47,036 nucleotides of DNA from Candidatus Iainarchaeum sp. (GTDB lineage: Archaea; Iainarchaeota; Iainarchaeia; Iainarchaeales; JAFCCW01). Positions 1 through 47,036 of this stretch are shown here, in pieces (position 1 is the stretch's first letter; each line of letters opens with the position of its first letter). Below the pieces are notes generated by a model that ran no database searches, was not told the DNA's origin, and saw nothing but the letters and a program-made list of their open reading frames with translations. A program made the position numbers and the translations under genes. Where the stretch lies: positions 1 through 47,036 of the forward strand of contig JAFCCW010000008.1 in the NCBI GenBank assembly GCA_017609985.1, read 5' to 3'.

Positions 1-1737
1 ATAAAGACTACTACAAACAGCACTTCAATTGAGGACATAAAGCTTCACAAATCTCTTACAATCACTCCTCAGTCTCTTGGAGAAAAAGTTTCCATGCCTG
101 CTGGTACTGACGGCTTTGTAACATATTGTGTTGGAATTGATTCTGCAGAAAAAGGAAACTTGCTCGTAAGCCATGTTCTTGGTTCTGTAGAGCCCTGGGG
201 CAAGATTAGGTTTTACTTAAAGGATGGAAAAATTGGCGAAGTTGAAGACCAACCAGTCCAGCCAACTCAACCGCCCACAACAGGAATAACCACTACTGTG
301 CCTGAACAGCCAACTGTTACTGCTCAACAAAGTTATAGCCCGATAAAATTTACTAACATTATAAAGTTTGATTCAGAAGCAAGTGTCTGGAAAAGCCTTG
401 GTCTTGTCGGAAACAGCTTCCATTTTGAAGCACCTGACAAATTCAGGCTGGAAGTAGAGGATGTCTTGACTGGCGGAAAGAACCAGGTTTATGTTTCAAT
501 TGACAGGGATTGCAGGGAAGAGGGAGAATCTCTTCCAGATTCATCTAATCAGCCTTCTGGTCCAATAGACATAACCACTACAACTGGTGCTTCTCCCGCA
601 GGGTTAATGCCTGGTCCTTCAACTGGGTCTGGAATAACTACTGAAACAGGGCCTCCTTCCACTGGAACTCCTCCAACTACTGTTCCTCCAACAACCACGG
701 TTCCAACTCCAACAGAACCTGTTGTTGACAGTACTGGGGAGCCAGTAAAGGCAACAAGTAGAGAGGAAACTTGTCTTCCAGTTAATCCTATTGTTAATGT
801 CATTGGACCTCCAAAGGGGGGTAATGCCTGCATGTGGGGTTGCTATGAAATGGGCAAGGCGACTGGGTGGGTTCTTTTCGGTTCTTACAGAAGTGGATTT
901 GGGTGCTTTAATATTGGGCTGAACAATGGTTTAGGTCCTTACAATAACTTGAACAAGTGGAAATGGGAAAAGCTTTCAGGAACAAGCTATGATGAAAAAG
1001 CAAACTCTCAGGCTTGCATGGGAAACACAGAGTGCTGGTGCAGGTTTGCAGTAAAGCTTGAGTCAAAGGCAAACCTTGCTGAAGAAGAATTTCCTGAAGA
1101 TGCTGTCTTGTTTGCAGAAGAGTCTCTTTCTATTGGAAAAGTGCTTGGTGCAACATTTGGCTGGATTGCTAGAGAGGCAAAGGAAATTCCGCCTGCATTT
1201 AAGTCAGCTTACAAGGCTGTTAAAGGCTGGTCTAGCACGCAGTATGAAGAGGCAAAAAAAGGTTATTATAATGAATTAAAGGGTGTTGAGTCAGAGGAGT
1301 CACTTCCTGAAGAGAGCAGAGACCTTGATCCAAGCCCGCACACAACTTATGTTGGGACAACGAAAAGTAGTCCTGGACAGCCAGAGTACACGGTTTTCTT
1401 TAAAGAAAATGGCTTTCAGTCTGGAAAGCTTTATCCTGTTCCAATAGAGTCAGAATCAACCAAAGAGTTTTATTGGGAGATTCAAAGTATTGACGAAATT
1501 GAAGCAAAAGAGCTTTATGGCTCTAATACTTTTTATGTCTGCCAGAGGAACGAGGCAGGCCAATTAATTGGATATGACAAGACAACTATTAATTTCAAGT
1601 CTCTTTCACAAAACTGCGAATCCTGCCGTTCTGTTACCCAGTGCCTTGCTTGCATTGACTTGCAGAAATTCATTCCAGGGGTCTATAAGAGTTCTGACTC
1701 ACTGCCAGAGCCTTCTGATTCTGAAGTCAGAAACTGA
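1..1737 (+). CDS. Secreted/surface protein with Thr/Pro-rich linkers, 5'-truncated by window edge
   Basis: Frame is open from base 1 through the listed ATG at 94 (IKTTTNSTSIEDIKLHKS...). TTTVPPTTTVPTPTEP-type linker and Cys-rich segments. Confidence 0.7.
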   Translation: MKTTTNSTSIEDIKLHKSLTITPQSLGEKVSMPAGTDGFVTYCVGIDSAEKGNLLVSHVLGSVEPWGKIRFYLKDGKIGEVEDQPVQPTQPPTTGITTTVPEQPTVTAQQSYSPIKFTNIIKFDSEASVWKSLGLVGNSFHFEAPDKFRLEVEDVLTGGKNQVYVSIDRDCREEGESLPDSSNQPSGPIDITTTTGASPAGLMPGPSTGSGITTETGPPSTGTPPTTVPPTTTVPTPTEPVVDSTGEPVKATSREETCLPVNPIVNVIGPPKGGNACMWGCYEMGKATGWVLFGSYRSGFGCFNIGLNNGLGPYNNLNKWKWEKLSGTSYDEKANSQACMGNTECWCRFAVKLESKANLAEEEFPEDAVLFAEESLSIGKVLGATFGWIAREAKEIPPAFKSAYKAVKGWSSTQYEEAKKGYYNELKGVESEESLPEESRDLDPSPHTTYVGTTKSSPGQPEYTVFFKENGFQSGKLYPVPIESESTKEFYWEIQSIDEIEAKELYGSNTFYVCQRNEAGQLIGYDKTTINFKSLSQNCESCRSVTQCLACIDLQKFIPGVYKSSDSLPEPSDSEVRN

Positions 1738-1847
1738 TTTTCTTGGTTTGACTGCCTTAACTTCTTTCAGTTAAGTTTAAATACTCTGAGCACACCATTA
1801 TGTACGCAATTCACATTAAAGAGTTAATTGCGAAGGGGTTTTTGGTT

Positions 1848-2414
1848 ATGCATTTGAACAAGCTATGTGCATTGTTTGCAGGGTTTCTGTTTGTATTCAG
1901 CTTTGCGTCTGCAGCTTCTGTAGAGGTTCCTTCTGATGTTTATTTTTTTGAGAAGCCAACTGCTTTTCCTGTTGAAATAGTGAATGATTCTCCTGTGAGA
2001 AAAAGTCTTTCAGTTGAGTTTTTTGCTCCAGTTGACTTTGAGTATATTGACTCTCCATCCTCACTTCCTGGTGACAGTGAACAGCGCGTTGCCCTTGTTC
2101 TTTATCCAAAGAGTTCTTTTACTGGAAGTTCTTATCTTTCAACTCTTGTTGTTAAGCTTGGAGACAAGACTTTTGTTAAGTCTGTAAAGCTTCATTTCAA
2201 TGAAAAGAAGGAACAGGAACAAGGTAATGAAGGCACTGAAGGCAATGGGGATGAAGAAGATGAAGAAGACAGCTTGCTTACAGGCTTTTTCTCGTTTTTT
2301 GCATTTGATTTTCTTGGATTTGAACTATTGCTTGACATTTTGCTTGTCATTCTGGCTTCAATCCTGTTAATAGCTTTTATTTCTAGATACTCTAAGAGGG
2401 TGGTTCAAAGATGA
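1848..2414 (+). CDS. Small membrane-anchored surface protein (signal peptide, one Ig-like-size domain, acidic linker, C-terminal TM)
   Basis: Internal Met gives MHLNKLCALFAGFLFVFSFASA signal peptide; EEDEEDSLLTGFF then hydrophobic helix and basic tail; ATGA overlap with next gene. Confidence 0.7.
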   Translation: MHLNKLCALFAGFLFVFSFASAASVEVPSDVYFFEKPTAFPVEIVNDSPVRKSLSVEFFAPVDFEYIDSPSSLPGDSEQRVALVLYPKSSFTGSSYLSTLVVKLGDKTFVKSVKLHFNEKKEQEQGNEGTEGNGDEEDEEDSLLTGFFSFFAFDFLGFELLLDILLVILASILLIAFISRYSKRVVQR

Positions 2415-4429
2415 AGCGATTTTTAATGATTTTTTTAGCAGTTTTCCTGCTTTCAACAGCTTTTGCTCAGAGCTTTGACTTGCTTTCCTATCCTGAGTCA
2501 GTTGATGTTTATCCCGGCGAATACAGCCTTTTTGCTGTTGGAGCTTACAATAATACTTCGAACACAGGCATTGTTTCCATTGATTCAGTTTCTGGGGATT
2601 CACGCTTTACTGTGGTTCCTTTTCCTGAATCAGCCAGCCTTGCAGCACACGGAGACGCAGTTTTCTTTATTGGTTTCAATGTTCCTTCTGACATGCCTGA
2701 GGGGCAGTACACTATTTCAGTTGATTTTTCTTTCAATAGTGAGTCAAAGTCAATTTCTCTCCCTGTTCATGTCCTAAAACCAGATATTGTAATCGAGTCT
2801 GAAACAGATGATGTTTCACTGTTGAGAAATGGTTCTGTTGGAATCCCGTTCACTGTTGAGAACAAGTCTGATTCTGTTCAGTGCATTGATTTTTCTTCTT
2901 TTTCTGACGAGTACTCTATTTCAACAAATGTTTCAAGGGAACAGCTTTGTTTGAACAAGGGAGAAAAAACAACTGTTACTCTCGCAATCGTGACTTATTT
3001 TTCTCCGGTTGGAATTTTTGATGTTTCTCTCACAGCAAACTATGCTGGAGAGCAGGTTTCAAAGAATATTGTTGTAAAGGTAACCGGCAAAGAAGTTGAG
3101 TTTGTTCCGTCTGGACCGCTTGTCTGCGCTGGTTCAACTCACACAACCGATATTCTTGTAAAAAACAATACTAACAGGGCAAAGCATGTTCTTCTAAGAG
3201 CTGACAACGAGCTTTTTCTGCCTTCTTTTACTCAGACAACTGTTGAATTAGCTCCTTTCAGTGAGCGATATGTTCAACTAGAATTTTATGTTCCAAGCAA
3301 AATTGAAGCAGGAAATTATGCTATTTCAATTTTTGCTGATTCAGGTTCTTCAACCTATGCGGATGAATTAGATGTTGAAGTAGAGCACTGCGGTGTTTCT
3401 CCAGCTAATTCATTTTCTCTCTCACTGTCTTCAGCTGGGTGCATTTCAATTGACAAAAATCATTCTTCAAAAATTTATTTCCAAATTTCAAACAATCTTG
3501 ACGAAGTGCAGGAAGTTCATGTTTCCGTTGACTCTGATTTGCCAACCACTGTTCCTGGAAGCTTTTCACTTCAGCCAAATGAAACAAAATACTGCAGTTT
3601 TGATGTTAATGCAAGACTTGACGATGATGTCGGCAATCATTCCGTAAGTGTTTATGCTTGGAATGAGCGAAAGTCTGTTGTTGCAGACCAGTGCATTATT
3701 GTAAGAAAGCTAAGACAATCCAATGCAAGCCTTGTTTCAGATAATTTTATTGAAATTGAACAGGGTTCTATGGGAATTTATATTTTCAGAATTGAGAACC
3801 ACGGAGACTATGATGATGACTTCAATCTCTCTGTGTCAAAAAGACCAAGAAAGGGAGAGTCTGTAAGGTTCTCAAGGTCTGATTTTGAAGTCGAACAGGA
3901 TGAGACAGCTGACGTGTATGTGAGTGTTTCAATTCCTTGCGATATGAACATCGGAGACTATGATTTAAATATTCTTGTCAAGAGAAACAATCGCGTAATC
4001 TTGAGAAAGAATCTTTCATTCACAAACAATTCTGGTGAAGAGATTAATGGTTTAAGGCTTGCGCTTCTTTATCTTCCCAGTGGAGTAAAGATTTCTCCTA
4101 ACAGGTTTGATCTTGGAGCAGGGGAAATAGTCAATATTTCCGGGAAGATTTCAGCAGAGCACGATGTTCTTGAAGGAGAGTACTCTGGAAAAATCGAGCT
4201 TTTTGCTGGAGATGTCAGGACAATTTCTGACATCAGTGTTTACGTTAACTATCCTGAATCAGGGAAAGAAAATGAACAAGATGAAGAACAAGGCTTTTTC
4301 GGAATCGCGGGCTTGTTTTCTTTGGGAACAGGCTTTCTAATCGGGCTTGTTGTGCTTCTTTTGATTGCATTGCTTCTTGTGGGTTCAGGAAATAATTCAA
4401 AAAATGAAATAGAATGGCTGGGACGGTGA
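2411..4429 (+). CDS. Membrane-anchored surface protein with repeated beta-sandwich (NEW/COG1470-like) domains
   Basis: Signal peptide MKRFLMIFLAVFLLSTAFA; repeated PGEYSLFAVGAYNNT / PSDMPEGQYTISV-type motifs; C-terminal TM. Confidence 0.75.
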   Translation: MKRFLMIFLAVFLLSTAFAQSFDLLSYPESVDVYPGEYSLFAVGAYNNTSNTGIVSIDSVSGDSRFTVVPFPESASLAAHGDAVFFIGFNVPSDMPEGQYTISVDFSFNSESKSISLPVHVLKPDIVIESETDDVSLLRNGSVGIPFTVENKSDSVQCIDFSSFSDEYSISTNVSREQLCLNKGEKTTVTLAIVTYFSPVGIFDVSLTANYAGEQVSKNIVVKVTGKEVEFVPSGPLVCAGSTHTTDILVKNNTNRAKHVLLRADNELFLPSFTQTTVELAPFSERYVQLEFYVPSKIEAGNYAISIFADSGSSTYADELDVEVEHCGVSPANSFSLSLSSAGCISIDKNHSSKIYFQISNNLDEVQEVHVSVDSDLPTTVPGSFSLQPNETKYCSFDVNARLDDDVGNHSVSVYAWNERKSVVADQCIIVRKLRQSNASLVSDNFIEIEQGSMGIYIFRIENHGDYDDDFNLSVSKRPRKGESVRFSRSDFEVEQDETADVYVSVSIPCDMNIGDYDLNILVKRNNRVILRKNLSFTNNSGEEINGLRLALLYLPSGVKISPNRFDLGAGEIVNISGKISAEHDVLEGEYSGKIELFAGDVRTISDISVYVNYPESGKENEQDEEQGFFGIAGLFSLGTGFLIGLVVLLLIALLLVGSGNNSKNEIEWLGR

Positions 4430-6564
4430 TGGTTTTGAAGAAAATAGTTTTTGTATTGTTTGCCCTGCTTCTTGCAGGAGCTAGTTTTGCTGTTGAATTC
4501 AACGGCTCTTTTGAGGTGGAGTGTAGCTGCCTTGGGCCAAAGCAAGAAACATATGCTTTGGTTAACGATTCTGATAAAACACAAACATTTTTCATTTCCG
4601 CAGAGGGAGAGAACTCTGAATGGATTAACATGAATGGACAGTGGATTAGTGAAGATCCAATAATCGTTACACTCTCTGCTGGAGAATCAGAAAACTTTTA
4701 TGCATTTATTCGTCCAAAAGGATGCTATGTTGTTCCAGGCATGTATGAGTTTACAATAAATGTAAAAAATGGAGAAACTCTTTCAAAGACAATGAAGGTA
4801 AGGGTTCTTGAAACAAGAGCTTTGAGTCTTAAAATCTCAAAAGACGATAATGTTTCAGGGCAGTGCCTGCCACAGAGTTTTGAATTAGAGGTTTCAAACA
4901 ACAGTGTGCAGGATGAGTATGTTTCTCTTGACATTGACGGGCTTCCAAAGGAATGGATAAAGCTCAGTAGCGAAAGATTTATGGTAAACAAAAATTCTTC
5001 AAGAACTGCTGTTTTACAGGTTCAGGCCCCGTGCGGACAGGAAGCTGGCGCTTACAGATTTGAAGTAACTGCTTCAATGGAGGGAACACCCTACACTGTA
5101 ACTAAAAGCTCTGAATTTGAAATTCTCGATGTTCAGGAAATTTCCTTAACTGTTGCTGACGTTGAAGCTTGCAGAGAAGAAAATATTTCTTACGAGTTTG
5201 AACTCACTAACTCTGGCGGGCTTTCAGACGAGCTTGAGATAAAATTGTTTGGCCCAAGCTGGATTTCAATTGAAGAAAACAAGATTTCAATTTCAGGAAA
5301 TTCTTCTGAAAAGTTTGTTTTGAATATTGCTGAAAACATTTCTGCACAGGAAGAAATTCCTGTAAAGATTGTTGTTTCTTCAAAAAAATACAACAAAGAA
5401 TATGAAGAAGACCTCATAGTCTTCCTGAAAGACTGTTACAATCTTGTTGCTGAGGGAATTCAGACGCCTGAAAAAGGATGTGTTGAAGAAAATCCTGTTT
5501 TCAAGGTCAAGTTTTCAAATGACTCTCTTAAAGAGGTTTCAGCAGATTTGAAGGTTGAGGGAATTCTCGCAGACCTTTCAAAGCAGTCAATTTCTCTTGC
5601 TCCAAATTCAGAGCAGATAGTTGACGTAACTGTTGATTTTGAAGGGGAAATTGGAAACAAAAGATTCAATCTTTTGGTTGACGGAGAATTTTTTGACGCT
5701 CTTTACGGTTTCAATATTTCTTCAGAAAACTGCTATGATATTTCAGTGGATTATGCAAAACTTGTGAATTCAATTGACCTTAACGCTGGAGAGTCAAAGA
5801 GTTTCAGTATCTCTGTTCTTAACTCTGGAACAAGAGAACAGACTGCTAGTGTAACTTTCACAGGTCTTGACTGGGTTTATGCTTCTCCAAGGTCTCTTTC
5901 ATTAGTTCCTGGGGAAATAAAGCAGGTTTATGTTTTTGTGAACCCGCTTTGTGACCTTGAAGAAGGAAACTATCAGGCTCTCGCAAGCGTGTTCGGAAGA
6001 GACCATGAAAGTTCTCAGCTTGTAAACTTCAATGTCTACAGCTCTCTTCCATATCTTCTTGAAGGAATAGAGATTGGCGCTGACTCTGAAGCAGAATCTT
6101 TGCTTAGCGAAACAGAGCATTCAGCTGAAGTAAGCATTTTCCTGAGCAATGACTCAAACTCTTTTGTGAGAGTAAACAATGTTCAGGCTGTTGACTTCAA
6201 TGCAGTTGTTGTTCTTGACAAAAAGCTTCTTGCTCCTGGCGAGTCAACTTCTGGAAAAGTAACACTTTATCTTGGAACAGATGTTTCAGAAAAGCGTTTC
6301 CCCGTCACTCTTGAAATAAATACTGACAAGGGAACTCTGAACAAGATTGTAATTGTTGACCTTTCAGAAGCAGAGGCAAAATCTCCTTTAACAGGATATG
6401 CGCTTCTTGAAACAGGAAAAACAATTGCTATTGTTCTTTTAGTAATCCTATTGCTTGCTCTTCTAGCCTATCTTAACAAGGACAAGATAGCAGAAAAAGA
6501 TTTAAAGAAAACAATAGAGACTAAAAAGGCAAGCACAAAAAAGAAAACTAGGGGCAAGAAATAG
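4429..6564 (+). CDS. Membrane-anchored surface protein with repeated COG1470-like domains and Lys-rich tail
   Basis: ATG at 4429 overlaps the upstream stop (TGATG); signal peptide; C-terminal SPLTGYALLETGKTIAIVLLVILLLALLAYL then Lys-rich tail. Confidence 0.75.
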   Translation: MVLKKIVFVLFALLLAGASFAVEFNGSFEVECSCLGPKQETYALVNDSDKTQTFFISAEGENSEWINMNGQWISEDPIIVTLSAGESENFYAFIRPKGCYVVPGMYEFTINVKNGETLSKTMKVRVLETRALSLKISKDDNVSGQCLPQSFELEVSNNSVQDEYVSLDIDGLPKEWIKLSSERFMVNKNSSRTAVLQVQAPCGQEAGAYRFEVTASMEGTPYTVTKSSEFEILDVQEISLTVADVEACREENISYEFELTNSGGLSDELEIKLFGPSWISIEENKISISGNSSEKFVLNIAENISAQEEIPVKIVVSSKKYNKEYEEDLIVFLKDCYNLVAEGIQTPEKGCVEENPVFKVKFSNDSLKEVSADLKVEGILADLSKQSISLAPNSEQIVDVTVDFEGEIGNKRFNLLVDGEFFDALYGFNISSENCYDISVDYAKLVNSIDLNAGESKSFSISVLNSGTREQTASVTFTGLDWVYASPRSLSLVPGEIKQVYVFVNPLCDLEEGNYQALASVFGRDHESSQLVNFNVYSSLPYLLEGIEIGADSEAESLLSETEHSAEVSIFLSNDSNSFVRVNNVQAVDFNAVVVLDKKLLAPGESTSGKVTLYLGTDVSEKRFPVTLEINTDKGTLNKIVIVDLSEAEAKSPLTGYALLETGKTIAIVLLVILLLALLAYLNKDKIAEKDLKKTIETKKASTKKKTRGKK

Positions 6565-6651
6565 CTCCTTTTTCTTTCATATTTTTTTCTTTTTTTAATT
6601 TTATTTTTTTTTTGGATTTTTTTATTTTTTCTATTTGTTTCTAGACTTTCT

Positions 6652-7224
6652 TCATCTCTTTTTTGCTACTGCTTCCAGCAGGTCTGACTTGGAAATTATT
6701 CCGCAGATTTTTCCATTTTCAGTCACAAGAACTGCTTGGCTGTAGTTCAGCATCTGGCTTAAAAGTGTAATTGGTGTGTTGCCTGGGAGAGTCGGCAGTG
6801 CTTCGTCCATGACATTCGCTACTTTAGTGTCTGAAATATCTTCAAAAGAGATTATTTTTTCCAGAAGACTTTTTTCACTCACGTTTCCAACGCATGATTT
6901 GTTTTCAATTACTGGGAGTTGTGAAACACTGTTTTTTCCCATTAACGTGATTGCTTTTTTTACTGGGTCTTCTCTCTTAACGGAAATAATTTTTCTGCTT
7001 TGAATATCTGATGCCTTGACAACATTTTCTTGCTCGAGCTTGTTAAGTGTATCAAAAAGCTTTTTTGCATTAAGATAGCTTGGGATAGTCTGTTGGCTTT
7101 CGATTTTTGCTATTAGGCTCTGGGAAACTCCTGTTATTGAAGCAAGGTCGCTTTGCGTTAAGTTAAATCTTTTTCTTCTAAGTCTTATTTCTTTTAGGTC
7201 TGGAAGCATATTATAAAGAAACAT
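6652..7224 (-). CDS. HTH (XRE-type) + CBS-pair transcriptional regulator (COG3620-like)
   Basis: N-terminal LRRKRFNLTQSDLASITGVSQSLIAKIES HTH, then two CBS motifs (SVSQLPVIENKSCVGNVSEKSLL; AVLVTENGKICGIISKSDLLEAV). Confidence 0.88.
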   Translation of the reverse strand: MFLYNMLPDLKEIRLRRKRFNLTQSDLASITGVSQSLIAKIESQQTIPSYLNAKKLFDTLNKLEQENVVKASDIQSRKIISVKREDPVKKAITLMGKNSVSQLPVIENKSCVGNVSEKSLLEKIISFEDISDTKVANVMDEALPTLPGNTPITLLSQMLNYSQAVLVTENGKICGIISKSDLLEAVAKKR

Positions 7225-7248
7225 AAAAAAGCTTTTATTCTTTATTCT

Positions 7249-7259
7249 TATCTGAATAT
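7249..7259 (+). promoter_or_regulatory. Shared 11-mer TATCTGAATAT, copy 1
   Basis: In the divergent regulator/DUF39 promoter region; same 11-mer upstream of metK. Confidence 0.45.
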
Positions 7260-7268
7260 TTCTTTCAC

Positions 7269-7288
7269 AAATTATTAATAAATTGTCT
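7269..7288. promoter_or_regulatory. Near-perfect 20-bp palindrome overlapping TATA of the homocysteine operon
   Basis: ACAAATTATTAATAAATTGT; reverse complement ACAATTTATTAATAATTTGT, differing only at one symmetric pair. Confidence 0.5.
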
Positions 7289-7303
7289 TGATTCTTTTAC
7301 TTA

Positions 7304-8494
7304 ATGCGTCGCACTTTTGAAGAGGTTAACAAGAAAATTTCCGAGAAAAAAGCAGTAGTTGTTACTGCTGAGGAAGTCATTGAACGCGTTAAAAAAGACG
7401 GCAAGGAAAAGGTTCTTGAAGAGGTTGATGTTGTTACAACAGCCACGTTTGGAAGCATGTGTTCTTCCGGAGCCTTCATTAACACTGGGCATTTTGCTCC
7501 AAAGATGAGAATTCAGAAAGCCTGGCTTAATGGTGTTCAGGCTTATGCTGGAATTGCCGCAGTAGATCTTTTTATTGGGGCAACTGAGCTCAGGGAAAAC
7601 GATCCTCTTAATTCTTCTTATCCTGGAAATTTTTCTTATGGCGGGGGGCACGTAATTGAAGATCTTGTTGCAGGAAAGGAGGTTGAAATGAATGCTGTTT
7701 CTTACGGAACTGATTGTTATCCTTGTAAGGAGCTTTCAAAGAAAATTTCTCTCAAAAATTTAAGGAATGCTGTGCTGTGCAATCCGCGTAATGCTTATCA
7801 AAACTACAATGTTGCAGTGAACAAGAGCAAGAAAACAATTTACACTTATATGGGAAAGCTTCTTCCAAACCTGGGCAATGCAAACTATAGTTCTGCGGGG
7901 CAGCTATCTCCCCTGCTAAATGATCCGCTCTATGAAGTTATTGGAATCGGAACAAGAGTCTGGCTTGCTGGTGCGCAGGGCCATGTGTTCTGGCAGGGCA
8001 CTCAGCATGCGCCTGATGCTGAACGCACCCCTAACAGTGTTCCAAAAGAGGGCGCTGGGACTCTTGCTCTTGTCGGGAACTTGAAGGAAATGAATTCAAG
8101 ATATATTCGCGGAACATCTTTCACTGGCTATGGTGCAAGCATGGCTCTTGGCATCGGAGTTCCAATCCCGCTCCTTAACGAGCGCGTTCTTGACTTTGTC
8201 TCTGTTTCTAATAGTGAAATTTTTGCTCCAGTTATTGACTACAGTTCTGATTATCCTTCTGCTAATGAGAAATCTCTCGCAAGCGTTAGCTATGCTGAAC
8301 TAAGAAGTGGCGAAATAGAAGTATGCGGAAAAAAGATTTCAACTGGGAGTCTTTCATCTTATTCAATGGCGAGGGAAATTGCCAGCCTGCTGAAGCAGGA
8401 TATTGAAGAAGGAAAATTTCTTCTCGCAGAAGCAGTTCAAAAACTTCCCTCTGCTAGCAATCAAAAAAAACCAGGAAGTGAAAAAGATGCCTAA
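7304..8494 (+). CDS. Homocysteine biosynthesis protein, DUF39/COG1900 family (MA1821-like)
   Basis: TTATFGSMCSSGAFINTGHFAPKMRIQKAWLNGVQAYAGIAAVDLFIGAT, GNFSYGGGHVIEDLVAGKEVEMNAVSYGTDCYP and RGTSFTGYGASMALGIGVPIPLLNE are characteristic. Confidence 0.92.
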   Translation: MRRTFEEVNKKISEKKAVVVTAEEVIERVKKDGKEKVLEEVDVVTTATFGSMCSSGAFINTGHFAPKMRIQKAWLNGVQAYAGIAAVDLFIGATELRENDPLNSSYPGNFSYGGGHVIEDLVAGKEVEMNAVSYGTDCYPCKELSKKISLKNLRNAVLCNPRNAYQNYNVAVNKSKKTIYTYMGKLLPNLGNANYSSAGQLSPLLNDPLYEVIGIGTRVWLAGAQGHVFWQGTQHAPDAERTPNSVPKEGAGTLALVGNLKEMNSRYIRGTSFTGYGASMALGIGVPIPLLNERVLDFVSVSNSEIFAPVIDYSSDYPSANEKSLASVSYAELRSGEIEVCGKKISTGSLSSYSMAREIASLLKQDIEEGKFLLAEAVQKLPSASNQKKPGSEKDA

Positions 8495-8894
8495 TCCCAG
8501 CAAAAAAATAATTCTTTATTTTCCATCAGAATTTGTAGAGCGTCCGCTTACAAACGAGATAATTCAAAAATTTGGATTGATTGTTAACATTTTTAGTGCA
8601 AGCATTTCTTCGGACGAGCGCGGATTTCTTGGCATAGAACTTTCAGGTAATGCTGACAAAATTTCTGAAGCTGTTGATTTTATTAAAAGCCAGGGCATTG
8701 AAGTAAAGCCTCTTGGAAGCAGAATTTCAAGGGATGAAAAAAAATGTGTTAACTGCGGAGTATGCATTTCAATCTGCCCTGTCAATGCAATTTATCAAAA
8801 AGATTTTGAAATATTTTTTGACTCGGAAAAGTGCATTGCCTGCGGTTCCTGCATTGAGTCATGCCCTTTTAAAGCAATCTTTTCAGGTGAGTAA
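8487..8894 (+). CDS. NIL-domain + 2x[4Fe-4S] ferredoxin (MA1822-like homocysteine biosynthesis partner)
   Basis: NIL-like N-terminus, then CVNCGVCISICPVNAI and CIACGSCIESCPFKAI. ATG at 8487 chosen over ORF-track start 8403. Confidence 0.9.
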   Translation: MPNPSKKIILYFPSEFVERPLTNEIIQKFGLIVNIFSASISSDERGFLGIELSGNADKISEAVDFIKSQGIEVKPLGSRISRDEKKCVNCGVCISICPVNAIYQKDFEIFFDSEKCIACGSCIESCPFKAIFSGE

Positions 8895-8895
8895 A

Positions 8896-9666
8896 ATGCA
8901 TTCTTCTTTTTTTGAATTAAAGGGAACAAGTGTCAAGGTTTTGTCTGAAGGTAAAAAATTCTGTGAAGCAGGAATTGATGAATTCATCAAACAAAGAAAT
9001 ATTCTTGAAGAATTTGTTTCTGTTCACCCTCTCTTTGCAGAATCTCTTCTCCCTGTTACCCAGTCATCCGGGGCTCCTGAGTCTGCAAAGCGAATGCACT
9101 CTGCTTCTGTTTTAGCGGGAGTCGGGCCAATGGCTGCTGTTGCTGGAACAATTGCTCAGATTGTTGCTGAGAAAATGGTTTCTCTTGGGGCAGAGACAGC
9201 AATAGTTGACAACGGAGGAGATGTTTTTGCAGTTTCCAAAAAATCAGTTAATACAGGAATTTTTTCTGGTTTCTCTGAAAAAAGTTATTCTTTGGAATTG
9301 CCTGTTTCCTTGCTTCCGAGTTCAATCTGTTCTTCGTCCTCCTGTTTTGGACATTCTTTCTCTTTTGGAAATTGCAGTCTTGCGACTGTTCTTGCCAGCA
9401 ATGCTTCTGTGGCAGATGCTTTTGCTACTGGATTATGTAACAAAATTTGTTCGGAGTCTGACATCAGCAAGTCTCTTGAATGGGCTTGCTCTTTCCCTGA
9501 AGTCACGGGTGCAATAGTTGTTTTTGAAAAAAAGCTTTTTACTCAGGGGAATGTTCCAAAAATAAGTTCTTCCAATTCCAAATTAGTTGCTTCAAAGATT
9601 ACAAAACCAAGCTATTCTGATTGGAATATTTCTTTCAACCCCAATTACTATTTAACCTTTTGCTGA
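8896..9666 (+). CDS. UPF0280/COG2122 (ApbE-like) protein, third homocysteine-biosynthesis component
   Basis: GVGPMAAVAGTIAQIVAEKMVSLGAETAIVDNGGDVFAV and ATVLASNASVADAFATGLCNKI; start chosen just after the upstream stop. Confidence 0.85.
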   Translation: MHSSFFELKGTSVKVLSEGKKFCEAGIDEFIKQRNILEEFVSVHPLFAESLLPVTQSSGAPESAKRMHSASVLAGVGPMAAVAGTIAQIVAEKMVSLGAETAIVDNGGDVFAVSKKSVNTGIFSGFSEKSYSLELPVSLLPSSICSSSSCFGHSFSFGNCSLATVLASNASVADAFATGLCNKICSESDISKSLEWACSFPEVTGAIVVFEKKLFTQGNVPKISSSNSKLVASKITKPSYSDWNISFNPNYYLTFC

Positions 9667-9691
9667 AACAATTTTCTAGAATATCAGAAAC

Positions 9692-9702
9692 TATCTGAAT
9701 AT
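9692..9702 (+). promoter_or_regulatory. Shared 11-mer TATCTGAATAT, copy 2
   Basis: In the 128-nt gap before metK, within imperfect dyad ATATCAGAAACTATCTGAATAT. Confidence 0.45.
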
Positions 9703-9756
9703 ATTTCAAAAAAACAAATCTAAAAACAATTTAAAAATTAAAACTAAAAATAAAAC

Positions 9757-9780
9757 GAAAACAAAAACGAAAACAAAAAC
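9757..9780 (+). repeat. Tandem 12-mer in metK leader
   Basis: GAAAACAAAAAC repeated exactly twice, just upstream of AAGGAGTGGTTCGATG. Confidence 0.85.
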
Positions 9781-9794
9781 TAAGGAGTGGTTCG

Positions 9795-11000
9795 ATGAAA
9801 AAAGGAAAATTCTTTTTTACTTCTGAGAGTGTTACTGCAGGTCATCCAGATAAGGTTTGTGACCAGATTAGTGATGCTGTTCTAGATGCAATATATGCAA
9901 AAGACCCAGAGGCAAGGGTTGCAGTAGAGTGTCTCACAAAAACAGGATTTGTTGTTGTTGCCGGAGAGGTAACCACTAACACTTATGTGGATATCCAGAA
10001 AGTTGCAAGGGACACAATCCGGGAAATAGGCTATGATGATCCTTCTTATGGATTTGACTGTGATGGCTGCGGTGTTCTTGTTTCAATTTCTGAGCAGAGC
10101 CCTGATATATCTCAAGGGGTTACTGAATCAGAAGAGCACGAGCAGGGAGCTGGAGATCAGGGAATGATGTTTGGTTATGCAACCAATGAAACCCCAGAAC
10201 TTATGCCTTTGCCGATGGTTTTAGCGCACAAGCTCACAAAGAAACTTTCTGATGTGCGAAGTTCCAAAGAGCTTTCATATCTTAGGCCTGATGGAAAAAG
10301 CCAGGTAACTGTTGAGTATGACAGCGGAAAACCTGTGAGAGTTGAAACTGTTGTAATTGCTGCACAGCATTCTGAGGCTGTGACTCTTGAGAAACTCAGA
10401 GAAGACATCATGGAAAAAGTAATAATGCCTGTCTGCAAGGACTTGGTTGATGAGAACACAAAGTATCACATCAACGGAACAGGAAAGTTTGTTTTAGGCG
10501 GTCCTGTTGCTGATGCTGGAGTAACTGGCAGAAAAATAATTGCTGACACCTATGGTGGGCACGGAGCTCATGGTGGAGGGGCTTTCTCTGGAAAAGACCC
10601 AAGCAAGGTTGACAGATCAGGAGCTTACGCAGCACGCTATATTGCAAAAAACATTGTTGCTGCTGGTCTGGCTGACAAGTGCGAGGTTCAGCTTGCATAT
10701 GTAATCGGAGTCGCAGACCCGGTTTCTGTTCTGGTTCGAACATTTGGCACAAACAATGTTCCGGAGGAAAAAATAGAGGGGCTCGTGAAAAAACACTTTC
10801 CTCTCAAGCCTGCTGAAATAATAAAACATCTTGACTTGAGAAGACCAATCTACAGAAAGACTGCGGCTTATGGTCACTTTGGAAGAGATGACCCAGACTT
10901 TACCTGGGAAAAGACTGACAAGGCTGATGTTCTTAAGTTAGAAGCAGGCCAGACAGAAGAGTCTAAAAAAGAGGGAACAGAAGTTCCTCTTGATGGCTAG
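9795..11000 (+). CDS. metK: S-adenosylmethionine synthetase, bacterial/eukaryotic type (COG0192)
   Basis: [79 protein letters not shown]. Confidence 0.96.
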
Positions 11001-11071
11001 CAATTTAGCAATAAATTCAGGCAAGGGATTGAACCAAAAACATTAATATCCCTTGCCATCTTATTCTTTTT

Positions 11072-11743
11072 ATGAAACTTGATCTTCACGTTCACTCTGT
11101 TTACTCGGGCCACGCGCTTGGTTCAGGAAAGCAAATAATAAAAGCAGCTTCTGACAAGGGAATAGGTTTTGCAATCACTGACCATGACTGTTGCAAGGCG
11201 TGGAAGAGCTTTTCAGCAGAGGCAAAAAAGCAGTCTGTTCCATTAGTTCTTGGAGAAGAAATAAAGGTTTTTAGATGCGGTGACCTTGTCGGAGAACTAA
11301 TTGGTTTGTTCATGAACGAGCCTGTTCAGCCTGGTGAGATTTATGAAGTAATTGATTGCCTTAGAAAGCAGGATGCATTAATCTCTATTGCTCATCCTTT
11401 TGATATATTGCGGGCTCCGCTTTTAACAGGGTTTAGGCTAAAAAAAGAAATTCTTGGTTTAGTTGATGCAGTTGAGGTTTTTAATGGAAGAAGTTGGCTT
11501 TCAAGATTTAACAAGCAGGCTCAAGAGTTCGCAGGAAAGAATTCAAAGCCTTTTACTGCTGGAAGCGATGCTCATTTTCCAAGCGAGGTTGGAAATGCTG
11601 GTCTGGAACTTGATTGTTCTTCTCTTGAAAAGGCAAGAAAGCTTATAAAGAATGGAAACGCAAAAGTGTTTGGCAAGCGAACTCCAATCACAACCCATTT
11701 CAAGGTTCAGCTAGTAAAAGCTGGTTTACTAAAACAGGAATAA
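11072..11743 (+). CDS. PHP-domain metal-dependent phosphoesterase
   Basis: KLDLHVHSVYSGH, AITDHD, ISIAHPF and TAGSDAHFPSEVG motifs. Confidence 0.87.
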   Translation: MKLDLHVHSVYSGHALGSGKQIIKAASDKGIGFAITDHDCCKAWKSFSAEAKKQSVPLVLGEEIKVFRCGDLVGELIGLFMNEPVQPGEIYEVIDCLRKQDALISIAHPFDILRAPLLTGFRLKKEILGLVDAVEVFNGRSWLSRFNKQAQEFAGKNSKPFTAGSDAHFPSEVGNAGLELDCSSLEKARKLIKNGNAKVFGKRTPITTHFKVQLVKAGLLKQE

Positions 11744-12436
11744 TTGGAAAAGATTGACAATATGCAAGTGCAGGTGTTTGATTTGATTGGCCAGTTAAGA
11801 GAAAAAGTAAGCAATTTATTTGCTATTCCCGCAAAACCTTTTGCTGTTCTCGGAATTCATCCGAATATTGTTTCTTTAATGGCTATTCCTTTTTCTCTTG
11901 TCTCTGCTTTCTTTATTTTTTCAGGGGAATTTCCTCTTGCGCTTTTGTTTGCTGTTCTTGCTGTTTCAATGGACCTGCTTGATGGCGCAGTTGCGAGGCT
12001 GATTAACAAGAGCTCTTTGTTTGGAAATTATTTTGAAACAATGATTGACAAGTATGTTGAGTTTATTCTTTTTGGAGGGTGTGCTCTTCTTTATCCCCTT
12101 CCTGCATTTCTTGCTTTTGGATTTTCCTTGATTGAAAGTTATGCAAAGCCAAGAGTTGCTCTTGTAATAATTACTGACAACAGGGACTGGCCAGCAATAG
12201 GAGAGCATGGTGACAGGCTATTGATTCTTCTTGCAGGAATTGCTTTGTCTTTTTTCCAGCTTTCTTTTTTCGGATTTTCAGTTCTGGAGATAGCGCTTTA
12301 TCTTATTGCAGCACTTACTTTGGTTGGCGGAGTGCAGAGAATGTTTTTTGCAAAAAATCTTATTGATGAAGCAGCAAAAAACGGAAATATTCTTCCTTAT
12401 CTAGAAAAATCTGCTTCTGGAAGAGACCAAAAATAG
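11744..12436 (+). CDS. CDP-alcohol phosphatidyltransferase family protein
   Basis: DLLDGAVARLINKSSLFGNYFETMIDKYVE signature in a multi-TM protein; TTG start directly after upstream stop. Confidence 0.85.
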   Translation: MEKIDNMQVQVFDLIGQLREKVSNLFAIPAKPFAVLGIHPNIVSLMAIPFSLVSAFFIFSGEFPLALLFAVLAVSMDLLDGAVARLINKSSLFGNYFETMIDKYVEFILFGGCALLYPLPAFLAFGFSLIESYAKPRVALVIITDNRDWPAIGEHGDRLLILLAGIALSFFQLSFFGFSVLEIALYLIAALTLVGGVQRMFFAKNLIDEAAKNGNILPYLEKSASGRDQK

Positions 12437-12492
12437 CTATGTGTAAAAAATATTTATTTCTAAAAAATACTTGTTTGTAAAAAATAGCTGTC

Positions 12493-14040
12493 CTAATTGT
12501 TTGTGTAAACAAATGCTTTGCTTCCGTTGCTTGAAGCAAAAACTCTGTTGAAGCCTTCGCAAGAAAATTCGTTTCTGCTGAATACAATTTCTGCTCCCTG
12601 TGATTCAGCAAATTTTTTCTTTGACTCACAGTCTGAATTAAAAAAGTTTACAATTTCTTCTTCCAGTTCTGGATTTAACCAGAGGTGAGCCCGCGAAACA
12701 CTAAGCACTTTTCTGTTAGAAAGATAAGATGCCATTCTTGAATGCCATGGCAGTGAAATTATTTTCTCTGTTGCTTCAGTATTTTTTTCAATCCATTCAA
12801 AAGCTCCTAAATCACTTAGTTCGAGCGTGTGGGAAAGTTTTTGTCCATCGTCTGGAGTAAATGGTTGCCAGCTTACATTGAATGCAAGAAATACTGCAAT
12901 TGCCACAAGCACAAGCCTCTTAATAGTTCTGTCGTCTTTCACAAGATTGTTTTTCATGACCATTTGGAATAGATAAAATATTCCAATTCCTGCAAGCATC
13001 AGCATCACAAGATTTAGTGTCATGAACAATCGCAGAAACGGTGAAAAGAAACTTATCTTTGCAGAGTAATGTGACAGCAGGGACGGTAGTAAGGCTATTA
13101 TAAAAATTGGCAGGATTTTCATTTTTCTGTCGAATTCAATTCCATTAAATGTTTTTCCGCCAAGGCTTAGGAAATATAAAACAAGAACTGCAACTATTCC
13201 TATCGCGCTTGCTGAAAACAAAAAGCTTCCAAGAAAACTAGCGATTTGAAAGTCTGGTTGATTTTCATTCATTGGTTCCCAGACTATTTTTTCCATAATG
13301 CTTGCAATTATTTCATTTGTTCCCTGTCCGTCTTCTATTCCAATGAACGAGCTGAATGCAAACATGAGGACTGCGAGAAGAACTATTGCTGGCGCAATAA
13401 CTGCAAGATTTTTCTTTAGTGAACTGGGACTCAACAGCAGGTATAATCCAAAAACTAGAATAAGAACAATTGTGAATGCTGGGTGCACGATTGTAGTAAA
13501 CACAAAGCTCAGGCCAAGCACCGGCCAGAATTTTTTATTTTCAAGCGCTTTGAGAAACAGGAACAGATTAATTGGTGTCAGAGCTGTTGCAAGAGCCATG
13601 GGCACAAGAAATTGGGGCCCGAGCAAAGCAATGTTTGTTCTCATTGAAAGCACAATCATTGCAGTTATTAGTCCAGCGATTCTGCTTTTCAAAAAATACC
13701 TGGTAAGCACAAAAACAGTTAGCCCAAGCAGGAATGTAAACAATGCTGGCAAAATTGCTGCAAGCTGTATTTCTTCCAGTCCGCTAAAAATTGAAAGTTC
13801 TGCTAGAAGAACATTGAATCCAAATTCATAGTTTTGGCTGAATGGAAAAATTGTTGGATTTTCTTGGTATGGGTTGCTGAATTCAATTCCTCCAGTATCT
13901 TTCATTTGTTTGGATATTGAAATATGGTCCCAGGTGTCGCTGTGGTATGGTGCAGGATATTCAAAGTAGATGAATCCGCTTGTCAGGACAGCCGCGACAA
14001 ATAATGTTATTACAATGATTGCTGGATTTCGAACAGACAT
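12493..14040 (-). CDS. Multi-TM GT-C-like membrane glycosyltransferase (putative)
   Basis: About 10 hydrophobic helices, N-terminal HSDTWDH acidic loop motif, soluble C-terminal region. Confidence 0.55.
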   Translation of the reverse strand: MSVRNPAIIVITLFVAAVLTSGFIYFEYPAPYHSDTWDHISISKQMKDTGGIEFSNPYQENPTIFPFSQNYEFGFNVLLAELSIFSGLEEIQLAAILPALFTFLLGLTVFVLTRYFLKSRIAGLITAMIVLSMRTNIALLGPQFLVPMALATALTPINLFLFLKALENKKFWPVLGLSFVFTTIVHPAFTIVLILVFGLYLLLSPSSLKKNLAVIAPAIVLLAVLMFAFSSFIGIEDGQGTNEIIASIMEKIVWEPMNENQPDFQIASFLGSFLFSASAIGIVAVLVLYFLSLGGKTFNGIEFDRKMKILPIFIIALLPSLLSHYSAKISFFSPFLRLFMTLNLVMLMLAGIGIFYLFQMVMKNNLVKDDRTIKRLVLVAIAVFLAFNVSWQPFTPDDGQKLSHTLELSDLGAFEWIEKNTEATEKIISLPWHSRMASYLSNRKVLSVSRAHLWLNPELEEEIVNFFNSDCESKKKFAESQGAEIVFSRNEFSCEGFNRVFASSNGSKAFVYTNN

Positions 14041-14128
14041 TGCATATTATTTAGTTTAACTGATTTAAAATGCTTTCCAAAACCAGCTTTTTTAAATTTT
14101 TTCAAGCAAGAATTAATCAGGTGGTTTA

Positions 14129-14452
14129 ATGATTAGTTTTGACGATTTCAAGAAAACAGAACTGAAGGTTGCTGATGTGCTTGAAGTAAGTGAGGTTGAA
14201 GGAAAAGACAAACTTTTTCTCATAAAAATAAACCTTGGAAGTGAGGAAAGGCAGATTGTAGCAGGCTTGAGACAGTTTTATTCAAAGGAAGAACTCGAGG
14301 GAAAAAAAATAATTGTTGTTTCCAATCTTGAACCTGCAAACATAGGTGGAATAAAAAGCGAGGCAATGCTTTTAGCTGTAAAAAATGAGTCAGGAGAATA
14401 CAAGGTTCTTGAAGCTCCCGAGGGAAGTCCAGCTGGCGCAATGCTTGAATGA
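14129..14452 (+). CDS. Stand-alone tRNA-binding protein (MetRS beta/C-terminal OB-fold-like)
   Basis: FDDFKKTELKVADVLEVSEVEGKDKLFLIKINLGSEERQIVAGL, SNLEPANIGGIKSEAMLLA. Confidence 0.88.
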   Translation: MISFDDFKKTELKVADVLEVSEVEGKDKLFLIKINLGSEERQIVAGLRQFYSKEELEGKKIIVVSNLEPANIGGIKSEAMLLAVKNESGEYKVLEAPEGSPAGAMLE

Positions 14453-14509
14453 TTGTGCTAAAGATTTGTGGTCTTATTCAAAGCAAAGAGAATTTAAAGC
14501 AAGGCAAAT

Positions 14510-15658
14510 TCAAAGCAGTGAGAGAACAAACGGAATCGCAATAACAGTTCCTATTGCTGAACCAAGATTTGCAAAAGCAGTCACAAGAATAATCCTTGTA
14601 ACCCTGTTCTTGTAAAAGTCTCCAACAGAACCAATCTTGTCAAGTGTTTCAAAGTCTTTTACTTTTGGTGGATTAATCTTTGTTTCAACCATTCCTGCAA
14701 ACCAGCCTGCTGCCAGAGCAGGGTGAAGTGATGTGAGCGGTGCTGCAAGAAAAGCAGCAATTATTGAGAAAGGGTGGGCAAGAGCAAGCAAGGCACCCAA
14801 TGCGCTTAGCAATCCATTAATCAAAATCCATAACCCAATAACTGAAGCAGTTGCTTCAATTCCCTTTGTGGAAAAAGTCCAGATTAATACTGCTGCAAGA
14901 AAAACCGGGACCAAGAGCATTGCATACTGCATTATTCCTTTTTTTTGAGAAATTTCCTCCAAACAGGAGACATCTATTTTTTTGCCAAGTTTTTCTTTCA
15001 CTCCTTTAAGATGTCCGGCTCCAATAATTGCAACAACTTTTTTTCCCTTCATTTTGTTTATTTTGCTTGCAATATACTCATCCCGCTCATCCACTAGCAC
15101 TTTTTTAATTCCTGGCAACTCTTTTCCAAGCTCGTTCATTAATTCGCTCATGACATCTGCTTGTTTGAGTTCTTCAATTTTTTCTTCTGAAATTTCTTCC
15201 CCTTCACTAAAAATCCCTGTTATTAGCGAGTAAAAGAATTTTGCTTTTTCTCCAAGGCTCATTCCAGCAAAAGCTCTCTTCAATGTAATCTTTACGTTTC
15301 TGTCAAGCATGCTTACAGGAATATTTTTTTCTTCCGCTGTCTTTATTGCCTGTAGCATTTCTTCCCCTGGCTTTGTTCCAATTTTTTCCCCCCATTTCTT
15401 TTGCATATTTGAAAGAAGCAGGTTTAAGAGAAAATGATGAGTTTTTCCCTGTTTGAGAATGGAAAAAATACTTGTTTCCTTCCATTTTTTTTCATGCTTT
15501 AACTGCAGGTATCTCTCTTTGTCAAGTTCTACTCCGACAGAATCAGGATTTTCTTTTTCAATAATTTTCTTCACAAGTTCAGCACTCTGCTTAGAAATAT
15601 GGGCGGTTCCGACAAGAAAAATTGTTTTTTCTCCAATCTTAATTTTTTCCACTGGCAA
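14510..15658 (-). CDS. TraB-domain membrane protein
   Basis: IFLVGTAHISKQSAELVKKIIEKENPDSVGVELDKERY, KVVAIIGAGHLKGVKEKL; four or more C-terminal TMs. Confidence 0.88.
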   Translation of the reverse strand: MPVEKIKIGEKTIFLVGTAHISKQSAELVKKIIEKENPDSVGVELDKERYLQLKHEKKWKETSIFSILKQGKTHHFLLNLLLSNMQKKWGEKIGTKPGEEMLQAIKTAEEKNIPVSMLDRNVKITLKRAFAGMSLGEKAKFFYSLITGIFSEGEEISEEKIEELKQADVMSELMNELGKELPGIKKVLVDERDEYIASKINKMKGKKVVAIIGAGHLKGVKEKLGKKIDVSCLEEISQKKGIMQYAMLLVPVFLAAVLIWTFSTKGIEATASVIGLWILINGLLSALGALLALAHPFSIIAAFLAAPLTSLHPALAAGWFAGMVETKINPPKVKDFETLDKIGSVGDFYKNRVTRIILVTAFANLGSAIGTVIAIPFVLSLL

Positions 15659-15734
15659 CAGAACACCTGATAAAAAAAAGAAAAAGCAAAACTATTATAT
15701 ATGGAAAGCTATTATTATTCTAGGAAGTGCAGTT

Positions 15735-18700
15735 ATGGCTGGACAAAAATCTTTTTATCTATTTATCTGTCTAATTTTCTTATTCATTTCCACTGCTTTT
15801 TCAGCAGAGCTTGATGGTGATTGTGCGCCTGACTATAATTCCCTTCGCTCTTGCTCATCCAACTCTGACTGCTCGTTCAATAGCTCTCTTGGAATAAATG
15901 AAGAGCTTTGTGATGAAGGTCTTGGCAGATGTGTTGATTGTCAGTGCAGTCAGTGCAGTTTTTATGGTGCTTACACTGGCTGGCTGTGCATTGAATGCTG
16001 TGGAGACGGATTCTGCAATCCTGTTTCAGAGTCTTCAGTGAATTGCCCTGCTGACTGCGGTCTTGACCTGGAACTTGTTTCAGGCTCTGTTTACATAGTG
16101 TCTGAACAGTTGGCAAAAGTTGATGCTATTCTGTTCAACAACAGCACTCAGGGAGTCAAAACAGATGCTATTCTTTACCGAAAACTCAAGGACTCGGCAA
16201 GCTTTGCTGTTGAAGACCCTGTTAAATCAGGCTGGATTTACACTGTTGAAACAGAGGAATTCTTTCCAGGTGCAGAGGAAAAAGTTATTTCTTTTCAAAT
16301 AACTAGTGAAGTCGCAAAAAACAATCGTTTTCTCATATGGGTTAATTCACAGCAAAAGATTGTTGAAACAAACTATGAAAACAATCAGATTGAAGTAGGG
16401 GAAGAAGTTTGCGGAAACGGAATCGATGACGATCTTGACGGTTGCATTGATGAAGAATGTCAAATAGTTTCATGCGAAGTTGAAAGAAATCCCTTCACAG
16501 TTGGTTATCAAAAAAGTGGAAATCTTAAAGTAACAGTCAAGTCAAAAAACTCCTGCGACAACTATTCAATTGCTCTTGAAAATCCTAACGGAAATATTCC
16601 TTCTTTTCTCTCCGCTCCAAAGTCAGTGGACACTTGCACAGGAAACTGTTCCTCTACAAGTTATTCTTCTGGCTGCATTGGCGCAGGTGAATCAATACAG
16701 TTTTATCCTGGGTCCAAAGAAAAATGCTGTCCTGGCTTAAAGGAAATTCCAATTATTTATGGCTCTGGAGGGCTATGTGGACCTTCAGTTAACGGTGCCA
16801 TGCTTTGCTCTGACTGTGGAAACAACTTCTGTGAGGGCTGGGAGAACGAGTGCAATTGCGCAGAAGATTGCTCTATTAATGTGGCGCCAGCCAGTGAACT
16901 GCCAAGTCTTCTTTTCTCAAAAGAAAAAGCTCTTTTCAGCACCTGTGGAAATGGCTACTGTGAAGAAGGGGAAGATGGTAGGGAAATTCCCTGGGATTCA
17001 AGAGTTTACTGCCCTGAAGACTGTGAGAATGAAGAGACAGATGGTCAGTATTATGGCTCTGACAAATTCCAGGTCCTAGTGGAGGAAGAGCCGTGCAACG
17101 GAGGAACAGTCTCTGTTTCTGCCGGCTCTGCACCATTTACTTCAAGAGGAGAAGACTGCGGAAGGACTTCACAGGTTGCCCCAAGCACTTCCCACCAGAT
17201 TATGGCTGTTCCTGCTGCAGGTTATGAATTTGTTCGCTGGGAGCATGGCCTGCCCTCAAACCCGCATTGTTATATCTACGGCTCTGAAAGTGAAAATGCA
17301 ATAATCAAAATGAAGCCATATGAACTATACCATAATGCTTGTACAGTTAAAGCAATTTTCTCCCTGTCAGCCCCAAGCACTTATTCATTGTCAGTAAATG
17401 CGTCACCTTCTGCAGGGGGAAACGTTTCCGGCTCGGGAAGTGTTGTTGAGGGAGAGAGAAAGCAAATTGTTGCAATTCCTAAATCAGGTTACAGCTTTGC
17501 AGGGTGGACTTTGTCAGGCAGTTGCACTATCCTAAACGCTTCCAGCTCCAGAACAAGCGTTACTGTGAACGGCGACTGTACTGCCACAGCAAAATTTTCA
17601 GAAAACACTTATTCCTTGTCTGTTTCAGCATCGCCTTCTGCTGGAGGAACTGTTGAGGGCGAGTCTTCTGATGTTTTGCTTCGCAGCACAATGCCAATCA
17701 GCGCTTCCCCAAGCCCTGGGTACTCTTTTGTTGAATGGACAGATTTCGGAGGCTGCCTTGTTTCTGACAAGGATTCTGCTTCAACCACTGTTTTAGTCAA
17801 CGGAAACTGCATAGTTATAGCAAACTTTGAAAAAAAGTACAAGTTTACGATTTATCCGCATCCTTCTGGAACAGGAACTGTTTCCGGAACAGGTTTTTCC
17901 GGCTCTGGCGAGGCAAAGGTCTTGAATGATGCTCCTGAAAACCAGTGGGTTCAGATTTCAGCAAGCCCTTCTTCAGGCTACAAGTTTTTGTATTGGCAAC
18001 CAGGCTATAGCGAAATGGGTACAGTTTGTTCCCTAGAGAACGAATACAATTCTAATTTCTCCACTAACCGCGTAAAGGCTAGTGGCGAGCCAGGAAGCTG
18101 TACTTACAGAGCAGTGTTTGAAGAGTCCTGTTCTGAAAACTGTTCTGCAAATGGACAGTGCAACATTAACTGTGCTTCAAATCCTGGCTGTGAAACAGAT
18201 CCTGATTGCAGTGCAAGATATTCTTTGACTGTTCTCAAAACTCCTTCTGCAGGGGGGAGTGTCACGGGCACAGTTTCAAGTGTTTCTTTGGGTTCAACAC
18301 ATAATATTTCTGCGTCCCCTGATTCCAGTTTTTTGTTTGTGAGGTGGTCTTTGGATGGTGACTGCAGGCTTAATTCTGGCGCCACAATTGCTTCAAACAG
18401 TGTTACTGTGAACGGAGACTGTACTGCAACAGCTGAGTTTTCACGATGCGGGAGTATCTTCCTTCAAACAAGCCCAATAAGAACAGGAAGTGTTGTTTTT
18501 AACAATTCCAATGTTTCACAAATTTCCTGTCCCATCACTGTAGGTCAGCACAAGATTAACATTAGTCCAGATGAAGGATATTCAATTGTTGAGTTGACTG
18601 CGAATTCAAACACGGCTTCTGGAGATGGTTGTGTATTCTATGGCGGGGCAAGAGCAGGTGACCCAGATGTTTGCAGGTATTATAAACGTATTTATCTAAC

Positions 18701-21700
18701 TGACGATGGGAGGATTGCCTGGGAGCATGCTAACTACTTACAGAATTCATCTCTCTGCGGATGGAATAGTCCTGTCAAATATTCTGGCAGTGATTTTCCA
18801 AAAGACTCAACAGTTGGTTATTATGTGTGGATTCAAAAAACAAAGACAGAAGCTGATTGCACTTTTATAGCTTATCTTTCTAAGCCAGAAGAATACAGCC
18901 TTGAAGTTGTCGCATCACCCTCTGCAGGAGGAAGTGTTTCAGGCTCTGGAACTGTTGTTGAAGGAGCGCAAACTGCGATTGTAGCAGTTCCATCTTCAAA
19001 CTACTCATTCACTGGGTGGACTACTGAGGGAGACTGTTCTGTTCAGAATTCTTCTTTAACCAGAACAAGCGTTACTGTGAACGGAGACTGTACTGCTACT
19101 GCAAACTTTTCTGAAGATATCTCTGAAGTAAACCTTGTTCTTAGTGCATCACCATCAAACAGGGGAACTGTTGAGGGCGCAGGAGAATATGCTGTTAACT
19201 CAAGGCAATACATTGAAGTTTCTCCAGTTGAAGGCTTTGCTTTAGAACAATGGACTTGCTACGGCGACTGTTCTCTTGTTTCTGCAAATAATATTGCAAG
19301 AAACAATATTGACTTGGGTGAAACTGACTGCACCTGCATTGCTTATCTTGAAGAAATTGAACCAAGCTATAATTTCTCCGCAAGACCTAATCCGCAGGCA
19401 GGAGGAAATGCTTCAGTTTCAAATCCAGACCCTTCTGAATACGAACGCGTAATAGTTTCTGCTTCTTCAAACAGCGGATATAGTTTCGCAGGATGGAGCG
19501 AGCAGACAGGAAACTATGGTTGCTCTGTTTCACAATATGCTTCTTCGGACACAACAATAACAATTACTGCAAGAAGCGATTGTGAGTTTGTTGCAAACTT
19601 TGTCATGCAGTCATTGGATGATTGCTCTCTTGACTGCTCTGCAGACAACCAGTGCAATCGTGACTGCTACAATATGCCTCTCTGTTCACCAGACCCTGAC
19701 TGCTCTGAATGGTGCGACTTTGGACAGAATGAAATAGTTGAAGCTGGTCAAGCTTCTGACCTTGAAACAGATGAAGTTTATTGTTCCGGCCTTGGGTGTG
19801 AAATGTATCTCGAGGATGGAAGCAAGGGAATTGAAATTGAACCTGAACAGCTTTCAGGCTCTAATACAAGATATCATGTTTATCATGTTAATGCTTTCAC
19901 TGGAGAGAGAACTGAAATACAGAATTTTGTCAGCAGAAGTTATGGCCTTTCTTGTTTCCCAAGCGGAGACTATGCTTATTGTGGTTATATTTACAACATA
20001 AGAACTGGTGAAGTAATGGACAGAAGCCTTCCTTCAAACAGTGGTTCAGCAAATGATATCTCTGGCTCAAAGCTTTTGCTTGGTCCAATATTCAGTTATA
20101 ATGCTGGCTTTTCCGTGTACGATATTGAATCAATGGAATCAATTAACCTTGATGACTTGTTTGGCTCTCAAATCGATGAGTATATTGATGGCAGGTTTGG
20201 TTTTGGTGCTTCTTACATGTTTGTCCTGAGAGCCTGGACTTCAATTTCAGGAAAGTATGTTGTTGGATATGGAGACCATGGCGTAATTTTGGTCAAGGGA
20301 GATAATCTTCCTGAAAGTGAAGATACTGCATTTTTTGCAGGCTATGCAGGAAATGCTTCTTTCTTTATTTTGGTTGGAAATCTTGAAACAGGGGAAGTAA
20401 GGCTTGTTGAAACAAATCCTCTTCAGGTTTTCCTTATGTCCAGAGACGAATTTCCAGTCAGGTTTGATGGAGAAACAGTTTTCTTTAGGGCATCTGACAC
20501 AGCCAATTTCAATTCTCGTTATGACAAGTTTTACACTCTTGACATTTTCAACTGTTCTGATGACCCTGATCCAGATCCAGACCCGGACAAATCTCCCGGC
20601 ACTCCAAAGAATCTAACAACAAGCGCGGGCAGTATTGTTGTGAGCTGGGAGGCGCCAACAGAGTATACTGATGGCTCTCTTCTTAACATTGAAGACATTA
20701 ACAACTTTGATGTGTTTCGTTCAATCAAGGCAGGAGGCCCTTATACTCAAATAGGAATAACTTCCGGAGCTTCAGAAACAAGCTTTGTTGACTCTTCTGC
20801 TAAGTCAAACCAGACCTACTGCTATGTTGTCACAGCAATTGATGTGCTGGGTAAGGAAAGTGCTTACTCTGAAGAAGTCTGCACTGCAATCTGCGAGGAG
20901 GAAGAATGCGATAAAACATTTTTTGTTTCTGCAAACAATGTCAGAGCAATTGACAACCAGACTGAATGGAATGACCTTAAAATAAAAATTCAGGGAGACA
21001 ATGGAGTTGTTGCAGAATGTAGTTTTGATTTTCTGATTGGAGATGGTCCTGTTTGCATTCAGGAAATTTGTGGAAACGGACTGGATGATGATTGTGACGG
21101 TCTGATTGACTGGGCTGATTCTGATTGTGAAAACTGTGGAAATGGAGAGGATGATGAAGGAGAAACTTGCTTTAATTGTCCGCAGGACATGCCATTTGGG
21201 GAGTGTGAGGAACTATGCGGTGACGGAGTTGACAATGACGGTGACGGCTTTATTGATGAAGAATGCGAAATTTGTTTCAATCTCGTTGATGATGATGGGG
21301 ATGGCTTGATTGATGAGGGCTGCGGAGAACCAGATTGTTCAAATGGACTTGATGATGATGGTGACGGAGAAATAGATAATTGTCCTGACCTTGTGGTTGA
21401 GAATGTTTATCTTCATTCAACTGGTGTAAGACAGAATTCTTTCAATCTTGGATTTACTATTTCAAACAAGGGAAGAGCAATAGCAACAATTTTCAAGAAC
21501 TCTGTGTTTCGGGGAAATCCTGCTTTCGGAGATGAGCTTCAGTCAGAGGTTCTTTCGCTTGGAATCGGAGAATCAAAAACAATTACTCTTCCAATTACTC
21601 TTTTCTCTTTAAAGAACGATTTCAATGTTGTAGTCTTTGCTGATTCCACAGAATCTATTTCAGAACTTGACGAAGAAAATAACAAAAAAATATTTATTGT

Positions 21701-21965
21701 TAATGTTGGACAGGGCCCTGATCTTACTGTTGACAGATTTACTTCAGAAGAGGAGTGTGTTAATGAAACTGAAACATATACTTTGTTTGCAATTGTCAGA
21801 AACATTGGCACGAAAGGAATATTAGAAAGCTTTTACACTTCTTTATACAAGGATTCAATTCAGTCAACTCCTATTGCGGAGAGGTTAACTAATATGGGGG
21901 GTTTGGAAACTCAGACTCCTGGTGGCGGCGGGTTTGCAAATCCTGATTTGGGTGATGGTCAATGA
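15735..21965 (+). CDS. Giant secreted multidomain protein: Cys-rich modules, about 9 divergent InlB B-repeat-like units, propeller-like region, Fn3, DDDGDG motifs, CARDB
   Basis: Start at 15735 gives signal peptide MAGQKSFYLFICLIFLFISTAFSA; repeats SLSVSASPSAGGTVEG...GYSFVEW...VNGNC...ANF. Listed start 15453 would run antisense through traB. Confidence 0.85.
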   Translation: MAGQKSFYLFICLIFLFISTAFSAELDGDCAPDYNSLRSCSSNSDCSFNSSLGINEELCDEGLGRCVDCQCSQCSFYGAYTGWLCIECCGDGFCNPVSESSVNCPADCGLDLELVSGSVYIVSEQLAKVDAILFNNSTQGVKTDAILYRKLKDSASFAVEDPVKSGWIYTVETEEFFPGAEEKVISFQITSEVAKNNRFLIWVNSQQKIVETNYENNQIEVGEEVCGNGIDDDLDGCIDEECQIVSCEVERNPFTVGYQKSGNLKVTVKSKNSCDNYSIALENPNGNIPSFLSAPKSVDTCTGNCSSTSYSSGCIGAGESIQFYPGSKEKCCPGLKEIPIIYGSGGLCGPSVNGAMLCSDCGNNFCEGWENECNCAEDCSINVAPASELPSLLFSKEKALFSTCGNGYCEEGEDGREIPWDSRVYCPEDCENEETDGQYYGSDKFQVLVEEEPCNGGTVSVSAGSAPFTSRGEDCGRTSQVAPSTSHQIMAVPAAGYEFVRWEHGLPSNPHCYIYGSESENAIIKMKPYELYHNACTVKAIFSLSAPSTYSLSVNASPSAGGNVSGSGSVVEGERKQIVAIPKSGYSFAGWTLSGSCTILNASSSRTSVTVNGDCTATAKFSENTYSLSVSASPSAGGTVEGESSDVLLRSTMPISASPSPGYSFVEWTDFGGCLVSDKDSASTTVLVNGNCIVIANFEKKYKFTIYPHPSGTGTVSGTGFSGSGEAKVLNDAPENQWVQISASPSSGYKFLYWQPGYSEMGTVCSLENEYNSNFSTNRVKASGEPGSCTYRAVFEESCSENCSANGQCNINCASNPGCETDPDCSARYSLTVLKTPSAGGSVTGTVSSVSLGSTHNISASPDSSFLFVRWSLDGDCRLNSGATIASNSVTVNGDCTATAEFSRCGSIFLQTSPIRTGSVVFNNSNVSQISCPITVGQHKINISPDEGYSIVELTANSNTASGDGCVFYGGARAGDPDVCRYYKRIYLTDDGRIAWEHANYLQNSSLCGWNSPVKYSGSDFPKDSTVGYYVWIQKTKTEADCTFIAYLSKPEEYSLEVVASPSAGGSVSGSGTVVEGAQTAIVAVPSSNYSFTGWTTEGDCSVQNSSLTRTSVTVNGDCTATANFSEDISEVNLVLSASPSNRGTVEGAGEYAVNSRQYIEVSPVEGFALEQWTCYGDCSLVSANNIARNNIDLGETDCTCIAYLEEIEPSYNFSARPNPQAGGNASVSNPDPSEYERVIVSASSNSGYSFAGWSEQTGNYGCSVSQYASSDTTITITARSDCEFVANFVMQSLDDCSLDCSADNQCNRDCYNMPLCSPDPDCSEWCDFGQNEIVEAGQASDLETDEVYCSGLGCEMYLEDGSKGIEIEPEQLSGSNTRYHVYHVNAFTGERTEIQNFVSRSYGLSCFPSGDYAYCGYIYNIRTGEVMDRSLPSNSGSANDISGSKLLLGPIFSYNAGFSVYDIESMESINLDDLFGSQIDEYIDGRFGFGASYMFVLRAWTSISGKYVVGYGDHGVILVKGDNLPESEDTAFFAGYAGNASFFILVGNLETGEVRLVETNPLQVFLMSRDEFPVRFDGETVFFRASDTANFNSRYDKFYTLDIFNCSDDPDPDPDPDKSPGTPKNLTTSAGSIVVSWEAPTEYTDGSLLNIEDINNFDVFRSIKAGGPYTQIGITSGASETSFVDSSAKSNQTYCYVVTAIDVLGKESAYSEEVCTAICEEEECDKTFFVSANNVRAIDNQTEWNDLKIKIQGDNGVVAECSFDFLIGDGPVCIQEICGNGLDDDCDGLIDWADSDCENCGNGEDDEGETCFNCPQDMPFGECEELCGDGVDNDGDGFIDEECEICFNLVDDDGDGLIDEGCGEPDCSNGLDDDGDGEIDNCPDLVVENVYLHSTGVRQNSFNLGFTISNKGRAIATIFKNSVFRGNPAFGDELQSEVLSLGIGESKTITLPITLFSLKNDFNVVVFADSTESISELDEENNKKIFIVNVGQGPDLTVDRFTSEEECVNETETYTLFAIVRNIGTKGILESFYTSLYKDSIQSTPIAERLTNMGGLETQTPGGGGFANPDLGDGQ
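17060..19605 (+). repeat. About nine tandem InlB-B-like protein repeats, some near-identical at DNA level
   Basis: GTTACTGTGAACGG[C/A]GACTGTACTGC recurs near 17560, 18406 and 19070; repeated ASPSAGG...W...F pattern. Confidence 0.8.
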
Positions 21966-24900
21966 ATAAAAATCTTGTTTTGTTGTTTGTAGCGACCCTG
22001 TTGTTCTCTTCAATAGCCTATGCTGGTTGCATTGGAGGTGTGTGTGGAGAAATTTCCAACGCAAAAGTTTACTGGACTAATTCGCATGACCTTGATTCTT
22101 CTCTTCCTGAAAACATGCTTATTTATGATTCTACAACCCATGTTGACCCTGTTTCAATCCTGCCTGGTGCGAATGTTGTTGCAGACATTACTTATACAAA
22201 CACGGGAAACACAGTTATTTCTGGAAGAGCTCTTGCATACACTTCTGCAGGAGCTGGTTCTTTCTTGCCAGGGGAATCAAAAACTATTCGGAAGAGAATA
22301 AAAGTTGCTGGGCTTGGTTCTCTTTCAGAGCACACGCCTCCAGGAACATATAGATATGCTATTTATTTTTCTGTTGTCATAAATCAGCATCTTGACATCT
22401 TGTATATTCCTGTCAAGCTAGAAGAGAATGGGCGGGAATGGGCTAGTGTTTCTTCAAAACTTGAACTCGTGTCTTCTCCTGATGCAGAGGGATATTTCTC
22501 TATAGGGGATGAAGTCTGTTACAAGGCTTATTATAAAAACTCAGATTCCTCAACTGCAACAGTTGATGTAATGGATGGTTACTATAGCAATGGAGTGTTA
22601 AGGGGTTCATCTATCATAATTAACAACAGGCTTCTTAGGACTGAACGAGTCAGAAACAAAGACACTTCAATAATTGTTGAGCTTTCTCCTGGAGAAGAAG
22701 TCTGGCTTGAAAACGGAGATAGATGTTTTTCTCCCCAAGTCCCGGGCAATTACGTTCTTTCTGAATATCATAATGTTAGATACTCTGACGGGCAGTTTGG
22801 GCAGAGGGTGTCTCAATGGAAGCCTTTCACAACTTTTAAAGTGCGCGGTCCAATGGTGGTTCTGGAAGCAGGCTCTTCAAAGCTCAGATGGTTTTCAACT
22901 GGAATGCCTCTTGAAACAGTTGTCGGGATTAATGCAACTCACAGCACTGTTGACTTTGACGAATCTTTTCCGTTAATTCTTGAAGAGTATTTCTTTGACA
23001 GCAAAAACAATCTAAAGACTACGAGGCGTCACACTTTAACAGATATTCCTGCTGGAGAAAAAGTTCTTAGAACAATCACTGACAGTTTTGATCCCTCGGA
23101 AATAATTGGAATTCACCATGTTGTTATAATCGCAAAATATGATTCGGAGAGCAGTTTGTTTGACAACACTACTCTGGAGTCTGTTCAAGCAGATGTTTAT
23201 GGGGAAAGACACCGTGGTTCTTTTGACTATGTTTCAATGGATATCGGGGCTCCCAAAATACTTGAACTACAGGAAGATGGAACAATTGAGCTAAGAACAG
23301 GCCAGTCAAAGACAATCGGGATAACCTTAAGAAATGTTTTTACTGAAAATCATTCTTTTGCAGTTTCTGCTGACACTGATTTGATTTCTGTTGATTCTCC
23401 AAGGATTTCTCTCTCCGCTTCAACAAGCAGTAACTGGGTTGAGGATTCGTCTCATAAGATTACTGTTAGAGCTCCTGAAAATCCAGGGGATTATTCATTT
23501 ATTTTAACAGCCCAGTCAGAGGAAAATCCTGAAGTAAAGGATACTGAAATAATAAATGTAAGAGTAAGACCTGAAACATGTGAGTCTATAGGCGGCTTAG
23601 TGTGTGATGGAGACACTGTTTGTATTGGTCAGACAGTAATGTCTTACGGAAACGAGATTTGCTGTGTTGACGAAGGAGACCTTAAAGCAGCTTGCCAACC
23701 AAGAGAGGTTGTGGTTTCACTCCCTTTTCCAGCAAGTGTTGTTGATGACTTAACACAGTTCTGGGTTTGGGCTGATTCAACTGATGTGGTTAAGGAAATT
23801 TTGGAAATAAACAACACAAAGCAGTTTGCTTTAGAAAATAACAATGGAGAGATTTGCCCAAGGCCAATTCCTCTGGAAATTTGTGGAAACAATGTTGATG
23901 ATGATGGAGATGAATTGATTGATGAGAATCCGCCGTGCGGAACAGAGACCTGTGGGAATGGTTTGGTTGATGCTGGGGAAGACTGTGTTTCTTGTCCGCA
24001 GGACATGCCTTTTGGTTACTGCAAGGGCGGGCCATGCAATTATGAACTCTGCGGAAACAATATTGATGATGATTGTGATGGTCTGATTGACGAGGGGTGT
24101 GAACCAGAGTGCGGCAATGGAGCAGTTGATGTTGGTGAAAACTGTGAGACTTGTCCGCAGGACATGCCACCTGGCTACTGCGATGATGGCTGTGATGATG
24201 GCTGTTGTGACTACGAGCTTTGCGGAAACGAGTTAGATGATGATTGTGATGGTCTGATTGATGAGGGTTGTGGACTTTCCACTTGCGGTAACGGAGTAGT
24301 GGATCATGGAGAAGACTGTGATTTCTGTCCGCAGGATATGCCTTATGGCTTTTGTGACGAGTGCATTGGAGACTGCTGTTCAAGAGAGCTTTGCAGAAAC
24401 GGGATTGATGATGATTGTGATGGCTTGATAGATCCTGACCCGCCATGCTCTCTTGAGTGTGGAAATGGAATAGTTGATGAGGGGGAAACATGCGAGACCT
24501 GCCGGCAGGATATGCCTCCAGGATATTGTGAAGAGGAGCAGGAAATTTGCGGAGACCATGTTGATAACAATGACAATGGTTTCATTGATGAGGGTTGTGA
24601 ACCAAACCTGTTTGTTGACTCTGTTTCAGTTAATAGTACATTTTTTGAATCAGGCGACTTAAAGCTTGGAAGCTTTGATGTTGTTGTTTTGAATGATGGG
24701 GAAAATCTTTCAGGAGAATTCTCTCTTTCGCTTGAGCGTTCCGAGGGCAATGAAACTTTTTTGTATTTGAATGAAACTCTTCATCTTGGAAAAGTAGTTA
24801 TTCCTGCAGAGCAGAATGTAAGAAACTGGCTTGTGAAGCACAAAAATCTCAGAGTTCACAAGGACTCTCCTTATTCAACTTCTGAAACTGAGTGTGCTGA

Positions 24901-26281
24901 AATTGTTCTCAGAAAAACAACAGCTAACGGTCTTGAAACAGTCAGGGAAATTAATGGCTGTGATGATAATTCTGAAAATCCTTATGTTCCCGAGCGAAGA
25001 ATCAAATCGCGTGGAAAATATTCTGGAAAAGAGGAGGGCAATTCAAACAGTAATTCTGATCGAACCTATTCTGATTCTGGCGCTGATACTGATAACTTAA
25101 ATAATACCAATCTTGTGATTGGGGACCTTGAAGCTGGTTCCCTGCCTGGTTTTTCTCTCCTGTTTGCGCCTGTTAAAGAAGAGAAAGTTATTGCCCTTTT
25201 TGAGGAGGAGAATTCTTCAGACCAGGAAATTGTTTCATTGTTTTTCTGTGCTGATTCTGATAACTTGATTCCTGAGTCCAACGAGCTTGATAACTGCAAG
25301 CAGATTATTTTCAATACTGTGACTGGCGAAATTTGTGGAAACTGCATTGATGATGATGGTGATGGAGAAATAGAAGAAGGCTGTTCTGAAATTTGCGGAA
25401 ACAGCGTGGACGATGACTGTGATGGTTTGCTTGATGAAGGATGTGAAGAAGAATGCAATGGAGTGGATGATGACGGAGACGGTTTAGCTGATGAGAATCT
25501 GAAAAGACAGTGTGGTTCTTCAACTGTTGGTGTCTGTAGGTTTGGTTTTGAGAACTGTAAAATGGGTAACTGGGTTGATTGCAGTGCAGTGGAATCTGGA
25601 ATAGAATATTGTGATGGATTAGACGATGATTGTGATGGAGAAGTTGACAATGACTGTGAAGTGCTGGAACAATTGATTCTAGAGTATAAGGAGAAAGTTT
25701 ATGTCAATGAAAATCAGCTGGTTTCGGTTAAGAGTGCGATAACCGGTGAAAGACTTTCAGGAGTTGAAGTCCGCTTGGTGTCTCCATCCGGAGAATCATA
25801 TGCTGATGTTTCAAAAAAAGATGGTTTTGTGAAATTTAAGGTAAAGGAGTCTGGTGATTATCGCATTGTTGCAAGACTGAGCAATGAAATTGCAGAGGGT
25901 AACTTTGAAGGTCTTGCTCTAAGCACTACTGTACTGAACTTTTTCTCTTCTTCTGTGAAGAGTTTGTTTGGAGCTGGTGGTTTGGACTCGCCTTGGCTGT
26001 TTTTACTTTTAATACTGTTATCTGCAATAGCTGGAATCCTTGCTTACAAGCGTTCAAAAAAGTCTCTTGAAAAAGCAGGAATTGCGAGCACGAAGATTGA
26101 ACAAAGGAGAATCATTGCGGCTATATTTTCAGGAGCTATTTTCTTTTTTGTTCCAATTGCTGTTTTCAGGTTTTATGGAATTTCAGGAGGAATTTTTGTT
26201 GCTTTGCTTGAGATAGCGCTTGTTTTCTCTGTTGTTGCTTATTACAACAAGCGCAAGAGTTCCAGAAAAATTAAAATCTAA
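21962..26281 (+). CDS. Giant secreted protein with alternating CGNGxxDxGExCxxCPQDMPxGYC and CGNxxDDDxDGLIDEGC modules, C-terminal TMs
   Basis: Signal peptide MNKNLVLLFVATLLFSSIAYA; at least 9 DDDCDGLIDEGC-like motifs; TMs near C-terminus; ATGA overlap with upstream gene. Confidence 0.85.
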   Translation: MNKNLVLLFVATLLFSSIAYAGCIGGVCGEISNAKVYWTNSHDLDSSLPENMLIYDSTTHVDPVSILPGANVVADITYTNTGNTVISGRALAYTSAGAGSFLPGESKTIRKRIKVAGLGSLSEHTPPGTYRYAIYFSVVINQHLDILYIPVKLEENGREWASVSSKLELVSSPDAEGYFSIGDEVCYKAYYKNSDSSTATVDVMDGYYSNGVLRGSSIIINNRLLRTERVRNKDTSIIVELSPGEEVWLENGDRCFSPQVPGNYVLSEYHNVRYSDGQFGQRVSQWKPFTTFKVRGPMVVLEAGSSKLRWFSTGMPLETVVGINATHSTVDFDESFPLILEEYFFDSKNNLKTTRRHTLTDIPAGEKVLRTITDSFDPSEIIGIHHVVIIAKYDSESSLFDNTTLESVQADVYGERHRGSFDYVSMDIGAPKILELQEDGTIELRTGQSKTIGITLRNVFTENHSFAVSADTDLISVDSPRISLSASTSSNWVEDSSHKITVRAPENPGDYSFILTAQSEENPEVKDTEIINVRVRPETCESIGGLVCDGDTVCIGQTVMSYGNEICCVDEGDLKAACQPREVVVSLPFPASVVDDLTQFWVWADSTDVVKEILEINNTKQFALENNNGEICPRPIPLEICGNNVDDDGDELIDENPPCGTETCGNGLVDAGEDCVSCPQDMPFGYCKGGPCNYELCGNNIDDDCDGLIDEGCEPECGNGAVDVGENCETCPQDMPPGYCDDGCDDGCCDYELCGNELDDDCDGLIDEGCGLSTCGNGVVDHGEDCDFCPQDMPYGFCDECIGDCCSRELCRNGIDDDCDGLIDPDPPCSLECGNGIVDEGETCETCRQDMPPGYCEEEQEICGDHVDNNDNGFIDEGCEPNLFVDSVSVNSTFFESGDLKLGSFDVVVLNDGENLSGEFSLSLERSEGNETFLYLNETLHLGKVVIPAEQNVRNWLVKHKNLRVHKDSPYSTSETECAEIVLRKTTANGLETVREINGCDDNSENPYVPERRIKSRGKYSGKEEGNSNSNSDRTYSDSGADTDNLNNTNLVIGDLEAGSLPGFSLLFAPVKEEKVIALFEEENSSDQEIVSLFFCADSDNLIPESNELDNCKQIIFNTVTGEICGNCIDDDGDGEIEEGCSEICGNSVDDDCDGLLDEGCEEECNGVDDDGDGLADENLKRQCGSSTVGVCRFGFENCKMGNWVDCSAVESGIEYCDGLDDDCDGEVDNDCEVLEQLILEYKEKVYVNENQLVSVKSAITGERLSGVEVRLVSPSGESYADVSKKDGFVKFKVKESGDYRIVARLSNEIAEGNFEGLALSTTVLNFFSSSVKSLFGAGGLDSPWLFLLLILLSAIAGILAYKRSKKSLEKAGIASTKIEQRRIIAAIFSGAIFFFVPIAVFRFYGISGGIFVALLEIALVFSVVAYYNKRKSSRKIKI

Positions 26282-26535
26282 TTTTAAATTCAAAGAACTC
26301 ATTGTCTTGCCATCGTTGAATTTTGTTGCATTAGGCAGTAATATTTTGAAGGGAGAGTCCTTAAGTCCTTTTTTAAAAGGCTCTTTGGACAATTTTAGCG
26401 CATCGTTGATTGAAGACAAACAATGTTTCTTTGAAATAGGTGGGGGGCGGTGGTGGACGCAATTGGAATGTACTATGGGAATCGACTGCTAAATCATGTT
26501 TTTAAGGATTGCATTTCTATATTGTATTGGTTTCG

Positions 26536-27105
26536 ATGATTAAGCATGTTTTTGACTTTTTCTTCTCGCTTTTTTTAATAATTCTACTTTTTCCTGTTTT
26601 GGTTATAATCTCTTTGATTGTTTGGGTTGATTTTGGAGCGTTCCCAGTCTATGTTCAAAAAAGAATTGGAAAAAATGGACACGAATTCAATTTTCTGAAA
26701 TTCAGGACAATGCCTGCTGACTCTGAAAAAGAAGGTCCTGTGATTTCTTCAGAGCAGGATTCAAGACCGTCTCTTTTTGGAAGATTTTTAAGAAAAACTT
26801 TTCTTGATGAAATCCTTCAGTTGTTCAATGTTTTGTTTGGAGAAATGAGTGTTGTTGGTCCAAGACCTGAACGATTGTTTTTTCACAACAGGTTTTGTGA
26901 GGACATACCTGGTTGGGAAAAGCGTCTTTCAGTAAAGCCTGGAATGACTGGTCTTGCGCAGTTAAAAGGAATCGGGAGTCTTAAGCCGAAAGAAAAGCTT
27001 GCTCTTGACCTGAAATATATTCGCGAGCATTCTTTCTTCCTTGACTTGAAAATTATTTTAAAGACAGTATTTCTTTTCATTGGAAAATTTGTTGGAGGAA
27101 AATAA
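26536..27105 (+). CDS. Bacterial sugar transferase (undecaprenyl-phosphate sugar-1-phosphotransferase-like, WcaJ/PglC type)
   Basis: FNFLKFRTMPADSE, LRKTFLDEILQLFNVLFGEMSVVGPRPE, VKPGMTGLAQLKG. Confidence 0.93.
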   Translation: MIKHVFDFFFSLFLIILLFPVLVIISLIVWVDFGAFPVYVQKRIGKNGHEFNFLKFRTMPADSEKEGPVISSEQDSRPSLFGRFLRKTFLDEILQLFNVLFGEMSVVGPRPERLFFHNRFCEDIPGWEKRLSVKPGMTGLAQLKGIGSLKPKEKLALDLKYIREHSFFLDLKIILKTVFLFIGKFVGGK

Positions 27106-27106
27106 G

Positions 27107-27868
27107 ATGTCTTCAGACAAACTATCTTCAATGGAAACAAATTCAAATGAAGTCTCTCCAACGGAAATATTTCCTGAGGTCTCAGTTATCTTTCCCTGTC
27201 TCAATGAACAGGGGTCTATTGCTGACTGTGTGGCTGACGCAAAAAAGTTTTTGTCTGAAATGAAACTTGAACACGAAGTAATTGTTGTTGATAATAATTC
27301 TATTGACAATTCTGCAACTCTTGCCGAGGCTGCAGGAGCAAAAGTTGTTCTTGAAGAAAATCGAGGCTATGGCAATGCTTATCTTGCGGGTTTGAAACAA
27401 GCCCGGGGAAAATTTATCATAATGGCTGACCCTGACAGAACATATGATTTTGCAGATATTCCTCTGTTTTTGGAGAAACTTCTGGGTGGTTCAAGCTTTG
27501 TTATTGGAAACAGGTTTTCCAAATGCAGTGAAAATATTCCTTTGCTGAGGCGTGCAGGGAATGTTTCTCTTAATGCTGTTTTTGACAGCTTGTTTGATGC
27601 TGGAATTATTGATCCTCACTGTGGATTCAGGGGAATAAAAAGAGAAGCTCTTAACAAGCTTGAGTTAAGTGAACAAGGTTTTCCATTTGCACTGGAGTTT
27701 TTGCTTGAATGCATTGACAAAAACATTTCAATTTCACAGATTGAAATAAACTATTCTGAAAGGATTGGCTCTTCAAAGCTTCATGCTCTTTTTGACGGTT
27801 TTCGGCATCTAAGGTTTATGGTGCTGAGAAAAGCAGGGCAAGCAGGAAAAGCTATTAAGCTTGGATAG
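27107..27868 (+). CDS. Glycosyltransferase family 2 (DPM1-like)
   Basis: SVIFPCLNEQGSIADCV, VIVVDNNSIDNSA, IIMADPDRTYDF; GGAGG Shine-Dalgarno upstream of ATG 27107. Confidence 0.9.
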   Translation: MSSDKLSSMETNSNEVSPTEIFPEVSVIFPCLNEQGSIADCVADAKKFLSEMKLEHEVIVVDNNSIDNSATLAEAAGAKVVLEENRGYGNAYLAGLKQARGKFIIMADPDRTYDFADIPLFLEKLLGGSSFVIGNRFSKCSENIPLLRRAGNVSLNAVFDSLFDAGIIDPHCGFRGIKREALNKLELSEQGFPFALEFLLECIDKNISISQIEINYSERIGSSKLHALFDGFRHLRFMVLRKAGQAGKAIKLG

Positions 27869-27880
27869 TAGTTCATATTT

Positions 27881-28828
27881 ATGGCTGTAACTGAATTTGA
27901 ATTTAGTGTTGTTGTTCCAACTTTAAACAATTGTTCAACTATTGGGCAGTGTGTTTCTTCTGTCAAGAAAGCACTTCTTTCTGATAATGCAGAAATAATT
28001 ATTGCGGACAGCGGAAGCTCTGATAACACAGTGGGGATTGCAAGAGAGCTTGGAGCACGAATAGTTTTTGCAAACAAGGGTGTTTCCGCAGGAAGAAATG
28101 CTGGCATCAAAGCAGCAGCTGGAAAAATAATTGTGCTTGTTGACTCTGATTGTTTTGTTAAAAAAAATCATTTTGTTTTGCTCAAGAAATTCTTTTCAGA
28201 AAATGAAGGAATTGTCGGAGGCAGTTACAATAATCTTCCGGAAAATAGGGTTTCTTTTGTTTGGAAAAAACTTTTTGAGGCAGTTCATCATCAAAAAACA
28301 CAAATTATTGGAAAAAATGCAGTTTACCGCATGCACGGCGGCAACCTCGCAATGAAGGGAAAACTTGCTTTATTCGATGAAAGCATTAACTGGGGTGCTG
28401 AAGACAGAGAATTTTTTCTTTCAGTTGCTCTGAATAATATCCCTATTTGTTTTGTTCCCTGGCTTGTGGTTAATCATAAAGTAAACGAGTCAGTTAGTTC
28501 AATTGCCAGAAAAAGGCTTTTGCTTACTTCGGGAGAACTTTTCTCGATTTCAAAGCACAGGGTTTTTCGGGATGTTCTTCGCTATGCGTTCTTTGCATTT
28601 GTTCCTTTGTTTCCGTTTGCTCTTTCACTTGCTTCTTCTTTGAGTATTCTGAATTCTTTTATTTTATTTTTCTCTTTTTTCCTGTTTTTTGCTCTTGCAT
28701 TCTTTATTCGAATTAGGGGAATTTCTTTTCCTGAATTTTTTGCTTTCTTTTCATTCAATGCTTTCTTGCTTGTCTTTTCAACTTATTTTGCTTTAGGTAA
28801 ACGAATTGTTTTTGGAAGGTGGTTTTAG
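27881..28828 (+). CDS. Glycosyltransferase family 2 with C-terminal TMs
   Basis: FSVVVPTLNNCSTIGQCVSSV, IIIADSGSSDNTV, GKIIVLVDSDCFV. Confidence 0.9.
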   Translation: MAVTEFEFSVVVPTLNNCSTIGQCVSSVKKALLSDNAEIIIADSGSSDNTVGIARELGARIVFANKGVSAGRNAGIKAAAGKIIVLVDSDCFVKKNHFVLLKKFFSENEGIVGGSYNNLPENRVSFVWKKLFEAVHHQKTQIIGKNAVYRMHGGNLAMKGKLALFDESINWGAEDREFFLSVALNNIPICFVPWLVVNHKVNESVSSIARKRLLLTSGELFSISKHRVFRDVLRYAFFAFVPLFPFALSLASSLSILNSFILFFSFFLFFALAFFIRIRGISFPEFFAFFSFNAFLLVFSTYFALGKRIVFGRWF

Positions 28829-29832
28829 TGCCTGAAGTTTTTCTTTCTTTTTATGGGGTGAACCTGCATATTTCTGCTCCTTTAAAATTAATTCAGTGGA
28901 TAAAGCATGATTTTAGCTATTTTTTGTCAGACTCGCTGGATTCTTGTTCACTGGAATTCAAGCTCTTCAAAAAAGTTCCACCCTATAATATAATGAGTGG
29001 AGCAAGAGCAATCATTTACAGAGATGACTATATTGCTTATGAAAAAGAAGGCAAGTGTTTCATGGACTTTTTTGGTAAAGCTCTTTCTATTCAAAGCAGT
29101 GACAAGAGCAGAGTTGACATCTTTTCTCTTGACGAAGATTTTTTGTACGAGCGTTTTTATCTTGCCTTAATTGTGCTTGTAGGAGAACGTTTGGAGCGAA
29201 GAGGTTTGCACAGAATCCATGCTCTTGCAGTTTCAAAAAATCAGAAAGCAATGCTTTTAATGCTTCCAAGCGGTGGGGGAAAAACTACTTTAATGCTTGA
29301 ACTTCTCAATCAAGACCCTGGTGTCAAAATTCTTTCCGAGGACATGCCTCTTTTATCTGTCAATGGAACAGTGCATTCTTTTCCTCTTCGCATAGGTGTC
29401 AGAGCAAGTGCTTACAGTCTTAAGCTTCGTGGACGATTTTTAAGGCGTTTTAAGCGCTCGAACGAAGAGGACAAGATGCTTATTGACGTGTCTGCTTTTC
29501 GGAAAAGAATTTCAAGCCCTGTTCCCTCTGGCTCGATTGTCCTTGGAGAGCGAGTTTTCTCCACTCAAAGCTCTATTGCTCCAGTCTCGCGTCTGCGTGT
29601 TTTCTGGTCCCTTTTCAAGAACATTGTTTTTGGATTTGAAACACCCATGATTATTGCTTATTTTATGGAAGGAAATGCAAGAGACTTTATGCGCAAGCTA
29701 GCAATGTTTTTTTCACGCCTTGCGGTTTTTCTGGCTCTGCTCGCTAGCTCGAAATGCTTTGTTTTCAGGATGGGTAGAAATCAGAAGAAGAATTCAAAAA
29801 CGCTTGCTCGTTTCCTAGACAAGGTTCCATAG
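28828..29832 (+). CDS. HprK-like (HPr serine kinase-related) P-loop protein
   Basis: LLMLPSGGGKTTLMLELL Walker A and KILSEDMPLLSVNGTVHSFPLRIGV; GTG start overlapping upstream TAG. Confidence 0.65.
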   Translation: MPEVFLSFYGVNLHISAPLKLIQWIKHDFSYFLSDSLDSCSLEFKLFKKVPPYNIMSGARAIIYRDDYIAYEKEGKCFMDFFGKALSIQSSDKSRVDIFSLDEDFLYERFYLALIVLVGERLERRGLHRIHALAVSKNQKAMLLMLPSGGGKTTLMLELLNQDPGVKILSEDMPLLSVNGTVHSFPLRIGVRASAYSLKLRGRFLRRFKRSNEEDKMLIDVSAFRKRISSPVPSGSIVLGERVFSTQSSIAPVSRLRVFWSLFKNIVFGFETPMIIAYFMEGNARDFMRKLAMFFSRLAVFLALLASSKCFVFRMGRNQKKNSKTLARFLDKVP

Positions 29833-30345
29833 CCTTTTAACCTGCCGAACAAAGAAGCTTTCTTTAATTTCTTTCTTTTCAGCAAGCTTCCTATGAACTG
29901 CAATTGCTACAACTTCAATTATGAGCAGGTTTGCAACACCAAAAAAGGTCAGTCCGTTTCCAAAAGCAATTGCTGCAATAGCATATCCTACAATTGCAAT
30001 GCTTGTCGTTGCAAGAAAAAGGTTTGTTTTCTTTTGCCAGCTTGCCCTTGCCTTCTTTCTTAAATTTTTCATCAAATTAGAGCTTTTGTTGGATTGTACA
30101 AATCCATATCCTGTGTCTTCCCATATTCTGCTTGTGTAGTTTACAATCCTACTTTCTTTGAAGTAAGGCTTTTCCAGGACAGAAACCTTTTCAAGTTCTA
30201 GTTTTCCCTTTTCCATCAGCCTACTTGTTGCCTTTTTGGGAATGCTGTTCCTCACAGTCCTTTTTGCTGCTTCAAACAGGCTGCTGCTGCACAGGTTTTT
30301 AGTAATCCTTTTATAGATTCTGAGAAAAAAGCTGTTCTCATCCAT
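29815..30345 (-). CDS. Hypothetical membrane protein
   Basis: Long ORF with two TMs; overlaps the DUF4330-like gene stop by 8 nt (same operon). Confidence 0.6.
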   Translation of the reverse strand: MDENSFFLRIYKRITKNLCSSSLFEAAKRTVRNSIPKKATSRLMEKGKLELEKVSVLEKPYFKESRIVNYTSRIWEDTGYGFVQSNKSSNLMKNLRKKARASWQKKTNLFLATTSIAIVGYAIAAIAFGNGLTFFGVANLLIIEVVAIAVHRKLAEKKEIKESFFVRQVKRLWNLV

Positions 30346-31804
30346 TCAAATCATTTATCCCATTGATTTCATGAATTCTTGCCCAAAAGTTTACTCCATT
30401 CATTTCAAGCAGAATTCTTGAATTCACTTTGACCCAGTTGCCCTTGAAGTAAAGCCTTCCCTGCTTGTCCTCTTCCATCCGGAGTATGAGATTCATTTTC
30501 ACATCCTTATTTCTTGGGTGGCTCTTTTTCAGGATGTTTCCTTCTTCTGTTGTCACTATAATCTCTGCATTCTCGACTGTTTCTGAAAGAATTTCTGCGA
30601 TAACTTCTTCTGTTTCAGGGTCTATTTCTTTGTCTCCCTCTGCAAACTTGTCCTCAATCCAAGGATATATGTTCTCTGCCACAGCAATAACTTTTTTTGA
30701 AATATCTGTTCTCGGATAAGCGTTCTCTGCAGAAAAAATGCTGTTTATCGATTCAATAGTGCCGCTTATGGCTGTGTTAGTAGTGCTGATGGTTATTGAA
30801 GACCCGCTTTTTATGAGCGAGCCCTTGTAAAACAGGTAACCTGCTTTTTGCTCTGCCCTGACTTTGACTGTGAGGTAAACTCTTCTGCTGTATTCAGAGT
30901 TGTATTCTTTTCTCACTCCGACAAGCTCTGCAATGACTTGTCCGTCAAAACCCATTTCAGTGTCGCCCTCTGAAATATTTTCAAGATATTCTGTAGAAAT
31001 GTTTCCCGCATCAATCAGAAGAACAAGCTCAACAGTATTTCTCTCAATCGCCCTGTTTTTTTCTTCCGAATTCTGAATTTCTAAAACTTCTGCTTTTAGG
31101 AATGTTGAGTCTAGGGGAATGAATACTTGGGAGCCAATGTTTGCGAGTTCGCTCCCAAAATAGTATTTTCCTCCTCTTTTTTCCAAGGGAACATCTGCTT
31201 TCAGGATAATATTGTATCTTGTCTGGGTAACCGGAACAAGTTCATAGTCTGTGATTTCCACTATTGCTCCTCCTAGTGTTTTTATTTTCCCATCTCTGAC
31301 CTGTCCAGTCAGCTTGTAGCTTATGTTATCCGCTTCAAGAAAGAGTATTTTTCTTTCAATGCTTGATTGATATCCTTCAATTTCTGAATCACTAATTGCA
31401 ATAACCTTTCCTTGGAACATAACGTTTTCAGTTTCAATTTCAATCTGGGAATTAATCTTGAGCTTTGACTCTTTGTAGATAATGTCGCCGAAAACCTGTT
31501 TTGCCAAAAGCTTCATGGTCACAATAACATCGCTTGAAGAAGACACAGAAGGCATGACATCAACTGCAACTATCTCGCCGATTTTTCTTCCCGAAATATT
31601 TCCGTGCTCTGCGTCTCCAACAGCAAGGTTTTCAATCACAAGAGTCGGCTGGTCCTCTGCTCTTATCTGTATATATGTCCAGTCTTCGGTGCCAAAAACA
31701 GTATAATATGTGAAAAGGCCTATCATCACAACTATTGCTATTATAAGCAGGTCAACAGCGTTCACTATTCCTAAAAATTTTCCCTTTTCATCCACAATTT
31801 CCAT
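30338..31804 (-). CDS. DUF4330-like membrane-anchored protein with about four internal beta repeats
   Basis: N-terminal IVDEKGKFLGIVNAVDLLIIAIVVMIGLFTYY anchor; repeated YFKGxxxKxxSxIxIxxxNxxxxGxIxxI units. Confidence 0.65.
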   Translation of the reverse strand: MEIVDEKGKFLGIVNAVDLLIIAIVVMIGLFTYYTVFGTEDWTYIQIRAEDQPTLVIENLAVGDAEHGNISGRKIGEIVAVDVMPSVSSSSDVIVTMKLLAKQVFGDIIYKESKLKINSQIEIETENVMFQGKVIAISDSEIEGYQSSIERKILFLEADNISYKLTGQVRDGKIKTLGGAIVEITDYELVPVTQTRYNIILKADVPLEKRGGKYYFGSELANIGSQVFIPLDSTFLKAEVLEIQNSEEKNRAIERNTVELVLLIDAGNISTEYLENISEGDTEMGFDGQVIAELVGVRKEYNSEYSRRVYLTVKVRAEQKAGYLFYKGSLIKSGSSITISTTNTAISGTIESINSIFSAENAYPRTDISKKVIAVAENIYPWIEDKFAEGDKEIDPETEEVIAEILSETVENAEIIVTTEEGNILKKSHPRNKDVKMNLILRMEEDKQGRLYFKGNWVKVNSRILLEMNGVNFWARIHEINGINDLNG

Positions 31805-31915
31805 TTTTTCACTTCCATAATCCTGTTAAAAGTAGTTCATTTTCTTTAATAATCTTTTCCTTTTCTTTTTCACCAATATTTAAATAGCCCAAAAGCTTAT
31901 AGTTATTGGTTGAAA

Positions 31916-33385
31916 ATGGCATTAATGGGTTTCAGTAAAAAGAGCTGTTTGTTTGAGAAACCCTTCTTCTTTTTTTATCTAGTCGCTGTATTATTCGGCA
32001 TTCTGGCTTATTTTAATACATTCCTTGCAGTGGGGTTTTTACTGGGCTTGATTGCCTTGTTTGCAGTTCTCAGGAAACCTTTTTTTGGGTTGCTTGCAAT
32101 TGTCTTTTTTATCCCTCTTGACTTCATAAACGCGTTTGGGGCTGGTTCTGTTTCTGGAACCCCTTTTGCTTCGCTTGTCAAGATTTTTGCCTTGATGACC
32201 CTGTTTTCGCTTTTCGTTAACCGTGTCCCGATTTTTAGGAGACTAAGGCACGAGCATTTTATGGCAGGAATCTTCCTTTTTCTGGCAGCCCTCTCGTTTC
32301 TATGGGCTTTTGATCAAGCAATAGCTGTCTCAAGGCTCTCCTCGCTTGTCTTGGCTCTCGCGTTCTTCTTTCTTGTCACAGTGATTGTCAGGACAGAAAA
32401 GCAGGTTAAGGTTGTGCTACTTGTTCTGATTGCTGCCTGTGTCTTTGGCTCGCTTTTCACAATTCCTCAGTATTTCTTTGGCTTGGCTGATTCTGGAAGA
32501 TTGTCTGGATTTGCTGCTGAGCCAAACCATTTTGCACTCTATCTTGTCGCACTGCTTCCGATTGCAAATTATTTTTTCTCGATAAGTGAAACAATAAGGA
32601 AAAAGCTTCTTTCTGCCTTTTCATTCCTTGTACTACTTTTTGGACAAGTTCTGAGCTTTTCAAGAGGGGCTTTTGTTGCCTTCTTTGCTACTGTTGCACT
32701 CATTCTTTTCTCAAACCAAAAAAAGATTCTTCTGGCACTCATAATACTGCTTCTTTTCATGTTTCCGCTTACATTTTACAAGTATTATTCAAGGATTTCA
32801 ACGCTTGAGCAGGTTACGAGCGGAATTGGTGGCGACTATGCTGGCGTTGAAGATACTTCAATCAGGGAGAGGTCAAAGCTTTTTGGAACAGCCTTTGAAA
32901 TAGTCCTGATGAAACCTTTTGGTATTGGGCTCGGAAACTTCAGAAAAGTATATCTCACCTATTATGGCGAAGAGCAGGAGCAAATAGGGCTTGAGGCAGA
33001 GGAAAAGGTTGTGCACAATGCTTATCTTGAAATCATTACTGAGCTTGGCATACAAGGGTTTGCTGTTTTTTTTGTCCTGATTCTAATGGGCTTTCACAAT
33101 CTTTGGAAGTCTGTGAAAGCTGAAAAGCCGAAAGAATTTACCCTGCTTTCCGAGTCCTTGCTAATTTCATTGGTTGCTCTTTTGGTCGGCGTGTTTTTTC
33201 TGGGTGTAATCAACGAAAAGCTTTTCTGGCTCTTTCTTGGACTCTCCATAACCATGTCCTCGCTCTCTAGAGAGGAATATTGTGGCGGAGACTATTCCCA
33301 AAAAGCACCAGAACAGGACACTGATTTTTTCGAAGAACAAAAGGTCTTCAAACAACCCGTGCACAAGGAAAACAGTAAGGAATGA
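31916..33385 (+). CDS. O-antigen ligase/polymerase (Wzy/WaaL-like) membrane protein
   Basis: Polytopic; RLSGFAAEPNHFALYLVALLPIA, GIGLGNFRKVY, VHNAYLEIITELGIQG. Confidence 0.82.
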   Translation: MALMGFSKKSCLFEKPFFFFYLVAVLFGILAYFNTFLAVGFLLGLIALFAVLRKPFFGLLAIVFFIPLDFINAFGAGSVSGTPFASLVKIFALMTLFSLFVNRVPIFRRLRHEHFMAGIFLFLAALSFLWAFDQAIAVSRLSSLVLALAFFFLVTVIVRTEKQVKVVLLVLIAACVFGSLFTIPQYFFGLADSGRLSGFAAEPNHFALYLVALLPIANYFFSISETIRKKLLSAFSFLVLLFGQVLSFSRGAFVAFFATVALILFSNQKKILLALIILLLFMFPLTFYKYYSRISTLEQVTSGIGGDYAGVEDTSIRERSKLFGTAFEIVLMKPFGIGLGNFRKVYLTYYGEEQEQIGLEAEEKVVHNAYLEIITELGIQGFAVFFVLILMGFHNLWKSVKAEKPKEFTLLSESLLISLVALLVGVFFLGVINEKLFWLFLGLSITMSSLSREEYCGGDYSQKAPEQDTDFFEEQKVFKQPVHKENSKE

Positions 33386-35212
33386 AACAGAAGCCGCAAG
33401 GGCTATTTGATAAATCTTTTTTTCTTGTCCTGTGAATCGGATTGCTGAAAGCAACAGTGCAGTTACTGACAGGATAAAGAGAACAGTTGCTGTGGGAATT
33501 CCTCTTTCTGCAGATGTCTGAAGAAATGTGTTGTGTGCGTTTTTTGGAATGCTATCATTTTCTTCAATTTCCGCAAAACTTTTAGAAAAGCTTCCAATTC
33601 CTTTTCCCAGCCAGGGGGATTCAAGTGTCATCTGCCCTGCAAGTTCCCAAATCTCAAGCCTTTTAAGGTCTGAAGCCCTGGTTTCCCTGAAAATCCTCTG
33701 GAAGAATGAGTTGAAAAGCAGGGTTGAGTCAAGAGGCTCTGTTTCTTCTTCACTGTAAACTTCAATCTCCCTTACTGCAGCAAAAGGTTCTTTTCTTTCT
33801 CCCTCTGTTTCCACTGATATTCTGACAAACCTTGCTTCCCTGCATCCAACTCCCACTTTCTCAAAAGAAAGGGATGGAACGTTCAAAGTCCGCTTTGCTG
33901 CTGCTTCAAATTTTTTTCCGTCTGTTGAAAGCCAGACCGACAGGCTGTTAACTTTGCTGAGCCTGCCGCTTGAAAAAATCACAAAAACCTTGCTAATGCT
34001 GTGGACAGAGCCAAGGTCTATTGTAAGTTTTTCTCCTGACGACAGCCACGCCCATTCGTCTGAAACAATTTTGCCGTCTGTTACATAAACATTGTCTGTA
34101 TCGTATCCCTGTGAAGTCTCAAAGCTGTACTCTTTTCCAAGTGCGAGGTTCTTCATCTTGGCAGGGATTATCCCGTTGAATGAAATCTTTTCCCCTGCAA
34201 GCGGATCTATCCCTCTTTCATAGAGGTCGCTGCTTTCAGGAACAGAGTTCTTCTCAACAAGCCCCTGAAATCCAAGAAAGAGCCCTGTGCCGAGCAAAAC
34301 CATTACCACAAGCCCTGCTGCAAGCACTACTCTCCTTAGCTTCCTACTGGTGAAAAAAGAGCTTGCCTTGAGTGCGGCAAGTACAATAAGCGAGAATGCA
34401 AGTGCAATCAGTGCAGCCCTTGAATAAGTGTAAAGCAGAGCAAGCAAAACAAACAACAAAGGAAATGCAAGCGCAATCCTTTCCTTTTTTTCAGCAAACA
34501 TCATTGCCGAAATAATCATTGAAGCTCCTGCAGCAAGACAGAACGCAAGCGAGTTAACATATTCAAAGAGCATTGATTCCCTTATTATTTCAGAAAAGCC
34601 AAGTGCTGCGGAGAGCCCGCCACCTGAATAGGAAAGATTGTGCCCCAGCACTTCAAAGAACGCCACTGAAAAAACCATTAAAATCACTGCCATGATTGCT
34701 TTTTTCAGTCTCTGCACAGAATTAATAGTGTCTGCTGCCATAAAGAAGGCAAGGACGCCAGCTGAAATGTTTGCAAATAAAAGAAGCTGCTGCACGGCAA
34801 GCTCCTGCCTGAATGAAAATACAAAGGCTGCCAGTGAGAAAAAGAAGTAAAGCAAAACAAGCGTTCCAAACCTTATTTCTTCCCCCTGCTTTTTTTCTCT
34901 GATATTCGCGGCAATCCAGCCAATAGTACTGGAAAAAACAACAAGCACAATTCCTGAAATTTTTGCCATTGCTGATGGAAACCCTATTTCCGGAAAGAAA
35001 GGAGCCAAAACTATTATTGAAAGAAGCCCGTAAAATGGTTTTTTGTAGGAGAGAACTATAAACGCTATTGCTGCCGTGCCAAACAGTACAGGGCTGTTGG
35101 AAAAAGCAACTGCTGCTGCAACAGCTCCTGAGAGCAGGACTATGAAGGCAACCAGCAAAAAATTTTCCAAAACACGGAACGCGCCTGATTTGACCATACT
35201 GCTATAACGCAA
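33167..35212 (-). CDS. O-antigen ligase/polymerase-like protein with F5/8C (discoidin/CBM32-like) insertion
   Basis: Polytopic; PWLGKGIGSFSKSF...PKNAHNTFLQTSAERGI Wzy signature; inserted KNLALGKEYSFETS...DLGSVHSISKVFVIF...FVRISVETEG domain. Confidence 0.8.
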   Translation of the reverse strand: MRYSSMVKSGAFRVLENFLLVAFIVLLSGAVAAAVAFSNSPVLFGTAAIAFIVLSYKKPFYGLLSIIVLAPFFPEIGFPSAMAKISGIVLVVFSSTIGWIAANIREKKQGEEIRFGTLVLLYFFFSLAAFVFSFRQELAVQQLLLFANISAGVLAFFMAADTINSVQRLKKAIMAVILMVFSVAFFEVLGHNLSYSGGGLSAALGFSEIIRESMLFEYVNSLAFCLAAGASMIISAMMFAEKKERIALAFPLLFVLLALLYTYSRAALIALAFSLIVLAALKASSFFTSRKLRRVVLAAGLVVMVLLGTGLFLGFQGLVEKNSVPESSDLYERGIDPLAGEKISFNGIIPAKMKNLALGKEYSFETSQGYDTDNVYVTDGKIVSDEWAWLSSGEKLTIDLGSVHSISKVFVIFSSGRLSKVNSLSVWLSTDGKKFEAAAKRTLNVPSLSFEKVGVGCREARFVRISVETEGERKEPFAAVREIEVYSEEETEPLDSTLLFNSFFQRIFRETRASDLKRLEIWELAGQMTLESPWLGKGIGSFSKSFAEIEENDSIPKNAHNTFLQTSAERGIPTATVLFILSVTALLLSAIRFTGQEKKIYQIALAASVSFLTVFLVHGLFEDLLFFEKISVLFWCFLGIVSATIFLSRERGHGYGESKKEPEKLFVDYTQKKHADQKSNQ

Positions 35213-35222
35213 TTGTTATTTA

Positions 35223-35759
35223 TTAAATTTCTTGTTTTTCCTTTTCTTGTTTTTTTCGCCCAATCTTTTTTCTTTTTCTCGCAGGATTTCCTGCAAAAAG
35301 AGTATCCTGCGGAACATCTTTTGTCACCACCGCTCCTGCCCCGATCACTGCGCCAGATCCAACCCTGACGCCGGGAAGGATTATTGCTCTTGCCCCAATC
35401 CAGACATTGTCGCCAATCACAACCTTGTTTGTCCTGCTGTTCTGATAGTCGGGATAGCAATGGTTTTCAGTGATAACCATTACATCCGGCCCCATTATCA
35501 CATTCTTTCCAATCCTTATTTTTCTTCCAATTCGCGCATTTCTTCCGATTCCTGAAAAATCCCCTATCTTAAGAGAGAATGGAATGACTGCTCCCTTCTC
35601 AATGTTCACGCCTTTGCCAACCTTTTCTGCAAACCCTCTTGCAGTGTTTCTCCTGAACCATCCTGAACCGAACGAGTAAGGCTTTGATGAGCTGGGAAGG
35701 TGCCTTGCAAAAAGATTGTAGGCTAACCAGAAAAAATATCTCTTCAGCGAATGCTTCAT
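35223..35759 (-). CDS. Hexapeptide-repeat O-acetyltransferase (WcaF/LbH-like)
   Basis: [27 protein letters not shown]...[38 protein letters not shown]. Confidence 0.92.
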
Positions 35760-36827
35760 TGCCTTTTCCCATCCTTCAAATTCCTTTCATAGATAGCTTC
35801 ACTGTAAACCTTTGCAATCCTTTCCGCATTCTCTTTCCAGTAAAGTCTTTTCTCTTTAATCTTTTCCTCAGCATTTTTTCCAAGCCTTTCAGCAAGCTTT
35901 TTGTTCCCGAGAATCATTAAAATCTTTTCACTCATCTCTGCATTGTTTCCCGCTTCAAACAACAGTCCCTCTTTTTTGTCTTTAATCATTTCCCTATTGC
36001 TTTCAATTCCGCTTGCTGCAATCGGACATCTGCAGGCCATTGCCTCCAACAGAGCGACAGAGTTTCCCTCTGAATAGCTTGGCAGGACAAAAACATCTGC
36101 AGACCTCATCCACTCACCTATTTCTTTGTGTGACTTTTTCCCGACAGCGTTAACTCCCTCCACACCTTTAGCAATATTTCTGTTTCCCCTTCCAACAAGC
36201 CATATTTCTGTTTTTTTAGGAAGGCTTTGTGCGAATTCCAAAAGGTCAAGAACTCCCTTTTCCTTAAGCAGGTTTCCCACAAAAACCACTGCTTTGCTTT
36301 CCCGCGGAATCCCTGTTTTCTCTCTTGCCTTCTCTTTGCTTCCTGCTCTGAAAACAGATTTGTCAACACCGTTCCTGGTTTGCGCATGACAGGGATTTTT
36401 TCACAACAATCCTTTCTCCAAAACCTTTTTTTGGAAGAACAAGCAGGTCGCTTCCAAGGCACTGCAACACAACCGGAACACCGGCAAGTCCAGCAATCCA
36501 TTCCACTGCAAGGCTTAATGGTCCTGCCATGTTGACATGAATAACATCAGCATTGGTTTTATTTACTGCTCTGAGCACGGGCTTGAAAAGAAAGACAAAG
36601 CAGTTTACAGCCTTTGCCAACCCACTGCCAGGAAGTGGAAAATATTTTGGGAAAGCAACCCTGATGCTTTCATGCTCCAGCACCTGTTGTTTTCCGTTTA
36701 AGGGCCTTGGGCTGAGCACAACAACTTTGTGCTTTTTCGCAAGCTCTTCAACCTGCCTTAATGCAAAAATGCTTCCAGAAAGATTCTCGCTGTCCGGAAA
36801 GCCGTATGAAACAAACAGAACGTTCAA
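35756..36827 (-). pseudogene. GT4-family glycosyltransferase split by a frameshift with apparent internal deletion
   Basis: N-terminal half ends ...GERIVVKKSLSCANQERC* at 36363; another frame, open from about 36400, reads KNPCHAQTRNGVDKSVFRAGSKEKAREKTGIPRESKAVVFVGNLLKEKG into the C-terminal half. Confidence 0.8.
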
Positions 36828-37990
36828 GAAACCACCTTTTTTTCCAAAACAGCTTCAACTATTTCTGCAAACTCTTTTGCCTTTTCAGACTTTGAAAAAT
36901 TTTTCATAACATGCTCTGCACTGTTTCTTCCCAGTCTCTCCATTTGTTTTCTGTCTGAAAGCATTTTGAGTATTGCTTTTGATATCTTTATCGGGGTCTT
37001 TTCCGCGACCACAATTCCAGCTCCAGCCTCTTTAACAAGCTCTGCTGTTTCACCTTTTCCAGCGAAAATCACAGGAAGACCGCTTGCCATGTAGTCAAGA
37101 ACCTTTACTGCAAGAATTGCCTTTTCTGATTTTCTCTCTTTTAGAACGTCAATGCCAATGTCTGCTTTCCAAAATATTTTTCTGAGTTTTTCATGGTTAA
37201 TCTGGTCCAAGAGCAGGGTGTTCTCTATATTCATTCCCTTAATTTTTTTAGACAACCTTGCTTTTTTGAATCCTTTTCCAACAAGCAAAAATCTGGCTTT
37301 TCCCTTAAGCAGTTTCGCGGTTTCAACAATAGTATCAGGGTCATGAATCAACCCCATTGCTCCTGCATAAATAATCACTGCCTCTTCTGGTTTTTTGTGC
37401 CAGGTTTTGGATTTTTTATTTTCGGGATAGAAACTTTCTGTATCAGAGCCATTGTATACAACTCTTATTTTTTCGGCTTCCGCTCCAGCCTCTGTTAGAA
37501 TCTTTTTGAATGCATTTGTCACTGTGACTGTTTTCTCAGATTCTCTGATAAAAAAGTTTCTTGCTTTCTTCAAAAATGAAGCAGTTCTCTTCCCAATCTT
37601 TTTCTCTTCTTCAAGATATTCAATCTGCGTGTCAGCAATCACAAGAACATATTTTTTTCCAAAAAGCTTTTTCATTGCCAAGCCGAGAAATCCCATTCCC
37701 GGAAAAGATGATTCCACCACAAGCAAGTCCTGTTCAAAAAAAAGCACTGAAAGAAATGCCCTCACAAGAAAAACAGTTTGACAGGCAATATTTGAAAAGA
37801 GCGATTTGCTTTCCAGAAAGCAGTCCAGCCTTTCAATTTTTATATTTCCAAGCCTATCCTCTCCAGGCACTCCTGTGAAAACAGTTACTTCATAGCCTCT
37901 TTCAGAAAGCTCTTTTGAATAGGAAAAAATTCTTGAGGCTGCCGCGCCTGAAGCCGGCGGGTAATATCTGCTCACAATCGCTATTTTCAC
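36824..37990 (-). CDS. Glycosyltransferase family 4
   Basis: VKIAIVSRYYPPASGAAASRIFSYSKELSERGYEVTVFT (GTG start) ... VVYNGSDTESFYP ... VKVLDYMASGLPVIFAGKGE. Confidence 0.88.
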   Translation of the reverse strand: MKIAIVSRYYPPASGAAASRIFSYSKELSERGYEVTVFTGVPGEDRLGNIKIERLDCFLESKSLFSNIACQTVFLVRAFLSVLFFEQDLLVVESSFPGMGFLGLAMKKLFGKKYVLVIADTQIEYLEEEKKIGKRTASFLKKARNFFIRESEKTVTVTNAFKKILTEAGAEAEKIRVVYNGSDTESFYPENKKSKTWHKKPEEAVIIYAGAMGLIHDPDTIVETAKLLKGKARFLLVGKGFKKARLSKKIKGMNIENTLLLDQINHEKLRKIFWKADIGIDVLKERKSEKAILAVKVLDYMASGLPVIFAGKGETAELVKEAGAGIVVAEKTPIKISKAILKMLSDRKQMERLGRNSAEHVMKNFSKSEKAKEFAEIVEAVLEKKVVS

Positions 37991-38207
37991 TCTAATCCAA
38001 TACATCAAAGCAGGAAGTGGTTTAAATACATTCATGTGCCTTGTTTTTACTGGATGCTGGGCATCAGCTTAGTTGTGGAAAAGAGGGTTGCATTAGCCAT
38101 AAAAAAAGCAGCCTTGCAGACTGCAAAGGCTCTTCTTTTGAATAAATCACTTTTTCTCACAGGCAAGCTGTTTAAAAAATCTTTATGGCATTTTCTAATT
38201 GGTTTGA

Positions 38208-39323
38208 ATGAAAATAGCAATGCTCTTGGCAAAGCAGCTCTGCTATGATGGCAGGGTAACAAAAGAGGCAAAGAGCCTTTTGCGCAATGGCTTTGAAGTC
38301 AAGGTTCTTGAATGGAATCGCTCTGGTTTAATCAGCCCCCTATCCCAGATTAAAACAAAAACATTTTTGCTTCGCACACTGCACAGGAAATGGAAAAGGA
38401 ATTCTTTTGCATTTCTTGCCTTCTGGTTCTGGTGTTTTTTCTCACTTCTGCGCGAAGACTTTGATGCTGTTCACTGTCATGACCTTGACACTCTTTTCCC
38501 TGGATTGCTTGCTGCAAAGATTAAGCGCAGAAAGCTTGTTTTTGATGCTCATGAGCATTATCCAAGCATGATTTCAGGGCAGAGCAGGCTTGCGGGAAAG
38601 CTTGCGCTTTATTTTGAAAAGCTTTTAATTGGGAGGGCTGACATTGTCATATCTGCATCTGAAGACAGGAAGGCACTTTTCAAAGAAGAGGGTGCAAAAA
38701 AACTTGTAGTTATTGACAATCGTGCTATAGTTGAAGACTTTTCAGCTCCGATTGGAATTCTTGCAAATTTCAAAAGAAAAATTTCCAGCACTAATTTTTT
38801 AGTACTTTACATCGGCGGCTTGAATCCGGGGCGTTCTCTGGAAGAGCTTGTTGATGCAGTTGGAAACATGAAGAGGGTTTCACTTTTTATTGCAGGCCCA
38901 GGCTCTATGAGTAAGCTCTTGGCAAAAAAAGCAAAAGCCATGCCTAATGTAAAAGTTTCAGGCCCAATCCCGTTTGAAAAGATTCCTGAATATTATGCAG
39001 TTGCAGATGTAATTCCGTTCATTCTTGAATTTAGCAACCTGAATAATGTGTTGTGTGCGCCGAACAAGGTTTTTGAGGCAGCTGTTGCTGGCAAACCGCT
39101 TATTGTTTCGCAAGGTTCCAAGGCAGAGAAGCTTGCAGAAGGTTTTTGTGTTGCCGTTGATTATGGAAACAAAATGCAGATTAAGCAAGTTCTTGAAAAA
39201 TTATCCGTGAACAAGAAATTTTATAATCGATTGAGTGCAAATGCTGTTCAGGCACGCGAAAAATTTAGCTGGAAAAATAAGAACGAGAAAACACTCTGTT
39301 CCCTGTATAGTTCCCTGCAATAG
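38208..39323 (+). CDS. Glycosyltransferase family 4
   Basis: DAVHCHDLDTLFPGLLAA, LVFDAHEHYPSM, LYIGGLNPGRSLEELVDAV, KVFEAAVAGKPLIVS. Confidence 0.87.
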   Translation: MKIAMLLAKQLCYDGRVTKEAKSLLRNGFEVKVLEWNRSGLISPLSQIKTKTFLLRTLHRKWKRNSFAFLAFWFWCFFSLLREDFDAVHCHDLDTLFPGLLAAKIKRRKLVFDAHEHYPSMISGQSRLAGKLALYFEKLLIGRADIVISASEDRKALFKEEGAKKLVVIDNRAIVEDFSAPIGILANFKRKISSTNFLVLYIGGLNPGRSLEELVDAVGNMKRVSLFIAGPGSMSKLLAKKAKAMPNVKVSGPIPFEKIPEYYAVADVIPFILEFSNLNNVLCAPNKVFEAAVAGKPLIVSQGSKAEKLAEGFCVAVDYGNKMQIKQVLEKLSVNKKFYNRLSANAVQAREKFSWKNKNEKTLCSLYSSLQ

Positions 39324-39375
39324 CAGAGTCTGATTTTGCAAGCAATATTTATTGTTTTTCCATCTTATTTCTTGT

Positions 39376-40458
39376 ATGAAAATAGTGAGTATAGTTGGTG
39401 CAAGGCCGCATTTTATGAAATTGTTTCCTGTTTCTCAGGCACTGAAAAAAAGTGCTTTTGAACATGTTGTAGTTCATACTGGACAGCATTATAACAGAAA
39501 CCTTTCACAGTTTTTTTTTGAAGACCTTGGGCTTGATTTGCCAGAGTACAATCTTGGAGTAGGAAGTATGCCTCGCAATGACCAAATTAATATAGCAAGC
39601 AAAGCGATTCACCAGGTTCTCAAAAAAGAAAAGCCGGATTTAGTGCTTGTTTACGGGGATACAAATTCAACTCTTGCAGGCGCGCTTGCTGCCAGACACC
39701 AAAACATTTTCCTGGCTCATATTGAGGCAGGCTTAAGGAGTTTTGATCATTCTATGCCTGAAGAAATTAACCGGATTGAAACAGACAGGATTTCAACCCT
39801 TCTTTTTGCATCGGAAAAGTCAGGAATAGACAATATAATGTCAGAGCAACTTCTTGGAAACTCCTTTCTTGTAGGCGACCTTATGGTTGAATGTCTCATA
39901 AAAAACATTAAGAAGGCAAGCAATTCAGGAGTCATTGAAAATCTTGGTCTCGAAAAAAACAGTTTTGTCCTGTCTACTCTTCATCGCCCTTCAAATGTTG
40001 ATTCAAAACAGGTGCTTTCAGGAATAATTTCAGCGCTCTTGGAAATTTCGCAGGAACTGCCTGTTGTTCTTCCTGCGCACCCGAGGCTTGTTAAACATCT
40101 GAATGATTTCGGGCTTGGTAATTTTTCTTCACGCCTGAAACTAATTGAACCGCTTGGTTATCTTGATTTTATAAAACTTTTGTCTGAAACAGCTCTTGTA
40201 ATAACAGACTCAGGAAGTCTGCAGTCTGAATCAGCTTTTCTTGAAAAAAAATGTATAACTCTTCGCTATAATACTGAAAGACCGCTTAGTGTTGAAACAG
40301 GGTTTAACATTCTTGCAGGTAACAAGTCTGAGGCAATAAAACAGATTGTTGTCGAAGCTCTTAATTCAGAGTCAGAAAGCCTCAGAAAAATTCCGGAAGA
40401 ATGGGATGGCAAAGCAGCAAAAAGGATTGTTTCAGTTTTGGAGAAATTTGAAAAATGA
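39376..40458 (+). CDS. wecB: UDP-N-acetylglucosamine 2-epimerase (non-hydrolyzing)
   Basis: VGARPHFMKLFPVSQAL, VVHTGQHYN, LVYGDTNSTLAGALAA, HIEAGLRSFDHSMPEEINR, DSGSLQSESAFLEKKCITLR. Confidence 0.92.
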   Translation: MKIVSIVGARPHFMKLFPVSQALKKSAFEHVVVHTGQHYNRNLSQFFFEDLGLDLPEYNLGVGSMPRNDQINIASKAIHQVLKKEKPDLVLVYGDTNSTLAGALAARHQNIFLAHIEAGLRSFDHSMPEEINRIETDRISTLLFASEKSGIDNIMSEQLLGNSFLVGDLMVECLIKNIKKASNSGVIENLGLEKNSFVLSTLHRPSNVDSKQVLSGIISALLEISQELPVVLPAHPRLVKHLNDFGLGNFSSRLKLIEPLGYLDFIKLLSETALVITDSGSLQSESAFLEKKCITLRYNTERPLSVETGFNILAGNKSEAIKQIVVEALNSESESLRKIPEEWDGKAAKRIVSVLEKFEK

Positions 40459-40461
40459 ACA

Positions 40462-40534
40462 TGGGGCTGCCGAGAATCGAACTCGGGTCTGCACCCCCCG
40501 AAGGTGCGATGCTACCAGGCTACACCACAGTCCC
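40462..40534 (-). tRNA. tRNA-Pro(CGG)
   Basis: Minus strand GGGACTGTGGTGTAGCCTGGTAGCATCGCACCTTCGGGGGGTGCAGACCCGAGTTCGATTCTCGGCAGCCCCA: anticodon stem GCACC/GGTGC, loop TTCGGGG, T arm CCGAG-TTCGATT-CTCGG; no encoded CCA; one A4-C69 acceptor mismatch. Confidence 0.92.
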
Positions 40535-40640
40535 AACTGTTTCGTCAGTCCCGATTCGAGCTTGCTCGAATGGGCGCATTCAAACTTTGTTCGAACAGCG
40601 TGACACCGGAATACGTCAGCCTGCTCTTGATAGAACAGGC

Positions 40641-40650
40641 TATAAATATT
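40641..40650 (-). promoter_or_regulatory. Candidate TATA box for tRNA-Pro
   Basis: Minus strand AATATTTATA, about 110 nt upstream of the tRNA 5' end. Confidence 0.45.
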
Positions 40651-40796
40651 TGCGGAGTCGTGATTTTTTGTAAAGTGTGCCGTTAATATTTAATCCGTTG
40701 AGAACAGTTTATAATTGTTTTTTTCAGAATTTCAGCGATGCATTTAAATATTTGAAGCTCCTAATATAGGTCTATTTGTGTGGGAGTTAGGGAGTT

Positions 40797-42491
40797 ATGG
40801 ACGAGAATATTTTAGGGGATATTGCGAACGCAAGCACTGACGAGTTTTATACGCCTATTCCAGACGGCTACAAGCCAGGAAAAACAAAATATGTTTTTGT
40901 TACTGGCTCTGTTATCAGCGGAATCGGCAAGGGAATCTTTACTTCCTGTCTTGCAAAGCTTCTCAAAGACCGTGGCCTGAAGATTGCGCCAATGAAAATT
41001 GAAGCTTATATGAATGTTGACGCAGGAACACTTAATCCTTACAGGCATGGGGAAGTCTTTGTTCTTGATGACGGCACTGAAACTGATATGGATCTTGGTT
41101 CTTATGAACGATTCCTTGAACAGAATCTTGACAAGAATTCTTTTGTTACTTCTGGAAGAATTTACAGTAGCATTATTGAAAAAGAGAGAAAAGGACTTTA
41201 TCTTGGACGCGATGTTCAGTTCATTCCCCATGTAACTGGTGAAACAAAAAAGATTTTTCGAGATCTTGCAGTAGGAAGCAAGGCTGATGTTGTAATTATT
41301 GAGGTTGGCGGAACAGTTGGGGACTATGAAAACCTGTTTGCTCTTGAGTCTGCTCGAGAGCTTATGTATGAAGAAGGTGTTGGAAATGCCTGTTTTGTTA
41401 ATTTGACTTATATTCTTGAGCCTCATTCTCTTGGAGAACACAAGAGTAAGGCTGCACAGCTTGGAATAAAGAGATTGCTAGAACTTGGAATTCAGCCAGA
41501 CATTGTTGTTTGCAGGAGCGAGACTCCGATTCCTGAAAAAATCAAGGAAAAAATCAGCATGAATGTAAATGTTCCAGTAAAGCAGGTTATTGGCTTGCAC
41601 GATACTGATGATATTTATACTCTTCCATTGTTTCTCAGAGAGCTTGGTGTTGATGAGCAGGTTCTTAATGTTCTTGGATTAGCAAAAAAATTTCCAGTTA
41701 ACGGAAACAAGAAGCTGAAGGCTTGGACTGAAGAAGTTTCTACAAAACCAACTTCAAAAGAAATTACTGTTGGTATTGCTGGAAAATACACTGGTTTGCG
41801 TGATTCTTATATTAGCATAATCAAGTCTCTTGAACACTGTCAGAATCCAGTTGGAGCAAAAATTAATTTCAGATGGATTGAAACAACTGATGTTGAGAAG
41901 GGAAAGATAACTGCATTAAAGGCTCTTGACGGAATAGACGGCTTGATTGTTCCCGGCGGATTTGGTTCAAGGGGAACTGAGGGAAAAATTTCCTGCATTA
42001 AGCATGCTCGTGAAAACAATATTCCTTTCCTTGGATTGTGCTTTGGTTTTCAAATGGCGGTTATTGAATATGCAAGAAACATGTGCAATCTTGAAAATGC
42101 AAACACAACTGAAATTGACCCAAAAACTAACTATCCTGTTATCTGTATTCTTCCAGAGCAAGAAGAGGTTGATGGTCTTGGCGGGACAATGCGCCTTGGC
42201 GGTTACGATGTTTTCATTAAAAAGAATTCAATTGCCCATAAATTATATGGTTCCGAAAAAGTCAGGGAAAGATTCAGGCACAGATTCAATGTTAACACAA
42301 ATTACATTGACCAGCTTGAAGAAAAAGGTCTTGTCTTTTCAGGAAACGCGGGCAAAAAAAGAATAATGCAGATTCTAGAGCTTCCGGGGCACAAATTCTT
42401 TTTTGGAACCCAGTTCCATCCAGAGTTTACTTCCCGTCCAACAAAACCAAATCCTGCTTATCTCGGTTTTGTCAAGGCTTGTGCAGAATAG
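40797..42491 (+). CDS. pyrG: CTP synthase
   Basis: KYVFVTGSVISGIGKGIFTSCLAKLLKDRG, NPYRHGEVFVLDDGTETDMDLGSYERF, glutaminase GLCFGFQMAVIEYARN and GTQFHPEF. Confidence 0.95.
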   Translation: MDENILGDIANASTDEFYTPIPDGYKPGKTKYVFVTGSVISGIGKGIFTSCLAKLLKDRGLKIAPMKIEAYMNVDAGTLNPYRHGEVFVLDDGTETDMDLGSYERFLEQNLDKNSFVTSGRIYSSIIEKERKGLYLGRDVQFIPHVTGETKKIFRDLAVGSKADVVIIEVGGTVGDYENLFALESARELMYEEGVGNACFVNLTYILEPHSLGEHKSKAAQLGIKRLLELGIQPDIVVCRSETPIPEKIKEKISMNVNVPVKQVIGLHDTDDIYTLPLFLRELGVDEQVLNVLGLAKKFPVNGNKKLKAWTEEVSTKPTSKEITVGIAGKYTGLRDSYISIIKSLEHCQNPVGAKINFRWIETTDVEKGKITALKALDGIDGLIVPGGFGSRGTEGKISCIKHARENNIPFLGLCFGFQMAVIEYARNMCNLENANTTEIDPKTNYPVICILPEQEEVDGLGGTMRLGGYDVFIKKNSIAHKLYGSEKVRERFRHRFNVNTNYIDQLEEKGLVFSGNAGKKRIMQILELPGHKFFFGTQFHPEFTSRPTKPNPAYLGFVKACAE

Positions 42492-42545
42492 TTTTTTTTC
42501 TTCTAAAAATGCTTATAAATAAGTTAGTATTATTCATATCAAACG

Positions 42546-43520
42546 GTGTTTTTCTTGGATCCGGCTATTGAAGTAAAGAATCTTTCAAAAATATTTAGAC
42601 TTAAACAGCACTCAACGAGCAGTCTTAGAAATACTTTTTTTCCAAATTTTCAGTCTTTTAAAGCGATTGACAATGTTTCCTTCAAGGTTAAGAAAAACGA
42701 AACATTTGGTTTGCTTGGGCCTAATGGAGCAGGCAAAACAACTCTTGTAAGATGTCTTACAAATTTGCTGTTGCCGACAGAGGGAACAGTTCTTATTGAA
42801 GGAAGACCTGTTTCTGACTCGGTTTACAAAATAGGGGGGATGTTCAGTTATTCAATGATTTACAGGAGAATGACTGGCTATGACAATCTCAAGTTTTTTG
42901 CAAAAATTTATGGAGTAAAAGATTACAAGGCAAGAATTGCTGAATTAGATTCCTTGTTTGAGCTTGGCTCCTGGCTTGACAATCTTGTTGAAAATTATTC
43001 TTTGGGAATGAAGTCAAAGCTTGCTTTTGCCCGGGCTCTTATTCATAATCCAGAAATTGTTTTTCTTGACGAACCAACTCTCGGTCTTGACCCAAATATT
43101 GCTTTGAAGCTCAGAAAAGAAATTTTGAAAATGAACAAGACAATTTTTCTCACAACTCATTACATGGAAGAGGCTAACGAGCTTTGTGACAAAATTGCGA
43201 TAATGAATGAAGGAAAGATTATTGTCAAGGGCTCTCCGGAGGAATTAAAAGAGCTTGTAAAGCAAAACCAGGTTGTTCTTATTTCTGTTTCAAAGCAGGC
43301 TGATGAACTCAAAAAGATTTTGTATGAGTCTGAAATCGTGCATGCAGTTTCTCCCACGCACGACGGCTTCAAAATTCTTCTTAGGCAAAAGTCAGACATA
43401 TCTGAGCTTTTGCTGATTCTTTCAAAATTTAAGATAGACAAGATTGTGGAGGAAGAACCCAAGCTTGTTGATGTGTTTGTAAAACTTACTGGTGGTAAAA
43501 TTGAGAAAGTTTGTGAATGA
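42546..43520 (+). CDS. ABC transporter ATP-binding protein (ABC-2/DrrA-like)
   Basis: GLLGPNGAGKTTLVRCL Walker A, YSLGMKSKLAFARALIHNPEIVFLDEPTLGLDP. Confidence 0.93.
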   Translation: MFFLDPAIEVKNLSKIFRLKQHSTSSLRNTFFPNFQSFKAIDNVSFKVKKNETFGLLGPNGAGKTTLVRCLTNLLLPTEGTVLIEGRPVSDSVYKIGGMFSYSMIYRRMTGYDNLKFFAKIYGVKDYKARIAELDSLFELGSWLDNLVENYSLGMKSKLAFARALIHNPEIVFLDEPTLGLDPNIALKLRKEILKMNKTIFLTTHYMEEANELCDKIAIMNEGKIIVKGSPEELKELVKQNQVVLISVSKQADELKKILYESEIVHAVSPTHDGFKILLRQKSDISELLLILSKFKIDKIVEEEPKLVDVFVKLTGGKIEKVCE

Positions 43521-44331
43521 ATCACTTGCCCTTGCTGAAAAAGAATTAAAGCTTGCTCTGCGATTCAAGTTTTCGTTTTTTACATCCGGCTTTGTTCAAC
43601 CTCTGCTTAAGATTGTTCCATTTGCGCTTGTTTACTATGGTTTCTTTGCGTTTGGAGGTGGACAAGACATCGGAGTTGTGACAGGAGCAAATTTTTTCAT
43701 TTTTCTTGTGCTTGGGCTGATTGCGGACATGTTTTTTGAAATGGGGTTTAGTGCTTTTACTACTCGTTTTCTAAATGAAAAATACTGGGATACTATTGAA
43801 GGAATTCTCATGGCTCCTCTTAATAAGATTTCTTTGATTTCCGGAGTTGGTTTAGCTGAACTAATTGCTTTTGCTCCAGCACTTGCATTGTTTTTTTCAA
43901 TTGTTTTCATTATTCATGCAGTTTCCATAAACATTATTGTTTTTGTTTTATGTGTTCTGTTGCTTGCTTTGTTTATTTCTCTTTCGCTGGGTCTTATTGC
44001 AAGCTGTGCTGTTTTGTTCAATGAAAATTTTGTTCCTTTCTTTAGTTATCTTCGAATGGGCTTAGTGTTTATTTCCTGCTTTTATTATCCTATTGATGTT
44101 CTTCTTTTCGAAACAATGGGTTACACTGTTGATCTTCGAATTCTTGCACTGCTTAATCCATTTTATCAGGCAAATTTTTTGATAAAGGAAGCTTGGTTAA
44201 ATCCAGGTTTTGTTTTAGCTGATGGAATTTTTCCTTTTGCATATTTAATTCTTTTTGCACTGATTACTCCACTTTTTGCAATATTTATGTTTAACAAGCT
44301 CTGGAGAATTCTTGGAATTCAGGGATACTAA
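43492..44331 (+). CDS. ABC-2 type transporter permease
   Basis: Six-TM protein with LNEKYWDTIEGILMAPLNKISLISGVGLAELI; overlaps upstream ATPase gene. Confidence 0.87.
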   Translation: MVKLRKFVNESLALAEKELKLALRFKFSFFTSGFVQPLLKIVPFALVYYGFFAFGGGQDIGVVTGANFFIFLVLGLIADMFFEMGFSAFTTRFLNEKYWDTIEGILMAPLNKISLISGVGLAELIAFAPALALFFSIVFIIHAVSINIIVFVLCVLLLALFISLSLGLIASCAVLFNENFVPFFSYLRMGLVFISCFYYPIDVLLFETMGYTVDLRILALLNPFYQANFLIKEAWLNPGFVLADGIFPFAYLILFALITPLFAIFMFNKLWRILGIQGY

Positions 44332-44403
44332 TTTCCAAGGATATTATAATTCAAGGATACCATAATCCAAATCTGCCATTCTTGAAGCACTTTTTCTTGA
44401 ATT

Positions 44404-44516
44404 AAAAAAAAGAAATAGAGATGAGGAAGCACAGTGGGAACAAAAAATAACTCCTTTTCGCGGAGTGAGCTTTTCCCAAAAGCTTCCGGCTTTAACTGGT
44501 GCTAGTTGCCATCTCC
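44404..44516 (-). ncRNA. Candidate structured small RNA, family unknown
   Basis: Minus strand GGAGATGGCAACTAGCACCAG...GTGCTTCCTCATCTC: closing stem GAGATG/CATCTC, internal hairpins AGCTTTT-GGG-AAAAGCT and ACTCC-GCGAAAA-GGAGT, T8 tract 44411-44404, TATA-like CTTTTAAAC centred about 26 nt upstream of 44516. Confidence 0.5.
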
Positions 44517-44537
44517 ATTAGACTCTATGTTCTGATT

Positions 44538-44546
44538 GTTTAAAAG
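44538..44546 (-). promoter_or_regulatory. Candidate TATA box for the ncRNA
   Basis: CTTTTAAAC on the minus strand at archaeal TATA-TSS spacing from GGAGATGG. Confidence 0.4.
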
Positions 44547-44651
44547 TGTTTCTGAAACTTGAACTAGTTAAGAAATTAATCCTGTTTCGCTTATTGCCGG
44601 TTAAGCCTTTGGCGCAAGTCAATCTTGTGTGTTCTCATGCTTTTATTATAA

Positions 44652-45065
44652 TCAGTGTTTTTTCATTACAGTAAAAGATTCTGTTTCTTTTACTCCTTGC
44701 AATTTGCCTATATCGTCAATTAAGTTGTTCATGTCCTCTGCATTCTGCATCTGAGCATGCATTATGATGTCAAAGGGCCCTGTAACTTCAAAAATAAAGC
44801 TCTTGTTTCCTCTTGTTTTTGAAATCTTTTCAATTATTTCCTGTGTTTTTTTTGGATCGCATTTGATGCAAATCACGGTGTCGAACTGAAGTTTGCTTGA
44901 GAGTTCTGTGGAAAATTTCAGAATCGTTCCATTTTCTTTCATTGACTTTACTCTTTTTCTAACAGTTCCCTCTGAAATTCCCAACTCTTTTGCTATTCTC
45001 AAATAAGGGGTTCTGCTGTTTTCTTTGAGTGCTTCAAGTATTGCTCTGTCAGTCTCATCCAGCAT
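44652..45065 (-). CDS. Lrp/AsnC family transcriptional regulator
   Basis: MLDETDRAILEALKENSRTPYLRIAKELGISEGTVRKRVKSM plus RAM-like domain VTGPFDIIMHAQ. Confidence 0.92.
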   Translation of the reverse strand: MLDETDRAILEALKENSRTPYLRIAKELGISEGTVRKRVKSMKENGTILKFSTELSSKLQFDTVICIKCDPKKTQEIIEKISKTRGNKSFIFEVTGPFDIIMHAQMQNAEDMNNLIDDIGKLQGVKETESFTVMKKH

Positions 45066-45129
45066 GCAAACAATAAATTCGAAATATATTATAAACATTA
45101 CTTTTTTCTTACGAAATGCGTTTGTCGGG

Positions 45130-45272
45130 ATTTTGCTCGCTTTTGTCTTATTTTGTTTGCTTTGTCTTGTCTTGCTTTGTTTGTTTTGTTTTGTCTTGTT
45201 TTGTCTTGTCTTGTTTTGTCTTGTCTTGCTTTGTTTGTTTTGTTTTTTGTTTTGTTTTCCTTGTTTTTTTAT
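45130..45272. repeat. Low-complexity TTTTG/TCTTG tandem tract
   Basis: Irregular TTTTG/TCTTG units; TTTGTCTTGTCTTGCTTTGTTTGTTTTGTTTT occurs at about 45161 and again about 45215. Confidence 0.9.
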
Positions 45273-45325
45273 CTGATTTTCTCAATTATTATTTAATGTT
45301 TTCTCTATCCAGTTTTATTGATTGT

Positions 45326-45730
45326 ATGCGAAAAAAAATAATTATATCTTCCGGAAGCTTGAAAGTCTATGCTGAACTTTTTTCTGATAAAAGTCCTGAA
45401 ACTTTTAAGGAAATTGTTTCAGCTCTTCCTTTTTCTTCAGTTGCAAGCACTTGGGGCGACGAGATTTATTTTGAAATTCCTGTGAATCCTGTTAATTCTC
45501 AGGAAGAGAACTTAACTTCGAGTCTGGAAGTTGGTGACATTGCTTTCTGGCCACAGGGAAATTGCTTTTGCATTTTTTTTGGAAAAACCCCTGCTTCCTC
45601 CTCTGACAAACCAGCTCCTGCTTCTCCGGTTAACTTGGTTGGCACGATTTTAGAAATTGACTCATTGAAGATTAATTCTTTAAAAAAGGTTTCAAACAAT
45701 GACAAAATAACTGTTGAGGTGATTGAATAA
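45326..45730 (+). CDS. Cyclophilin-like (TM1367/DUF369-type) protein
   Basis: KIIISSGSLKVYAELFSDKSPETFKEIVSALPFSSVASTWGDEIYFEIP...VGDIAFWPQGNCFCIFFGKTP; ATG 45326 avoids translating the low-complexity tract. Confidence 0.75.
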   Translation: MRKKIIISSGSLKVYAELFSDKSPETFKEIVSALPFSSVASTWGDEIYFEIPVNPVNSQEENLTSSLEVGDIAFWPQGNCFCIFFGKTPASSSDKPAPASPVNLVGTILEIDSLKINSLKKVSNNDKITVEVIE

Positions 45731-46152
45731 TGCAGTCATTGGAAAAAAATGGATTAGTATTTATTAGAATGTTTCCTGGCGAGAACTTTTACACGTCTCT
45801 TGAAGAAGCATGCAAAAAGCATTCTGTTCAGTCCGCGGTTGTGCTTTCTTCTCTTGGTCAGCTTAAAGATTTCAAGCTCGGGTACTTTGTTGAAAAAGGA
45901 GACTATTCTCCTCAGGAATTCTCTGAACCACACGAACTGATTTCTGTTTCAGGAGTAATTCATGCACAGGATGAAAAGCATGAATTTCATCTTCATGCTG
46001 CTCTTGGAAACAGGGGCAAGCAGACTGTTTCAGGGCACTTGATTGAAGGAATTGTTGAAATAACAAATGAAACAGTTCTTTTGAAATCAGATGCTGTTCT
46101 TAACCGTAAAGAAGAAGAGGAAACAGGTTTACGCGGTTTGTTTCTTGACTAA
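45730..46152 (+). CDS. PPC (DUF296) domain DNA-binding-like protein
   Basis: SAVVLSSLGQLKDFKLGYF...HELISVSGVIHAQDEKHEFHLHAALGNRGKQTVSGHLIEGIVEITNE; TAATG coupling. Confidence 0.87.
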   Translation: MQSLEKNGLVFIRMFPGENFYTSLEEACKKHSVQSAVVLSSLGQLKDFKLGYFVEKGDYSPQEFSEPHELISVSGVIHAQDEKHEFHLHAALGNRGKQTVSGHLIEGIVEITNETVLLKSDAVLNRKEEEETGLRGLFLD

Positions 46153-47036
46153 ATTTGTTTTGCTCAGCCACAGTCCTGAATAAAACAGTCCAAGTGCAAG
46201 CAGTAGAGCAATAAAGTTTCCTGCTGGAAAGCCCCACCATATTCCTTCAAGTCCCATCTGAGTTGACAGGAAGGCAGCTGAAATAATAATAAATATCCAT
46301 CTTCCAAGATTTACTCCTAACTGAAGATCTGTTCTTCCGGCTCCCTGGAATGCTGCTCCAAGCACTAATTCTATTCCCATGAACAGGTAGCCCCACACAA
46401 CTATTCTAAGATAGCTTGACCCTGCAGTGATAACTCCAATGCTTTTTGTGAACACTGAAAAAATTGCTTCTGGAAAAACAAACCATATAATGCTGACTGC
46501 AAAAAGTATTGCTGAAATAATTCCTGCTGAATAGTAGGTTGCTTTTTTTGTTCTTTCAAGAGACCCTGCTCCGAGATTTTGCCCAACCACTGGGATTAGT
46601 GCAGAGGTAATTCCAAGAACAGGAAGAAGAACAAGTGTTTCAATTCTCATCGCAACTCCGAAGGAAGCTATTGCGACTGTTCCAAAACCGCCGACAAGCG
46701 CAGTCATCATAATCAATCCAATGCTGTTTACTCCCTGGCTAATTGAACTCGGAAAACCTATCTTGAAAATCTTTTTAACTATTCCAAAGTCAAGAGAAAA
46801 ATCTCTTGGTGCAAGTTTAATGCTTGTTTTTCCCCTGAACAAGTGAATTAACACAAGACCTGTTCCAATGCTTCTTGAAACAACTGTTGCTATTGCTGCA
46901 CCGCTTAGACCCATTCCAGGAATTAACCAGAATCCAAAAATAAGTATTGGGTCAAGAATTATGTTAATCCCTATTCCAATTCCCTGATAAATCGTTGGAG
47001 TCAATGCATCTCCGTCTGCCATGATTATTCCTCTTG
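46129..47036 (-). CDS. MATE family efflux transporter, N-terminal part outside window
   Basis: Open to window edge (RGIIMADGDALTPTIYQGIGIGINIILDPILIFG); GLSGAAIATVVSRSIG, GLEGIWWGFPAGN. Confidence 0.9.
   Translation of the reverse strand, partial: RGIIMADGDALTPTIYQGIGIGINIILDPILIFGFWLIPGMGLSGAAIATVVSRSIGTGLVLIHLFRGKTSIKLAPRDFSLDFGIVKKIFKIGFPSSISQGVNSIGLIMMTALVGGFGTVAIASFGVAMRIETLVLLPVLGITSALIPVVGQNLGAGSLERTKKATYYSAGIISAILFAVSIIWFVFPEAIFSVFTKSIGVITAGSSYLRIVVWGYLFMGIELVLGAAFQGAGRTDLQLGVNLGRWIFIIISAAFLSTQMGLEGIWWGFPAGNFIALLLALGLFYSGLWLSKTNLVKKQTA

Follow-up and report, generated by a model that had tools for sequence, protein, structure and literature searches.

Between a gene for an Lrp/AsnC regulator and an ABC-permease ORF in an archaeal contig lies a gap of 320 bp, and its minus strand raises the question of whether an RNA gene is housed there, to which family such an RNA would belong and what it might do. 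The window analysed here is the whole stretch of 47,036 nucleotides from Candidatus Iainarchaeum sp. (contig JAFCCW010000008.1). A preliminary description had proposed an unassigned small structured RNA with its own promoter and terminator at this place. We examine that proposal through the promoter and fold of the locus, comparison with known RNA families, covariation among relatives and complementarity to 16S rRNA, and weigh the explanations that these observations allow.

The locus and known RNA families

The Lrp/AsnC gene, which ends at 44652, is on the same strand as the RNA, and the ABC-permease ORF, which ends at 44331, is on the opposite strand; the RNA locus sits between two convergent genes. 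The TATA box, RNA and T8 run reported for the minus strand in the preliminary description are all present (Table 1), and the 26-nt spacing that it gave between TATA box and RNA recurs in relatives: in nearly every member of class A, the class of the window copy (see below), the top-scoring TATA lies 23-29 nt upstream of the 5′ motif, GGAG/GAGGUG. Given this fixed spacing, class A transcripts are expected to begin with the motif or close to it. By eye, an identical BRE-like GTTTCAGAAA also stands ahead of the TATA box in the class A relatives L033 and L034. The RNA 3′ end may extend into the T-run. With -32.9 kcal/mol against -23.3 for dinucleotide shuffles, the RNA folds better than shuffled sequence, though the margin is not extreme (z about -2.8; 3 of 200 shuffles as good).

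Table 1. Features of the RNA locus and its upstream neighbour, in window coordinates
Feature	Position	Strand	Basis
Lrp/AsnC regulator ORF, upstream neighbour outside the RNA	44652..45098	-	PF13404, PF01037
BRE-like element GTTTCAGAAA, immediately upstream of the TATA box	44549..44558	-	by eye
Archaeal TATA box CTTTTAAA, centred 26 nt ahead of the RNA 5′ end	44539..44546	-	sequence and class A spacing
Class A RNA gene, ~100 nt, beginning at G44516	44417..44516	-	covariance-model matches in other genomes, covariation; exact ends inferred
P1 5′ strand GGAGATG, SD-like; counterpart of the relatives' 16S-tail-complementary segment	44510..44516	-	
J1/2, long 5′ junction GCAACUAGCACCAGUUAAAGCC	44488..44509	-	lineage-specific sequence
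P2a 5′ strand GGAAGC	44482..44487	-	fold, covariation
P2b 5′ strand UGGGAA	44473..44478	-	pairing in 95% of cells among the members
Single-stranded core AAGCUC; G44470 and C44469 can pair with the P3 loop (pseudoknot)	44467..44472	-	
P3 5′ strand ACUCC	44462..44466	-	fold, covariation
P3 loop GCGAAAA, whose near-invariant GC can pair with the GC in AAGCUC	44455..44461	-	
P3 3′ strand GGAGU	44450..44454	-	fold, covariation
J3/2, A/U-rich junction UAUUUUUUG	44441..44449	-	
P2b 3′ strand UUCCCA	44435..44440	-	fold, covariation
P2a 3′ strand GCUUCC	44425..44430	-	fold, covariation
P1 3′ strand CATCTCT	44417..44423	-	fold, covariation
T8 run, terminator-like	44404..44411	-	sequence

The source genome (1.16 Mb) is archaeal by its TATA promoters, its archaeal 16S rRNA and its matches to the SRP and RNase P models, and is the sole representative of its family among the genomes searched. 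Elsewhere in the window, a tRNA-Pro (CGG) lies at 40461-40535 (-), just past the ORF at 39352-40458, and the short ORFs overlapping it are probably spurious. At 45116-45276 (+), an ORF start consists of low-complexity FCLVLFCLV-type repeats, probably a simple DNA repeat before the true gene start.

Rfam 15 (4,227 families) gave no window match at or above the gathering threshold; at E ≤ 10, the RNA region drew only chance matches, of 13.6-18.7 bits against gathering values of 50-75, and the loci of twenty relatives gave nothing besides one neighbouring tRNA. The preliminary description had set the RNA apart from tRNA, 5S rRNA, SRP RNA, RNase P RNA and the fluoride riboswitch, and indeed no such match occurs at the locus. 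Archaeal SRP RNA (RF01857), RNase P RNA (RF00373) and 5S rRNA (RF00001) are likewise stand-alone structured RNA genes, but none of these models matches here and each RNA is encoded elsewhere in the source genome (C25, 136.6 bits; C37, 89.2 bits; and C23, 78.4 bits, respectively). Neither ARAGORN nor Rfam places a tRNA or tmRNA at the locus, the only call in the window being the tRNA-Pro. Guide-RNA families of Rfam are absent at threshold from the window and the twenty relatives' loci, and inspection by eye of the sequence and its conserved positions found no box C/D (RUGAUGA, CUGA) or H/ACA features (hairpin with pocket, K-turn, 3′ ACA). The fluoride riboswitch or crcB motif (RF01734), which contains a pseudoknot, bears a superficial likeness through GGNGAUGG at the 5′ end, but differs in the lack of an Rfam match, in its conserved core and in the 5′ UTR location expected of it; the gene downstream of the window RNA is convergent, and no same-strand gene lies directly 3′ of the RNA. 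Earlier motif surveys report archaeal motifs (for example PMC2864571, in the part of its text consulted), and neither that part nor a literature search contained a description of the present RNA, which stops short of proving its absence from the literature. As far as comparison of sequence and structure can tell, no known RNA family matches and the family is new.

Relatives, covariation and two paralogous classes

Nucleotide BLAST against 52 genomes of the same order gave chance matches only, the best of which (L002, L003, L007) were rejected as located in unrelated sequence. A protein-anchored scan using the Lrp neighbour found no close relative, a search of phage records returned short chance matches only, and a loose motif pattern was dropped as unspecific. 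Relatives were found with covariance models. The model built from the single window sequence and its minimum-energy fold (R1) yielded five within the order, scoring up to 34 bits and having in common an RRGCUCAC-hairpin within a covarying helix; a model from six sequences (R2) gave many more matches, and a third of 51 rows (R3) was run on all 87 genomes searched from the phylum, which comprises one class. Six unrelated genomes gave no match at E ≤ 0.1, R2 had no match in the 16S loci, and an IMG/VR scan for the class B core returned 8 stretches, none matching the model.

After inspection of every match, 71 members were accepted in 58 genomes, judged by eye from core and P2, which leaves some chance that a few weak ones are wrong; those admitted despite modest scores or unusual cores are L071, L136, L140, L147, L149, L151 and L152. 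Excluded as false were L035, L077, L101-L103, L106, L107, L109, L111, L112, L144 and L153-L155. The RNA occurs in 57 of the 75 genomes searched from the order, covering 16 of 20 families, and outside it in one genome of a sister order (G081, L140). Since families f4, f5, f13 and f19 gave no match, it may not be universal in the order.

From 5′ to 3′, the consensus runs through the G-rich 5′ strand of P1, the junction J1/2, a two-block P2, A-R-G-C-U-C and P3 with its loop GCYRA, followed by an A/U-rich 3′ junction, P2′, P1′ and often a T-run. P2 and P3 enclose a near-invariant core, RGCUC-(ACNNN)-GCYRA-(NNNGU), also given as RGCUC-AC..-GCnA. J1/2 measures roughly 20-45 nt and is lineage-specific in sequence, and a small hairpin predicted in the window's J1/2 is not conserved. 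Against this anatomy, the P1 of the preliminary description holds, in the slightly longer form GGAGATG/CATCTCT. Its P2 (AGCACCAGT/ACTGTGCT) is absent from the minimum-energy fold and has no counterpart in relatives, the conserved P2 of the window copy being GGAAGC..UGGGAA/UUCCCA..GCUUCC. One of its two inner hairpins survives as P3 (ACUCC-GCGAAAA-GGAGU); the other, the AGCUUUU hairpin AGCTTTTGGGAAAAGCT, is found neither in the minimum-energy fold nor in relatives.

The covariation that the preliminary description had named as support is overwhelming in P2 and P3 and present in P1 and the pseudoknot across the 71 members. The 73-row alignment on which it was counted includes two reverse-strand duplicates and was fitted to the model, which favours structure, so that P1 covariation in particular is flattered; in it, 87% of pair cells are standard, both-side changes number 498 cells, where shuffles give 150 ± 14 and slid controls no more than 128, and the covariation score reaches 0.61, where shuffles give 0.21 and slid controls no more than 0.15. 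P2 and P3 are also plain in the members' individual folds, and P1 shows compensatory variants such as ACUAGG/CCUAGU, CAGGAGG/CCUCUUG and GGAGAUGGUU/AACCAUCUCC.

Moreover, GCY of the P3 loop can pair with the RGC 5′ of UC, giving an H-type pseudoknot that is well supported but not proven, because most of its columns scarcely vary. Across 70 rows, the pair G96-C106 is GC in 68, GU in one and AU in one, with none broken, C97-G105 is intact in 68, and a third pair is standard in 63. Compensatory variants occur in L149 (AAAC/GUUU, GC to AU) and L066 (CGC/GCG), and in the window copy the pseudoknot is limited to two G-C pairs. With Rfam negative and covariation across 71 members, the locus almost certainly carries a gene for a structured non-coding RNA from a family not described before, equipped with a promoter of its own and a terminator-like T-run, as the preliminary description had put forward.

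The members fall into two paralogous classes: class A, that of the window, with 26 members counting L071, and class B with 45. Both occur together in 13 of the 58 member-bearing genomes, including the window's, whose class B copy (L136, G000:C25:13594-13694 (+), L136 1001-1101) scores 27.8 bits with core and P2 clear and is flanked by a divergent HTH (Lrp-like) gene and a convergent topA. P3 reads ACUCN/NGAGU in class A and ACCAR/YUGGU in class B, where the TATA mostly lies 35-44 nt before GGAGGG. Class B is divergent from a gene for a ~179-aa protein in 39 of 45 cases (by C-terminal signature), a protein with one weak Pfam HTH_5 match below cut-off that appears Lrp-like by eye, and topA is usually convergent downstream. 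Class A neighbours are varied (by eye, PEPCK-like, helicase, Lrp-like and membrane proteins), with no topA.

Five class A members (L065, L067, L072, L113, L152) carry a further hairpin on the 3′ side of P3, and its loop again contains GCUAA, the motif of the P3 loop. In class A of family f8 (L033, L034, L048, L050, L051, L061, L064, L068, L078), J1/2 is fixed with AAGGCAUCA, and GAUG(G)/(G)CAUC might pair in place of P1. The topA frame at L055 carries an apparent intein-like insert ending in ..NNVVVHN before STRHEIINKLYARR.

Complementarity to the 16S rRNA 3′ tail

The 5′ ends of both classes are complementary to the 3′ tail of 16S rRNA (GGAUCACCUCC). When the members' 5′ regions were compared with every 13-nt segment of the genome's 16S rRNA (1,476 segments), the 3′-terminal segments ranked 1-2 over all members, with a mean of -12.8 kcal/mol at the tail against -6.75 ± 1.35 across the 16S segments, and 1-4 with one representative per family. 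Because any G-rich strand favours CCUCC, a permutation control kept CCUCCUU and permuted only the preceding GGAUCA (179 permutations). Over all members, a comparison in which the core of six was misplaced, one of the 179 permutations was a better partner. With one representative per family, none of the 179 permutations did better in class A (n=9), 9 did in class B (n=13), and 1 did when the two classes were pooled. The best class B permutation is a one-base shift that fits the class B GGAGGGAUCC, which in many members is one base short of the perfect complement. The permutation results therefore indicate that the complement reaches past the SD core.

Pairing with the tail is weak in the window copy (-7.4 kcal/mol) and good in the class B copy of the same genome (-16.1). 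SD-like sites precede only 6 of the 35 window ORFs, so blocking of the anti-SD may matter less here, and P1 alone could account for some of the conservation of GGAGG, since the 5′ strand also pairs there. The idea of a 16S tail co-varying with the RNA between families was dropped, as all complete tails examined equal GGAUCACCUCCU. A further idea, mimicry of a 16S segment (GGCUCACC-like) by the RNA, was likewise dropped after local alignment to the genome's own 16S locus gave no more than scattered matches.

Two observations concern the 16S genes themselves. The 16S matches in L096 (G030) and L091 (G044) span 2,233 and 1,586 nt, lengths that suggest inserted sequence or introns within the 16S genes of genus g28, and the assembly G055 contains two different 16S loci (L085, L100), reflecting either two operons or contamination.

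Candidate roles and related systems

What, then, might the RNA do? The reading that we prefer, though with less than even confidence, is that it acts in trans on the small ribosomal subunit by pairing with the 16S tail. The SD-like 5′ strand would open out of P1 and, once freed, base-pair with the tail, occupying the anti-SD. We infer this docking from complementarity, and its candidate effects are that it would modulate initiation, hold idle 30S subunits or chaperone 16S 3′-end maturation. The pseudoknot core would meanwhile bind a protein or make a second ribosomal contact, and the Lrp-like protein encoded divergently from class B may tune the expression of that class to nutrient state.

The conserved core would also suit the scaffold of a dedicated RNP that dispenses with 16S pairing, in which it is bound by a particular protein, the G-rich 5′ strand being kept only for P1 and for the initiating sequence at the TATA-set start. 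Much stronger conservation in the core than in P1, together with compensatory changes in P1 itself, fits such a scaffold; constraint from P1 alone predicts P2-like drift, yet a GAGG(U)GAU-like sequence recurs and its extension past GGAGG fits the 16S tail, and we find this explanation rather doubtful. It seems improbable that the RNA is a regulatory sRNA pairing with particular mRNAs through J1/2 and relying on its conserved structure for stability or as a chaperone site. J1/2 is long, A-rich and exposed, and carries the fixed AAGGCAUCA within family f8, but sRNA seeds are usually the conserved part, J1/2 is wholly different between families, and the f8 junction has no convincing partner in the rRNA stretch examined.

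A cis-acting element, be it a 3′UTR, leader, attenuator, riboswitch or an antisense to the neighbour (topA for class B), is very unlikely: class B is usually convergent with the topA 3′ end and may overlap topA, but the RNA is preceded by a TATA of its own at fixed spacing, the window copy stands between convergent genes with no same-strand gene just downstream, and class A neighbours vary, topA not being among them. We give scarcely any credence to a small mRNA whose SD-like motif serves a short ORF; although some members have start-like triplets close to the motif, such as GGAGAUG in f8, most class B members lack a start codon within 14 nt past it, class A frames (by eye) stop within a few codons and are not conserved, and variation tracks base pairs. 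A chance foldable AT-rich spacer would be compatible with the single-sequence folding z of merely -2.8, but is hardly conceivable in the face of covariation across 71 members whose promoter spacing is fixed and whose core is near-invariant, and the covariation already refutes it.

To return to pairing with the 16S tail, the RNA may be a built-in brake on, or helper of, protein synthesis. More speculatively, the two classes could form a two-member pseudoknotted RNA system that docks on the 16S 3′ tail and controls or chaperones the 30S subunit, an Lrp-like nutrient regulator possibly governing one or both of them; if true, the system would be an RNA-based counterpart of ribosome hibernation or 16S-maturation factors. 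An RNA kept across most of a reduced-genome order, in two paralogous forms, likely has a basic role. To our knowledge, few conserved trans-acting RNAs exist in archaea besides guide RNAs, SRP RNA and RNase P RNA, and we know of none described for this lineage. The complementarity to the 16S tail raises the question of whether dedicated archaeal RNAs switch ribosomes on and off or finish 16S 3′ ends.

If the mechanism is right, the RNA would work like a known functional class, the ribosome-associated ncRNAs, with SprF1 and Val-tRF as its nearest working analogues. SprF1, an antitoxin RNA from Staphylococcus aureus, reportedly uses its purine-rich 5′ end to make contact with the ribosome and, in competition with mRNA loading, attenuates initiation (PMC8938821). 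Both SprF1 and the present RNA are small with a purine-rich 5′ end, and the ribosome binding reported for the former is proposed for the latter; SprF1 is, however, a bacterial type I antitoxin and antisense RNA, and homology is not expected. Val-tRF of Haloferax volcanii binds 16S rRNA near the mRNA channel and competes with mRNA (PMC8938821). It too is an archaeal small RNA on the 16S rRNA of the small subunit, a contact that is predicted for the present RNA, but whereas Val-tRF is a 26-nt processed tRNA fragment, the present RNA has a dedicated gene with a promoter, a terminator-like end and a conserved fold.
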